Source: Lachnospiraceae bacterium
GTDB taxonomy: Bacteria; Bacillota; Clostridia; Lachnospirales; Lachnospiraceae
Direction of reading: 5' to 3'
DNA: 48,070 nucleotides
Assembly: GCA_014804785.1 (NCBI GenBank)
Contig: JAAUZD010000026.1
Location: 54,088-102,157, forward strand
Part shown: one piece after another, positions 1 through 48,070 of the stretch
Layout: every line of letters begins with the position of its first letter
Numbering within the stretch: the first letter of the stretch is position 1
Program-made: the position numbers and the translations under genes
Notes under the pieces: model-generated
What the model was told of the DNA's origin: nothing
The model's input: only the letters and a program-made list of their open reading frames with translations
Database searches by the model: none

Positions 1-669
1 TTTTACACTTTCCCATGTTTTTGCACAATCTTCTGTCAAATACAAATAATTGTCTTCTCCGTGGTAAGTTACCGCAATATATCCGTTTTCTATACTACTA
101 AAAGAAATTCCGGTGGGATAACCTGTTATTTCATTTGTTAAATCATTTGCAAGGGAATAAGTCTTTCCTGCATCCGTAGTATAGAACAACAGCTTGGTCA
201 TCATACCTGCCGCAGGTGTTGAACAGTAAAGCAAGTATCCATTTTCTGCATCTGAAAAGCTGATATAAACACTTCCTGCGTCTGCAAAATTATTACTATT
301 TACAAAAGTCTGATTCCAATTATTTCCTCCATCATTTGTATATTCTACTATCAAATGAGTATTATCGCCAGAAAAATAAGCCACATATGCAGTCTGCTCA
401 TCAATAAAAGCCGCGCTTATAAAATCATTTGTTTTATTTGTAGCTTCAATATTTTTAATGGAGATAAAATTTTCCATTCCGCTGTTTGTAAAAAGAATTT
501 CATTTTCTGTTGATATTCCCCATCCTACATTAATATCAAACATATTAATTTGTTTAAATTGGTAAGGGCTGTCTATTGGTGTACAATTAAAAGATGGTTG
601 TTCTATATTAGTAGCACAACCTAAGATAAAGCTAAGTAAAATTATAATCAATACAACATTTTTTTTCAT
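1..669 (-). CDS. Asp-box repeat lipoprotein, C-terminus outside window (partial)
   Basis: The ATG at 669 opens 223 codons that run without a stop to base 1, so the C-terminus lies outside the window. The N-terminus is a lipoprotein signal: a short Lys-rich start, a hydrophobic core and the lipobox LGC, with Cys18 as the likely lipidated residue. The body contains Asp-box-like turns (NDGGNNW and TDAGKTY), typical of BNR/sialidase-type beta-propellers and photosystem II Hcf136-like repeats. An AGGAG lies upstream at 682-686. Seen: signal, lipobox and Asp boxes. Inferred: an extracytoplasmic beta-propeller protein tethered to the membrane. Asp-box propellers have many functions, so no substrate or enzyme activity can be assigned. 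It is co-oriented with the next gene, 98 bases away. Confidence 0.7.
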   Translation of the reverse strand, partial: MKKNVVLIIILLSFILGCATNIEQPSFNCTPIDSPYQFKQINMFDINVGWGISTENEILFTNSGMENFISIKNIEATNKTNDFISAAFIDEQTAYVAYFSGDNTHLIVEYTNDGGNNWNQTFVNSNNFADAGSVYISFSDAENGYLLYCSTPAAGMMTKLLFYTTDAGKTYSLANDLTNEITGYPTGISFSSIENGYIAVTYHGEDNYLYLTEDCAKTWESVK

Positions 670-766
670 TCTATTATTGTCTCCTGTCTCTGCCTCAAAA
701 TCATTCAGCAAATTACTGGTCGCCTGTTCATTTTTCACAATTTTAACCTAAAAAGTATGATTAAAA

Positions 767-3031
767 TTATTTTTTATCCCTTAAAGAATATGTATTTGTA
801 TTCTCATCATAATTAATCCAATAAATTAATCTCCAATATTCTCCCTTCTCATCCGGTTTGCAAAGTACCATCTCATGAACAAATCTATCGCCCTCCTGTA
901 AACAATTATTATAATATAAAATCACGGGTTCTCCTTCCATAAGTCCTATATAAAATACCTTTGGTGGTTCCACACCTATCAGTTTTCCATAAGATTCTCT
1001 GATTTTTTCTGAGGTATAATAAGTTGCCGGCATTGACGTCGCTTCTTCAAGTAATTTTCCTGCCGCCTGCTTTAATACCCAGTCAGGTTCTCTGATAACA
1101 GGATAACTACATATATGATAATCACAAGTACCATCAATGTGCGGTGCCATATAATCTTCTCTAATCTCGGGAAAAGATGTTTGCACCCTTTCTTTAAACT
1201 GATTTAGCAACACATCAAGTTCTTCCTTCCGAATATCAGATTCTCCATTATTTTCAGATATAAGAAGAATTTCTTTATGCTCATCCATCTCTCCTACGAC
1301 AATATAATGCTTGAAATAATCTTTTTCTTTATCATATATTATAAAATCCATTCCAGAGCTCATGGTGTAGTAGAACAGTTCCACTTCCCACTTTTCCTTC
1401 ATTTCTCCCTCTTCATATTGATATATATTGGTATATCCCCATCGAGAGCTGCTTCCTCCGTGAACTTGAATGACCAACATATGATTGGTAATGATCATTC
1501 CACAATAAGGATCCCCATAAGGACCGCCCATAGCCGGTCCTAATGATTCCAAAGGCGTAAGCGGAATAAAGCTGCCATTCCCCTTGCAGATAAATGGATA
1601 TACATATCTCTCCTCCAATGGCCATGTTTCTGACTCTTTCTTAACATCCACCAATCCGGTAATTGCTATATCTTCTATACCATCACCGTTTAGATCTCCT
1701 ATTGCGAAATCTTCTGCCAAAATTTCATCTTCCGGATAATACAGATTCAAATAAGCCTGCATTCTTTCAAGTTCTTCTTTCTCAACTTCCTTTTCGCTTC
1801 CGATTCCAAGCTGTGGAGTAAAGATTAAATTTCCAATATCCTGTCCGGGATTTCCCTTTACTGAAAGATAATAAATATTTTCCATATCCATAATTGATGT
1901 ATAATCTTCTATTAGATTCCCGCTAAGCTCAAGATATTCCAACTCCTTCATTTCTCTTAAAGCGTCAATATCTTTGATCTGATTTCCAAGAAGTTCTACC
2001 TTCTTAAGTTTCTGCAGTTGAGACAGAGCGCTGATATCTGTTATGTTATTCCATGACAGAGAAATAACTTCAAGATCTTTGCAATTTTGTAATGGCAAAA
2101 TGTCACATATCTCATTTCCAAAAAATGATACTTCTGTAAGGTGAGGGTATTTTTGCAAAAAAGAAAGATCTTTAATATTACAGGAATCTATTCCCAGCAC
2201 CTTAAGGTCAGGCAATTCCTCCAAAAAATCTGCCGAATCAAGAGGAATCCATCTGAAAAAAAGTTCTTCAAGTTCAGGAACCATATCTCCGGTAATATCA
2301 TAATTCATTTCTTTTAAACTCGACAAAGTCAAGCTGGTAAGATGCGGAAGTTTTCTTAAATCATTAAAAGTTTCTATCCGCTCTGCACTTGTTATATTCA
2401 AAACAGAAAGATTCATGATTTCTTCCCTGGAAGGAACAATACTGTAATCACTGCAAATCTCCTTATAAACAGCCTCCTTTACCCTTTCATCCTCCCAACA
2501 AAGACCATCATCCGGCAATCTGCCATCCCAGATTTCCCATAGAATCATTTCCCATTGGTTATTGCCTGTTTTTTCCTCTTGATCTAAGCGCTCTATTTGT
2601 TTTTTAACTTCATATATATCACTTCTGTCAATACCATCATTTGCCTTTATACGATATAAAGCTCCTTCCCTTATAAGAAAAAATCCCTGTTCTCCTGCTT
2701 TTGTCCGATAAAGAACAATACCTTCATCCATTATCTTACCTGTATCTTCATCCATCATATACCATGTATAATGTTCCCATGTATTCGCATTTTCTTCTCC
2801 CAGAATTTTACTGCAAATTCGCCATATTTTCTCACAGTCATTTTCTGCTCCTTTCGCCAATGGATATATAATTTTCTCCTCTTCAGATTTTTTAACAAAA
2901 TTTAATCTGCTATCTTTTTCAAACATATATCTAAAAGAAATTATCATTCCCGACAATAAAAGAAGACAGAAAATAGATGTGAACAATCTCTTCCCTGTCC
3001 TCTTTTCTCTATAATCCTTTTCTCTGCGCAT
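767..3031 (-). CDS. Membrane-anchored leucine-rich-repeat protein with FG-GAP-like segment
   Basis: A protein of about 754 residues. After a basic N-terminus there is one hydrophobic segment near residues 15-38 (FTSIFCLLLLSGMII), a signal anchor that would place the rest outside the cell. Residues of roughly 200-400 are SDS22-type leucine-rich repeats, each about 21-22 residues with LxxLxLxxNxIxDI spacing. They are followed by AIGDLNGDGIEDIAITG, a calcium-loop motif as in FG-GAP/VCBS repeats, and a C-terminal domain I do not recognise. The ATG at 3031 is preferred. A TTG at 3058 would add nine residues but has no ribosome site, whereas AAGGAG lies between the two, though rather far (14 nt) from the ATG. 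Known: extracellular LRRs usually bind proteins. Inferred: a surface-interaction protein. The function is unknown. Confidence 0.65.
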   Translation of the reverse strand: MRREKDYREKRTGKRLFTSIFCLLLLSGMIISFRYMFEKDSRLNFVKKSEEEKIIYPLAKGAENDCEKIWRICSKILGEENANTWEHYTWYMMDEDTGKIMDEGIVLYRTKAGEQGFFLIREGALYRIKANDGIDRSDIYEVKKQIERLDQEEKTGNNQWEMILWEIWDGRLPDDGLCWEDERVKEAVYKEICSDYSIVPSREEIMNLSVLNITSAERIETFNDLRKLPHLTSLTLSSLKEMNYDITGDMVPELEELFFRWIPLDSADFLEELPDLKVLGIDSCNIKDLSFLQKYPHLTEVSFFGNEICDILPLQNCKDLEVISLSWNNITDISALSQLQKLKKVELLGNQIKDIDALREMKELEYLELSGNLIEDYTSIMDMENIYYLSVKGNPGQDIGNLIFTPQLGIGSEKEVEKEELERMQAYLNLYYPEDEILAEDFAIGDLNGDGIEDIAITGLVDVKKESETWPLEERYVYPFICKGNGSFIPLTPLESLGPAMGGPYGDPYCGMIITNHMLVIQVHGGSSSRWGYTNIYQYEEGEMKEKWEVELFYYTMSSGMDFIIYDKEKDYFKHYIVVGEMDEHKEILLISENNGESDIRKEELDVLLNQFKERVQTSFPEIREDYMAPHIDGTCDYHICSYPVIREPDWVLKQAAGKLLEEATSMPATYYTSEKIRESYGKLIGVEPPKVFYIGLMEGEPVILYYNNCLQEGDRFVHEMVLCKPDEKGEYWRLIYWINYDENTNTYSLRDKK

Positions 3032-3064
3032 AATATGATGCTTCTCTCCTTCGTGCAATCCGCT

Positions 3065-3093
3065 TGTAATCTATTTCATACATATAGATTACA
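3065..3093. repeat. Inverted repeat upstream of the LRR gene
   Basis: TGTAATCTAT (3065-3074) and ATAGATTACA (3084-3093) are perfect 10-bp arms around a 9-nt loop. There is no T-tract on either side, so a regulatory site is as likely as a weak terminator for the flotillin gene upstream. Confidence 0.4.
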
Positions 3094-3101
3094 CGTTTCA
3101 T

Positions 3102-3140
3102 GCATCAAATCAGCATCATTCTTGCATCAAAATTGCATCA
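3102..3140. repeat. Four GCATCA direct repeats with exact 11-bp period
   Basis: GCATCA occurs at 3102, 3113, 3124 and 3135, exactly 11 bases apart, in the 83-110 bp between the flotillin stop and the LRR start. Sites one helical turn apart lie on the same DNA face, as expected for cooperative protein binding. No binding protein can be named. Confidence 0.5.
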
Positions 3141-3141
3141 T

Positions 3142-4662
3142 TTACGCTCTGTCAGAATCATTTACAATTTCACTGGCAACAGCTCCCGAAACGGCTGCCA
3201 CTGCATCTTTTCTTTCATCATCAGAAAGACCTGTAAAATTAATATTCTTATTTACCTTAGCATCATATGTACCGGCTTTGACAATTTCAGCTAAATCAAT
3301 TCCAACTGTGTCTTTCATTGTTTCAAACAATTTTGTCATCACTCCCGGAACATTATCTGCTACAGTGCTGACACCATTGCTGTTATCTCCGCCGATGATT
3401 GTGATCTTATCAATCTGGGTAAGAGGTTCTGCAATCTTACCTGCGATTTCAGGCAATACCTGAATCAGCATTTCTGCCATAGCGGCATTATTATATTTCT
3501 GATAAGCGATTGCCTTTTTCTCCATAGCTTCTGCTTCTGCAATACCTTTTGCACGGATTGCTTCCGCTTCCGCTTCACCCACCATCCTGATACCTTCAGC
3601 TTCCTGCTCTTTTGCAAACTTCTGAGCTTCAGCGGTTGCTTTTAATGCCTCTGCTTCTTTTTCCCGTTCAAACTTATCAGCCTCAGCATTTTTCATTCTT
3701 TCATATAATTCTGCTTCTGATTGCTGCTGACGGGCAAATTTATCTGCTTCCGCTTTTTTCTTAACTTCTGCATCCAAAGCTTTTTCTTTTACTTCCGCTT
3801 CTCTCTGCTTCAAGATGACTTCTTTTTCCTGTTTTGCAATGGTTGCTTCCTGAGTTGCAACTTCAATAGTCTTACGCTGTTCCTGCTCCTGAATGCTGTA
3901 GGCTGCATCCGCCTCGGCACGTTTGGTATCTTCTAATTTTTTAAGTTCTGCTTTCTGCAGAGCAAGTTCATTGTTTTTCTTTGCAATCTCACGTTCCGCA
4001 TTGATTCTTGCATCGTTTGCCTGTTTATCGGCTTCTGCCTTTGCAACTGCAATTTCTTTTTCTGCTTCTGCTTTTGCAATAGCCGCTTTTTTCTTGATCT
4101 GGGAAATATTATCAATACCTAAATCATCAATGACACCATTTCCGTCTGCAAAATTCTGGACATTGAAACTTACGATATCAAGACCCATGGCTGCCAAGTC
4201 AGGCTCTGCATTTTCTTTTACAAGATTGGCGAACTTCTGACGGTCACTTACCATTTCTTCCAGTCTCATACGGCCTACGATTTCTCTCATATTACCTTCC
4301 AGAACTTCTCTTGCTATACCGGCAATATACTGGGTGTTCTGATTTAAGAAATTTTCTGCGGCAAGAGATAATTTTTCTTTCTCACTGCTGATCTTAATAT
4401 TTACCGCTGCATCCACCTGAATATTAATATAATCTGCAGTAGGTACTGCATTGGACGTCTTGACATCAATAGGAATCAGTTTCAGACTCAGCTTATCCAT
4501 TCTTTCAAAATATGGAATCTTAACGCTTGACTTTCCAATAACTACCTTTTTACGAAGACCGGATATGATATATGCTGTATCCGGCGGCGCTTTTTTGTAC
4601 CCTGTCACCATAATGACCAGGACAAAAATAACAACAATTGCTGCAATAATAAATCCTACCAT
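3142..4662 (-). CDS. floT: Flotillin (SPFH-domain membrane scaffold)
   Basis: 506 residues, close to the usual length of bacterial FloT/YuaG. Residues 1-20 form a hydrophobic membrane hairpin, followed by the SPFH/band-7 domain (about 25-190, including the segment with VKTSNAVPTADYINIQV). A long Ala/Glu/Lys coiled coil with many AEA and EAE repeats (about 190-390) and a C-terminal region complete the flotillin pattern. Known: flotillins oligomerise in functional membrane microdomains and affect membrane fluidity, secretion and cell-wall synthesis. GGGAGG sits 6 nt before the ATG. In Bacillus, floT follows the NfeD-like gene yuaF, but no NfeD neighbour is seen here. The next gene in the same direction upstream is a cation antiporter 44 bases away, and the two may share a transcript. 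Confidence 0.9.
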   Translation of the reverse strand: MVGFIIAAIVVIFVLVIMVTGYKKAPPDTAYIISGLRKKVVIGKSSVKIPYFERMDKLSLKLIPIDVKTSNAVPTADYINIQVDAAVNIKISSEKEKLSLAAENFLNQNTQYIAGIAREVLEGNMREIVGRMRLEEMVSDRQKFANLVKENAEPDLAAMGLDIVSFNVQNFADGNGVIDDLGIDNISQIKKKAAIAKAEAEKEIAVAKAEADKQANDARINAEREIAKKNNELALQKAELKKLEDTKRAEADAAYSIQEQEQRKTIEVATQEATIAKQEKEVILKQREAEVKEKALDAEVKKKAEADKFARQQQSEAELYERMKNAEADKFEREKEAEALKATAEAQKFAKEQEAEGIRMVGEAEAEAIRAKGIAEAEAMEKKAIAYQKYNNAAMAEMLIQVLPEIAGKIAEPLTQIDKITIIGGDNSNGVSTVADNVPGVMTKLFETMKDTVGIDLAEIVKAGTYDAKVNKNINFTGLSDDERKDAVAAVSGAVASEIVNDSDRA

Positions 4663-4706
4663 GCTATACCTCCCTAGTATTTAAATAATATTTATATTCA
4701 ATCAGC

Positions 4707-5900
4707 TTACGCTGTCTGAACCTCATTTGGTTCTTTATCTTTTGAATAAAGAATTTTTAAAATGATTGGCGTCGCTATTGAAGATACAATAATAAGCAAA
4801 ATTACGGATGTAAAATAAACAGGTTCCAACAATCCTGCCGAAAGACCCTTCTGGGAAACGATAAGGGCAACTTCTCCTCTTGTCATCATTCCCACCCCAA
4901 TTTTAAAAGAATCATTCCCGTTAAATTTACATATCTTCGCCATCAACCCGCAGCCAAATATTTTGCTCAAAAGTCCTACTAAAACAAATCCCAGCGAAAA
5001 CAAGAGAATACCTCCCGTTACACTGTCTATATTTGTCTTTAATCCTATACTAGCAAAAAATACAGGACCAAACAACATATAAGAGTTTACATCTACTTTT
5101 CTTTCTATGTAACTTGAATCATTGATAGAACATAAAATGATACCCGCCACATAAGCGCCTGTAATATCTGCAATACCAAAATATCTTTCAGCTATATAAG
5201 CAAGCAGAAAACAATATGCCAGACCTGCAATCGGAATTCTTCTGGTATGAGGATATCTTTTATCTAATATTTTAAATATCTTATAAGAAATAAAACCAAC
5301 CACAAGAGCAAGAGCGAAAAATAAAACAGTATTTATGATTACAGTAGATGGCTTAGATTCCGGATTTTTAAAACCAATGACAAAGGTAAGAACAATAATT
5401 CCTATTACATCATCAATAATAGCAGCACTTAAAATCGTAGTCCCGACCTTTCCTTTCAGCTTTCCCATTTCTTTTAGAGATTGTACCGTAATACTTACAG
5501 AGGTTGCCGTTAAAATCGTTCCTACAAAAACTGCCTTATAAAATTCTTCAGAACCCCAAGGTGAGATTCCATAAAACAGCATGTAATAAGCGGCACCTAA
5601 AATAAGGGGAATAAAAACACCTGCACAGGCAATCAATGTTGCAATAGGACCTGTTTTCATAAGTTCCTTTAAATCTGTTTCAAGTCCGGCGGAAAACATC
5701 AATAAAATAACTCCTATTTCCGCCATCTGCATCAGAAAATCTGTCTGATTAACCCACCCTAAAATACTTGGTCCTATGATAAGACCGGCAACAATTTCAC
5801 CTACTACCTGAGGCGCTTTTAATTTTCTTGCAACAATACCAAATAATTTCGCTGCAATGACAATAATAGCTAAATCCTTCAATACCATATAGCTTTCCAT
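4707..5900 (-). CDS. CPA2-type cation:proton antiporter
   Basis: 397 residues, nearly all hydrophobic, with about 12 predicted membrane helices and a short polar tail. The segment VGEIVAGLIIGPSILGW near residues 32-48 and the motif TATSVSITVQSLKEMG near residue 130 are typical of the Na+/H+ exchanger (Kef/NapA, CPA2) family. DDVIGIIVL contains the paired Asp residues expected in the ion-binding helix (the ND/DD motif). Known: these proteins exchange protons for Na+ or K+ across the cell membrane. There is no C-terminal RCK/TrkA domain, so it is not a full KefB/C with nucleotide gating. The ion cannot be told from sequence. It lies 44 bases upstream of floT on the same strand. Confidence 0.88.
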   Translation of the reverse strand: MESYMVLKDLAIIVIAAKLFGIVARKLKAPQVVGEIVAGLIIGPSILGWVNQTDFLMQMAEIGVILLMFSAGLETDLKELMKTGPIATLIACAGVFIPLILGAAYYMLFYGISPWGSEEFYKAVFVGTILTATSVSITVQSLKEMGKLKGKVGTTILSAAIIDDVIGIIVLTFVIGFKNPESKPSTVIINTVLFFALALVVGFISYKIFKILDKRYPHTRRIPIAGLAYCFLLAYIAERYFGIADITGAYVAGIILCSINDSSYIERKVDVNSYMLFGPVFFASIGLKTNIDSVTGGILLFSLGFVLVGLLSKIFGCGLMAKICKFNGNDSFKIGVGMMTRGEVALIVSQKGLSAGLLEPVYFTSVILLIIVSSIATPIILKILYSKDKEPNEVQTA

Positions 5901-5938
5901 TTTCTCATTCTCTCCTCATAATATGAAATAATATTATT

Positions 5939-6223
5939 TTATTCAAATTTGATTCCTTCTTCTACAGCCCGGAGCTTACAGCCGTTTTTGTAAGAACCTA
6001 TTTCACAAATCTCTGCTTTTTTCTGGTTAATGCAGAATGTACACGGAGGACATGGTTTCTTTTCGCCTGCAAAATCTCTCGGTATAGCTTCGTTATTTTC
6101 ATTGTGTTTACAATCATAACACCAACAACTGCTGCATTCAATAAATTGTGGAAATTCATCGAGAAATTTTGTTTCTGTGATGAAATCAAATAAATTCATT
6201 TGTCCTTCAACTTGCTTTTTCAA
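5939..6223 (-). CDS. Small Cys-rich protein, TTG start
   Basis: 94 residues. The start is the TTG at 6221-6223, because a perfect AGGAGG lies at 6230-6235 with a 6-base spacer. An ATG further upstream would fall inside the gyrA terminator and has no ribosome site. The protein has nine Cys in clusters (CSSCWCYDC, CPPCTFC, then two single Cys), suggesting metal or Fe-S binding. There is no signal peptide. I do not recognise a named family. The gene lies 58 bases downstream of gyrA, directly after its terminator, so it probably has little read-through or its own promoter. Seen: Cys pattern and ribosome site. Inferred: metal binding. Confidence 0.6.
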   Translation of the reverse strand: MKKQVEGQMNLFDFITETKFLDEFPQFIECSSCWCYDCKHNENNEAIPRDFAGEKKPCPPCTFCINQKKAEICEIGSYKNGCKLRAVEEGIKFE

Positions 6224-6235
6224 AAATATCCTCCT

Positions 6236-6269
6236 AAAAATCCCCATCAGAATTTCCAATGGGGATTTT
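6236..6269 (-). terminator. Terminator of gyrA
   Basis: On the minus strand TCCCCAT (pairing bases 6259-6265 with 6241-6247) forms a 7-bp stem, extended by A/T pairs, around an 11-nt loop and followed by TTTTT. It lies 13 bases after the gyrA stop. The T-run is directly followed by the ribosome site of the Cys-rich gene. Confidence 0.75.
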
Positions 6270-6281
6270 AAATAATATCAA

Positions 6282-8801
6282 TTATAAAGAATCATTATTA
6301 TCTTCAGGTATTTCTTCCATGGCGTCATCAATATTTTCAAATTCATGATCTCCATCAGAAACTTTTTCTCTTACTTTTGCAATCTGTGCAACTGTTACTC
6401 CTTTATCAAGATTAATCAGTTTTACACCTGAAGTAATACGACCAAGTGTAGATACATCTTCCATAGGTATCTGGATAATCACACCTCCTGTAGTGATCAT
6501 CATAATTTCATGTTCATCATTTACTGCTTTAACACCTATCAAATATCCTGTCTTTTCAGTAATCTTATAACACTTGACACCTTTTCCTCCGCGTTTCTGA
6601 ACGGTAAATTCATTTAGATAAGTACGTTTACCCATACCATTTTCAGAAACAATAAGAAGAGAATCTCCTTGATGATCTAACTGCATACCTACAATTTCAT
6701 CACCATCTCCAAGATTCATACCTATAACACCCATAGAAGTTCTTCCTGTTGCACGCACATCTGTCTCTTTAAATCTTATACACATGCCATATTTTGTAAC
6801 AAGGAAAATTTCTGTATTATTATCGGTAATCTTTACTTCTATTAATTCATCATCATCTCTTAAATTAATGGCAGCAAGACCATTTTTGCGGACATTGCTA
6901 TATTCAACAATATTAGTCTTTTTTACAATACCGTTTTTAGTAACCATGAAAAGATTCTTATTTTCTTCATAATCTTTAATCGGTATAATTGCATTAATCT
7001 TCTCACCGGGATTTAATTGCAAAATGTTGACAATCGCTACTCCTCTTGATGTACGGCTTCCCTCAGGTATCTCATAAGTTTTTAATCTATATACCCTTCC
7101 ATAATTTGTAAAAAACATAATATAGTGATGAGTGGAAGTCATCAACAGGTCAGCTATAAAATCATCTTCTATTGTCTGCATCCCCTTAATGCCTTTTCCG
7201 CCGCGATGCTGGGATTTAAAATTATCAATTGTCATACGTTTGATATATCCCAGATTTGACATAGCAATAATTGTATTTTCATTTGGAATCATATCTTCCA
7301 TAGAAATATCAAATGTATCATACCCTATCTTGCTTTTTCTGTCATCTCCAAATTTATCAGATATCTCTTTAATTTCTGTTCTGATGACACCAAGCAGTAT
7401 TTTTTCATCGGCAAGGATTTCTTTTAGCTGCGCAATTTTTGCAAGCAGTTCCTGATGCTCATTTTCAAGTTTTTCTCTTTCCAAACCTGTCAGAGCACGG
7501 AGTCTCATATCAACGATTGCCTGCGCTTGAACTTCTGTCAGCGCAAAACGTTCCATCAAGCTTTCCTTGGCAATCTGTGTACTGCGGCTTCCTCTGATGA
7601 TTTTGATTACTTCATCTATATTATCAAGAGCAATCAATAATCCCTGTAAGATATGATCTCTTTCTTCTGCCTTATTTAAATCATACTTTGTTCTTCTTGT
7701 AACTACTTCCTCTTGATGCGCTATGTAGGCTTTAAGCATATCAAGAATATTCAGTACTTTGGGTTCATTATTCACAAGCGCAAGCATGATAATACCAAAA
7801 GTATCCTGCATCTGTGTATGCTTGAAAAGATGGTTCAGAATAATATTTGCATTTACATCACGACGAAGTTCTATGACGATACGCATACCTTCTCTATCAG
7901 ATTCATCGCGAAGATCTGTTATACCATCAATTTTCTTTAATTTAACAAGCTCCGCAATTTTCTGAATCAGATTTGCTTTATTTACCATGTAAGGAAGCTC
8001 TGTTACAATGATCCTTGTCTTCCCATTTGCCATGGTTTCAATATCTGTCACTGCACGGACTCTTACCTTGCCTCTTCCTGTTCTATAAGCTTCTTCACTT
8101 CCTCTGGTACCTAAAATAATACCTCCGGTAGGAAAATCAGGAGCTTTCACAATGGAAAGAACTTCCTCTATTTCCGTTTCTCTATCATCAGTAATCCTAT
8201 TGTCAATAATTTTAACAATGGCATTTACAACTTCCCTTAAATTATGAGGAGGTATATTGGTTGCCATACCTACTGCAATACCAGTAGTTCCATTTACAAG
8301 AAGATTAGGATAACGACTTGGAAGAACGGAAGGTTCTTTTTCTGTTTCATCAAAGTTAGGTACAAAATCTACTGTATCTTTATTTATATCTGCCAGAAGT
8401 TCCATGGAAATTTTGCTTAATCTTGCTTCCGTGTAACGCATGGCAGCAGCGCCGTCACCGTCAACTGAACCAAAATTACCGTGACCGTCTACCAATGGAT
8501 AACGGAAAGACCAGGGCTGTGCCATGTTTACCAAAGCGCCATAAATAGAGCTATCACCATGAGGATGATATTTACCCATTGTATCACCGACAATACGCGC
8601 ACTTTTTCTGTGTGGTTTGTCAGGTCCATTATTAAGTTCTATCATAGAATAAAGAACTCTTCTTTGTACAGGTTTAAGTCCATCTCTTACATCTGGCAAT
8701 GCTCTGGAAGCAATAACGCTCATCGCATAATCGATATAAGAAGTTTCCATTGTTTTCTGCAGGTCAACGTCATGGATTTTATCAAAAATATTATCTTCCA
8801 T
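6282..8801 (-). CDS. gyrA: DNA gyrase subunit A
   Basis: 839 residues, full length. It cuts and rejoins DNA in the A2B2 gyrase that introduces negative supercoils. The active-site Tyr is Tyr123 (AMRYTEARL). The breakage-reunion domain is followed by a C-terminal pinwheel with the GyrA box QHRGGKG and a second, similar QKRGGKG copy; the box distinguishes GyrA from ParC. In the quinolone region the order is [10 protein letters not shown], with Ser84 at the E. coli Ser83 position and Gly88 where E. coli has Asp87. The ribosome site AGGAG is 5 nt before the ATG. The gene is 23 bases downstream of gyrB and ends in a hairpin terminator. It is the last gene of the leftward dnaA-dnaN-recF-gyrB-gyrA cluster. 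Confidence 0.97.
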
Positions 8802-8824
8802 TTTTACTCCTAACTTTCTTAAGA

Positions 8825-11846
<3,022 letters not shown>

Positions 11847-11867
11847 CTTAAGTTTTAACCTTTCTAT

Positions 11868-12083
11868 TTAAGAACCTGAAGTAATCTTAATCTGATTTCC
11901 TTCAAATTCAACAATATCACCATTGTATAACTTTTTTCCTCTTTGTACTTCCTTTTGACCATTTACCTTTACGTAACCATCCTGAATAGCAAATTTTGCA
12001 TCCACACCAGATTCTACCAGACCCGCTGCCTTAAGCGCCTGTCCTAGTTTAATATAATCATCCCTTAAATATATTGTTTCCAT
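11868..12083 (-). CDS. yaaA: S4-domain RNA-binding protein of the dnaN-recF region (YaaA)
   Basis: 71 residues. The start is the ATG at 12083, since GAGG lies 6 bases before it; an ATG four codons upstream has no ribosome site. The whole protein is one S4 RNA-binding fold (YIKLGQALKAAGLVESG, then GYVKVNGQ). Known: B. subtilis YaaA/RlbA has the same position and is linked to ribosome assembly. It lies 19 bases after dnaN and 21 before recF, and is presumably co-transcribed with both. Confidence 0.9.
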   Translation of the reverse strand: METIYLRDDYIKLGQALKAAGLVESGVDAKFAIQDGYVKVNGQKEVQRGKKLYNGDIVEFEGNQIKITSGS

Positions 12084-12102
12084 TTTTTTCCTCATTTATA
12101 CT

Positions 12103-13212
12103 TTAATTTACGGTAGTAAAGTTAACAGGAAGAATAAGATAAATATAATTTTCAGCAGTATCTCTTATAAAACAGGGAGCTTTTGGATTTACAAGGTAAA
12201 TATCAACCTGTTCATCATCAATTACACGGAGGGCGTCAATCATAAATTTAGGATTAAATCCAATCATCAAATCCTTGCCTTGTTTTGTAATATCAATTTC
12301 CTCATTCATACTGCCGACTGTGGAGTTGATTTTAAGCTCCATCATCTCGTCTGTAATATTCATAATAATAGGCTTTTTATCTCCTTCTTTTACAAGCAAA
12401 GTAGCCCTGTCAATACATTCTAACAATTCTTTTTTATTGATTGTAACTTTAGTCTCATAATCACTGGAAAGCATCTGGTCAATTTTGAAATACTCTCCTT
12501 CTATCAATCTTGAGACAACAATTGTATTATCAAATTCAAATAATATATGTTTTCCTGTAAAGAAAATATTAACGTCTTTATCCGTATCTCCTGAAAGAAT
12601 TTTACTCACTTCATTTAAAGTCTTTCCCGGAACTACAACTTTTCTTGATGGATAATTATCTTTTAATTCAATCTTACGGATAGAAATTCTATGACCGTCA
12701 AGAGAAACCACCTTTAAAGTATCTCCGCTTATATCAAATAATTCACCGCCCATCAGTTTGTTCGTATCATTATCAGAGATTGAAAAAATAGTCTGTCTCA
12801 CTACTTCTTTCAAAGTAAACTGGGAAACCGTAATAAAATCAATTTTTTCTATGGAAGGAAGATAAGAAAAGTCTTCTCCTGACTTTCCTATGATGGTAAA
12901 TCTGGCTTTTTCGCAGGTTATGTTTGTCTTAAAAGATTTATCTGTTTCCATAGTTACTTCATTATCAGGAAGTTTTCTCACAATATCTAGCAATATTTTA
13001 GCATCAAGGGCAATCTGTCCTTTTTCTACTACATCACCTTCTATTGTTGTCTCAATGCCAAGTTCCATATCATTGGCAATTAATTTGATGTTTTTTCCTG
13101 TAGCATCTATTAAAATACATTCAAGAATAGACATAGTTGTTTTATTAGGGACGGCCTTTGATACAATCTGTACTCCATTTAACAGGTTTGCTTTGCTACA
13201 TACTAATTTCAT
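12103..13212 (-). CDS. dnaN: DNA polymerase III sliding clamp (beta subunit)
   Basis: 369 residues, the usual clamp length, built from three similar clamp domains. The start MKLVCSKANLL and the end FIRDTAENYIYLILPVNF match the clamp family, including the C-terminal peptide-binding segment. Known: the dimeric ring tethers replicative polymerase and many repair proteins to DNA. A consensus DnaA box (13214-13222) lies between the ribosome site AAGGAAG and the ATG, so DnaA bound there would cover the dnaN translation-initiation region. A TATAAT-like -10 is at 13341-13346 on this strand but has no good -35. Confidence 0.96.
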   Translation of the reverse strand: MKLVCSKANLLNGVQIVSKAVPNKTTMSILECILIDATGKNIKLIANDMELGIETTIEGDVVEKGQIALDAKILLDIVRKLPDNEVTMETDKSFKTNITCEKARFTIIGKSGEDFSYLPSIEKIDFITVSQFTLKEVVRQTIFSISDNDTNKLMGGELFDISGDTLKVVSLDGHRISIRKIELKDNYPSRKVVVPGKTLNEVSKILSGDTDKDVNIFFTGKHILFEFDNTIVVSRLIEGEYFKIDQMLSSDYETKVTINKKELLECIDRATLLVKEGDKKPIIMNITDEMMELKINSTVGSMNEEIDITKQGKDLMIGFNPKFMIDALRVIDDEQVDIYLVNPKAPCFIRDTAENYIYLILPVNFTTVN

Positions 13213-13436
13213 TTGTGTATAACTTCCTTTCTTTTATATGCTTAGTCCATTAACTGATGTCTTGGTTTTGAGCCGTATTTATATATAATTAATTTAGTAG
13301 TATCATTAATAATAGGTGTTAATATGTGTATAACTCTTTTATTATACTATTTATCAAGCAAAAAATAAATGTAAAACATGTGGATAATAAGATTTTATTT
13401 CATAATAACTTTCAACTTATTCACAATTGATTAAGT
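13213..13436. other. oriC: oriC, dnaA-dnaN part: four consensus DnaA boxes
   Basis: This 224-bp intergenic region holds four exact matches to TTATNCACA: 13214-13222 (minus), 13325-13333 (minus), 13379-13387 (minus, TTATCCACA) and 13417-13425 (plus, TTATTCACA). Together with the dnaA-rpmH boxes it forms a bipartite origin, as in B. subtilis, where boxes on both sides of dnaA loop together. It is AT-rich and also carries the dnaN leader. Confidence 0.85.
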
Positions 13437-14786
13437 TCATGCAGGATTTATTTTCTTTTTGAGGATATCTATTCTATTTTTTAATTCTTCATTTACTAAC
13501 AATTCATCGGTTATTTTGTCGATACCGTGGATAACTGTTGTGTGATCTTTTTTACCCAGGGCTTTTCCAATATTTTGTAAGGATTCTTCTGTAAGGTGTC
13601 TGCAAAGATACATACATATTTGTCTTGGCTGCACAAATTCTGAATTACGTCTTTTGGATACTATATCTTCTGGTGAAATACCAAAGTGTTCTGCCACAAC
13701 ATCAATAATAAGCTGAGGAGTTACTTGTTTTACTACGTCAGGAGATATAATATCTTTTAAGGTTTCTTGTACATTATCAAGGGTTATTTCTACCTTATTT
13801 AATTTTGAAAAAGCAATTACTTTATTAAAAGCGCCTTCAAGTTCTCTTATATTTGATTTAATATTGGTGGCTATGTATTTAAAAATTTCTTCCTGTATTT
13901 CTTTATTGTAATTTTCTGCATTTTTTTTGAGAATAGCCATTCTTGTTTCATAATCGGGGGGCTGGATATCAGCAGTAAGTCCCCACTCAAAACGGGATCT
14001 GAATCTTTCTTCCAAGGTTTCCATTTCCTTTGGAGGCTTGTCTGAGGAAAGAATAATTTGTTTCCCGGCAGAATGAAGTACATTAAATGTGTGGAAAAAT
14101 TCTTCCTGCGTGCTTTCCTTTCCTATTATGAATTGAACGTCGTCTACAAGAAGTACGTCTACCGTTCTGTACTTTTCTCTTAATTTGTTCATTTTAGCGG
14201 CATTACCGCTTCTGATGGATTCGATTACTTCATTTGTAAATTGCTCAGAGGTAACATAAAGAACTTTCATATCAGGATTCTGGTTCAATATGAAATGACC
14301 GATTGAATGCATAAGGTGTGTTTTACCAAGTCCTGCTCCTCCATATAAATAAAGAGGATTATATGCTACGCCAGGTGATTCCGCCACAGCCAGAGAGGCA
14401 GAATGTGCAAATTTGTTGTTTCCCCCAACTACAAAAGTATCAAATCTATATTTTGAATTAAGATTTGCATTTTCATAGTTAATATTATATACAGCTCCGG
14501 GAGAAGAAAGCATTTCGTTTTCTGCATCTTTTTCCAAAATAAAGGAGATGTCATAAGTATGATCCATCATTTCAGAAATTGTTACCTGGAAATAGCTTTT
14601 ATATTTGGAAGAGATATATTTAAGAGCATGAGCCTGATCAGAGGGAATCATAATTGTTACCACATCATCTTTTTCACTGTGATAATTTAAAGGCTTTACC
14701 CATGTATTATAAGAAATGTCTGACAAATCATATTCTGTTCTTAGAGTTTCTTTGATTAGTTCCCAATTTTCTTTAATGAAATCCAT
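13437..14786 (-). CDS. dnaA: Chromosomal replication initiator DnaA
   Basis: 449 residues from the ATG at 14786, which has GGGGGA six bases upstream; the frame is open 12 codons further but without a ribosome site. Domain I (1-85) binds helicase and regulators, and a short linker follows. The AAA+ domain has Walker A GGAGLGKT (149-156) and Walker B VLLVDDVQFI. The C-terminal domain carries the DnaA signature around KKDHTTVIHGIDKI. Known: it binds DnaA boxes and opens oriC. DnaA boxes flank the gene on both sides, so autoregulation is likely. Confidence 0.97.
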   Translation of the reverse strand: MDFIKENWELIKETLRTEYDLSDISYNTWVKPLNYHSEKDDVVTIMIPSDQAHALKYISSKYKSYFQVTISEMMDHTYDISFILEKDAENEMLSSPGAVYNINYENANLNSKYRFDTFVVGGNNKFAHSASLAVAESPGVAYNPLYLYGGAGLGKTHLMHSIGHFILNQNPDMKVLYVTSEQFTNEVIESIRSGNAAKMNKLREKYRTVDVLLVDDVQFIIGKESTQEEFFHTFNVLHSAGKQIILSSDKPPKEMETLEERFRSRFEWGLTADIQPPDYETRMAILKKNAENYNKEIQEEIFKYIATNIKSNIRELEGAFNKVIAFSKLNKVEITLDNVQETLKDIISPDVVKQVTPQLIIDVVAEHFGISPEDIVSKRRNSEFVQPRQICMYLCRHLTEESLQNIGKALGKKDHTTVIHGIDKITDELLVNEELKNRIDILKKKINPA

Positions 14787-15178
14787 TATATTCCCCCAAA
14801 TAATCAATAAGTGAAAAAACAAATTTACTCTACTATATATTAATATAATTCATTTAAAATTTCAAATAATTTTTAGTTTACATAATTTATCAATCATTTC
14901 TTTTAATTTGTGAATAACTTCAAAAAAGAAATAAACAGTTTACACACCTTTAAAATCAATAAATTTTGAAATCAATGTTGTATTATTGTTGAAAAAATAA
15001 ATGTTATCCACATCTTATCCACAATTTGTGGATATAATTATGTAAATTATTTTTTTTAATTTATCTATATTTAGTGGTTCATTTTTGAATTATATCACTA
15101 TATATTGAGGTGTTAAAAATCACGATTTTTAAGCCTTTTTTTGTATATTTTTTTCATATTAAATTTATTCTTTTTTAC
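14787..15178. other. oriC: oriC, dnaA-rpmH part: clustered DnaA boxes and AT-rich region
   Basis: A non-coding, strongly AT-rich stretch. Consensus DnaA boxes are at 14909-14917 (minus, TTATTCACA), 15004-15012 and 15015-15023 (plus, both TTATCCACA), with a one-mismatch inverted box at 15027-15035. The three in a row, followed by about 140 bp of nearly pure A/T (15036-15178), are the best candidate for the unwinding site. A palindrome TTAAAAAT-CACG-ATTTTTAA lies at 15113-15132. Strand bias of the genes also reverses here: dnaA leftward, rpmH rightward. Confidence 0.85.
14837..14865 (-). promoter_or_regulatory. Candidate dnaA promoter
   Basis: On the minus strand TTGAAA (14860-14865) is followed by a 17-bp spacer and TAATAT (14837-14842), about 50 bases before the dnaA ATG. 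This is a good match to the housekeeping sigma consensus. A DnaA box at 14909-14917 lies just upstream, in a suitable place for autoregulation. Confidence 0.6.
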
Positions 15179-15207
15179 TTGACGGAAATGCTCTTATCTT
15201 ATATAAT
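15179..15207 (+). promoter_or_regulatory. rpmH promoter
   Basis: TTGACG (15179-15184), a 17-bp spacer and TATAAT (15202-15207): a near-consensus housekeeping promoter 85 bases before the rpmH start. Confidence 0.85.
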
Positions 15208-15291
15208 CGTTATGATATTTTCCAAATAAGGGCATTAAATATTTGTTTACCTTAACATATATTAAGGTTCAGTAAAGGAGGTGCATCGGAT

Positions 15292-15426
15292 ATGAAAATG
15301 ACTTTCCAGCCTAAAAGAAGACAGAGATCTAAAGTTCATGGTTTCAGAGCCAGAATGAGTACTCCCGGCGGAAGAAAAGTTTTAGCAGCCAGAAGAGCAA
15401 AAGGAAGAAAAAGATTATCAGCATAG
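15292..15426 (+). CDS. rpmH: Ribosomal protein bL34
   Basis: 44 residues, extremely basic, from [18 protein letters not shown] to GRKRLSA, which is the standard bL34 length and sequence. It is a component of the 50S subunit. A perfect AAAGGAGG lies about 10 bases before the ATG. It is the first gene rightward from oriC, preceded by a strong promoter and followed directly by a hairpin that should reduce read-through into rnpA. Confidence 0.98.
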
Positions 15427-15449
15427 GCCGCATTATGTGGCCTTTTTTT
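15425..15449 (+). terminator. Terminator or attenuator between rpmH and rnpA
   Basis: GGCCGCA pairs with TGTGGCC (one G-U pair) around a 3-nt loop, followed by seven T. The stem begins in the rpmH stop codon. Such partial terminators are a plausible way to keep rnpA expression below that of rpmH. Confidence 0.75.
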
Positions 15450-15468
15450 CTATGTGGATATATTTCGT

Positions 15469-15816
15469 ATGAGTTATGAATTTTCAGAATCCTTAAAAAA
15501 GAATTATGATTTTCAGCGTGTTTACAAAAAAGGCAAATCTTATGCCAACAAATATTTAGTAATGTATGTCTTGGAAAATCAAACGGAAAAGAACAGACTG
15601 GGAATCAGTGTAAGTAAAAAAGTCGGAAACAGCATTGTAAGGCATAAAATAACAAGATTGATAAGAGAAAGTTACAGACTACATGAAAATATATTTAATA
15701 GTGGTTTAGATATAGTAGTCATAGCCAGAAACAGCGCTTCTTCTGTTTCTTATTGGGAGATAGAAAGTGCTTTATTACATCTTGCAAAGCTTCATCATAT
15801 TTTAAAAAATAAATAA
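15469..15816 (+). CDS. rnpA: Ribonuclease P protein component
   Basis: 115 residues from the ATG at 15469; a GTG at 15454 would add five residues. Neither has a good ribosome site. Basic protein with [11 protein letters not shown] near the N-terminus and the RnpA signature [28 protein letters not shown]. Known: it assists the RNase P RNA in cutting tRNA 5' leaders. The gene is in the conserved rpmH-rnpA-yidD-yidC order, with yidD starting one base after the stop. Confidence 0.95.
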
Positions 15817-15817
15817 G

Positions 15818-16048
15818 ATGAGGAAATCAGAAACTAAAATGAAAAAAATATTGATTTTATTGATTAAATTTTATAGAAAATATATTTCTCCAATGAAACA
15901 TACTAAATGTCCTTATTTTCCTACCTGTTCAGAATATGGACTTGAGGCTGTCGAAAAATATGGCGCTTTAAAAGGAGGTTTGTTGGCTTTTTGGAGAATA
16001 ATCAGATGTAATCCATTTTCAAAGGGAGGTTATGATCCTGTTCCATAG
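15818..16048 (+). CDS. yidD: YidD, membrane protein insertion efficiency factor
   Basis: 76 residues. It carries the family pattern FYRKYISP, then [24 protein letters not shown], then [14 protein letters not shown]. Known: YidD is a small inner-face protein that helps YidC insert membrane proteins. The ATG at 15818 starts one base after the rnpA stop and has no clear ribosome site; an ATG at 15839 is the alternative. Translational coupling to rnpA is likely. Confidence 0.95.
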
Positions 16049-16111
16049 AAAACTATAGGATTTTAAAAACCATAGGATTAATTGATAGAATCAAAAACAG
16101 GAGGAAATAAA

Positions 16112-17452
16112 TTGACAGGGATTATTTTAACTCAGAATGATGGTTTAATATTAGGTCCTATTGCAAAGATTCTCGGCTATCTTATGGAGGGAATTTTTAC
16201 TCTTTTAGATTTAATAGGTATTCCTAATGTAGGCTTGTCTATCATATTATTCACGATTGTTATTTATTTATTGTTGATGCCTCTTACCATCAAGCAGCAG
16301 AAATTTTCAAAACTTTCTGCTAAAATGAATCCGGAACTTCAGGCAATTCAGGCAAAATATAAAAATAAAAAAGATAATGATTCTATGATGGCAATGAATG
16401 CAGAAACACAGGCTGTATATGCAAAGTATGGTGTATCACCTAGTGGAAGTTGTATTCAACTTTTAATACAAATGCCTATTCTATTTGCACTTTATCGTGT
16501 AATCAATGCTATGCCTGCTTATGTTACTAAAATAGGAGATACATTTAAAGTGCTGGCAGAAAAAATTATTTCTGTTGATAATGCTGCATTTTTACAGAGT
16601 TCTGAACTAAGCAGTGTTGTAAGTGCTGTAAAAATGTACAGTAAAAATCTCGAATCAAATTTATTAAATGGTGTAGTAGATGTTTTAAATAAGTTATCTT
16701 CTTCTGATATGAGTTCGATTGCTGATCATTACGATTTATCACAGCTCACTTATCAGGGAGAGCTTATCTTGAGTAATGATACAACTCGTGGATTGATTGA
16801 TACTTATAATAATTTTCTTGGTATTAATATAAGTAATTCGCCTTCTTATATGGTAAGTCAGGCATGGAATTCTCCTGACGGAATACAATGGCTGCTGATT
16901 ATTGCGGCTCTTATCATTCCTGTTTTGTCAGCAGTTACGCAATGGATTAATACAAAGTTAATGCCTCAGGCTGACACATCTAATAATCAGAATGATCAAC
17001 AGAATTCAATGGCACAGTCCATGAAAATGATGAATACCATGATGCCCCTTATGTCAGCATTCTTTTGCTTTACACTTCCGGCAGGTATGGGACTTTACTG
17101 GATTTCAGGTTCTGTTGTAAGAAGTATCCAGCAGATTATTATTAATAAGCATATTGATAAGATGGATATAGATGAGTTGATTAAAAATAACGAAGAAAAA
17201 AGAATCAAAAAGCTTGAAAAAGCCGGTATCGATCCCAGAACGTTGAATAAAAACGCAAATTTAAATACAAAAAATGTTAGTTCAAGTAAATCTTCCATGT
17301 CTTCTAAAGTAAATGTGAGCCCTATGACACAGGAAGAAAAGAATGAAGCAATAAAAAAAGCTACTGAATATTACAATAAAAATGCTAAATCCGGAAGTAT
17401 CGCGGCAAAGGCAAATATGGTAAGACAATATAATGAAAAGAATAATAAGTAG
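16112..17452 (+). CDS. yidC: YidC/Oxa1 membrane protein insertase, TTG start
   Basis: 446 residues. The start is the TTG at 16112, chosen because a perfect AGGAGG (16099-16104) is 7 bases upstream. Around residues 25-60 is the first core helix, then a basic cytoplasmic coiled-coil hairpin (KQQKFSKLSAKMNPELQAIQAKYKNK). Further hydrophobic segments include QLLIQMPILFALYRVI and the late MMPLMSAFFCFTLPAGMGLYW motif shared by Oxa1 proteins. The N-terminus lacks the lipobox seen in Bacillus SpoIIIJ. A central hydrophilic insertion (about 150-230) is longer than in Bacillus. The tail is very basic. It inserts membrane proteins with or without SecYEG. Confidence 0.95.
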   Translation: MTGIILTQNDGLILGPIAKILGYLMEGIFTLLDLIGIPNVGLSIILFTIVIYLLLMPLTIKQQKFSKLSAKMNPELQAIQAKYKNKKDNDSMMAMNAETQAVYAKYGVSPSGSCIQLLIQMPILFALYRVINAMPAYVTKIGDTFKVLAEKIISVDNAAFLQSSELSSVVSAVKMYSKNLESNLLNGVVDVLNKLSSSDMSSIADHYDLSQLTYQGELILSNDTTRGLIDTYNNFLGINISNSPSYMVSQAWNSPDGIQWLLIIAALIIPVLSAVTQWINTKLMPQADTSNNQNDQQNSMAQSMKMMNTMMPLMSAFFCFTLPAGMGLYWISGSVVRSIQQIIINKHIDKMDIDELIKNNEEKRIKKLEKAGIDPRTLNKNANLNTKNVSSSKSSMSSKVNVSPMTQEEKNEAIKKATEYYNKNAKSGSIAAKANMVRQYNEKNNK

Positions 17453-17463
17453 GGGGTATTATC

Positions 17464-18087
17464 ATGGAATATATCGAGATTTCAGCTAAAACATTAAATG
17501 ATGCAATTACAGAGGCTTGTCAAAAATTTGTGGTTACCAGTGATAAACTGGATTATATTGTTGTTGAAGAAGGTTCATCAGGTTTTCTTGGTATTGGCTC
17601 AAAGCCTGCCATTATTAAAGCAAGGATAAAAGGTACCATTGCAGACAAGGCAAAAGATTTTTTAAATGAAGTATTCAGTGCTATGAATATGGTAGTTGTC
17701 ATTGATGTAAAGTACAATGAAGATAATAGAAATATGAATATAGAGTTAAGCGGTGATGAGATGGGTGTTTTGATCGGAAAGAGAGGACAAACACTTGATT
17801 CTCTTCAGTATCTGGTTTCTTTAGTAGTAAACAAAGATTCTGAAGAATATATCAGAGTAAAGGTAGATACAGAGGATTACCGTGAGAGAAGAAAAGAAAC
17901 TCTTGAGAACCTTGCAAAGAATATTGCATATAAAGTTAAAAGAACGAAACGTTCTGTTTCCTTAGAACCTATGAATCCATATGAAAGAAGAATTATTCAT
18001 TCCGCACTGCAAAATGACAAATATGTTACAACTCACAGTGAAGGAGAAGAACCTTTTAGAAGAGTTGTTGTAACATTAAAAAGATAA
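17464..18087 (+). CDS. jag: Jag/KhpB RNA-binding protein (Jag_N, KH and R3H domains)
   Basis: 207 residues. An N-terminal Jag_N domain (1-55, ending in GFLGIGSKPA) is followed by a KH domain with GKRGQTLDSLQYL and a C-terminal R3H domain (MNPYERRIIHSAL near residue 170, and EGEEPFRRVVV at the end). Known: KhpB/Jag binds many RNAs with KhpA and affects cell elongation and sporulation genes. It lies 11 bases after yidC with AGGGGG before the ATG, and closes this transcription unit with a strong terminator. Confidence 0.95.
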   Translation: MEYIEISAKTLNDAITEACQKFVVTSDKLDYIVVEEGSSGFLGIGSKPAIIKARIKGTIADKAKDFLNEVFSAMNMVVVIDVKYNEDNRNMNIELSGDEMGVLIGKRGQTLDSLQYLVSLVVNKDSEEYIRVKVDTEDYRERRKETLENLAKNIAYKVKRTKRSVSLEPMNPYERRIIHSALQNDKYVTTHSEGEEPFRRVVVTLKR

Positions 18088-18103
18088 TTAGGAATATGCC
18101 AAT

Positions 18104-18139
18104 TAAAAATGTTGGGGGAATTTTCCTCCAGCATTTTTT
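18104..18139 (+). terminator. Terminator after jag
   Basis: TGTTGGGGGAA pairs with TTCCTCCAGCA (11 bp with two G-U pairs) followed by TTTTTT. It ends the rnpA-yidD-yidC-jag unit 18 bases after the jag stop. Confidence 0.85.
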
Positions 18140-18167
18140 AAATGAATAAAAAGAATAGGGGATTTAC

Positions 18168-19550
18168 ATGAAATCAGATACGATAGCCGCCATTGCAACC
18201 GCCATGAGTCATTCCGGTATTGGAATCATCAGAGTAAGCGGAGAGGAATCCATTAAAATAGTTGACTCTATCTATAGGGATAAGAATAATCTTAAATCTT
18301 TGCATAAATATAAGACAAATACCATTCATTATGGTTTTATTTACGATGATGAAAATATCTTGGATGAAGTTATGGTTTCTGTTATGAAAAAACCAAATAG
18401 TTTTACTACGGAAGATACAGTTGAGATTAATTGTCATGGCGGTATTCTTGTCATGAATCGTATTTTAGAACTTGTAATAAAAAATGGGGCGAGATTGGCA
18501 CAGCCCGGTGAATTTACAAAGCGTGCTTTTTTAAATGGAAGAATTGACTTGTCAAAAGCAGAAGCTGTTATGGATATCATATCATCCAAAAATGATACAG
18601 CTTTGAAAAGTTCTGTCAAACAGCTTAGAGGTTCGGTTTATGAAAAAATAAATGATCTGAGAAAAGCAATTATTTATGATATTGCTTTTATTGAATCTGC
18701 TTTGGATGATCCGGAACACATAAGTCTTGATGGTTATCCACAGGAACTGAGTATAAAGATAGCAGATTTAATAAATGATGTGGATAAATTATTATCTACC
18801 GCTGAAAATGGAAAAATGATAACAGAAGGAATCAATACTGTAATTGTAGGTAAACCAAACGCTGGAAAATCTTCTTTATTAAATATATTGGCTGGAGAAG
18901 AAAAAGCAATTGTAACAGATATTGCTGGTACTACCAGAGATATTCTTGAAGAAAATATTATACTTCATGGTATTAATCTTCATCTTATTGATACGGCAGG
19001 AATTCGTTCTACGGAAGACATCATTGAAAAAATAGGTGTGGAAAAAGCAAAGAAGTATTCACAGGATGCTGATTTGATTATTTACGTTGTTGATTCTTCT
19101 GTTCCTTTAGATGAAAATGATTATGATATTATTAATATGATTCAAAATAAAAAGTGTATTATATTATTTAATAAATCCGATTTGATTTCAAAAGTATCTT
19201 TAGAAGAAATAAAGAATCTTCTGGACAAAAATGTTATAATAATTAAAACTTCTACGAAAGAAAATACTGGAATTGAAGATTTTGAAGATGCAGTCAGAAA
19301 ATTATTTTTTAATGGAGAAATTTATTTTGAAAATGAAATTATGATTACAAATTTAAGGCATAAAGAAGCTTTGCAGGAAACACTTGAAAGTTTGATACAG
19401 GTTAATAATAGTCTGGAGACAGGAATGCCGGAGGACTTTTATTCAATCGATTTGATGAATGCCTATAGTAGTCTTGGAAAAATCATTGGAGAAGAAGTTT
19501 CTGATGATCTGGTAAATGAGATATTTTCTAAATTCTGTATGGGAAAATAG
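18168..19550 (+). CDS. mnmE: tRNA modification GTPase MnmE
   Basis: 460 residues, the usual length. The N-terminal tetrahydrofolate-binding domain (1-120) leads into helices that embed a Ras-like G domain: P-loop GKPNAGKSS near residue 224, GTTRD, DTAGI, and NKSD. The C-terminal CMGK provides the conserved Cys of the family CxGK motif. With MnmG it adds the carboxymethylaminomethyl group at U34 of certain tRNAs. AGGGG precedes the ATG. It follows the jag terminator, so it probably has its own promoter, and runs directly into mnmG. Confidence 0.97.
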
Positions 19551-19560
19551 GATGTGTAAT

Positions 19561-21498
19561 ATGTTAGAAAGAAAAAGTACTTTAATTGAAAAAGTGGATG
19601 TATGCGTCGTAGGCGCCGGTCATGCCGGATGTGAAGCAGCTTTAGCCTGTGCACGTCTTGGTCTTGAAACAGTAATTTTTACTGTAAGTGTAGATAGTAT
19701 AGCGCTCATGCCATGTAATCCTAATATTGGAGGTTCTTCAAAAGGTCATCTAGTAAGAGAATTGGATGCTCTTGGCGGAGAGATGGGTAAAAATATTGAT
19801 AAGACTTTTATTCAGTCAAAAATGCTAAATGTTTCAAAAGGACCTGCTGTTCATTCACTTCGCGCCCAGGCAGATAAGGCAGAATACAGTCGTTCTATGA
19901 GAAAGGTTCTTGAAAATCAGGATTATCTTACAATTAAACAGGCAGAAGTTTGTGAATTAATATGGGAAGAAAAAGAGGATTCAAATAACAAATCTTTTAA
20001 AAAGATAAAGGGAGTTAAATCTTTTACAGGTACAGTATATGAGTGTAAGGCTGTGATTTTATGTACAGGTACTTACTTAAAGGCAAGATGTTTATGTGGA
20101 GAAGCAATTACTTATACAGGACCTAATGGACTTCAGGCAGCTGATCATTTAACAGATTCTCTCTTATCCATGGGAATTGAAATGCGTCGTTTTAAGACAG
20201 GAACACCGGCGAGAATGGATAAAAAAAGTATTGATTTTTCTAAAATGGAAGAACAATTTGGTGACGAGAAAATTGTTCCTTTTTCCTTTTCCACTAATCC
20301 TGATGATATCCAGATAGATCAAGTATCATGTTATCTTACATACACGAATGAAAGAACGCATGAGATTATAAGGAGCAATCTTGATCGTTCTCCTATCTAT
20401 GCAGGAATCATAGAAGGTACAGGACCAAGATATTGTCCGTCTATTGAGGACAAGGTGGTAAAATTTGCAGATAAAGAAAGGCATCAGGTATTTATAGAGC
20501 CGGAAGGACTGCATACAAATGAAATGTATGTAGGAGGTATGTCTTCTTCTCTTCCTGAGGATGTGCAGCTTGCAATGTACCGCACAGTTCCTGGATTGGA
20601 AAATTGTAAGATTGTAAGAAATGCATATGCAATAGAATATGATTGCATTAATCCAAAACAGCTTTATCCTACTTTGAGATTCAAAGATGTGGAGGGACTT
20701 TATAGTGGAGGACAGTTCAATGGAAGTAGTGGTTATGAAGAAGCGGCGGCTCAAGGATTGATTGCCGGAATCAATGCTTCAATGTTTATTCTTGGTAAAG
20801 AAGAATTAACACTTGACAGAGCGGAATCTTATATTGGAGTTCTAATTGATGATCTTGTAACAAAAGATAATTTTGAACCTTATAGGATGATGACTTCCCG
20901 TGCTGAATACCGTCTTTTGCTCCGTCAGGATAATGCAGATTTACGACTTAGGGAAAAAGGTTTTAAGGTTGGTTTAATTTCAAAAGATCAATATGAAGAA
21001 GTTCTAAATAAAAAAAATCTGATAGAGAAAGAGATACAGAGATTAAAGAATACAAAAATCGGCGCTGCGAAGAGCAATCAGGATTTTTTAAAAAAGTATG
21101 ACAGTGCTTCTTTAAAGACAGGTACAAATCTTGCGGAATTATTGTGCAGACCGGAACTGAATTATGAAATTTTAAAGGAGATTGATCTTGAAAGAAAAGA
21201 ACTCCCGATTGGTGTAATTGAACAGGTAGAAATAGAAATAAAATATGAAGGATATATTGAGAGACAGCTGCGTCAGGTGGAACAATTTAAAAAGATGGAA
21301 AAGAAAAAAATTCCTGATGATTTAGATTATGATGATGTTCCAAGTTTACGTCTTGAAGCAAGGCAGAAACTTAAATCATTTCATCCTGTATCAGTTGGAC
21401 AGGCATCAAGAATTTCCGGTGTCTCACCTGCTGATATTTCTGTGCTGCTTGTTTATTTAGAGCAATACAAAAGAAGCAATGAAGATAATCATTTTTAA
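19561..21498 (+). CDS. mnmG: tRNA uridine-34 modification enzyme MnmG (GidA)
   Basis: 645 residues from the ATG at 19561 (AGGATG upstream); an ATG at 19552 is possible, and the still longer open frame would overlap mnmE. FAD-binding fold [17 protein letters not shown] at residues of about 18-34, the signature [11 protein letters not shown] ([17 protein letters not shown]) and [17 protein letters not shown]. Known: it uses FAD and NADH with MnmE. It starts 10 bases after the mnmE stop, and rsmG follows 12 bases after its own stop, so the three genes form one unit. Confidence 0.97.
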
Positions 21499-21510
21499 TT
21501 GGAGAAAACT

Positions 21511-22242
21511 GTGGATAAGAATTTTAATTTTTTTCAAAAGGATTTAAAACAATTTCATATTAGTTTAAGTGAAAGACAATCAGAACAGTTTCTTCAATAT
21601 TATCAATTGCTAAAAGAATGGAATTCATTTATGAATCTTACAGCCATTATAGAATTTGAAGAAGTCTTGAAAAAGCATTTTGTTGATAGTGTGTCTTTAA
21701 TCAATGCAGTTCCGGATTTAAATGAGAAGCCATATACTTTGATTGATGTAGGAACAGGGGCTGGATTTCCTGGAATTCCTCTTAAGATTGTTTTTCCTGA
21801 TTTAAAGATAACACTATTAGATTCTTTAAATAAAAGAGTCCAGTTTTTAAATGAGGTGGTTCATATTTTAAATCTTCAGGATATTATAGTTGTTCATGGA
21901 AGAGCAGAAGATTATGCAAAACCTGGAAAGTTAAGAGAATCTTTTGATTTATGTGTTTCAAGAGCAGTTGCCAATCTTACAACCTTATCAGAATATTGTC
22001 TTCCTTTTGTAAAGAAAGGCGGTTATTTTATTTCTTATAAATCTGAAAAAATTACCGGGGAATATCATGATGCAAAGGAAGCAATTAAAATATTGGGTGG
22101 AAAGTATGAAAGGCAGGTAGAATTTAAATTGCCTGATTCTGATATTTATAGAAATCTTTTTGTTATAAAAAAAGAAAGTGATACTCCTTTAAAATTTCCA
22201 AGAAAAGCTGGTTTACCGTCAAAGGATCCAATTGTGAAATAA
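21511..22242 (+). CDS. rsmG: 16S rRNA (guanine-527-N7) methyltransferase RsmG, GTG start
   Basis: 243 residues. The GTG at 21511 is chosen because GGAG (21501-21504) lies 6 bases before it; a TTG at 21499 lacks a ribosome site. The SAM-binding motif is LIDVGTGAGFPGIPLKI followed by LLDSLNKRVQFL. The family motif SRAVANL is also present. It methylates G527 in helix 18 of 16S rRNA; loss gives low-level streptomycin resistance in several bacteria. Same order as in Bacillus (mnmE-mnmG-rsmG), which is then normally followed by parAB; here a two-component pair intervenes. Confidence 0.96.
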   Translation: MDKNFNFFQKDLKQFHISLSERQSEQFLQYYQLLKEWNSFMNLTAIIEFEEVLKKHFVDSVSLINAVPDLNEKPYTLIDVGTGAGFPGIPLKIVFPDLKITLLDSLNKRVQFLNEVVHILNLQDIIVVHGRAEDYAKPGKLRESFDLCVSRAVANLTTLSEYCLPFVKKGGYFISYKSEKITGEYHDAKEAIKILGGKYERQVEFKLPDSDIYRNLFVIKKESDTPLKFPRKAGLPSKDPIVK

Positions 22243-22315
22243 ATTTTGCTTTTCTAAAATCTTTTTTTATTATATTATATCTTTAAGTAATAGGATAGAT
22301 AAATGAAAGGAAAAT

Positions 22316-23359
22316 ATGAGTACAGATAAATTTGATATCCTTCAGAAAATATATGATATATATCTGCAGGATAGAAATGATGAAAATGAAAATCTACAAA
22401 ATAATTTAAATAGAATTGATGAAATAAATGCTTATTTGGAAACAGTGAAAATGAAAAATGATGTGGAGTATCAAATATTTTCACCCAGAAAAGAAGAAAA
22501 CGTTTTTCAAGATAAAATTGAATTTTTTGAAAAAGAAAAATTTAATTTAGAAAAAATTAATCAGTCTATTATAATAAAAATAAATAAATTTAATGAAAAT
22601 ATTATACAATTAGAACAATTAATAAATTATTATAGAAATAATGATAATGAAAATATGGCTGATTCAAAAAGCAGTCAATCAGATATTTATGATGTTCTTA
22701 ACATTCAGGAAAAAGAACGTCAGAGGATTGCCAGTGAATTACATGATTCTTCAGTACAAAATTTAATTCATCTTGTTCATATGATTGAATTAAGTTCAAT
22801 GTACATAGATAAAGATCCTAACAGAGCAAAGCTGGAATTAGAAAATTGTATTAGCTTTTTAAAATCTATAATTAGAGAGGTGCGAGATACAATTTTCAAT
22901 TTGAGACCAATGACATTTGATGATTTAGGATTCAATCAGTGCATTGATAATTTGATTTCAAATTTATGTAATGAATTTAAAGATTATGAAATCGAATATG
23001 ATGTGTGTGATTTGGACAATGTTTTTCATGAAAATGATAATCATAGAAAAGAGTTATTTCTTGTAACAATATATAGAATTATACAGGAAGCTATTGTAAA
23101 TGCATTGAAGCATTCAAACGGCAGTAAAGTAATCTTAAATGTAAATGTAAAAAATAAAATTTTTTTTATTTATATAAAGGACGATGGAAAGGGATTTCAT
23201 CTTGATCGTCTTTCTGTAAAAGATGATAAACACTTTGGTTTATCTTTAATGAGGGAGAGAGTTGAATCATTGAATGGTAATGTTTCAATTAATACAGAAC
23301 CTGAAGAGGGAACAGAAATTATTATTCAAATTCCCTTAAATGAACCAGGAGGAAAATGA
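22316..23359 (+). CDS. DegS/NarL-type sensor histidine kinase, apparently cytosolic
   Basis: 347 residues with no membrane segment. Residues 1-120 are rich in Lys, Glu and Asn and likely coiled coil. HisKA_3 with the phospho-acceptor His143 (RIASELHDSSVQNL) follows, then a HATPase domain (IIQEAIVNALKHSNG, DDGKGF, FGLSLMRERVESLNG). Known: this family phosphorylates LuxR-type regulators. The downstream regulator gene overlaps it by a few bases. The arrangement resembles B. subtilis DegS-DegU, but the location between rsmG and parAB is not the Bacillus one, so I give no symbol. AAAGGA precedes the ATG. The signal sensed is unknown. Confidence 0.88.
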   Translation: MSTDKFDILQKIYDIYLQDRNDENENLQNNLNRIDEINAYLETVKMKNDVEYQIFSPRKEENVFQDKIEFFEKEKFNLEKINQSIIIKINKFNENIIQLEQLINYYRNNDNENMADSKSSQSDIYDVLNIQEKERQRIASELHDSSVQNLIHLVHMIELSSMYIDKDPNRAKLELENCISFLKSIIREVRDTIFNLRPMTFDDLGFNQCIDNLISNLCNEFKDYEIEYDVCDLDNVFHENDNHRKELFLVTIYRIIQEAIVNALKHSNGSKVILNVNVKNKIFFIYIKDDGKGFHLDRLSVKDDKHFGLSLMRERVESLNGNVSINTEPEEGTEIIIQIPLNEPGGK

Positions 23360-23361
23360 GT

Positions 23362-24006
23362 ATGAGTATTAAAGTAATGTTGGCAGATGATCATGCATTG
23401 ATGCGTGAAGGAATAAAACATTTATTAGAATTTGATGGGACAATAGAAGTTATTGCTGAAGCAAATGACGGAGTGGAATGTCTTGAAATATTAAAAAATG
23501 TTAAACCTGATATATTATTACTGGATATCAACATGCCTATTTTGAATGGACTAAATGTTTTAGATGAGTTAAAACAAAAAAACGATGATATAAAGGTTTT
23601 AATGCTCACAGTTCATAGTGAAGTAGAATACTTAATACATGCAGTTGATATTGGAGCAGATGGTTATATATTAAAAGATTCCGGATCAGCAGAATTGAAG
23701 CAAGCTATTGATATTATCTTAGGTGGTGATTCATATATTCAACCTAGTTTATTGCCAGTATTAAATTCGAGGTTGATAAATAGAGATACCGATAAAGATA
23801 AATTGCAATCATTAACAAGACGTGAAATAGAAATTTTAAAACAAATTGCTGGTGGAATGTTTAATAAGGAAATTGCAATTAATCTTAATATAAGTGAAAG
23901 AACCGTAAAAAATCATATCTCAAATATTTTTAAAAAAATTGATGTTTCTGATAGAACACAGGCAGCTGTTTTTGCAATCAGAAATAATATTGTTAGATTA
24001 TATTAA
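23362..24006 (+). CDS. LuxR/NarL-family response regulator
   Basis: 214 residues from the ATG at 23362, 9 bases after AGGAGG; another ATG at 23356 overlaps the kinase stop but is only 3 bases from that site. The receiver domain has the acidic pair ADD, phospho-acceptor Asp55 (ILLLDINMP) and the switch Lys in LKDSGS. The C-terminal LuxR helix-turn-helix covers about 147-205 (LTRREIEILKQIAGGMFNKEIAINLNISERTVKNH, cited in part). It is the partner of the upstream kinase. Its last codon is 15 bases before the parS region. Confidence 0.9.
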   Translation: MSIKVMLADDHALMREGIKHLLEFDGTIEVIAEANDGVECLEILKNVKPDILLLDINMPILNGLNVLDELKQKNDDIKVLMLTVHSEVEYLIHAVDIGADGYILKDSGSAELKQAIDIILGGDSYIQPSLLPVLNSRLINRDTDKDKLQSLTRREIEILKQIAGGMFNKEIAINLNISERTVKNHISNIFKKIDVSDRTQAAVFAIRNNIVRLY

Positions 24007-24021
24007 TTAATTTTTTTCTTT

Positions 24022-24037
24022 TGTTTCACGTGAAACA
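24022..24037. promoter_or_regulatory. parS: parS centromere site 1
   Basis: TGTTTCACGTGAAACA is a perfect 16-bp palindromic match to the Firmicutes parS consensus bound by ParB (Spo0J). It lies about 300 bp upstream of parA. Confidence 0.97.
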
Positions 24038-24071
24038 TTTTGCAGAATGCAATATTGTGAACACAAGATAA

Positions 24072-24087
24072 TGTTTCACGTGAAACA
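24072..24087. promoter_or_regulatory. parS: parS centromere site 2
   Basis: A second perfect TGTTTCACGTGAAACA exactly 50 bp from the first. Confidence 0.97.
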
Positions 24088-24114
24088 ACTAACCCCAAAA
24101 TATAGTAATGATTT

Positions 24115-24156
24115 CGTGAAACATCCCATAATATTCCACATAAAATCCGTGAAACA
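24115..24156. repeat. Two parS half sites
   Basis: CGTGAAACA, the right half of parS, recurs alone at 24115-24123 and 24148-24156 in the same orientation, 36 and 33 bp after the preceding copies. The first could be read as a parS that has lost its central CA. They may be decayed sites or weak ParB sites. Confidence 0.7.
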
Positions 24157-24272
24157 TCTTATTTTATTTTAGAGACACATACAATATGTTGTACTATGCG
24201 ATTTACAAAATACAAGAGTAAAAAAATTTAAGATTTGGAAAGAAAAAGAATATGGAATATAGATTTCAGAAG

Positions 24273-24281
24273 TGATATAAT
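24273..24281 (+). promoter_or_regulatory. Candidate extended -10 promoter for parA
   Basis: TGATATAAT is an extended -10 (TGnTATAAT) 60 bases before the parA ATG. There is no good -35 element. The rest of 24157-24272 shows nothing else I can name. Confidence 0.45.
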
Positions 24282-24340
24282 CATTTAGACATCTTTGCGA
24301 GAAGAGAAAATATACCTATAGATATGAAAGGAACAAGATA

Positions 24341-25108
24341 ATGGGAAAGATAATTGCAATTGCAAATCAAAAGGGAGGAGTAGGGAAAACTACTACTTCT
24401 ATTAATTTGTCTGCTGCCCTGGCGGCAAAAGGAAAAAAGGTATTGGTTATAGATACTGATCCTCAGGGAAATACAACCAGTGGATTTGGTGTAGAAAAGA
24501 ATGAATTGGAAAATACGATTTATGAACTGATGCTAAGTGAATGTTCTATAAGAGAATGTATTTTAAGTGATGTTATTCCAGGTGTATCTGTTATACCTTC
24601 AAATGTAAACCTTGCCGCAGCAGAAATAGAACTGATAGGAGTCGATCGCAAAGAATATATTTTAAAACGTGAAGTCGAATGGATTAAAGATAGTTATGAT
24701 TATATTATGATAGATTGTCCTCCTTCACTAAATATGTTGACAATTAATTCAATGACAACAGCGGATTCTGTTTTGGTTCCTATACAATGTGAGTATTATG
24801 CACTGGAAGGATTGAGCCAATTAATACATACAATCAATCTTGTAAAAGAGCGTCTTAATCCGGATTTAGATATGGAAGGTGTGGTATTTACCATGTATGA
24901 TTCCAGAACAAATTTATCGATGCAAGTAGTTGAAAATGTAAAAAGTCATTTAAGTCAGAGAGTATTTAAGACATTAATTCCCAGAAATATCAGACTTGCG
25001 GAAGCACCTAGTTATGGAATGCCTATCAATATGTATGATGGAAAATCAGCGGGTGCGGAAGCTTACATGTTATTGGCAGATGAAATTATTGGCAGAAAGG
25101 ATGATTGA
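24341..25108 (+). CDS. parA: ParA/Soj chromosome-partitioning ATPase
   Basis: 255 residues, the Soj length. It has the deviant Walker A KGGVGKTT with both Lys at the start (NQKGGVGKTTTSINL), Walker B YIMIDCPPSL, and the ParA box around QGNTTSGFG. Known: ATP-bound Soj dimers bind DNA, are controlled by Spo0J, and act on both origin segregation and DnaA. There is no N-terminal DNA-binding extension, as expected for a chromosomal type Ia-short ParA. It is translationally coupled to parB. Confidence 0.96.
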   Translation: MGKIIAIANQKGGVGKTTTSINLSAALAAKGKKVLVIDTDPQGNTTSGFGVEKNELENTIYELMLSECSIRECILSDVIPGVSVIPSNVNLAAAEIELIGVDRKEYILKREVEWIKDSYDYIMIDCPPSLNMLTINSMTTADSVLVPIQCEYYALEGLSQLIHTINLVKERLNPDLDMEGVVFTMYDSRTNLSMQVVENVKSHLSQRVFKTLIPRNIRLAEAPSYGMPINMYDGKSAGAEAYMLLADEIIGRKDD

Positions 25109-25110
25109 TT

Positions 25111-26010
25111 ATGGCGGCAAGGGGATTAGGTAAAGGATTGGATGCATTAATACCAAGCGGCATCAGCGAAAAAGCAAATCAATCTAACAATAGCTCAAAT
25201 CAAAAAAAAATGGATGAAAAAAGCACTGGCGAGACAATAGTGAATATTACTAAAGTAGAGCCTAATAGAGAACAGCCCAGAAAAAATTTTGATGAAGATG
25301 CTCTTGAGGAATTAGCTGAGTCTATTAAGCAGTTTGGTTTGTTGCAACCGATTCTTGTTCAAGATAGGAAAACATACTATGAGATAATAGCAGGTGAAAG
25401 AAGATGGCGCGCTGCTAAAAAAGCAGGGTTAAAGGAAGTTCCTGTTATCATCAAGAACTTGTCAGAACAGGAAATTGTTGAGATATCTTTAATAGAAAAT
25501 ATTCAAAGAGAAAATTTGAATCCTATTGAAGAGGCACAGGCATATAAACGTCTTCTGACAGAATTTCATTTGAAACAGGATGAAGTGGCAGAGAGAGTTG
25601 CAAAGAGTCGTACAGCAGTCACTAATTCTATGCGATTATTAAAGTTGTGCGATAATGTTCAACAGATGATTATTGACGATATGATTTCTACTGGACACGC
25701 CAGAGCGCTTATTACCATCGAAGATCAAGAACAGCAATATGCCATTGCACAACAGATTTTCGACGAAAAACTCAGTGTCCGTGAAGTAGAAAAATTAGTT
25801 AAAAATTTGAATAAACCTGTAAAATTTAAAAAGACAATCACAGAAGATACGAGTCTGGAAGCGGTTTATCAGGATATTGAAGAAAACCTAAAACAAAAGT
25901 TGAGTACAAAAGTGACAATTACCTCTAAGGGAAATGGTGCCGGAAAAATTGAAATTGAGTTTTATAACCATGATGATTTAGAGAAACTTATGGATCTGCT
26001 TTCAAAGTAA
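25111..26010 (+). CDS. parB: ParB/Spo0J partition protein
   Basis: 299 residues from the ATG at 25111, with AAGGA about 10 bases before it inside the end of parA. The N-terminal ParA-contact segment (RGLGKGLDALIP) is followed by the ParB/Srx CTPase domain (VEPNREQPRKNFD and the arginine-rich GERRWRA). The helix-turn-helix (KQDEVAERVAKSRTAVTNSMR, cited in part) and C-terminal dimer domain complete it. Known: it binds parS, hydrolyses CTP and slides as a clamp, loading SMC. Two perfect sites lie just upstream, so binding may also regulate this operon. Confidence 0.96.
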   Translation: MAARGLGKGLDALIPSGISEKANQSNNSSNQKKMDEKSTGETIVNITKVEPNREQPRKNFDEDALEELAESIKQFGLLQPILVQDRKTYYEIIAGERRWRAAKKAGLKEVPVIIKNLSEQEIVEISLIENIQRENLNPIEEAQAYKRLLTEFHLKQDEVAERVAKSRTAVTNSMRLLKLCDNVQQMIIDDMISTGHARALITIEDQEQQYAIAQQIFDEKLSVREVEKLVKNLNKPVKFKKTITEDTSLEAVYQDIEENLKQKLSTKVTITSKGNGAGKIEIEFYNHDDLEKLMDLLSK

Positions 26011-26057
26011 CAATATACTATATAAAACAAAAGATTTAGAAAGGTACAGGAAGAAAA

Positions 26058-26573
26058 ATGAATAATTCCTTTTTTACCAGTATTGGTCTTGGAAGTATTG
26101 ACTTTGGGATTTTAGTGTTGGTATTAGCAGTTGTTATATTGATTTTATTAATTTTGAATATAGTAAATATATGTTCTATTTCAAAATTGAAAGGTAAATA
26201 TAATAAATTTATGCAGGGCAAAAATGCCAAGAGCCTTGAGAGTGAAATTGTAGGACTCTTCGACGATAATAAATTTATAAAAAATGCAGTTGATAAAAAC
26301 AAAAAGGATATCAACACACTTTATCACAAGCTTGAATCATCCTTTCAGAAAATAGGTATAATAAAATATGATGCATTTAATCAAATGGGAGGAAAGTTAA
26401 GCTTTTGTCTTGCACTATTGGATGAGAATAATAATGGATTCATACTCAATTCTGTTCACAGTACAGAGGGATGCTATTCTTATACAAAAGTAATAGAAAA
26501 CGGAGAGTGCAAGATTTCTTTAGGTGAAGAAGAATCAAGAGCGCTCAATATAGCGATGGGAATGACACAATAG
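26058..26573 (+). CDS. DUF4446 family membrane protein
   Basis: 171 residues. One N-terminal membrane helix (about 16-38, FGILVLVLAVVILILLILN) is followed by a Lys-rich coiled region and a C-terminal domain with GIIKYDAFNQMGGKLSFCLALLD, the hallmark of DUF4446. Known: these genes usually sit behind parB in Clostridia; their function is not established. AGGAAG precedes the ATG. It starts 47 bases after parB and may share its transcript. Confidence 0.85.
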   Translation: MNNSFFTSIGLGSIDFGILVLVLAVVILILLILNIVNICSISKLKGKYNKFMQGKNAKSLESEIVGLFDDNKFIKNAVDKNKKDINTLYHKLESSFQKIGIIKYDAFNQMGGKLSFCLALLDENNNGFILNSVHSTEGCYSYTKVIENGECKISLGEEESRALNIAMGMTQ

Positions 26574-26590
26574 CAGGCAGAGGTGACAAT

Positions 26591-27646
26591 ATGAAATTAT
26601 GTAAGGTAGATGATTTAAAAGGAGGAGAAATTCTTTCCAAAGATATAATAACTTCTGATCTAAGAATCTTATTATCGGAAGGAACTGTGTTAAATTCGGA
26701 CTATGTAGGAAAAATGAAAAAAATAGGAATTACAGAAGTCTATATAGAAGAAGATGATAAGATTCCCACAGAGGAAGTTGTTATTCTTAAATCTGAGACA
26801 GAAGGTTTCTTTAAAGACAGAGTGAAGAATATTTTGGAAAAGCATACTTATAGTCGAAACGAAGAACTGATGGAATTAAGCCAGACAGCGGATTACATTA
26901 TTACAAATATTCTGGAGGAAGATGAAGTCGTAGAAAAAATTTATGATATTAAGGAGAGAAGTTCTGATATATATGAACATTCTATTAGTATCTGTTCCCT
27001 TGCTACATTGACAGCATTAAAATTGAAGCTTCCGAAAGAAAAAGTGCATGACATAGGGGTAGGATGTCTTTTACATGATCTGGGATTGAGGTATCTTACA
27101 ATTGAATATGCAGATCAGGATATTTCAACTTTATCAAAGATGGAACTTTCAGAATATATGAAACATCCTGTATATGGATATTCTGCATTAAAGAATGAAA
27201 ACTGGATTTCAAATGCAAGTAAAAATATTATTTTGTATCATCATGAAAGAATAGATGGAACAGGCTATCCGCTAAGAGCAAAAGAAATACCCTTTGAAAC
27301 ACAGATTGTAAATATATGTGATACATTTGATGAAATGATATGTGGAATAGGATGCAAAAGAATTAAAGTATATGAGGCAGTTGAATATCTGAAGACTTAT
27401 AGAAGTATCAAATTTAATTCTGAGATTGTAGATGCATTTTTGGAGTTTACGGCAGTATACCCTGCGGGGAGTCAGGTTCTGTTAAGTGATAACAGTGTTG
27501 GAAAAGTGATACGCCAGAATAAGGAATTTCCTGACAGACCAGTTGTACAGATTATTAAGGATAAGGATGGTAAAGCTGTAAGCAGAGAGATGACGGTCGA
27601 TTTAATAAAAGTGAACAATGTGTTTATAGAAAAAGTACTTGCATAA
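26591..27646 (+). CDS. HD-GYP domain protein, probable cyclic-di-GMP phosphodiesterase
   Basis: 351 residues. The N-terminal 60 residues look like the DUF3391-type extension found ahead of HD-GYP domains. The HD-GYP domain has the metal-binding HD (LLHDLG), a further His (KHPVYGY), and the signature HHERIDGTGYP that defines the subfamily. No receiver domain or membrane segment is seen. Known: HD-GYP proteins hydrolyse cyclic-di-GMP, and some hydrolyse cGAMP. All visible metal ligands are present, so activity is plausible. The ribosome site is AGAGG. It lies 17 bases after the DUF4446 gene. Confidence 0.88.
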   Translation: MKLCKVDDLKGGEILSKDIITSDLRILLSEGTVLNSDYVGKMKKIGITEVYIEEDDKIPTEEVVILKSETEGFFKDRVKNILEKHTYSRNEELMELSQTADYIITNILEEDEVVEKIYDIKERSSDIYEHSISICSLATLTALKLKLPKEKVHDIGVGCLLHDLGLRYLTIEYADQDISTLSKMELSEYMKHPVYGYSALKNENWISNASKNIILYHHERIDGTGYPLRAKEIPFETQIVNICDTFDEMICGIGCKRIKVYEAVEYLKTYRSIKFNSEIVDAFLEFTAVYPAGSQVLLSDNSVGKVIRQNKEFPDRPVVQIIKDKDGKAVSREMTVDLIKVNNVFIEKVLA

Positions 27647-27703
27647 AAGGAAGATACATAATAATATTACAATGTTGTGATGTGATAAAGGGAGGAGTCA
27701 ATT

Positions 27704-28981
27704 ATGATAGATATTAAATTCTTAAGGGAAAATCCTGATACGGTAAAAGAGAATATTAAAAAGAAATTTCAGGATAATAAACTTCATCTTGTGGACGAGG
27801 TAATTGAACTTGATATTGAAAGCCGTAAAACCCAGCAGGAAGCAGATGACCTTAGAGCAAATAGAAATAAGATTTCAAAAGAAATCGGCGCTTTAATGGC
27901 TCAAGGGAAAAAGGAGGAGGCTGAAATCAAAAAGGCGGAAGTTGCTGCCGGTGCAAAACGTCTCGTCGAGTTAGAAGAAAAAGAAAAAGAATTGAATGAG
28001 AAAATTACAAATATTATGATGGTAATTCCGAACATCATTGACCCTAGCGTGCCGATTGGAAAAGACGATAGTGAAAATGTAGAAGTTCAAAAATATGGTG
28101 AACCTGTTGTTCCGGATTTTGAAATTCCTTATCATACCGATATTATGGAAAAATTAAATGGAATTGATTTAGACAGTGCAAGGAAAGTAGCCGGAAACGG
28201 ATTTTATTATTTAATGGGAGATATTGCCAGACTTCACTCTGCAGTAATTTCCTATGCAAGGGATTTTATGATTGACAGGGGATTTACTTACTGTGTACCT
28301 CCTTTTATGATCAGGAGCAATGTTGTAACCGGTGTTATGAGTTTTGCTGAAATGGATGCAATGATGTATAAGATAGAAGGAGAAGACTTATACTTGATTG
28401 GTACATCGGAACATTCCATGATTGGTAAGTTCATCGATACAATCATTCAGGAGCCGGAATTACCTAAAACTCTTACCAGCTATTCACCTTGCTTTAGAAA
28501 AGAAAAGGGTGCGCATGGATTGGAAGAAAGAGGTGTATATAGGATTCACCAATTTGAAAAGCAGGAAATGATCGTAGTCTGCAAACCGGAAGAATCACCT
28601 ATGTGGTTTGAAAAATTATGGCAGAATACTGTAGATTTATTCCGCTCCTTAGATATTCCTGTAAGAACGATTGAATGTTGTTCAGGTGATCTTGCAGACT
28701 TGAAAGTAAAATCTTATGATGTGGAAGCCTGGTCGCCCAGACAAAAGAAATATTTTGAAGTGGGAAGCTGCTCCAATTTAGGTGATGCACAGGCAAGAAG
28801 ATTAAAAATCCGTATCAATGGTGAAAGTGGCAAGTACTTTGCACATACATTAAATAATACAGTAGTTGCACCGCCCAGAATGTTGATTGCATTTTTAGAA
28901 AATAATCTTCAGGCAGATGGTTCCATTAAAATTCCTGAGGTATTGCAGCCATATATGGGTGGAAAGAAAGAAATCAGATAA
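27704..28981 (+). CDS. serS: Seryl-tRNA synthetase
   Basis: 425 residues, the usual length. The start MIDIKFLRENPDTVKENIKKK and the long antiparallel coiled-coil arm (about 30-105) are typical of SerRS. The class II core includes motif 2 CFRKEKGAHGLEERGVYRIHQF (cited in part) and motif 3 near the end (NNTVVAPPRMLIAFLEN). It charges tRNA-Ser and tRNA-Sec. GGGAGGAG precedes the ATG. The 57-base leader is too short for a T-box and shows no such structure. Confidence 0.97.
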   Translation: MIDIKFLRENPDTVKENIKKKFQDNKLHLVDEVIELDIESRKTQQEADDLRANRNKISKEIGALMAQGKKEEAEIKKAEVAAGAKRLVELEEKEKELNEKITNIMMVIPNIIDPSVPIGKDDSENVEVQKYGEPVVPDFEIPYHTDIMEKLNGIDLDSARKVAGNGFYYLMGDIARLHSAVISYARDFMIDRGFTYCVPPFMIRSNVVTGVMSFAEMDAMMYKIEGEDLYLIGTSEHSMIGKFIDTIIQEPELPKTLTSYSPCFRKEKGAHGLEERGVYRIHQFEKQEMIVVCKPEESPMWFEKLWQNTVDLFRSLDIPVRTIECCSGDLADLKVKSYDVEAWSPRQKKYFEVGSCSNLGDAQARRLKIRINGESGKYFAHTLNNTVVAPPRMLIAFLENNLQADGSIKIPEVLQPYMGGKKEIR

Positions 28982-29033
28982 TTAAAAGTAAAGCAGTTTG
29001 TTATGATTTCAGAAATGACAGGAGGTGAAATCC

Positions 29034-29939
29034 TTGCATAAATATATGAGAGCCATTGGCTTTAGTAAATTGACAGACAGAAAAGAATTGCAGAAGCTTG
29101 TGACAGATGTAGTGGTAGAAGGAACGCACCGCAGATACACCTCAAACGGGTATGAAACTCTTTTAGCTGAATTTTGCAAGGATTTTGCTGTAAATACGAA
29201 AAGTGGAGTAAGAGCATCTATAGGTGTTGCTGTATGCGGTGAATTTGACAGTGATGATAAATTTACCTATGATTACTATTTTCCATATCTAAAGGGAACG
29301 AACATCAGTTCAGAGGAAGATGTATCTGTTGAGAGACATGCAGCCCAGGAATCTTATGCCGGTGTCTGTGATGATGTGAGAATCGGAGTTTCACTTATTT
29401 TTTACCTGCAAAATATGATACCTTATGTCAAAGCAAAAAATTCAGGAGAATTACCGATAAGAGGTACGACTCTGACACTTTCTGCATTATCAACAAGCGG
29501 GACGATTATGATGCCCATCAATAAAAGTGAAAAAGATCTGATTAGAAACAAGCGTGTTTCCATGAACAGAAGCCAACTCATAAACGCCGCCAGAAAAGGT
29601 GATGAAGAAGCCATTGAGAGTCTTACCTTGGATGATATGGATACTTACACGACGATTTCAAAAAAGATACAAAAGGAAGATGTGTTCAGTCTGGTAGATA
29701 CTTACTTTATGCCTTATGGTGTTGAATGTGACCATTATTCTATCTTAGGTGAAATCATGGATTCCACTTTGATCAAGAATGATCTTACAGAGGAAGAAAT
29801 ATATTTAATGACTTTGAATTGTAATGATATGATATTTGATTTGTGCATCAACAAGGAAGATGTCTATGGTGAACCATGTGTGGGCAGAAGATTTAAAGGT
29901 ACGATCTGGATGCAGGGGCATATCAATTTTCCTGATTAA
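29034..29939 (+). CDS. DUF3881 family protein, TTG start
   Basis: 301 residues from the TTG at 29034, which has AGGAGG (29020-29025) 8 bases upstream. A GTG at 29025 would lie inside that ribosome site. The start HKYMRAIGFSKLTDRKELQKL and the general length fit DUF3881, a Clostridia family of unknown function. There is no signal peptide or membrane helix, and no catalytic motif that I recognise. It lies 52 bases after serS on the same strand. Confidence 0.7.
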   Translation: MHKYMRAIGFSKLTDRKELQKLVTDVVVEGTHRRYTSNGYETLLAEFCKDFAVNTKSGVRASIGVAVCGEFDSDDKFTYDYYFPYLKGTNISSEEDVSVERHAAQESYAGVCDDVRIGVSLIFYLQNMIPYVKAKNSGELPIRGTTLTLSALSTSGTIMMPINKSEKDLIRNKRVSMNRSQLINAARKGDEEAIESLTLDDMDTYTTISKKIQKEDVFSLVDTYFMPYGVECDHYSILGEIMDSTLIKNDLTEEEIYLMTLNCNDMIFDLCINKEDVYGEPCVGRRFKGTIWMQGHINFPD

Positions 29940-29946
29940 TTAAATG

Positions 29947-29975
29947 TTGCCAGAGTGAAAGGTTTATGTTAAAAT
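29947..29975 (+). promoter_or_regulatory. Host tRNA-Arg promoter
   Basis: TTGCCA (29947-29952), a 17-bp spacer and TAAAAT (29970-29975), 18 bases before the split tRNA. After integration this promoter reads through the tRNA 5' half into the complete tRNA-Arg carried by the element. Confidence 0.65.
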
Positions 29976-29993
29976 TACACGGTAGTAACAAAT

Positions 29994-30033
29994 GTCGCTA
30001 TAGCTCAGCTGGATAGAGCGACCGCCTCCTAAG
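29994..30033 (+). pseudogene. tRNA-Arg(CCU), 5' half, interrupted by integration
   Basis: The sequence provides acceptor strand GTCGCTA, the D arm (GCTC...GAGC), anticodon stem strand ACCGC and the anticodon loop up to CTCCTAAG. It then stops resembling a tRNA. The missing half is at 40642-40683. Joined at the shared CTCCTAAG, the two give a 74-nt tRNA with a perfect 7-bp acceptor stem and a perfect 5-bp anticodon stem (ACCGC/GCGGT). The anticodon is CCU, which reads AGG. Confidence 0.9.
30026..30033 (+). other. attL: attL core CTCCTAAG
   Basis: Shared 8-bp core in the anticodon loop of the split tRNA. The bases directly to its right (GTAGG, GG, TTC) faintly resemble a tRNA 3' half but cannot pair with the acceptor strand. 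Confidence 0.8.
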
Positions 30034-30077
30034 TTGTAGGTAGGTTCGTAACTTTCTGCTAACAGGAGCACAAAAAT

Positions 30078-30150
30078 GTCTCAGTAGCTCAGTGGATAGA
30101 GCACTCGCCTCCTAAGCGAGGGGTCGGAGGTTCAAGTCCTCTCTGGGACG
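30078..30150 (+). tRNA. tRNA-Arg(CCU), complete, carried by the element
   Basis: A 73-nt cloverleaf: acceptor GTCTCAG/CTGGGAC (one G-U), D stem GCTC/GAGC, anticodon stem CTCGC/GCGAG around CTCCTAA, and T arm GGAGG-TTCAAGT-CCTCT. The anticodon is CCU, the same as the interrupted host gene, but the acceptor and anticodon stems differ, so it is not a copy of it. It contains a third CTCCTAAG core at 30109-30116. No convincing promoter lies in the 44 bases before it; it is probably expressed from the host tRNA promoter at 29947. It ends in a strong hairpin. Confidence 0.93.
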
Positions 30151-30154
30151 TTGA

Positions 30155-30194
30155 AAAGGCTGTAAATTCAAGGATTCTTGAGTTTACAGCCTTT
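30155..30194 (+). terminator. Terminator of the element tRNA-Arg
   Basis: AAAGGCTGTAAATTCAAG pairs with the matching strand through CTTGAGTTTACAGCCTTT, an 18-bp stem with one wobble pair and a 4-nt loop, 4 bases after the tRNA. The T-tract after it is short and interrupted. Confidence 0.75.
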
Positions 30195-30317
30195 CACTTT
30201 GTTTGGAAATGTGAAATCAGATTTTATTATCTGTCTGGCTTTTGCTAACAAAAGATAAACGATTGAAAAAGTGCCATTTTATCATTTTGCTAACAAAAAT
30301 TGTAAAATTTGCTAACA

Positions 30318-30609
30318 TTACCATATATTTTTAATTAACAGAAACCATCTGTGGGTACTCCTTTGTGTGTTTTCATGGTTGTTAATACATTAAAGGAACA
30401 CAAGTGATTTTTCAATATGCAGTTGTTTATAAAGCGTGGCTAAGTACCCACCATCATGCCATAAGCCTCACTTTTTTCACTTCCGTAATAAGGTGGAAAA
30501 CCTTTCACATAAGAAGTAAAGGGACATTTTATGCATTATGAACATAGACAAAAATTTGTTATGGTTGTACAATACAAATATGTATAGCATAAATGAGGGG
30601 TATTCAAAG
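30318..30609 (+). ncRNA. Structured non-coding leader before the deaminase gene (candidate RNA)
   Basis: About 290 bases with no gene between the arm repeats and the deaminase start. GTGGGTAC (30351-30358) pairs perfectly with GTACCCAC (30444-30451), enclosing an imperfect inner pairing of CTTTGTGT (30361) with ACACAAG (30398). A second hairpin, AAGGT/ACCTT, is at 30490-30504. Known: AvcD-type deaminases are controlled by an adjacent RNA, AvcI, encoded just upstream. Inferred: this could be the counterpart. A long structured leader or integrase-bound DNA are alternatives. Confidence 0.35.
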
Positions 30610-31785
30610 ATGATTATTGGTTTGGTTGGGCCGTTCGGCAGTGGCTGCTCCTATATTGCAAGAAAAATCTTAGAGGAAGAGTTTGGATATATTTATATAT
30701 CACTGTCCGATATTTTACGAGAGGAATATTATACGAAAAATCAATTAACTCCTGATACTGGTGTTTCTCGTAAGATATTACAGGATTTTGGTGATTATAT
30801 AAGGAAACAGAAAGGTGTATCTTATTTATCTCAAAAAGCTTTGGAAAAGATTAATAAAAAATTTGAGGAATCAGGCAAAGAAGATAATGTAAATTTTGTG
30901 ATTGATAGCATCAGAAACCCAGAAGAAATAAAGTTCCTGAAAGAAAAATATGTAAACTTCTTTGTGTTTGGGATATTCGCCGGAAGCAATATTCGATGGG
31001 AGCGGATTAAAAATAATTATAATGGAAACCAAGCTCAATTTCTTGAAGATGAAAGGCGTGATAAAGGCGAAAAAATAGAATATGGCCAACGGGTTACAGA
31101 TGCATTTTTAACTTCGGATGCTATTATTCTTAATGAAACTACTATTGTTAATAAAAATGAAGCATATTTGACTCTTAAGGCAAAGGTTGAAAAATACATC
31201 AATTTGTTTATAGGAAAATCTAAGAATAAGGCTCCGACAGAAATGGAATCTATAATGTCAATGGCCTATTCAAATAGTCTGCGTTCCAGTTGCCTTAAGC
31301 GTAAGGTAGGAGCAGTCATTGTTGATTCCAAGGGTAATGTTTTTAGTTCGGGGTATAATGAGGTTCCCTTTTTAGAGAAACCATGTTTGAATATGTACGG
31401 AGGCTGCTATCGTTCTGTAAAGCGAGATGATATTAAGAATCTTTTTAGTAACGACCAAAAAAATTTATGCGATTCTGTAGTGAGCCAGGTAAAGCTTTTA
31501 GAAAAATGTAGGGCATTGCATGCAGAGGAAAATGCTATTTTAAATGTTGCTCGTTTTGGTAGCGCTGCTGTATTAAAGGATGCCACTCTTTATACCACCA
31601 CATATCCCTGCAATTTGTGTGCAAATAAAATTGCTCAGGTGGGCATTAAAAAAATTGTATACTATGAGCCTTATCCTGTAGAAGAGGCTAGGCAAACCCT
31701 TGAAAAGGCACATGTAGCCCAGGAAATGTTTGAAGGAATTACCTTTAATGCTTATTTTCGTGTTTTTAATGAAATAATATTATAG
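30610..31785 (+). CDS. AvcD-like P-loop/deoxycytidylate deaminase fusion, candidate anti-phage dCTP deaminase
   Basis: 391 residues from the ATG at 30610, where GAGGGG lies 9 bases upstream; an ATG at 30538 has no ribosome site. The N-terminal half is a P-loop domain starting at residue 7 with GPFGSGCS, in which Cys13 replaces the usual Walker A Lys. The C-terminal half (about 212-391) is a zinc-dependent cytidine/dCMP deaminase domain: GAVIVDSKGNVFSSGYNEVP, His304-Ala-Glu306, and Pro333-Cys334-x-x-Cys337, so zinc ligands and catalytic Glu are intact. Known: AvcD/dCTP-deaminase defence proteins have this fusion and deplete dCTP/dCMP during phage infection. Here it is cargo between the integrase and attL. 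A plain ComEB-type dCMP deaminase would lack the P-loop half. The defence role is inferred. Confidence 0.75.
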   Translation: MIIGLVGPFGSGCSYIARKILEEEFGYIYISLSDILREEYYTKNQLTPDTGVSRKILQDFGDYIRKQKGVSYLSQKALEKINKKFEESGKEDNVNFVIDSIRNPEEIKFLKEKYVNFFVFGIFAGSNIRWERIKNNYNGNQAQFLEDERRDKGEKIEYGQRVTDAFLTSDAIILNETTIVNKNEAYLTLKAKVEKYINLFIGKSKNKAPTEMESIMSMAYSNSLRSSCLKRKVGAVIVDSKGNVFSSGYNEVPFLEKPCLNMYGGCYRSVKRDDIKNLFSNDQKNLCDSVVSQVKLLEKCRALHAEENAILNVARFGSAAVLKDATLYTTTYPCNLCANKIAQVGIKKIVYYEPYPVEEARQTLEKAHVAQEMFEGITFNAYFRVFNEIIL

Positions 31786-31868
31786 AAAAAGTTTTGCAGT
31801 TTCTATAAACCGAATTCTATTATAGAAATTACTTTATAATTTCTATAATCCAAAATATATTATAAAAA
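31780..31868 (+). repeat. Phased TTATAGAAA/TTTCTATAA inverted-repeat array
   Basis: TTATAGAAA at 31780 and 31820 and TTTCTATAA at 31800 and 31840 alternate every 20 bases exactly. They form two units of TTATAGAAA-N11-TTTCTATAA with a 40-bp period; a decayed third start (TTATAAAAA) is at 31860. The first copy overlaps the deaminase stop codon and the array ends at the ribosome site of the zinc-ribbon gene. TATAAT within the fourth copy could be a -10 element. It could be an operator with sites on one DNA face, or tandem RNA hairpins. Confidence 0.75.
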
Positions 31869-31881
31869 GGAGTTTAAAATA

Positions 31882-32067
31882 ATGGAAAACATGAAAATTT
31901 GCATTCATTGCAAAAAACTGATGAGTTACAATTCTTATTTTGGGGGTTATTATTGTGCATTTTGTGGGGAACTGGAGATAAAACCTCAGTCATATAGTTT
32001 TGGGAGGCAAAATACTGTAAGGGCAAGAAAGCTTGCCTCTAATAAAAAAACAGTTTTGGCAAAGTAA
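31882..32067 (+). CDS. Small zinc-ribbon protein
   Basis: 61 residues. Cys7-x-x-Cys10 (CIHC) and Cys25-x-x-Cys28 (CAFC) form a probable zinc ribbon, followed by a basic tail ending in LASNKKTVLAK. AAGGAG lies before the ATG. It is separated from the deaminase gene only by the inverted-repeat array, so it may be its partner or regulator. I do not recognise a family. Its C-terminal end borders degenerate transposase sequence, so truncation cannot be excluded. Confidence 0.6.
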   Translation: MENMKICIHCKKLMSYNSYFGGYYCAFCGELEIKPQSYSFGRQNTVRARKLASNKKTVLAK

Positions 32068-32140
32068 TATACCAGACAAGTGTTGAATAGGTTTTATATC
32101 CGCGACTCTAGTGGTAATATTTCCATATTGAAAAGCCTTC

Positions 32141-32183
32141 AAAAAAGTGGCAGTTACTCTTATAAAAAAGGAGTAACTGCCAC
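32141..32183 (-). terminator. Strong hairpin with T-run on minus strand
   Basis: GTGGCAGTTACTC (32147-32159) and GAGTAACTGCCAC (32171-32183) make a perfect 13-bp stem. On the minus strand it is followed by TTTTTT, so it would end transcripts coming from the right, such as those from the transposase remnant or the integrase operon. Confidence 0.65.
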
Positions 32184-32241
32184 ATATTTGATTCAGTATA
32201 ATGCTGTCTTTCTCAACCTGCCATATGCCGAAGGCGGGGAG

Positions 32242-32481
32242 TTACTCATAGAGGTTGTGATACATGAAGTCTGCCAGTTCCAGAAGACTTTTGCCACCCA
32301 GTTTTTCCAGAGGAGAGAAGTTCACATGGGAGAGGATAAAGTTGAGGGCATGCTGATTGTCAAGACCGAAAATTTCCGTTCCCAGAACCAATTCGAAAAG
32401 ATCAACACCGCTTTTCATGCTCAGCGCTGTTTCGGAACTGTGGAGTACAGCAAAGAGGACTCCGGCATTGAGAAAATTCAT
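32242..32481 (-). pseudogene. Transposase C-terminal remnant
   Basis: About 79 codons read on the minus strand. The end, ILSHVNFSPLEKLGGKSLLELADFM, resembles the C-terminus of IS30-like transposases (typically a His-Asn-Ser segment followed by a LGGKSP-type stretch). The residues before it are only loosely similar and there is no DDE core, so this is a decayed fragment. It lies between the deaminase cargo and the integrase, suggesting that the cargo slot was once hit by an insertion sequence. The opposite strand is also open here but its product has no recognisable features. The rest of 32068-32526 shows no gene. Confidence 0.45.
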
Positions 32482-32526
32482 AATCAGTAACTTATTTCAT
32501 AAACTAAAGTAAAACAATGTAAAGAA

Positions 32527-33918
32527 TTAGTTCCCAGTGGCAGCAGTACCATTATCTAAAAGGCTTTTCATTACAGCTATCAAATCAGGAGATTTCTGTA
32601 ACTGCTCCAACAATGCCTTAACATCAATCTCGGAATTAGTGTTCTTTATTGGTTTTGCTTTTTTTAAATCAGATGTAGAGTAAAACTCCTGTTCAAAGAC
32701 TTTGGCATTTTCTTTTCGGTTCTCGTCCAGAACATGAGCATAAACCCTTGTTACCATGTCTGCCGTTGCGTGTCCTGTGTCACCCTGTACTGACTTAATA
32801 TCTCCTTTTGAAAGCATCAATTTATAAGTGGTAGATGAATGGCGTAGGCTATGGAAAACTACATTAGGCAGACCGGCTTTCTCTTTCAGCTTTTTAAAGG
32901 ATTCTTCTAAAATTCTGTTTTCGCATGGATACCCGTTATCTAAGGCTACTACAAGGTCGAAATCATGGTATTCATTACCTAAAAAGGCTTTTGCTTTCTC
33001 CTGTTGTTCTCGCCACTTTCTCAGTATGTGGGCAACTGTGACAGGCAACCATACACGCCTTACTGAACTCTTTGTTTTCGGTGCCTTTAAAACCCTTCTC
33101 GTTGTAGTTCCTTCTTTTAGCGGTTGGAATATATGATATATGTCTTTATTATCCAGTGTATTAAGGGCATCTAAAGAAACCCTTTCCAATTCCCTGTCTA
33201 TTTCTATATATGCATTATCATTTACAATGTCTTTATCGGAGATATGGACACGCTCCCACTGTAACCCTAAAATCTCGCCTGCCCTTAATGAACAAGAGAA
33301 AGCTAAGTTTATAGCAACATACAATCTTCCGTCTTGGCATTCGTCAAGAGCCTTTCGGATTGTGTCAATATCCCAAATATCCCTCTTTTCATATTCAATT
33401 TTGGGTAATGTAGCACCATACATAGGATTTTTGCCTATTATTTCCCATTTAACAGCTTGGTTAAAAGCACATTTGAGTAATCTACATATTTTATCTATTG
33501 TCTGGTCTGTGACATATTCTGTTCTTGCTTTATGCGTTTTTGTTGATACCGCAGGCGTACCTTTCAATGTCTGAATATACTTATCTATCACTCGTGGTGT
33601 AATCTTCTGTATCTTAACATTCCCGATAATCGGATTGATATAATTGTTAATCAGACTTGTATTGCTGTCATAGATAGATAATCCCCATTTCTTCGGTGCA
33701 TATATATCTACAAAGTCTTTTAAAAATTCTTCCAAAGTTTCATTTTTGGGAATAACAAAGGTATTCTTTATTTGTTGATTTTCAACTTCTGCCTTTCTTG
33801 CTTTTGCCGTTTTGTGGTCTGAAAATGATTCCCATTTCTGCTTTGTCTTTCCGTTTTCATCAACATAGCGGTATACTACGGAATAACTTCCATTATCTCT
33901 TTTTACGATTGTTGCCAT
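32527..33918 (-). CDS. int: Tyrosine recombinase (integrase) of the element
   Basis: 463 residues. An N-terminal arm-binding domain (1-55) is followed by a SAM-like core-binding domain (about 60-170) and a catalytic domain with Arg212 (CSLRAGEILGL), His356-x-x-Arg359 (HSLRH), His383 (GHAT) and the nucleophile Tyr393 (RVYAHV). All catalytic residues are present, so it should be active. It resembles integrases of Tn916-like and related Firmicutes elements. AGGG lies in the end of the upstream xis gene, 8 bases before the ATG. The likely substrates are the CTCCTAAG cores and the YTGCTAACA arm repeats. It is the last gene of a leftward unit. Confidence 0.95.
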   Translation of the reverse strand: MATIVKRDNGSYSVVYRYVDENGKTKQKWESFSDHKTAKARKAEVENQQIKNTFVIPKNETLEEFLKDFVDIYAPKKWGLSIYDSNTSLINNYINPIIGNVKIQKITPRVIDKYIQTLKGTPAVSTKTHKARTEYVTDQTIDKICRLLKCAFNQAVKWEIIGKNPMYGATLPKIEYEKRDIWDIDTIRKALDECQDGRLYVAINLAFSCSLRAGEILGLQWERVHISDKDIVNDNAYIEIDRELERVSLDALNTLDNKDIYHIFQPLKEGTTTRRVLKAPKTKSSVRRVWLPVTVAHILRKWREQQEKAKAFLGNEYHDFDLVVALDNGYPCENRILEESFKKLKEKAGLPNVVFHSLRHSSTTYKLMLSKGDIKSVQGDTGHATADMVTRVYAHVLDENRKENAKVFEQEFYSTSDLKKAKPIKNTNSEIDVKALLEQLQKSPDLIAVMKSLLDNGTAATGN

Positions 33919-33920
33919 GA

Positions 33921-34295
33921 TTAAAGCCCTCCGTTTCTTTGTTCAGAATGATTTAGCCACCTGTCAAAATCTTCTTTTGAAATTCTTATTGCATTTCCAA
34001 TGTGAACCACTCTGAACGGTGCTTTCTTGATTAGTGCATATGCGGCGGTTCTTGAAATTTCTAAAATTTCCTGTATATCTTCTACATGGTAAACTTTTGC
34101 TGTATAGCAATTAACAGTTAATGGTGCAGTAAGTGGGATAAGTTTCTCTTTCTTCTGTTCTTCCATTTGCTTTAGTGCTTTTCTCGTATTCTTCATAGTA
34201 AAAAATCCAACTTCTTCTAAAGTATCTTCAGAGAATGAACTAAGTATATCTGAGGTATCTTTTGCAGTAAAGTCAAATACATCTGTCGTATTCAT
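33921..34295 (-). CDS. xis: Excisionase-like helix-turn-helix protein
   Basis: 124 residues from the ATG at 34295, 6 bases after AGGAGGG. The C-terminal 60 residues are a MerR/HTH_17-type winged helix (VEDIQEILEISRTAAYALI, then FRVVHIGNAIRISKEDFDRWL), the fold of small excisionases. The N-terminal 60 residues are acidic and unfamiliar. It sits two bases before the integrase gene, the usual place for Xis, which steers the integrase towards excision. A plain regulator is the alternative. Confidence 0.75.
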   Translation of the reverse strand: MNTTDVFDFTAKDTSDILSSFSEDTLEEVGFFTMKNTRKALKQMEEQKKEKLIPLTAPLTVNCYTAKVYHVEDIQEILEISRTAAYALIKKAPFRVVHIGNAIRISKEDFDRWLNHSEQRNGGL

Positions 34296-34328
34296 ATAAA
34301 ACCCTCCTGTCAAAATCTCATAGAAACA

Positions 34329-34544
34329 TCAATAAAACGGTAAACAGCATTCTTCATTTTCTTCTATAGTTTCTTTACTGGAATCATTTACAAGCAGTAA
34401 AGACTGTCCATGCTGAATAAGCATTAACCCCACTTTATTAAGTGCCTTTGGTACACAATCATCTAAGGAAATGTCAAACTCAATTTTGACTTTTACGCAA
34501 GATGAATTTTCTTTTGTTATCTCAAAATCTTTTTTGCTATCCAT
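34329..34544 (-). CDS. Hypothetical small acidic protein
   Basis: 71 residues with a good ribosome site (AAGGAG) before the ATG. Acidic, four Cys (single ones near the start and middle and a CC pair near the end), no membrane segment, and no recognised family. It is 33 bases upstream of the excisionase gene in the same direction and probably belongs to the same transcript. Confidence 0.55.
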   Translation of the reverse strand: MDSKKDFEITKENSSCVKVKIEFDISLDDCVPKALNKVGLMLIQHGQSLLLVNDSSKETIEENEECCLPFY

Positions 34545-34588
34545 AATGGCTCTCCTTTTTAAACTGTAAAAATTCTCTCACTGTCTCT

Positions 34589-35212
34589 CTATGGCTTCTC
34601 TAGTGTAAGTTCCTTTACAAACGCATAATAAGTATTTGGTTTTAAATTGAGTTCCCTCATAGCCTGTCTGTTGGTGATTTCTCTCCTTAAGACCCTCTGA
34701 TAAATTCCCTCAAATCCCTCTGGCCTTGGAATTTTTGTCCTGCCGAACCTCACTCCTTTTGCCTTTGCGGATTCAATACCCTCTCGCTGTCGTCTCTGAA
34801 TCTCTGATTTCTCTTTCTCCCCAACATAGGATAAGATTTCAAAAGTCAGTTTTGCAATAAAGCGTCTGTCTAAAGTCTTTTCTTCCTGTGCCGTATTTAG
34901 CAGAGGATAATTAATCACCCTTATATTACACTCCCTTTCTTCGGTGATATAATTCCACTCCTTTGCCATTTCCGAGTAGCTTCGACCCAGACGGTCCAGA
35001 TCAAGGATAACAATTTCGTCTCCCGGTTGCAGAGACTGAATCATCTGCTGATAGGCAGGACGGGAGAAGTCCTTTCCCGACTGCTTATCAATGAAAATGT
35101 CCCTTTCTAATATTCCCTCATTCAACAGGGCATCTCTTTGCCGTCCCTCATTTTGCGTCTTACTGGAAACTCTGATATAACCGAATCTCCGCTTCTCTGT
35201 CTGCTTTTTCAT
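34589..35212 (-). CDS. Serine recombinase (resolvase/invertase family)
   Basis: 207 residues from the ATG at 35212, 8 bases after GGAG; an upstream GTG overlaps that site. The N-terminal catalytic domain begins GYIRVSSKTQ with probable catalytic Ser16, followed by LDLDRLGRSYSEM (the conserved Arg motif). A long E helix (GEKEKSEIQRRQREG) leads to a small C-terminal helix-turn-helix (ITNRQAMRELNLKPNTYYAFV). This is the size of Tn3-type resolvases and invertases, not of large serine integrases. It may resolve multimers of the excised circle. No invertible segment was recognised nearby. Confidence 0.9.
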   Translation of the reverse strand: MKKQTEKRRFGYIRVSSKTQNEGRQRDALLNEGILERDIFIDKQSGKDFSRPAYQQMIQSLQPGDEIVILDLDRLGRSYSEMAKEWNYITEERECNIRVINYPLLNTAQEEKTLDRRFIAKLTFEILSYVGEKEKSEIQRRQREGIESAKAKGVRFGRTKIPRPEGFEGIYQRVLRREITNRQAMRELNLKPNTYYAFVKELTLEKP

Positions 35213-35315
35213 GTCCGTCACTCCTTTTCTTTATTTTGACGAGACGATTGAACCACAGAGCATTTGAAAAGTAAAGACCGCGATTTAAAATATTTATAAA
35301 TGTTATATAATTTGC

Positions 35316-35354
35316 TTTCAAACAAGGGAGATTCTTTGTCTCCCTTGTTTGAAA
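35316..35354. repeat. Perfect 16-bp-stem inverted repeat upstream of the resolvase
   Basis: TTTCAAACAAGGGAGA (35316-35331) and TCTCCCTTGTTTGAAA (35339-35354) around a 7-nt loop, about 100 bp before the resolvase start. It lacks a clear T-tract, so it could be a terminator separating the upstream genes, or the resolvase's own recombination or operator site. A smaller repeat, TCTCAATG-TCT-CATTGAGA, is at 35409-35427. Confidence 0.55.
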
Positions 35355-35429
35355 ATGTGGATAATCATTTGTAAATAGATAATTGAAAAAGTATACATTT
35401 TTAAACAGTCTCAATGTCTCATTGAGAAT

Positions 35430-35747
35430 CTAAGATTGAGGTTTCAATGACTTATCATCACGATTCTTTTTGTTACCTCTGCCACCCACTAGACCGCCTT
35501 GTCGTCCAATCTCCTGTGCTCTTTTATATCTCTTTTTTGTAGCGTCAATAGTAGAAATAATAGGATTTAAAATAATTTTTATCATAGCCTGTTCTGTTTC
35601 GGTGAGAGAATAGCGTTCCCAATTATTCTTCCCAGTAACACCATATTCACAGATTGCTTCATAAGTAGCTAATCTGATTTTAGGTTCGCTTATCTCTTGA
35701 CAGCTTTCATAAAAACTCTTTCTGAATAAAAATTCTCCGTCCTTCAT
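35430..35747 (-). CDS. DUF6291-like protein, paralogue 3
   Basis: 105 residues with AAGGAG before the ATG. The N-terminal pattern FLFRKSFYESCQEISEPKIRLATYEAICEYGVTG is shared with the two genes upstream, followed by a helical part and the basic Gly-rich tail IGRQGGLVGGRGNKKN typical of DUF6291-type proteins. Known: such proteins are common in phages and integrative elements near replication genes; their function is unclear. The basic tail suggests nucleic-acid binding. Confidence 0.6.
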   Translation of the reverse strand: MKDGEFLFRKSFYESCQEISEPKIRLATYEAICEYGVTGKNNWERYSLTETEQAMIKIILNPIISTIDATKKRYKRAQEIGRQGGLVGGRGNKKNRDDKSLKPQS

Positions 35748-35912
35748 AATGATAATCTCCTTTTCATGTTCAAAGATAATTCTTTTTGACTTATATTCAT
35801 ATAAGTCAATATATTGGTATGTATATCTATATTGATGTTAATATTCAGTTTAAATACAGTTTTCAATATACATCCCAATATACATCCTTATATGAATAAA
35901 GGTTTTATTAGT

Positions 35913-36221
35913 TCAATCTAACCTGCATACCATACTTTTATTTCTTTTTGGATATTTATTTCTCCATTTCTCCATTTCGTTTTCTTTGACGGCACGCTCA
36001 AAGCGTTCCTTAGATTTGTCTATGTGTATCTGAATATTATGAAGCAAGAGGATATTGTGAATATCATTAACTTCTTCCTTTTCTGTCTTTCGTTCTCCGG
36101 TTACACCATAGTAAATAATATCTAATGCTAATTTTTCTGCTTTTTCATCACCAAATGTTTCTCGGAAATTATCAATATCTTCCTTAAACGTTTCAAAGAA
36201 CATAAAATCATCATGCTTCAT
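35913..36221 (-). CDS. DUF6291-like protein, paralogue 2
   Basis: 102 residues with AAGGAG before the ATG. It shares the FMFFETFKEDIDNF...ALDIIYYGVTGE pattern with its neighbours and has a charged C-terminal helix, but ends without the Gly-rich tail. It starts 14 bases after the upstream paralogue and is probably co-transcribed with it. Confidence 0.55.
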   Translation of the reverse strand: MKHDDFMFFETFKEDIDNFRETFGDEKAEKLALDIIYYGVTGERKTEKEEVNDIHNILLLHNIQIHIDKSKERFERAVKENEMEKWRNKYPKRNKSMVCRLD

Positions 36222-36235
36222 TATAGCTACTCCTT

Positions 36236-36874
36236 TTAATTGTCCTCTGCGTATTGTTCCAAGAGTTCCTCATATCTCTCAAAACCAGTACCGCCTTCAA
36301 GATAATCTTTCATAAGTTTATCTAATATTTTTTCTTTGACATCATCAGACAGATTTCTTGATTCATTCTCTAACCGTTCTTCAAACATTTCTCTCATGTA
36401 ATCTTTCCATGTCTTCAATTCGTATCGCTTATGAAATAACGTATATACTTCTTCTGGCAATAAAGCAGATAATTCCTCTGGTATATTACGTTCGTCATGT
36501 TTTATTACATACTGGTATTTTTCTTTCAAAACATTAATCGTATCAATATAGGTATCTTTTATTTTAGTATCAAGCGCAGATGACCTGCCAATAACATCTT
36601 GAAAAGTTTTTATTGCTCCCCGAATCAGATTTTTATTATAATATCGCCTCTTTTGTACACTAATCTCATAAATGACAGAACGGAACAATATGCGCTCTAA
36701 TGGCTGAAGAATTGATAATGTGCCTGAAAATTCCCCAAAGTAATTATAATCATCTAAACCATATTCAATAAGAGCCATAGCTATTTTCCCCTGTCGTTCC
36801 TCTGGTAACTCTTTTAAAATATCAAGAGTTGAAGCATAAAATAAAAAGGCTTTCTTTTCGACTTGTCTGGGCAT
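36236..36874 (-). CDS. DUF6291-like protein, paralogue 1 (long form)
   Basis: 212 residues with AAAGGAGG upstream of the ATG. The first 90 residues (FLFYASTLDILKELPEERQGKIAMALIEYGLDD, cited to 20 at most: FLFYASTLDILKELPEERQG) match the repeated domain of the next two genes. The second half is an acidic, helical region not found in them. It is the first gene of a leftward unit that may run through the two shorter paralogues. No catalytic motif is seen. The role is unknown, possibly in replication or stability of the element. Confidence 0.55.
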   Translation of the reverse strand: MPRQVEKKAFLFYASTLDILKELPEERQGKIAMALIEYGLDDYNYFGEFSGTLSILQPLERILFRSVIYEISVQKRRYYNKNLIRGAIKTFQDVIGRSSALDTKIKDTYIDTINVLKEKYQYVIKHDERNIPEELSALLPEEVYTLFHKRYELKTWKDYMREMFEERLENESRNLSDDVKEKILDKLMKDYLEGGTGFERYEELLEQYAEDN

Positions 36875-37390
36875 TCCCTTTCACCTCCTTTCGACGCTTG
36901 TCCACAAGAAATATGTAAATAGCCTTGTATATTACAGTAATATTCCTCATTTTGAAGAAGTATTCCAAAAAAATTAAAAAATTTTTTGATAAATTACAGG
37001 AATATATACTGCTTTCTTTTATCTTCCATTTTGGTATAATGTAATCCAACCCTAAATCATAAGAACCACCCCTTTCCATAAAGAATAAAGATTAACTGTT
37101 TACATTAGCTTATACGCAAAAACATTCAAGTCATTGGAGACTAAAAGGGCATCAAAAAGCAGAATCTCCGTAATGTTCAATTTGTTTATACGAAAGCAGA
37201 ATAATTTTGTGCATATTGCACATTAAATGCTACTTTCTCTATACGTCTCAACCACAGAAAGCCATTTTAAATGTAAAAGATATAGAATTATACCTTTTGA
37301 CCTTTCTCCACGTGAAAACACCCCTTGAACGTGTTCAAGAGGTGTTCCCAACTTATACTACTATAGTCCTATAGAATTGTCATTCCGTTT
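36875..37390. other. Non-coding region with two palindromic candidate operators
   Basis: A 516-base stretch without a convincing gene. It holds ATATTACAGTAATAT (36929-36943, a perfect odd palindrome, with a partial copy near 36995), which lies just upstream of the DUF6291-like unit. It also holds TGTGCATATTGCACA (37208-37222) and, at its right end, the terminator of the 204-residue zinc-ribbon gene. The remainder is AT-rich and shows nothing else I can name. Confidence 0.5.
37315..37346 (-). terminator. Terminator of the zinc-ribbon gene pair
   Basis: On the minus strand AACACCTCTTGAA pairs with TTCAAGGGGTGTT (one mismatch) around a 4-nt loop and runs into TTTTC. It lies 45 bases after the stop of the 204-residue gene. 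Confidence 0.65.
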
Positions 37391-38005
37391 TTATTCTAAT
37401 TGTTTTTTTAACAGTTCTATAAACACTTCCATTCTGGAATATTCGCTTTTAGGATAAACGTCTACAAGCGATGCGTTATCATCAGTTATGAGAACTACCG
37501 CAGAACTCTCATCACCACTGGAGAAAATAAATTTAACAATATAAATCTGCCCCTCGTCATTTCCTGTTACTTTTGTAGCAGATTTTATATCACAATTAGA
37601 AAATGTTGCCAACACAGTATTTTTTGCCATTTTCTCTCCTTTATCTTCTCCAAAAAGAGAACTTAATAAAAATACTGCAATTAACACTACCGCAATTATT
37701 TTTACATTACGGTATTTGTTTTTAGTAAAGAAGTTAGATGTATCTTTATCTTTTGCAACCTGTTTTACATCATCTGTAAAGCATTTAGCGGTTTCTTTGG
37801 CTTTCTCTGCATACTTCCCCGCCTGCCCGCCTGTTGCTTCATTCACATCGTTACCAATCGCTTTCGCTGAATCCATAACTACACTGGCTGTTTTTTTTAA
37901 TACTTCTCTCACACTTTCTGTATCAGAGGTTGAAAGACTATTTCCACAGTAAGGACAGAATTTGCTATTATCTTCAATCTGCTTGCCGCAATGCGTACAG
38001 TACAT
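37391..38005 (-). CDS. Zinc-ribbon single-pass membrane protein
   Basis: 204 residues. Residues 1-24 are a zinc ribbon (CTHCGKQIEDNSKFCPYCG). A helical Lys/Ala-rich region follows (about 35-95), then one membrane helix (NVKIIAVVLIAVFLLSSLF, about 100-120) and a C-terminal 80-residue domain that would be outside the cell. The ribosome site is weak (AGAAG). It starts 18 bases after the neighbouring zinc-ribbon gene, so the two are probably co-expressed. I do not recognise a function. The zinc-ribbon plus one-helix layout recurs in many Firmicutes envelope proteins. Confidence 0.65.
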   Translation of the reverse strand: MYCTHCGKQIEDNSKFCPYCGNSLSTSDTESVREVLKKTASVVMDSAKAIGNDVNEATGGQAGKYAEKAKETAKCFTDDVKQVAKDKDTSNFFTKNKYRNVKIIAVVLIAVFLLSSLFGEDKGEKMAKNTVLATFSNCDIKSATKVTGNDEGQIYIVKFIFSSGDESSAVVLITDDNASLVDVYPKSEYSRMEVFIELLKKQLE

Positions 38006-38023
38006 TTCATTTTCTTCTTTCGC

Positions 38024-39568
38024 CTATTCACCGTTTACTAATTCAGAATTATCAAACCAATCACAATATTGTAAATCTGTTGTCACAAATATATTTAATA
38101 CTCTTTTCTCGTCTCCTCTATCCCATACTTCCATTATGTAATACGCATTTTCAAGTTCCCACGTCAGATAATATCTGGAAGTATCATTTATATTTCTGCA
38201 TATACATGGACTTATGCTTTGCATTTCTTCTGGCAAATCTACATATTCAATGCTATTGTATTTTGGAATTGCTGGATTTGCAGAAATAAGCTGCTTTTCA
38301 AAAACTATTATTCCGTCTTTAGTAATTCCATAAACTAAATAATCTACAACGGTTAAATATACATAAAGGTCTTGTGTTGCGTCTGGATCAACGCCAGACA
38401 TTCCAACATATCTCTCAAAATCAGAAGAGGGTACTTTATTGAGTGTTCCAAAGTTTAGTGTACCGAATACATGAGAATCCTTGCCTATAATATCTGCCGT
38501 AAGCGGTACATATGGGATTAGTTCCCCCATTTCTGATAAAATACCGCTGTCATAAGCTGTCAATGGTTGTTTAAAGCCAGAATCTGTAACATTCTCTGAT
38601 TTCAAGTTTTCATCATCAGGCGAAGAACCGCCAAATTGATATGTACCCTGTACTACATTATTTAGTTGGACGTATTGAGCCGATACGAAAAGAGTATTTT
38701 CATTAATCACTGATATGTCGATTGTTTGATTACGCATAAAATCATCATCACAGGTAATTATATTGGCTTTATATGTGTCATTACCACTACTATAAAATTC
38801 ACCTTCTCCATATAAAACAGGTACAGTATTTTCAGTTACACTTATTATAAATGTGCTATCAGAGTAAATGAAAAGCATATACTCTATATCATTACTTGTG
38901 TATCCATAATACCCCTCTTTTAGCAGAGTATCTCCTGTAACATTTGGGCTTACCATATTGTCTGCATCATACCCATTTGTATTGTCCTCTAATGCGTCAA
39001 CTTCGGACATATACTGGTATTCTACACAAAGAAATAAAAGTGAATCATCATCAGAAGAAATGGTTATGCTGTTGTCAGCCGGCATAATTGAAAATTTCTT
39101 ATCAATAAAACTCCCTGATTCATCACCTGATATAATTCCGACATAATTACCATTGTCATTATCAATACTACCCGAAAGAAGAAGAAAATCACCTGATTCA
39201 TCATAGCCAATCATATTAAAGGTATATTGACCGCTAACATCTTTTGCAATCGTAATTCTGTCAAGTTCATTGACATAAGTTCCTGCATTTAATACATTTT
39301 CATTTGAAATATTTTCATGTTGTGTAGGCTCCTGTACAGTTATTTCAATATCTGAACTCTTGTTCGTTTGGTTCTTTGTTATAACAAATACACCAACTGC
39401 AACACCAAGAATCAGAACACCTATTAGCCCTATAATTATAGCTGTTCTTTTTTTTGGTGGACTTGAAGCTGTATTTTTTGCAGACATTGGACTTACCACT
39501 TCTTTCCCACAATTCGGACAAAATTGTGCATCATCTGATAATTGCGTTCCACATTCTTTACAAAACAT
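38024..39568 (-). CDS. Zinc-ribbon membrane protein with large outer domain
   Basis: 514 residues with GGGAGG before the ATG. A zinc ribbon at 1-21 (CKECGTQLSDDAQFCPNCG) is followed by a short linker, a membrane helix at about 42-64 (TAIIIGLIGVLILGVAVGVF) and a 450-residue outer part. Within it, segments such as LNAGTYVNELDRITIAKD and LLKEGYYGYTSNDIEYMLFI look like repeated beta-rich units. No enzyme motif is seen. It is divergent from the XRE repressor gene, 171 bases away, and may be under its control. Confidence 0.65.
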   Translation of the reverse strand: MFCKECGTQLSDDAQFCPNCGKEVVSPMSAKNTASSPPKKRTAIIIGLIGVLILGVAVGVFVITKNQTNKSSDIEITVQEPTQHENISNENVLNAGTYVNELDRITIAKDVSGQYTFNMIGYDESGDFLLLSGSIDNDNGNYVGIISGDESGSFIDKKFSIMPADNSITISSDDDSLLFLCVEYQYMSEVDALEDNTNGYDADNMVSPNVTGDTLLKEGYYGYTSNDIEYMLFIYSDSTFIISVTENTVPVLYGEGEFYSSGNDTYKANIITCDDDFMRNQTIDISVINENTLFVSAQYVQLNNVVQGTYQFGGSSPDDENLKSENVTDSGFKQPLTAYDSGILSEMGELIPYVPLTADIIGKDSHVFGTLNFGTLNKVPSSDFERYVGMSGVDPDATQDLYVYLTVVDYLVYGITKDGIIVFEKQLISANPAIPKYNSIEYVDLPEEMQSISPCICRNINDTSRYYLTWELENAYYIMEVWDRGDEKRVLNIFVTTDLQYCDWFDNSELVNGE

Positions 39569-39670
39569 GCTTTTACCTCCCTGAACGGTATTTTATAAGT
39601 CTTTTTTTCTTAATGCTATACAAGCATAAATATATTATATTGCAACAGGCATAAATATTCAACGCTTATA

Positions 39671-39687
39671 GCACATATATTTTGTGC
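39671..39687. promoter_or_regulatory. Candidate operator GCACA-N7-TGTGC
   Basis: Imperfect palindrome GCACATATATTTTGTGC in the divergent region between the zinc-ribbon gene and the XRE repressor gene. TGTGC/GCACA half sites also make up the palindrome at 37208-37222, so both may be bound by the XRE protein. Confidence 0.4.
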
Positions 39688-39739
39688 CTACTGCGCATTT
39701 TTATAGGTAAAATACACAACAAGCACAGGAGGATTTCAC

Positions 39740-40039
39740 ATGATTGAAGGATTGCCAGACAGACTGAAAGAAGCCCGTATAAGAATAAATCTCTCCCGAA
39801 AGGAAGTGGCAGAGCATTTTGGTATATCTTCGTCAATTATTGCCGGATATGAAACAGGCTACCGCACACCGTCAACAGAGGTTCTAATCAAGCTGTCGGG
39901 GCTGTATCAATGTTCTTTGGATTATCTGGTGGGTAAGACAAAGGAAAATCAGATTGTGATTGATATAGATGGGCTTAACGAGATTCAAATATCAGCGATT
40001 CACATAATGGTTGAAGCTATGAAGCAAAAGCATGAATAA
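39740..40039 (+). CDS. XRE-family transcriptional repressor
   Basis: 99 residues with AGGAGG before the ATG. An N-terminal HTH_3 domain (about 5-62: RLKEARIRINLSRKEVAEHF, ISSSIIAGYETGYRTPSTEV) is followed by a short C-terminal part without a peptidase or sensor domain. Known: such proteins commonly control excision and transfer genes of integrative elements. It is divergent from the zinc-ribbon membrane genes, and the intergenic palindrome is its likely binding site. Confidence 0.85.
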   Translation: MIEGLPDRLKEARIRINLSRKEVAEHFGISSSIIAGYETGYRTPSTEVLIKLSGLYQCSLDYLVGKTKENQIVIDIDGLNEIQISAIHIMVEAMKQKHE

Positions 40040-40043
40040 CAGT

Positions 40044-40283
40044 TCATGCTTTCGTTTGGGTATTCTCTTTTCTATGATTCTCCTTTAATGCTTTTTCTGT
40101 AAACTCGTGAATCTCATTTATGGAATACAAAAAGCACATGATACAGTCTAAAACCTGCTGTTCCGTATCTTCTTCCATTAACCCCAAATACACAGTATTT
40201 ATAAGATTTGACAGTTCCCTTAACCGATTCGAGATAATTCCCATGCTTTCTGTTGCGGTAGTCAATCGTTCTTCTGTGTTCAT
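40044..40283 (-). CDS. Hypothetical helical protein at the right end of the element
   Basis: 79 residues from the ATG at 40283, 8 bases after GGAG. Predominantly helical and acidic with a polar tail; no membrane segment and no family that I recognise. It is convergent with the XRE gene, four bases between the stops. It is the last gene before the right end of the element. Confidence 0.55.
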   Translation of the reverse strand: MNTEERLTTATESMGIISNRLRELSNLINTVYLGLMEEDTEQQVLDCIMCFLYSINEIHEFTEKALKENHRKENTQTKA

Positions 40284-40641
40284 CTTCAACACTCCTTTTT
40301 CGAGGAACGATTATACCACTCTTTTTGAAATTTCAATAGTTTTTTCAAGGAAATATTTAAAAACCCCATTTCGTGAAATGTAATGATTTCAATGTACCGA
40401 GGTAAGTTTCTGATTCAAAAAAATTTTTTATTCATAAAAATTCATAATTTGTAACTTATAATGCAAAGATGTATTCTCTTGCTAACAAAATTGCTAACAG
40501 GACTATATGATACTATATAATATAAGGAAGAAAAGCATGATATTTCAATGATAGTTGTATCGTTAAAGAACCTTGTATTCTCTATAACTGTGTGGTATTC
40601 TATAGTACAAGATAAGAGCCTATAGGAAATGTTTTTTAGTA
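40284..40641. other. Right end of the element, non-coding
   Basis: 358 bases with no gene. It contains the two right-end integrase repeats and is otherwise AT-rich. A short palindrome ATTTCGTGAAAT lies near 40368. Read-through from here in the circular form would enter attP. Confidence 0.6.
40479..40499 (+). repeat. Right-end arm-type repeats TTGCTAACA
   Basis: Two copies at 40479-40487 and 40491-40499, 12 bases apart and about 145 bases from the attR core. They are identical and co-oriented with three of the four left-end copies. Confidence 0.7.
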
Positions 40642-40649
40642 CTCCTAAG
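40642..40649 (+). other. attR: attR core CTCCTAAG
   Basis: Same 8-mer as attL, here continuing into the original 3' half of the host tRNA-Arg. Confidence 0.8.
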
Positions 40650-40683
40650 CGGTAGGCCGGAGGTTCAAATCCTCTTAGCGACG
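40642..40683 (+). pseudogene. tRNA-Arg(CCU), 3' half
   Basis: It contains the 3' side of the anticodon loop, the stem strand GCGGT, the T arm (GGAGG-TTCAAAT-CCTCT), acceptor strand TAGCGAC and discriminator G. The acceptor strand is perfectly complementary to GTCGCTA at 29994-30000, over 10 kb away, proving that the two halves were one gene. Confidence 0.9.
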
Positions 40684-40689
40684 TCTTAA

Positions 40690-40731
40690 GAAATGCCGAA
40701 AATACGGAATGATTAAAATTTTCGGCATTTC
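40690..40731 (+). terminator. Original terminator of the split tRNA-Arg
   Basis: GAAATGCCGAAAAT pairs perfectly with ATTTTCGGCATTTC (14 bp) around a 14-nt loop, 6 bases after the tRNA 3' end. Confidence 0.75.
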
Positions 40732-40798
40732 ATACTCTCTAAGTTTGCTAATCAAAATAGCGTTTCTGCTAATTTTTCCAAAGGTTGTGTTAAAAATA

Positions 40799-41716
40799 AT
40801 GCTCCAAGAATCAAGTATTGAATCATCAGAGACCAATATAAAAAGCTTGATATATGTTGTGCGTAATCAGCAGGTTATGATAGACAGTGATTTAGCGATG
40901 TTGTATCAAGTAGAAACAAAAGTGTTCAATCAAGCAGTAAAGCGGAATATAGCACGTTTCCCCGATAATTTTAGGTTTCAACTTAATAAAGATGAATTTG
41001 AATCTTTGAGGTCACAATTTGTGACCTCAAAGGGAGATACAAAAAAAGGTGGACGACGATATTTGCCGTATGTTTTTACAGAACAAGGGATTGCAATGTT
41101 GTCGGCTGTCCTAAGAAGTGATATGGCAATTCAAATTAGTATTAATATTATGAATGCTTTTGTGGAAATGCGGCATTTTATTGCTAATAATGCCCTGCTT
41201 TTTGAACGCATCAGCACAGTTGAATTGCGGCAGTTAGAATATCAGAAACAGACAGACGAAAAATTAGAGCAGATATTTGAGTACATATCCGAGCATGAGG
41301 AATCTAATCAAAAGGTATTTTTTGATGGACAGATTTATGATGCATTCAGTCTGATAGTAAATCTAATCCAAAAAGCAAATAAAGAAATTACTCTGATAGA
41401 CGGATATGTGGATGTTGGGACATTGAATCTGCTTTCAAAGAAAAAGTCTGATGTTGCAGTAACTATTTATACGCAGAAACAGACGAAGCTAACAAAAACT
41501 GATGTTAGGAATTTCAATGCGCAGTACCCGACATTAAAAATAAAATATACCAAAGTATTCCATGATAGATTTTTAATTTTTGACCGAACGACAGCCTATC
41601 ATGTAGGAGCGTCTTTGAAAGATGCAGGAAAAAAGTGTTTTGGAATCAATTTAATTCAAGATGCAGGTATCATCAAAGACATCTTGCAAAGGTTGGAATT
41701 AGAAACAGAGGAATAA
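40799..41716 (+). CDS. ORF6N-domain protein with PLD-like C-terminus
   Basis: 305 residues from the ATG at 40799, where the ORF6N domain begins shortly after; a longer open frame starts inside the tRNA terminator and is unlikely. Residues of about 15-125 are the ORF6N domain (LIYVVRNQQVMIDSDLAMLY, VFNQAVKRNIARFPDNFRF, RRYLPYVFTEQGIAMLSAVL), a phage-type DNA-binding domain. A helical linker follows. The C-terminal 110 residues include HDRFLIFDRTTAYHVGASLK, similar to a phospholipase-D-like half site though lacking the full HxK motif. Known: ORF6N proteins are common in phages and islands; their function is poorly known. A palindrome lies inside the gene. It is outside the tRNA-bounded element. 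Confidence 0.8.
   Translation: MLQESSIESSETNIKSLIYVVRNQQVMIDSDLAMLYQVETKVFNQAVKRNIARFPDNFRFQLNKDEFESLRSQFVTSKGDTKKGGRRYLPYVFTEQGIAMLSAVLRSDMAIQISINIMNAFVEMRHFIANNALLFERISTVELRQLEYQKQTDEKLEQIFEYISEHEESNQKVFFDGQIYDAFSLIVNLIQKANKEITLIDGYVDVGTLNLLSKKKSDVAVTIYTQKQTKLTKTDVRNFNAQYPTLKIKYTKVFHDRFLIFDRTTAYHVGASLKDAGKKCFGINLIQDAGIIKDILQRLELETEE
41004..41032. repeat. 29-bp perfect palindrome inside the ORF6N gene
   Basis: CTTTGAGGTCACAA (41004-41017), one central T, and TTGTGACCTCAAAG (41019-41032). It encodes the SLRSQFVTSK segment of the ORF6N domain. Confidence 0.85.
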
Positions 41717-41724
41717 GAAGCTTT

Positions 41725-41749
41725 TTGAGGTCGCAATTTGCGACTTCAA
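41725..41749. repeat. Second copy of the ORF6N palindrome after the stop
   Basis: TTGAGGTCGCAA, T, TTGCGACTTCAA: one G-T mismatch between the arms. It starts 9 bases after the ORF6N stop and in one frame would encode LRSQFATS again. Confidence 0.75.
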
Positions 41750-41766
41750 GTGCAGTGAATGATAAC

Positions 41767-43068
41767 TTAGTACGAGATGGGCAGATTTATGTAAAATTCA
41801 CTGCCATTAGGGAGAGCATCTTTTACCCCAATTGTCCCGTTATGTGATTTGATGATTTCGTAGGCAATCGACAGTCCCAGCCCGAAGTGTCCTTTGGTGC
41901 TTCGGGATTTTTCTGCCCGATAAAAGCGGTCAAATATTTTTTTCTTTTCTTCATCAGAAATACCAATTCCATTATCTATGACAGAAATAGAAAAGCATCC
42001 TTTTTTATAGGAAATTGATAAATTGATTTTCCCGTTTTCCGGGGTATAGCTGATTGCATTGTGTAGAAAAATGGAAATGACTTGGCTAATGCGGTCCGGA
42101 TCACAATTGCATAGAGGCAGAGTATCATTGGGAAGGTCAATAGAGAAGGACAACTTTTTTTCTTTTGCAAGCGTTTCGAAAGATTCATAGGAATTAATCA
42201 GTAAAGTGTCCAGTTCCGTAGGTTTTTTCTTGATGGAAAAACGCTGGTTGTCTGAACTTGAAAGAGTAAGCAGGTCGTTCACAAGCAAGGACATGCGAAG
42301 ACCTTCTTTTTTTATTGTCTTTAAAAATTTTTCCTGTTTATCCGAAGGGGCATCCATACAGCATTCTGCAGAGGATAAAATGACTGCAAGGGGTGTACGG
42401 AGCTCATGGGATGCAGAGGCGATAAATGCTGTCTGTTTTTGTTGGTTTACTAAAATAGGCTTTAAAAGTTTTCCTGTAAAAATATAGGAAAAAAGAAAGA
42501 GAAAAATTATGGCAATAATATTAATTAAGATAAAGCGCAGACGTTGTTCCGTAATCTGCTGTCTTAATGCGTTGAGAGAAGAAAGAACCACAACCTGTAG
42601 TTGAGATGATCCTTTTTCAATATTGGTGACGCCGCAAAAATATTTTTCCTGATTAGCGGAAGATGTAAATTCAAATTCTACATGATAAGATACATATGGA
42701 GTTGAAGTTGATGATGTATCAACAAGAAACATGTTGTTGTAAGCAGCAAGGCTTTCATTCAGAAGAGTATATTTATTCGATTCCGGAAGACTGGTTAGTT
42801 GATTGTAAAGAAAAGGGACACCATTATCCATTACAAAAAGGGTATAGTTGCCCTGCGCTTCCATTTTAGAGAGCCATTCCATGGAGATGATGGATTGCTG
42901 CTCTAAATTGGTAGTGATGGTATTCATGTCATTTATAAAAGAATTGTATTGGTTTTTATAAAGTCCTGATTCGGAAACATATAAATAGCTAAGGGACATG
43001 ATGATCATGATAGCTGTTGTGATTCCCGCACATAGGGCCGTTAAACGTAAATGGACTTTCTTGTACAT
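41767..43068 (-). CDS. Membrane sensor histidine kinase (OmpR-partner type)
   Basis: 433 residues. Membrane helices at about 8-30 and 178-198 enclose an extracellular sensor domain of about 145 residues with no named fold. HisKA has the phospho-acceptor His221 (ASHELRTPLAVI), and the HATPase domain shows the N box (LHNAISYTPENG), DNGIGIS and FGLGLSIAYEIIKSHNG. No HAMP domain is obvious. GGAG lies 7 bases before the ATG. It starts 32 bases after the response-regulator gene. The signal is unknown. The DUF3842 gene and the ABC transporter across the divergent promoter are possible targets. Confidence 0.92.
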   Translation of the reverse strand: MYKKVHLRLTALCAGITTAIMIIMSLSYLYVSESGLYKNQYNSFINDMNTITTNLEQQSIISMEWLSKMEAQGNYTLFVMDNGVPFLYNQLTSLPESNKYTLLNESLAAYNNMFLVDTSSTSTPYVSYHVEFEFTSSANQEKYFCGVTNIEKGSSQLQVVVLSSLNALRQQITEQRLRFILINIIAIIFLFLFSYIFTGKLLKPILVNQQKQTAFIASASHELRTPLAVILSSAECCMDAPSDKQEKFLKTIKKEGLRMSLLVNDLLTLSSSDNQRFSIKKKPTELDTLLINSYESFETLAKEKKLSFSIDLPNDTLPLCNCDPDRISQVISIFLHNAISYTPENGKINLSISYKKGCFSISVIDNGIGISDEEKKKIFDRFYRAEKSRSTKGHFGLGLSIAYEIIKSHNGTIGVKDALPNGSEFYINLPISY

Positions 43069-43099
43069 AAAAAATCTCCAAGTGATCTAATCAATGATT

Positions 43100-43783
43100 T
43101 CAGGAATCAGTCTCATCCTGTAGGCAATATCCGATGCCGCGGATGGTTTTAATATAAAGTTGGCTTCCAACGCTCTTTAATCTTCTTCGCAAAAAATGAA
43201 TGTAGTTGTCTAAATTTCCTTCTTCAACATCACTGTCCGGACCCCAGACTTTTAAGAGAAGAAGATTTCTGGAAAGAGTCTGATTTTTTCTGCGAAGAAA
43301 TGTTTCCAGAAGCGCGGCTTCCCGTTTGGATAAAGTACAATTTCCTGCAGGACCTGTCAGATAGTCCTCATCTATATACCAATTGATATCAGAAACAGAC
43401 AATACATTGTCCTGATTTAAAGTATTGGGACGTCTTGTGACGCAGCGGATTCTTGCAAGTAATTCTTCAATGGCAAAAGGCTTGACAAGATAATCATCGG
43501 CACCTAAGTCAAGCCCCGTTACTTTATCTGTCAAAGTTCCCAGCGCTGTGAGCAGAATGATAGGAGTTGTGATTCCCTTTTTCCGAAGATTGGTCAGAAC
43601 CTTGGTACCATCCATTTTTGGAAGCATCCGGTCTAAAAGTATTACATCATAAATGTTCTGTTCCCCATAATAGCAGGCTTCTTCGCCGTCAAAACAGGAA
43701 TCAATAAGGAACCCTTCCGATTCTAATTGCAAAGTGAGGGTTTCATTTAATTGTTCTTCATCTTCTACAAGCAAAATTCTCAT
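43100..43783 (-). CDS. OmpR-family response regulator
   Basis: 227 residues from the ATG at 43783, 8 bases after GAGG; an ATG two codons upstream is only 2 bases from that site. The receiver domain has VEDEE, phospho-acceptor Asp51 (YDVILLDRMLP) and the switch Lys in DYLVKPF. The C-terminal winged helix covers about 130-225 (LSKREAALLETFLRRKNQTL, RRRLKSVGSQLYIKTIRGIG). It is the first gene of the pair with the downstream kinase. Confidence 0.93.
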   Translation of the reverse strand: MRILLVEDEEQLNETLTLQLESEGFLIDSCFDGEEACYYGEQNIYDVILLDRMLPKMDGTKVLTNLRKKGITTPIILLTALGTLTDKVTGLDLGADDYLVKPFAIEELLARIRCVTRRPNTLNQDNVLSVSDINWYIDEDYLTGPAGNCTLSKREAALLETFLRRKNQTLSRNLLLLKVWGPDSDVEEGNLDNYIHFLRRRLKSVGSQLYIKTIRGIGYCLQDETDS

Positions 43784-43852
43784 AATCATTTCCTCTTTTA
43801 AGCATTATACATTATATTATCATGGAAATCTCTAAAAATACTCTAAGTTTTA

Positions 43853-43881
43853 TTTACATGATATAGAAAAAAAGATATAAT
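43853..43881 (+). promoter_or_regulatory. Promoter of the DUF3842 gene
   Basis: TTTACA (43853-43858), a 17-bp spacer and consensus TATAAT (43876-43881), 27 bases before the start codon. Confidence 0.75.
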
Positions 43882-43908
43882 GATAAAACGATAGAAGGAG
43901 ATATTATA

Positions 43909-44325
43909 ATGAATATATTAGTTATTGATGCCCAGGGCGGCGGTCTTGGGAAACAGATCGTGTCTGCAATTAAGAAAACCTATCCTGATATCATCATAAC
44001 TGCGGTGGGTACAAATTCCGTGGCAGCATCCAATATGTTGAAAGCAGGGGCAGACCATGCAGCCACAGGAGAAAATGCAATTATTGCTGGAAGCAGAAAA
44101 GCGGATATTATCATTGGACCTATCGGTATAGTCATTGCAGATTCCATGTATGGTGAGGTCACGCCTAAGATGGCTGCTGCCGTTGGTCAGAGCAATGCCA
44201 AGCGGCTTTTGATTCCCACAAATCAATGTGATAACATTGTTCTTGGCATTTCAAATGTGTCAATTGGTAATATTATTTCAAGCATTTTGGATTATTTAAA
44301 GACAGAATGTAGCGCAGCAACTTAA
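43909..44325 (+). CDS. DUF3842 family protein
   Basis: 138 residues. It begins NILVIDAQGGGLGKQIVSAI, a Rossmann-like nucleotide-binding start with a Gly-rich loop, and includes TGENAIIAGSRKADIIIGPIGIVIADSM, the typical DUF3842 sequence (cited in part: IIIGPIGIVIADSMYGE). Known: widespread in Clostridia with no established function. GGAGAT precedes the ATG. It has its own promoter and terminator, so it appears to be monocistronic, divergent from the two-component pair. Confidence 0.85.
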   Translation: MNILVIDAQGGGLGKQIVSAIKKTYPDIIITAVGTNSVAASNMLKAGADHAATGENAIIAGSRKADIIIGPIGIVIADSMYGEVTPKMAAAVGQSNAKRLLIPTNQCDNIVLGISNVSIGNIISSILDYLKTECSAAT

Positions 44326-44344
44326 TATAGTTATAGAAAGAAGG

Positions 44345-44370
44345 CAGCTGGGATTTCCCGGCTGTTTTTT
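44345..44370 (+). terminator. Terminator of the DUF3842 gene
   Basis: CAGCTGGGA pairs with TCCCGGCTG (one G-U) around a 2-nt loop, followed by TTTTTT. Confidence 0.85.
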
Positions 44371-44432
44371 CTTAGAGATATTTTAGAGATTTGGCTGTTA
44401 TGATAATCTCAAAATCAGAAAGGGAGAAAATT

Positions 44433-45005
44433 ATGAAAAAGAAAGTCATTATTTTTTTATGTGCTGTTTGTTTAGCAGGATTAACTGCTTGCGGGGGAAA
44501 GGAGCCGGAGATTACAGTAGAAGCAGTCACGGAACCTGAGAAAGAGCCGCAAAGTGAGAATAGCTTAAACAGCGGAAACGAAGAAGAATCACAGAGTGAG
44601 GATGACTTGAACGGCGAAAATGAAGAAGAGCCTCAGAATGAAGATCGCCTAAACAGTGAAAAAGAAGAAAATTTGGAAGGGAATGTTAAAAGTATAGGAA
44701 ATGAAAGCATGATTTTAAGTAAAACATTTACATACGAAATGGATGATGGGCAAGGTTCAATAGCTGTATCCGGAGCAGATGAAAACGGTGAGGAGGTGCT
44801 TATCACAGTTAATATCTCTGAAAATACAAAGTATGAATTACGGACGGTAAAAAATAGCGGTGTAAATGAAGATTCTGATGTTACAAAGCAGGAAGCTTCT
44901 TTTTCAGATATCAAGGAGGGGGACAGTTTATCTCTTACCGGACATTATACAGTGGAAGATAAAGAATTTGCAGCAGACAATGTAGTTATATATAATTTTG
45001 TTTAA
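44433..45005 (+). CDS. Lipoprotein with tandem 14-residue acidic repeats
   Basis: 190 residues from the ATG at 44433, which has GGGAG about 7 bases upstream. A lipoprotein signal ends in LTACGG, with the Cys near residue 20. Residues of about 37-80 are three consecutive 14-residue repeats of the form PQSENSLNSGNEEE. The C-terminal 110 residues form a small beta-rich domain (ITVNISENTKYELR, IKEGDSLSLTGHYTVEDKEF) that resembles the DUF5666/OB-like extracellular domains only loosely. The function is unknown. It lies 36 bases upstream of the solute-binding protein gene and may be co-expressed with it. Confidence 0.65.
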   Translation: MKKKVIIFLCAVCLAGLTACGGKEPEITVEAVTEPEKEPQSENSLNSGNEEESQSEDDLNGENEEEPQNEDRLNSEKEENLEGNVKSIGNESMILSKTFTYEMDDGQGSIAVSGADENGEEVLITVNISENTKYELRTVKNSGVNEDSDVTKQEASFSDIKEGDSLSLTGHYTVEDKEFAADNVVIYNFV

Positions 45006-45041
45006 TTTTAAAAAAAATGTTGTGTAGAGAAGGAGGAAAAT

Positions 45042-47381
45042 ATGTTTCAAAAATGTAAAGAATTAAAAAGAATAGGTGCATGTATCATGACGTTTGCCAT
45101 GGCAGCGGTATTGTTTACGGGGTGCAGCGGTGGTCAGACAGATATGAATACGAGCACAGAAAATGGGTCAGATACAAAAGTTGAGGAAAGCGGCGGACAG
45201 AGCGCAGATAGTGAAAATGAATCTCAAGATAATATTGCTATGGGACGGTATGTGGAAAATGTTATAGATGTATCTGAAATTCTAGGTGGAACAGTTACCA
45301 TACCTGAGGAACAAAAAAAATGGATTATGTCAAAATATAATGCGTTATCTTGGGAGGGCGAAAGTCCAGAATGGTATACGAATTTAATAAATGAAGCATA
45401 TATTCCATCCGTGGCTTGCGGAGCAGATGGAACAATTGGAATTATTTATGATAATGACAACGAAAGCGATGAGATTCATACAGTAGGTCTTATTGTTAAA
45501 CCAGACGGAACACAAGTGCCCTTTGAGATTGCAACCACAGAAGATGAGAAATGGATTAGAAAAATATGGATTACGGATACAGGAAGAGTCTTTGTAGCTT
45601 CGCTTGGCGGAACAATTTATGAAGTAAAGGAAGATGGCAGCAGTGAAAAATTTCTTACAATAGATGGAAGACCGGAACAGGTAGCATTTTTGAATAATCT
45701 GATGATTATTGATGGAGACCATTTTGATGGATTGCTTTTGTATGATATAGAAAAGAAAGAATATATAGAAGACGAAGTTCTATATGACTTTGTAAATGAA
45801 AATTACAAAAACAGGAATTACGATACTGTAAATTGTTGTACAATGTGTTTCTTTAAAGGGGAGGATGGCGTTCTCTATCTGGCTGGAAATAAAGGACTGC
45901 ATCGTCATGTAATAGGAGGAAGTGTAATGGAACAGGTTATTGATGGAAATCTTTCCTGTTTAAGCAATCCATCTTATCTGTTAATGGGTATGATGGCTCT
46001 TCCGGATAATGAATTTTTTGCTTTATTTGCAGATAATAAAGTAGCATACTTTACCTACGATCCGAATGTTCCAACAGTGCCAAATAACAAATTAAAGATT
46101 TACAGTTTGGAAGAAAATGATACTATGCGCCAGGCAATTACTATTTTTCAGTCAAGTAATCCGGAGATTTTTGTAGAATACGAAGTAGGGATGGGGGAGG
46201 ATAATTCCGTAACGAGAGATGATGCGCTAAAAAAATTGAATACCCAGATTATGGCAGGAGAAGGACCGGATATTCTTGTTTTGGATAATATGCCCGTTGA
46301 TTCGTATATTGAAAAGGGTTTGCTCTTAGATTTAAGTGACTGTTTAAATAGTATGGAGGAAGAAAATAAACCTTTTGAGAATATTGTAAATGCTTTTAAG
46401 GTTGATAATAAAGTTTATACATTACCCTTAGAAATTCAGCTTCCATTAATAATAGGAAAAGAAAAGTATGTTTCTAATGTAGAAAGCCTTAAGGATATTG
46501 CTGACATGGTGGAAGAAATCAGAAAGGATTACCCCGAAAAAGATATACTAGGTATCTGTTCTGAAAAAGGAATTATGCGATTATTTAGTATGATTTCTGA
46601 ATCTGACTGGAAATCGACATCAAAGGAAATTGATAAGAAAGCTATAGAAGAATTTCTTCAGCAGAGCAAAAGAATTTATGATGCCCAGATGGACGGAATC
46701 TCAGATGAAGCAATCAATCAATATCAAATGAGGAATGATACTTTCATTGAATATTATGGAGTAAAGTATGAGGATACAGACTATATCAGAATGACAAGCT
46801 GGACAGAAATTATTGGAGAATATGAACAAATAGAGTGTGGAACAACTTGGTGGAGAACCGATTTGACACAGGCATTTTCCATGAGTAAAGTAAAAGGATT
46901 TGAAGACTATACAGTTGTAACTATGAAGCAATATGATAAAAACCCATTCCTGCCTGAAACATTAATTGGAATTAGTTCGGCTTCCAATGAAATTGAGGAG
47001 GCGGAAAAAATGCTAAAAGTACTTTTGGGAAAGGAAAATCAGACTTCTTTGTTTAAAGGATTGCCCGTAAGTGAAGCAGGGCTGGAAGAAGGAACTTTTG
47101 TAGTAAATGAAGAGTATTTATCGGATGATGGGGTTTACGGCTGGTATAGCTCATCAAATGGGGATGGCATAAAGCTTGAATTTTGTGATTATTGGTTTGA
47201 TGAAGAGCAAAAACAATTTGTTCGTGACTGGATAAAAAGCGTGGATACGCCTTATGTGCCGGATGCGGTGCTAGAGGATGCAGTGTACAGCGAAGGCATT
47301 CGTTATATAAGGGGAGAACAGAGCCTGTCAGAGGCGGTGGATGCAATCGAACAGAAAGTATCAATTTATATGTCAGAATAA
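45042..47381 (+). CDS. ABC-transporter solute-binding lipoprotein with propeller-like N-terminal half
   Basis: 779 residues with AAGGAGG before the ATG. A lipoprotein signal ends in FTGCSG. After a Ser/Glu-rich linker, residues of about 90-350 look like a beta-propeller (repeated strands such as GTIGIIYDN, GRVFVASLGGTIYEVKEDGS, GVLYLAGNKGLHRHV). From about 355 a family 1 solute-binding domain begins: KLKIYSLEENDTMRQAITIF, then GEGPDILVLDNMPVDSYIEK, the typical hinge-proximal motif of sugar-binding proteins. Ordinary family 1 proteins are about 400-450 residues, so this is an extended two-domain form. The permease gene follows 52 bases downstream. The substrate, probably an oligosaccharide, is inferred. 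Confidence 0.85.
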   Translation: MFQKCKELKRIGACIMTFAMAAVLFTGCSGGQTDMNTSTENGSDTKVEESGGQSADSENESQDNIAMGRYVENVIDVSEILGGTVTIPEEQKKWIMSKYNALSWEGESPEWYTNLINEAYIPSVACGADGTIGIIYDNDNESDEIHTVGLIVKPDGTQVPFEIATTEDEKWIRKIWITDTGRVFVASLGGTIYEVKEDGSSEKFLTIDGRPEQVAFLNNLMIIDGDHFDGLLLYDIEKKEYIEDEVLYDFVNENYKNRNYDTVNCCTMCFFKGEDGVLYLAGNKGLHRHVIGGSVMEQVIDGNLSCLSNPSYLLMGMMALPDNEFFALFADNKVAYFTYDPNVPTVPNNKLKIYSLEENDTMRQAITIFQSSNPEIFVEYEVGMGEDNSVTRDDALKKLNTQIMAGEGPDILVLDNMPVDSYIEKGLLLDLSDCLNSMEEENKPFENIVNAFKVDNKVYTLPLEIQLPLIIGKEKYVSNVESLKDIADMVEEIRKDYPEKDILGICSEKGIMRLFSMISESDWKSTSKEIDKKAIEEFLQQSKRIYDAQMDGISDEAINQYQMRNDTFIEYYGVKYEDTDYIRMTSWTEIIGEYEQIECGTTWWRTDLTQAFSMSKVKGFEDYTVVTMKQYDKNPFLPETLIGISSASNEIEEAEKMLKVLLGKENQTSLFKGLPVSEAGLEEGTFVVNEEYLSDDGVYGWYSSSNGDGIKLEFCDYWFDEEQKQFVRDWIKSVDTPYVPDAVLEDAVYSEGIRYIRGEQSLSEAVDAIEQKVSIYMSE

Positions 47382-47386
47382 AACCC

Positions 47387-47411
47387 GCCGCCCACGTGTT
47401 TTGTGGGCGGC
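47387..47411 (+). other. Intercistronic GC-rich hairpin
   Basis: GCCGCCCAC and GTGGGCGGC, a perfect 9-bp stem with a 7-nt loop, with no T-run after it. It probably stabilises the transcript for the binding protein or limits read-through into the permease gene, giving more binding protein than permease. Confidence 0.6.
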
Positions 47412-47432
47412 ATACTTTTATGGAGGTATCAT

Positions 47433-48070
47433 GTGAAGAAAAACGGGAGGGCTTTTTTAATCTTTATGGCTCCCAGCTTTTTAGGGGTGGCAGTTTTTGT
47501 AATTATTCCTTTCTTGGATGTGTTCAGGAGATCCTTTACCACAGCCGTGACAGGAAAATTTACAGGTACTGCAAATTATAAAATGATTTTTCAAAATCAG
47601 GCATTTTTGACTGCTGTCCAAAATACCCTTAAGTTTACGCTGGTGTGTATACCGCTGCTTGTGCTGATCGGTTTTTTAATTGCTTTGCCATTAAGTAAAT
47701 TTAAAAGCGCCGGATTAATTAAATCCGTTTATTTATTTCCCCTTGCCATGCCTACGGCAACAATCGTGATTGTCTGGAAGATGGTATTTTACAGGCAGGG
47801 ATTTTTGAATCTGCTCCTTACAGAAGTTGGAAAACTGACAGGACTATGGGGAGAAATACATACAGATTATCTAGGAACGGGAGCTGCATTTTGGGTTTTA
47901 GTGTGCAGTTATATCTGGAAAAATACCGGTTATACAGTAGTTTTGTGGCTTGCAGGAATATTGGGGATTCCGGAAGAACTTTTAGATGCTGCGAAGGTCG
48001 ATGGGGCGGGCAGCTTTAAGAGAGTGTGGTATATCATTCTTCCAAATTTGAAGGGGACGCTTTACACCAT
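47433..48070 (+). CDS. ABC sugar-transporter permease (MalF/UgpA type), partial
   Basis: The GTG at 47433, 6 bases after GGAGG, opens 212 codons that run off the window. Hydrophobic segments include AFLIFMAPSFLGVAVFVIIP at the start. The permease EAA loop is present near the end (EELLDAAKVDGAGSFKRVWY, then IILPNL), which contacts the ATPase. It fits the first permease of a CUT1-type carbohydrate importer, matching the solute-binding gene before it. The second permease and possibly the ATPase would lie beyond the window. Confidence 0.9.
   Translation, partial: MKKNGRAFLIFMAPSFLGVAVFVIIPFLDVFRRSFTTAVTGKFTGTANYKMIFQNQAFLTAVQNTLKFTLVCIPLLVLIGFLIALPLSKFKSAGLIKSVYLFPLAMPTATIVIVWKMVFYRQGFLNLLLTEVGKLTGLWGEIHTDYLGTGAAFWVLVCSYIWKNTGYTVVLWLAGILGIPEELLDAAKVDGAGSFKRVWYIILPNLKGTLYT

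Follow-up and report, generated by a model that had tools for sequence, protein, structure and literature searches.

A tRNA-Arg(CCU) gene split and probably replaced by an integrative element, with signs of a serial relay in Clostridia

What becomes of a tRNA gene that a mobile element has cut in two and not rebuilt? The question is raised by a locus in a Lachnospiraceae bacterium, where a tRNA-Arg(CCU) gene is split at CTCCTAAG by a 10.6-kb integrative element; the window, meaning the whole stretch of DNA analysed, is 48,070 nucleotides long. Both tRNA halves include the 8-bp core CTCCTAAG, and the two core copies lie 10,616 bp apart. The parts of the locus that concern the tRNA are the following:

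29947..29975, plus strand: resident promoter TTGCCA-N17-TAAAAT with TG before the -10 (extended -10), from a consensus scan
29994..30033, plus strand: 5' half of the split tRNA-Arg(CCU), with the core as its last 8 nt (30026-30033)
30034..30077, plus strand: left-end linker, type A, with one GCTAAC arm-like site and no strong promoter
30078..30150, plus strand: complete element-borne tRNA-Arg(CCU), the sole CCU copy found in the genome (30077-30151 in the ARAGORN call)
30155..30204, plus strand: intrinsic terminator 3' of the tRNA, with an 18-pair stem and a T-rich tail (fold z = -7.6)
40642..40683, plus strand: 3' half of the split tRNA-Arg(CCU), starting with the second core copy

Joined, the halves give 74 nt that are identical, 74 of 74 bases, to an intact tRNA in an element-free genome of the same genus (G008), which ARAGORN calls tRNA-Arg(cct). 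On the whole window, ARAGORN found one tRNA only, the element-borne one at 30077-30151, which starts 44 nt inward from the core at the element's left end and is of the same isotype as the one destroyed; neither attL nor the right junction was called as a tRNA by ARAGORN or Rfam. The original prediction, that the resident gene is split without being rebuilt and that a complete tRNA-Arg(CCU) lies at the left end, downstream of the resident promoter and followed by a terminator, is borne out in each of these parts. The two ends share 8 bp only, and not the tRNA 3' half that the att site of a classical island spans. Across the whole genome there are 37 tRNA matches. Thirty loci fetched from these yielded 31 distinct tRNAs, one of them tRNA-Arg(cct), and the seven remaining low-scoring matches span 80-88 nt, lengths that would suit Leu or Ser types. 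The CCU gene may be essential, but a tRNA-Arg(UCU) found by ARAGORN might read AGG codons as well. The split, the replacement and the single copy can be read directly off the DNA.

The rest of the element and its right flank carry these features:

30244..30320: left arm, three GCTAACA arm-like integrase sites
30538..31785, plus strand: P-loop and dCMP/dCTP-deaminase-like cargo, candidate anti-phage (PADLOC, NCBIfam and Pfam profiles)
32527..33918, minus strand: tyrosine integrase, convergent with the tRNA (PF00589, E 8.9e-16)
33921..34313, minus strand: excisionase-like HTH protein (HTH_17; TIGR01764 weak, under cut-off)
34589..35221, minus strand: serine resolvase/invertase-like recombinase (PF00239)
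35430..36874, minus strand: DUF6291 proteins (35430-35747 and 36236-36874) with an unnamed ORF between
37391..39568, minus strand: two zinc-ribbon proteins (37391-38005 and 38024-39568), with L077 homologues 74% and 89% identical
39740..40039, plus strand: cI/RstR-like HTH regulator (RstR model below cut-off), 97% identical in L077 and 93% in L078
40481..40499: right arm, two GCTAACA arm-like sites
40684..41720: probable remnant of an older element, bringer of the now-split tRNA (GCTAAT sites at 40747 and 40768; ORF6N gene 40709-41716)

The two ends, 690 nt together, hold six GCTAAC arm-like sites (0.33 expected; at most 3 in 500 resampled sequences). The deaminase-like cargo matches the PADLOC dCTPase model at 3e-104 and scores 266.6 bits against NF041025, the NCBIfam model used for AvcD-type comparison, under its cut-off of 400; Pfam AAA matches are likewise under cut-off. 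Integrases 88-89% identical adjoin tRNA-Arg(CCU) elsewhere, and the type-A linker is also found in L077 and L078.

Scans of 13 element ORFs found no capsid, terminase or tail families, and a search of 50,697 phage records gave no near DNA match. No relative of the integrase was confirmed in IMG/VR, and no viral contig matched the predicted type-A attP. On viral contigs a stack pattern spaced at 60-90 nt gave a single match, a repetitive coding sequence, and was set aside. Four fecal 'Bacteriophage sp.' contigs encode integrases matching at 42-48%, none with a complete tRNA. A tRNA-Arg 3' half behind the core was seen in two of these four contigs and in a Monoglobus plasmid record.

Element-free versions of the locus show one tRNA where the window has its pieces. 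G014, whose DUF3881 gene is the closest among those found in 40 genomes, has the same flanking genes around one tRNA-Arg(CCU) in the stretch read; G008 likewise has one in the stretch read, which is partly N, and both carry the same type of resident promoter. Neither stretch holds two separate tRNA-Arg genes, the arrangement of an empty site that would have spoken against the prediction. In two further genomes (G040 and G041) the type-A tRNA and its terminator stand directly before host kinase genes, and no close relative of the type-A integrase was found in either genome; both keep the element's tRNA without its integrase. The tRNA now split in the window was probably left in its turn by an older element: the 54 nt at positions 40744-40797 show 80% identity to sequence immediately inside a G067 element whose tRNA is nearly the same, with weaker matches beside other tRNAs in L184, L188 and L177.

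The CCU tRNA is diverse within the genus, with 12 sequences in 21 genomes and a mean identity of 75.9% (65 nt compared); six other tRNAs, from 6-7 genomes each, are 96.4-99.5% identical. As a control in the same genus, the motif of tRNA-Arg(UCU), searched with a pattern that fixes more bases than the CCU pattern, was identical in 22 of 22 matches (21 of 37 genomes), none of them near another.

Does the breaking and replacing of a tRNA recur beyond this locus? Stacks of recognised 5' tRNA halves are present in 52 of 397 genomes sampled from the family, at 54 loci including the window, so the design is a recurrent one at related loci. In 6 of the 54 the contig stops within a tRNA. The remaining 48 are uncut by contig ends, and the last unit of every one is a complete tRNA-Arg(CCU), in one case a chimera. 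The search pattern required two CCU cores, so that the isotype match within stacks is partly by construction and the stacks are uninformative on elements with other tRNAs. The raw two-core pattern was rejected as evidence by itself: its reversed control also matches sporadically, because CCTCCTAA complements Shine-Dalgarno sequences. Seven of the 59 family genomes that match the pattern are not counted as stacks (G255 and G240 were checked; G387, G068, G332, G203 and G348 were judged from 80 letters). A sample of the class gave matches in 19 of 391 genomes; two were already counted (G000 and G079), five lack a half-tRNA stack, and the 12 others are stacks outside the window's family, 10 of which end in a complete tRNA. 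The 'different stems' ascribed to the incoming tRNA are usual and not required, as in 5 of the 48 stacks the complete tRNA matches the last 5' half before it at 95% identity or more over that half.

A tyrosine integrase, convergent with the tRNA and 180-352 nt after it, is found at 22 of 53 fetched family loci; 13 of the 31 loci without one have less than 0.8 kb after the last layer. Six genomes were read further, and in three of them (G243, G190 and G057) a right-end 3' half 24-51 kb away pairs with the first 5' half, as judged by eye and with one mismatch in the anticodon stem in G057; the stretches read of the other three held no matching 3' half, and none was found for the inner half of G057. 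The G243 relative carries TcpC, lysozyme/NlpC-P60, AAA_10, Rep_trans and FtsK-type genes; these resemble the conjugation genes of Tn916-like ICEs, and no conjugation module was found among the 13 scanned ORFs of the window's element. Tn916 itself typically differs in its choice of target. Element types B and C occur in opposite orders in G021 and G002, and some loci are rearranged, since the tRNA at one of the two G190 loci is chimeric and the left and right halves in L077 come from different tRNAs.

If each layer were a module with its own tRNA, the sequence at a junction should go with the tRNA that follows it. We clustered 76 of 84 junctions, 35-95 nt long, into 37 families, a stricter version that replaced a looser clustering with free end gaps (35 groups). 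Within families of at least three members, identity is 0.961 for the next tRNA (shuffled 0.802, maximum 0.838) and 0.846 for the preceding half (shuffled 0.833, maximum 0.870). The junction sequence thus predicts the following tRNA and not the preceding half, which argues for many element families, each with a tRNA of its own and each targeting that of the previous element. Several linkers in relatives start with an apparent decayed tRNA 3' half, for example CGGCAGATTGTTCGATTCC.

An explanation by insertion, replacement and relay is in our judgment very likely as a whole. A tyrosine-integrase element would use the 8-bp core to enter the sole tRNA-Arg(CCU) detected, at its anticodon loop, and would cut the resident tRNA. 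Transcription starting at the resident promoter would cross the dead 5' half and reach the element's own tRNA, which lies just inside attL without a strong promoter of its own; the transcript would stop at the element's terminator and be processed to a working tRNA. As the new tRNA carries the same core, it would become the target of the next element, and repeated insertion would leave 5' halves nested ahead of a single complete tRNA. Whichever layer excised precisely, the tRNA that it had cut would be made whole again, and a working copy would never be lacking; transcription, processing and excision are steps that we infer. The prediction had spoken of an 'addiction or rescue' design: rescue fits, and addiction is a poor fit, since the split tRNA would be whole again after precise excision.

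The promoter distribution bears on whether the element tRNA might instead have its own promoter and be expressed in both states, capture of the resident promoter being incidental. Promoters scoring at least 10.5 lie upstream of the first layer at 50 of 77 loci (including loci without a stack, and with some first layers probably not the oldest), versus 4 of 67 distinct linkers of at most 90 nt. Sixty of these short linkers score below 10, and the best site in the window's linker scores 7 against 11.5 for the resident promoter on the same scale. Capture is nevertheless not universal, since 11 of the 67 linkers have a promoter-like site at a score of at least 9.5, compared with 2.3 in a Markov resample (not an exact shuffle), and some relatives have a clear linker promoter (for example TTGACA-N17-TAAAAT in G057 and G059). 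The window's right end also has a weaker promoter-like site, CTAACA-N16-TATAAT, that would point at the tRNA in the circular form, but the best such site in L077 and L078 is lower, at 9. The tRNA might be expressed in the circle as well, contrary to the original inference of expression in the integrated state only. We regard a self-sufficient element tRNA as rather unlikely.

An ordinary tRNA-targeting island, whose attP restores the gene through a 3' half and whose extra tRNA is incidental, would account for the tyrosine integrase, the anticodon-loop core and the flanking halves, and the decayed-looking 3' halves in relatives' linkers hint that the elements descend from islands of this kind. 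For the window the ordinary-island reading is refuted, since no tRNA is rebuilt: the ends share 8 bp and attL yields no tRNA. The dependence of the following tRNA on the linker family also runs against it, leaving it extremely improbable. That the tRNA serves mainly as a translation or anti-defence aid, with rescue secondary, would draw on the element's richness in AGG (seven element genes use it for 23 of 98 Arg codons, six flanking genes for 7 of 75). It is highly improbable given that the window's tRNA has the very isotype that was destroyed and that stack tRNAs sit just inside attL. Scars of old tRNA duplications or replication errors could leave tandem pieces of one isotype, a uniformity that our search imposed; the cuts at the core, the many unrelated linkers, the fixed place of the integrase and the Tn916-like conjugation genes inside one element all point away from it, and the distant matching 3' halves refute it, so that we give it practically no credence. 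Insertion with replacement by the element's tRNA is the reading retained; the stacking, module structure and promoter distribution behind it are apparent from the sequences.

Related strategies are known. Tyrosine-integrase actinobacteriophages (Fionnbharth, cluster L, Gaia) were reported in 2024 to undergo tRNA-dependent lysogeny, in which a destroyed host tRNA is rescued by a phage tRNA; as here, the tRNA is not rebuilt and the element tRNA is of the same isotype, their core measures 8-17 bp in a tRNA-overlapping attB, and the function was shown experimentally (PMC10865867, accessible part). The carriers there are temperate phages, unlike the integrative elements of Clostridia, and in Fionnbharth the tRNA overlaps another gene and is served by a tested promoter of its own, whereas the window's tRNA stands under the resident promoter; serial stacking, with each element's tRNA the next target, is not described in that part of the report (PMC10865867). 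The same source portrays prophage Lj965 of Lactobacillus johnsonii as encoding a cognate tRNA for one that is not rebuilt, but as a single prophage and, in the part available, with no relay (PMC10865867). Sinorhizobium meliloti prophages resembling Mesorhizobium phage vB_MloP_Lo5R7ANS inactivate tRNA-Leu(UAG), and the authors invoke the same compensation; these are phage-related, in two strains, and no stacks are described in the accessible text (PMC11476347, PMC12429752). In Caldiarchaeum a recombinase-bearing insert separates a 5' fragment of tRNA-Thr(GGU) from a full tRNA of that kind downstream; this is one insert in an archaeon, with no relay in the available portion, and its authors proposed it as a way in which tRNA introns and scattered tRNA fragments could arise (PMC3293823). 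Against literature covered mostly without subscription papers, the serial relay, the promoter capture and the ICE/IME carriers look new.

More broadly, across many families of Clostridia a single-copy tRNA-Arg(CCU) has probably been passed from element to element, host copies being largely of mobile-element origin. A core tRNA gene would then have been replaced repeatedly by mobile elements of many families, the working gene often deriving from the latest invader and the stacks forming a readable record of invasion. Integration with tRNA rescue, known from phages, would thereby extend to ICEs and to small integrative elements, and stacked CTCCTAA half-tRNAs may serve as a ready marker for element ends in Clostridia. 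Repeated replacement would also explain the divergence of tRNA-Arg(CCU) between close species.

The element splits a tRNA-Arg(CCU) within its anticodon loop, leaving two halves that lie 10,616 bp apart, core to core:

29994-30033, 5' half of the split tRNA-Arg(CCU), including the core CTCCTAAG
40642-40683, 3' half of the split tRNA-Arg(CCU), including the core CTCCTAAG

Joined, the halves form 74 nt identical to an intact tRNA in another genome of the genus (G008), and the split tRNA is rebuilt at neither window junction. The single complete tRNA in the window, a tRNA-Arg(CCU) at 30077-30151, sits 44 nt in from the left core, 3' of TTGCCA-N17-TAAAAT, and is followed by a strong terminator. Halves, core and junctions thus agree with the original prediction that the element destroys a tRNA-Arg(CCU) without rebuilding it and carries its own complete copy inside the left end. 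Nor does a second copy appear among the tRNAs we fetched: 30 loci retrieved from 37 tRNA matches in this genome yielded 31 distinct tRNAs, including one tRNA-Arg(cct), and the remaining seven matches look, by length only, like long Leu/Ser types.

An element-free version of the locus exists in G014. This genome has the closest DUF3881 gene found (93% identical; 25 of 40 genomes searched have one), and its locus carries one tRNA-Arg(CCU), directly followed by homologues of the window's flanking genes, namely the sensor kinase, the response regulator and the DUF3842 gene (window ORF 43909-44325). The tRNA split in the window is probably also of element origin, because a stretch to the immediate right of the 3' half (window 40744-40797) shows 80% identity over 54 nt with the G067 region immediately inside an element-borne, complete copy of almost the same tRNA; matches to this stretch beside other tRNAs at three further loci are shorter or weaker. 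An ORF6N-domain gene (40709-41716), which also shows weak PLD-like similarity, adjoins the older element remnant; it was not found in G014, and G129 has a related stretch upstream of one of its stacks (L139, L110).

Across the genus, tRNA-Arg(CCU) diverges in sequence. Complete copies from 21 genomes comprise 12 distinct sequences over 65 nt with 75.9% mean identity, whereas six other tRNAs, compared in 6-7 genomes each, are 96.4-99.5% identical. As a further control, a tRNA-Arg(UCU) motif, searched with a pattern that has more fixed positions than the one for CCU, was the same in 22 of 22 matches (21 of 37 genomes), none near another. In G040 and G041, a tRNA of the window's element type (type A) and its terminator stand directly before host kinase genes, and neither genome has a close type-A integrase relative (the best hits are at 7.7e-7 and 2.7e-20, compared with 1e-110 or better for full-length relatives in other members of the genus). 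In both, the element has been lost and its tRNA retained.

Several genomes of the genus carry several 5' halves at this locus, stacked in succession and each ending in the core. In G021, an older degraded half is followed by a half beginning GTTCCC, a half beginning GTTTCCG and a complete tRNA beginning GTCCTCG; the last two element types occur in reversed order in G002. Of 397 family genomes, 59 matched a search for paired cores with a spacing of 60-120 nt, and 53 places fetched from 51 of these, together with the window, gave 54 stack loci in 52 genomes: 33 with one half and a complete tRNA, 10 with two halves, five with three, and six lacking a complete tRNA. A DUF3881 homologue lies at 32 of the 53 fetched loci (0.5-0.9 kb read upstream). 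Since all six incomplete stacks end inside a tRNA at a contig end, a complete tRNA-Arg(CCU) is the final layer in 48 of 48 uncut stacks. One of the 48 (L177, the second locus of G190, at position 38040 in the joined G190 stretch) is a chimera, complete according to ARAGORN, that joins the 5' half of one element tRNA, at the core, to the 3' half of a different one; it has acceptor-stem mismatches, and the genome has another complete copy. In a class-wide sample, 19 of 391 genomes matched the pattern, 12 of them with half-tRNA stacks outside the window's family, of which 10 end in a complete tRNA. The order half, linker, complete tRNA also occurs in a named record, OY725843 (Subdoligranulum variabile).

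The linkers, which separate the core from the next tRNA, fall into 37 families (76 of 84 junctions, those of 35-95 nt). In linker families with three or more members, the identity of the tRNA after the linker is 0.961 (0.802 with shuffled labels, at most 0.838), and that of the half before it 0.846 (0.833 with shuffled labels, sd 0.015). Linker family therefore predicts the following tRNA and not the preceding half: a linker and its downstream tRNA travel as a unit, joining unrelated targets. The tRNA itself varies within type A, beginning GTCTCAG in the window and GTTCCCT in two relatives, L077 and L078. Several linkers start like a decayed tRNA 3' half (CGGCAG..GTTCGA), which suggests descent from elements that formerly rebuilt the tRNA.

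A tyrosine integrase faces the tRNA from 180-352 nt downstream at 22 of the 53 fetched family loci, as well as in G021, L077, L078 and L079; none was seen at the other 31, of which 13 have less than 0.8 kb of sequence left. The L077 and L078 integrases are 89% and 88% identical to the window's, with 197 nt separating them from the tRNA; in the window itself, ~2.4 kb with a deaminase gene and small ORFs intervene. This gene (30538-31785), between the tRNA and arm sites and the integrase, encodes a P-loop and deaminase protein resembling anti-phage dCTP deaminases, with an NCBIfam model score below cut-off and no tblastn match in L077 or L078. Upstream of it lies a foldable stretch (30345-30460, z -2.1) enclosed by the arms GTGGGTACT and AGTACCCAC, which may encode a small regulatory RNA like those of AvcI-AvcD systems.

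A closing 3' half able to pair with the first 5' half was found in three of six genomes read further right: at 23.7 kb in G243, whose element contains Tn916-like conjugation genes, at 24.7 kb in G190, and at 50.6 kb in G057, with one anticodon-stem mismatch. No 3' half was found for the inner G057 layer, and no closing half within about 69-90 kb in G098, G374 or G087. At L077, the left and right halves of a type-A element come from different tRNAs and pieces of a second integrase lie to the right, suggesting that elements nested here and one layer was later lost. Three further records (L268 9161, L269 3676, L273 7807), of which two are fecal 'Bacteriophage sp.' contigs and one is a Monoglobus plasmid record, show an integrase and then, behind the core, a tRNA-Arg(CCU) 3' half. 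This resembles the right end of the G057 element, and in L273 the bases before the core are also the same.

We scored promoters by matches to TTGACA and TATAAT with spacing and TG bonuses. Of 77 stretches lying 5' to the first recognised layer, a set that includes genus loci without a stack, 50 score at least 10.5 (resampled 1.1); among 67 distinct linkers, 4 do (resampled 0.2). Lowering the threshold to 9.5 gives 54 (resampled 5.6) and 11 (resampled 2.3). Capture of the resident promoter therefore appears to be the common arrangement, with a minority of element families bringing their own. The window linker scores 7. The predicted circle has a site scoring 10 about 150 nt before the core, so the tRNA may be expressed from the circular form; the best promoter-like site at the L077 and L078 right end scores 9.

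The integration logic is the same as in tRNA-dependent lysogeny, for which mycobacteriophages provide experimental proof (available text of PMC10865867). The Fionnbharth phage tRNA differs in having its own tested promoter and in overlapping the end of another gene. That text contains no description of stacks; it raises prevalence outside actinobacteriophages as a question, citing Lj965 as a possible case. Authors describing Sinorhizobium prophages that inactivate tRNA-Leu(UAG) assign them to the same idea (PMC11476347, PMC12429752; available text), and a 5' tRNA-Thr fragment next to a recombinase element in Caldiarchaeum was reported earlier (PMC3293823, likewise). By term search, the main text of a study of integrative mobilizable elements from the gut (PMC12904643) makes no mention of tRNA. 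We found no published report of serial stacks in a search mostly outside the subscription literature.

The split, replacement, single copy, module structure, stacks and promoter distribution are direct observations at the sequence level, and they accommodate the following mechanism. The integrase would exchange strands within the core, and the resident promoter would transcribe through the dead 5' half into the new tRNA, terminating inside the element. RNase P processes tRNA 5' ends, and the new 5' end would be processed too. The genome also has a tRNA-Arg(UCU), which might read AGG as well, so that tRNA-Arg(CCU) may or may not be essential; AGG accounts for 23 of 98 Arg codons in seven element genes versus 7 of 75 in six flanking genes. 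Between the addiction and the rescue initially proposed for promoter capture, we favor rescue over addiction, since precise excision would restore the former tRNA. Nesting would be safe because every level would restore its own tRNA when excised, and imprecise element loss would be tolerated only where it leaves a complete tRNA behind, as G040 and G041 illustrate.
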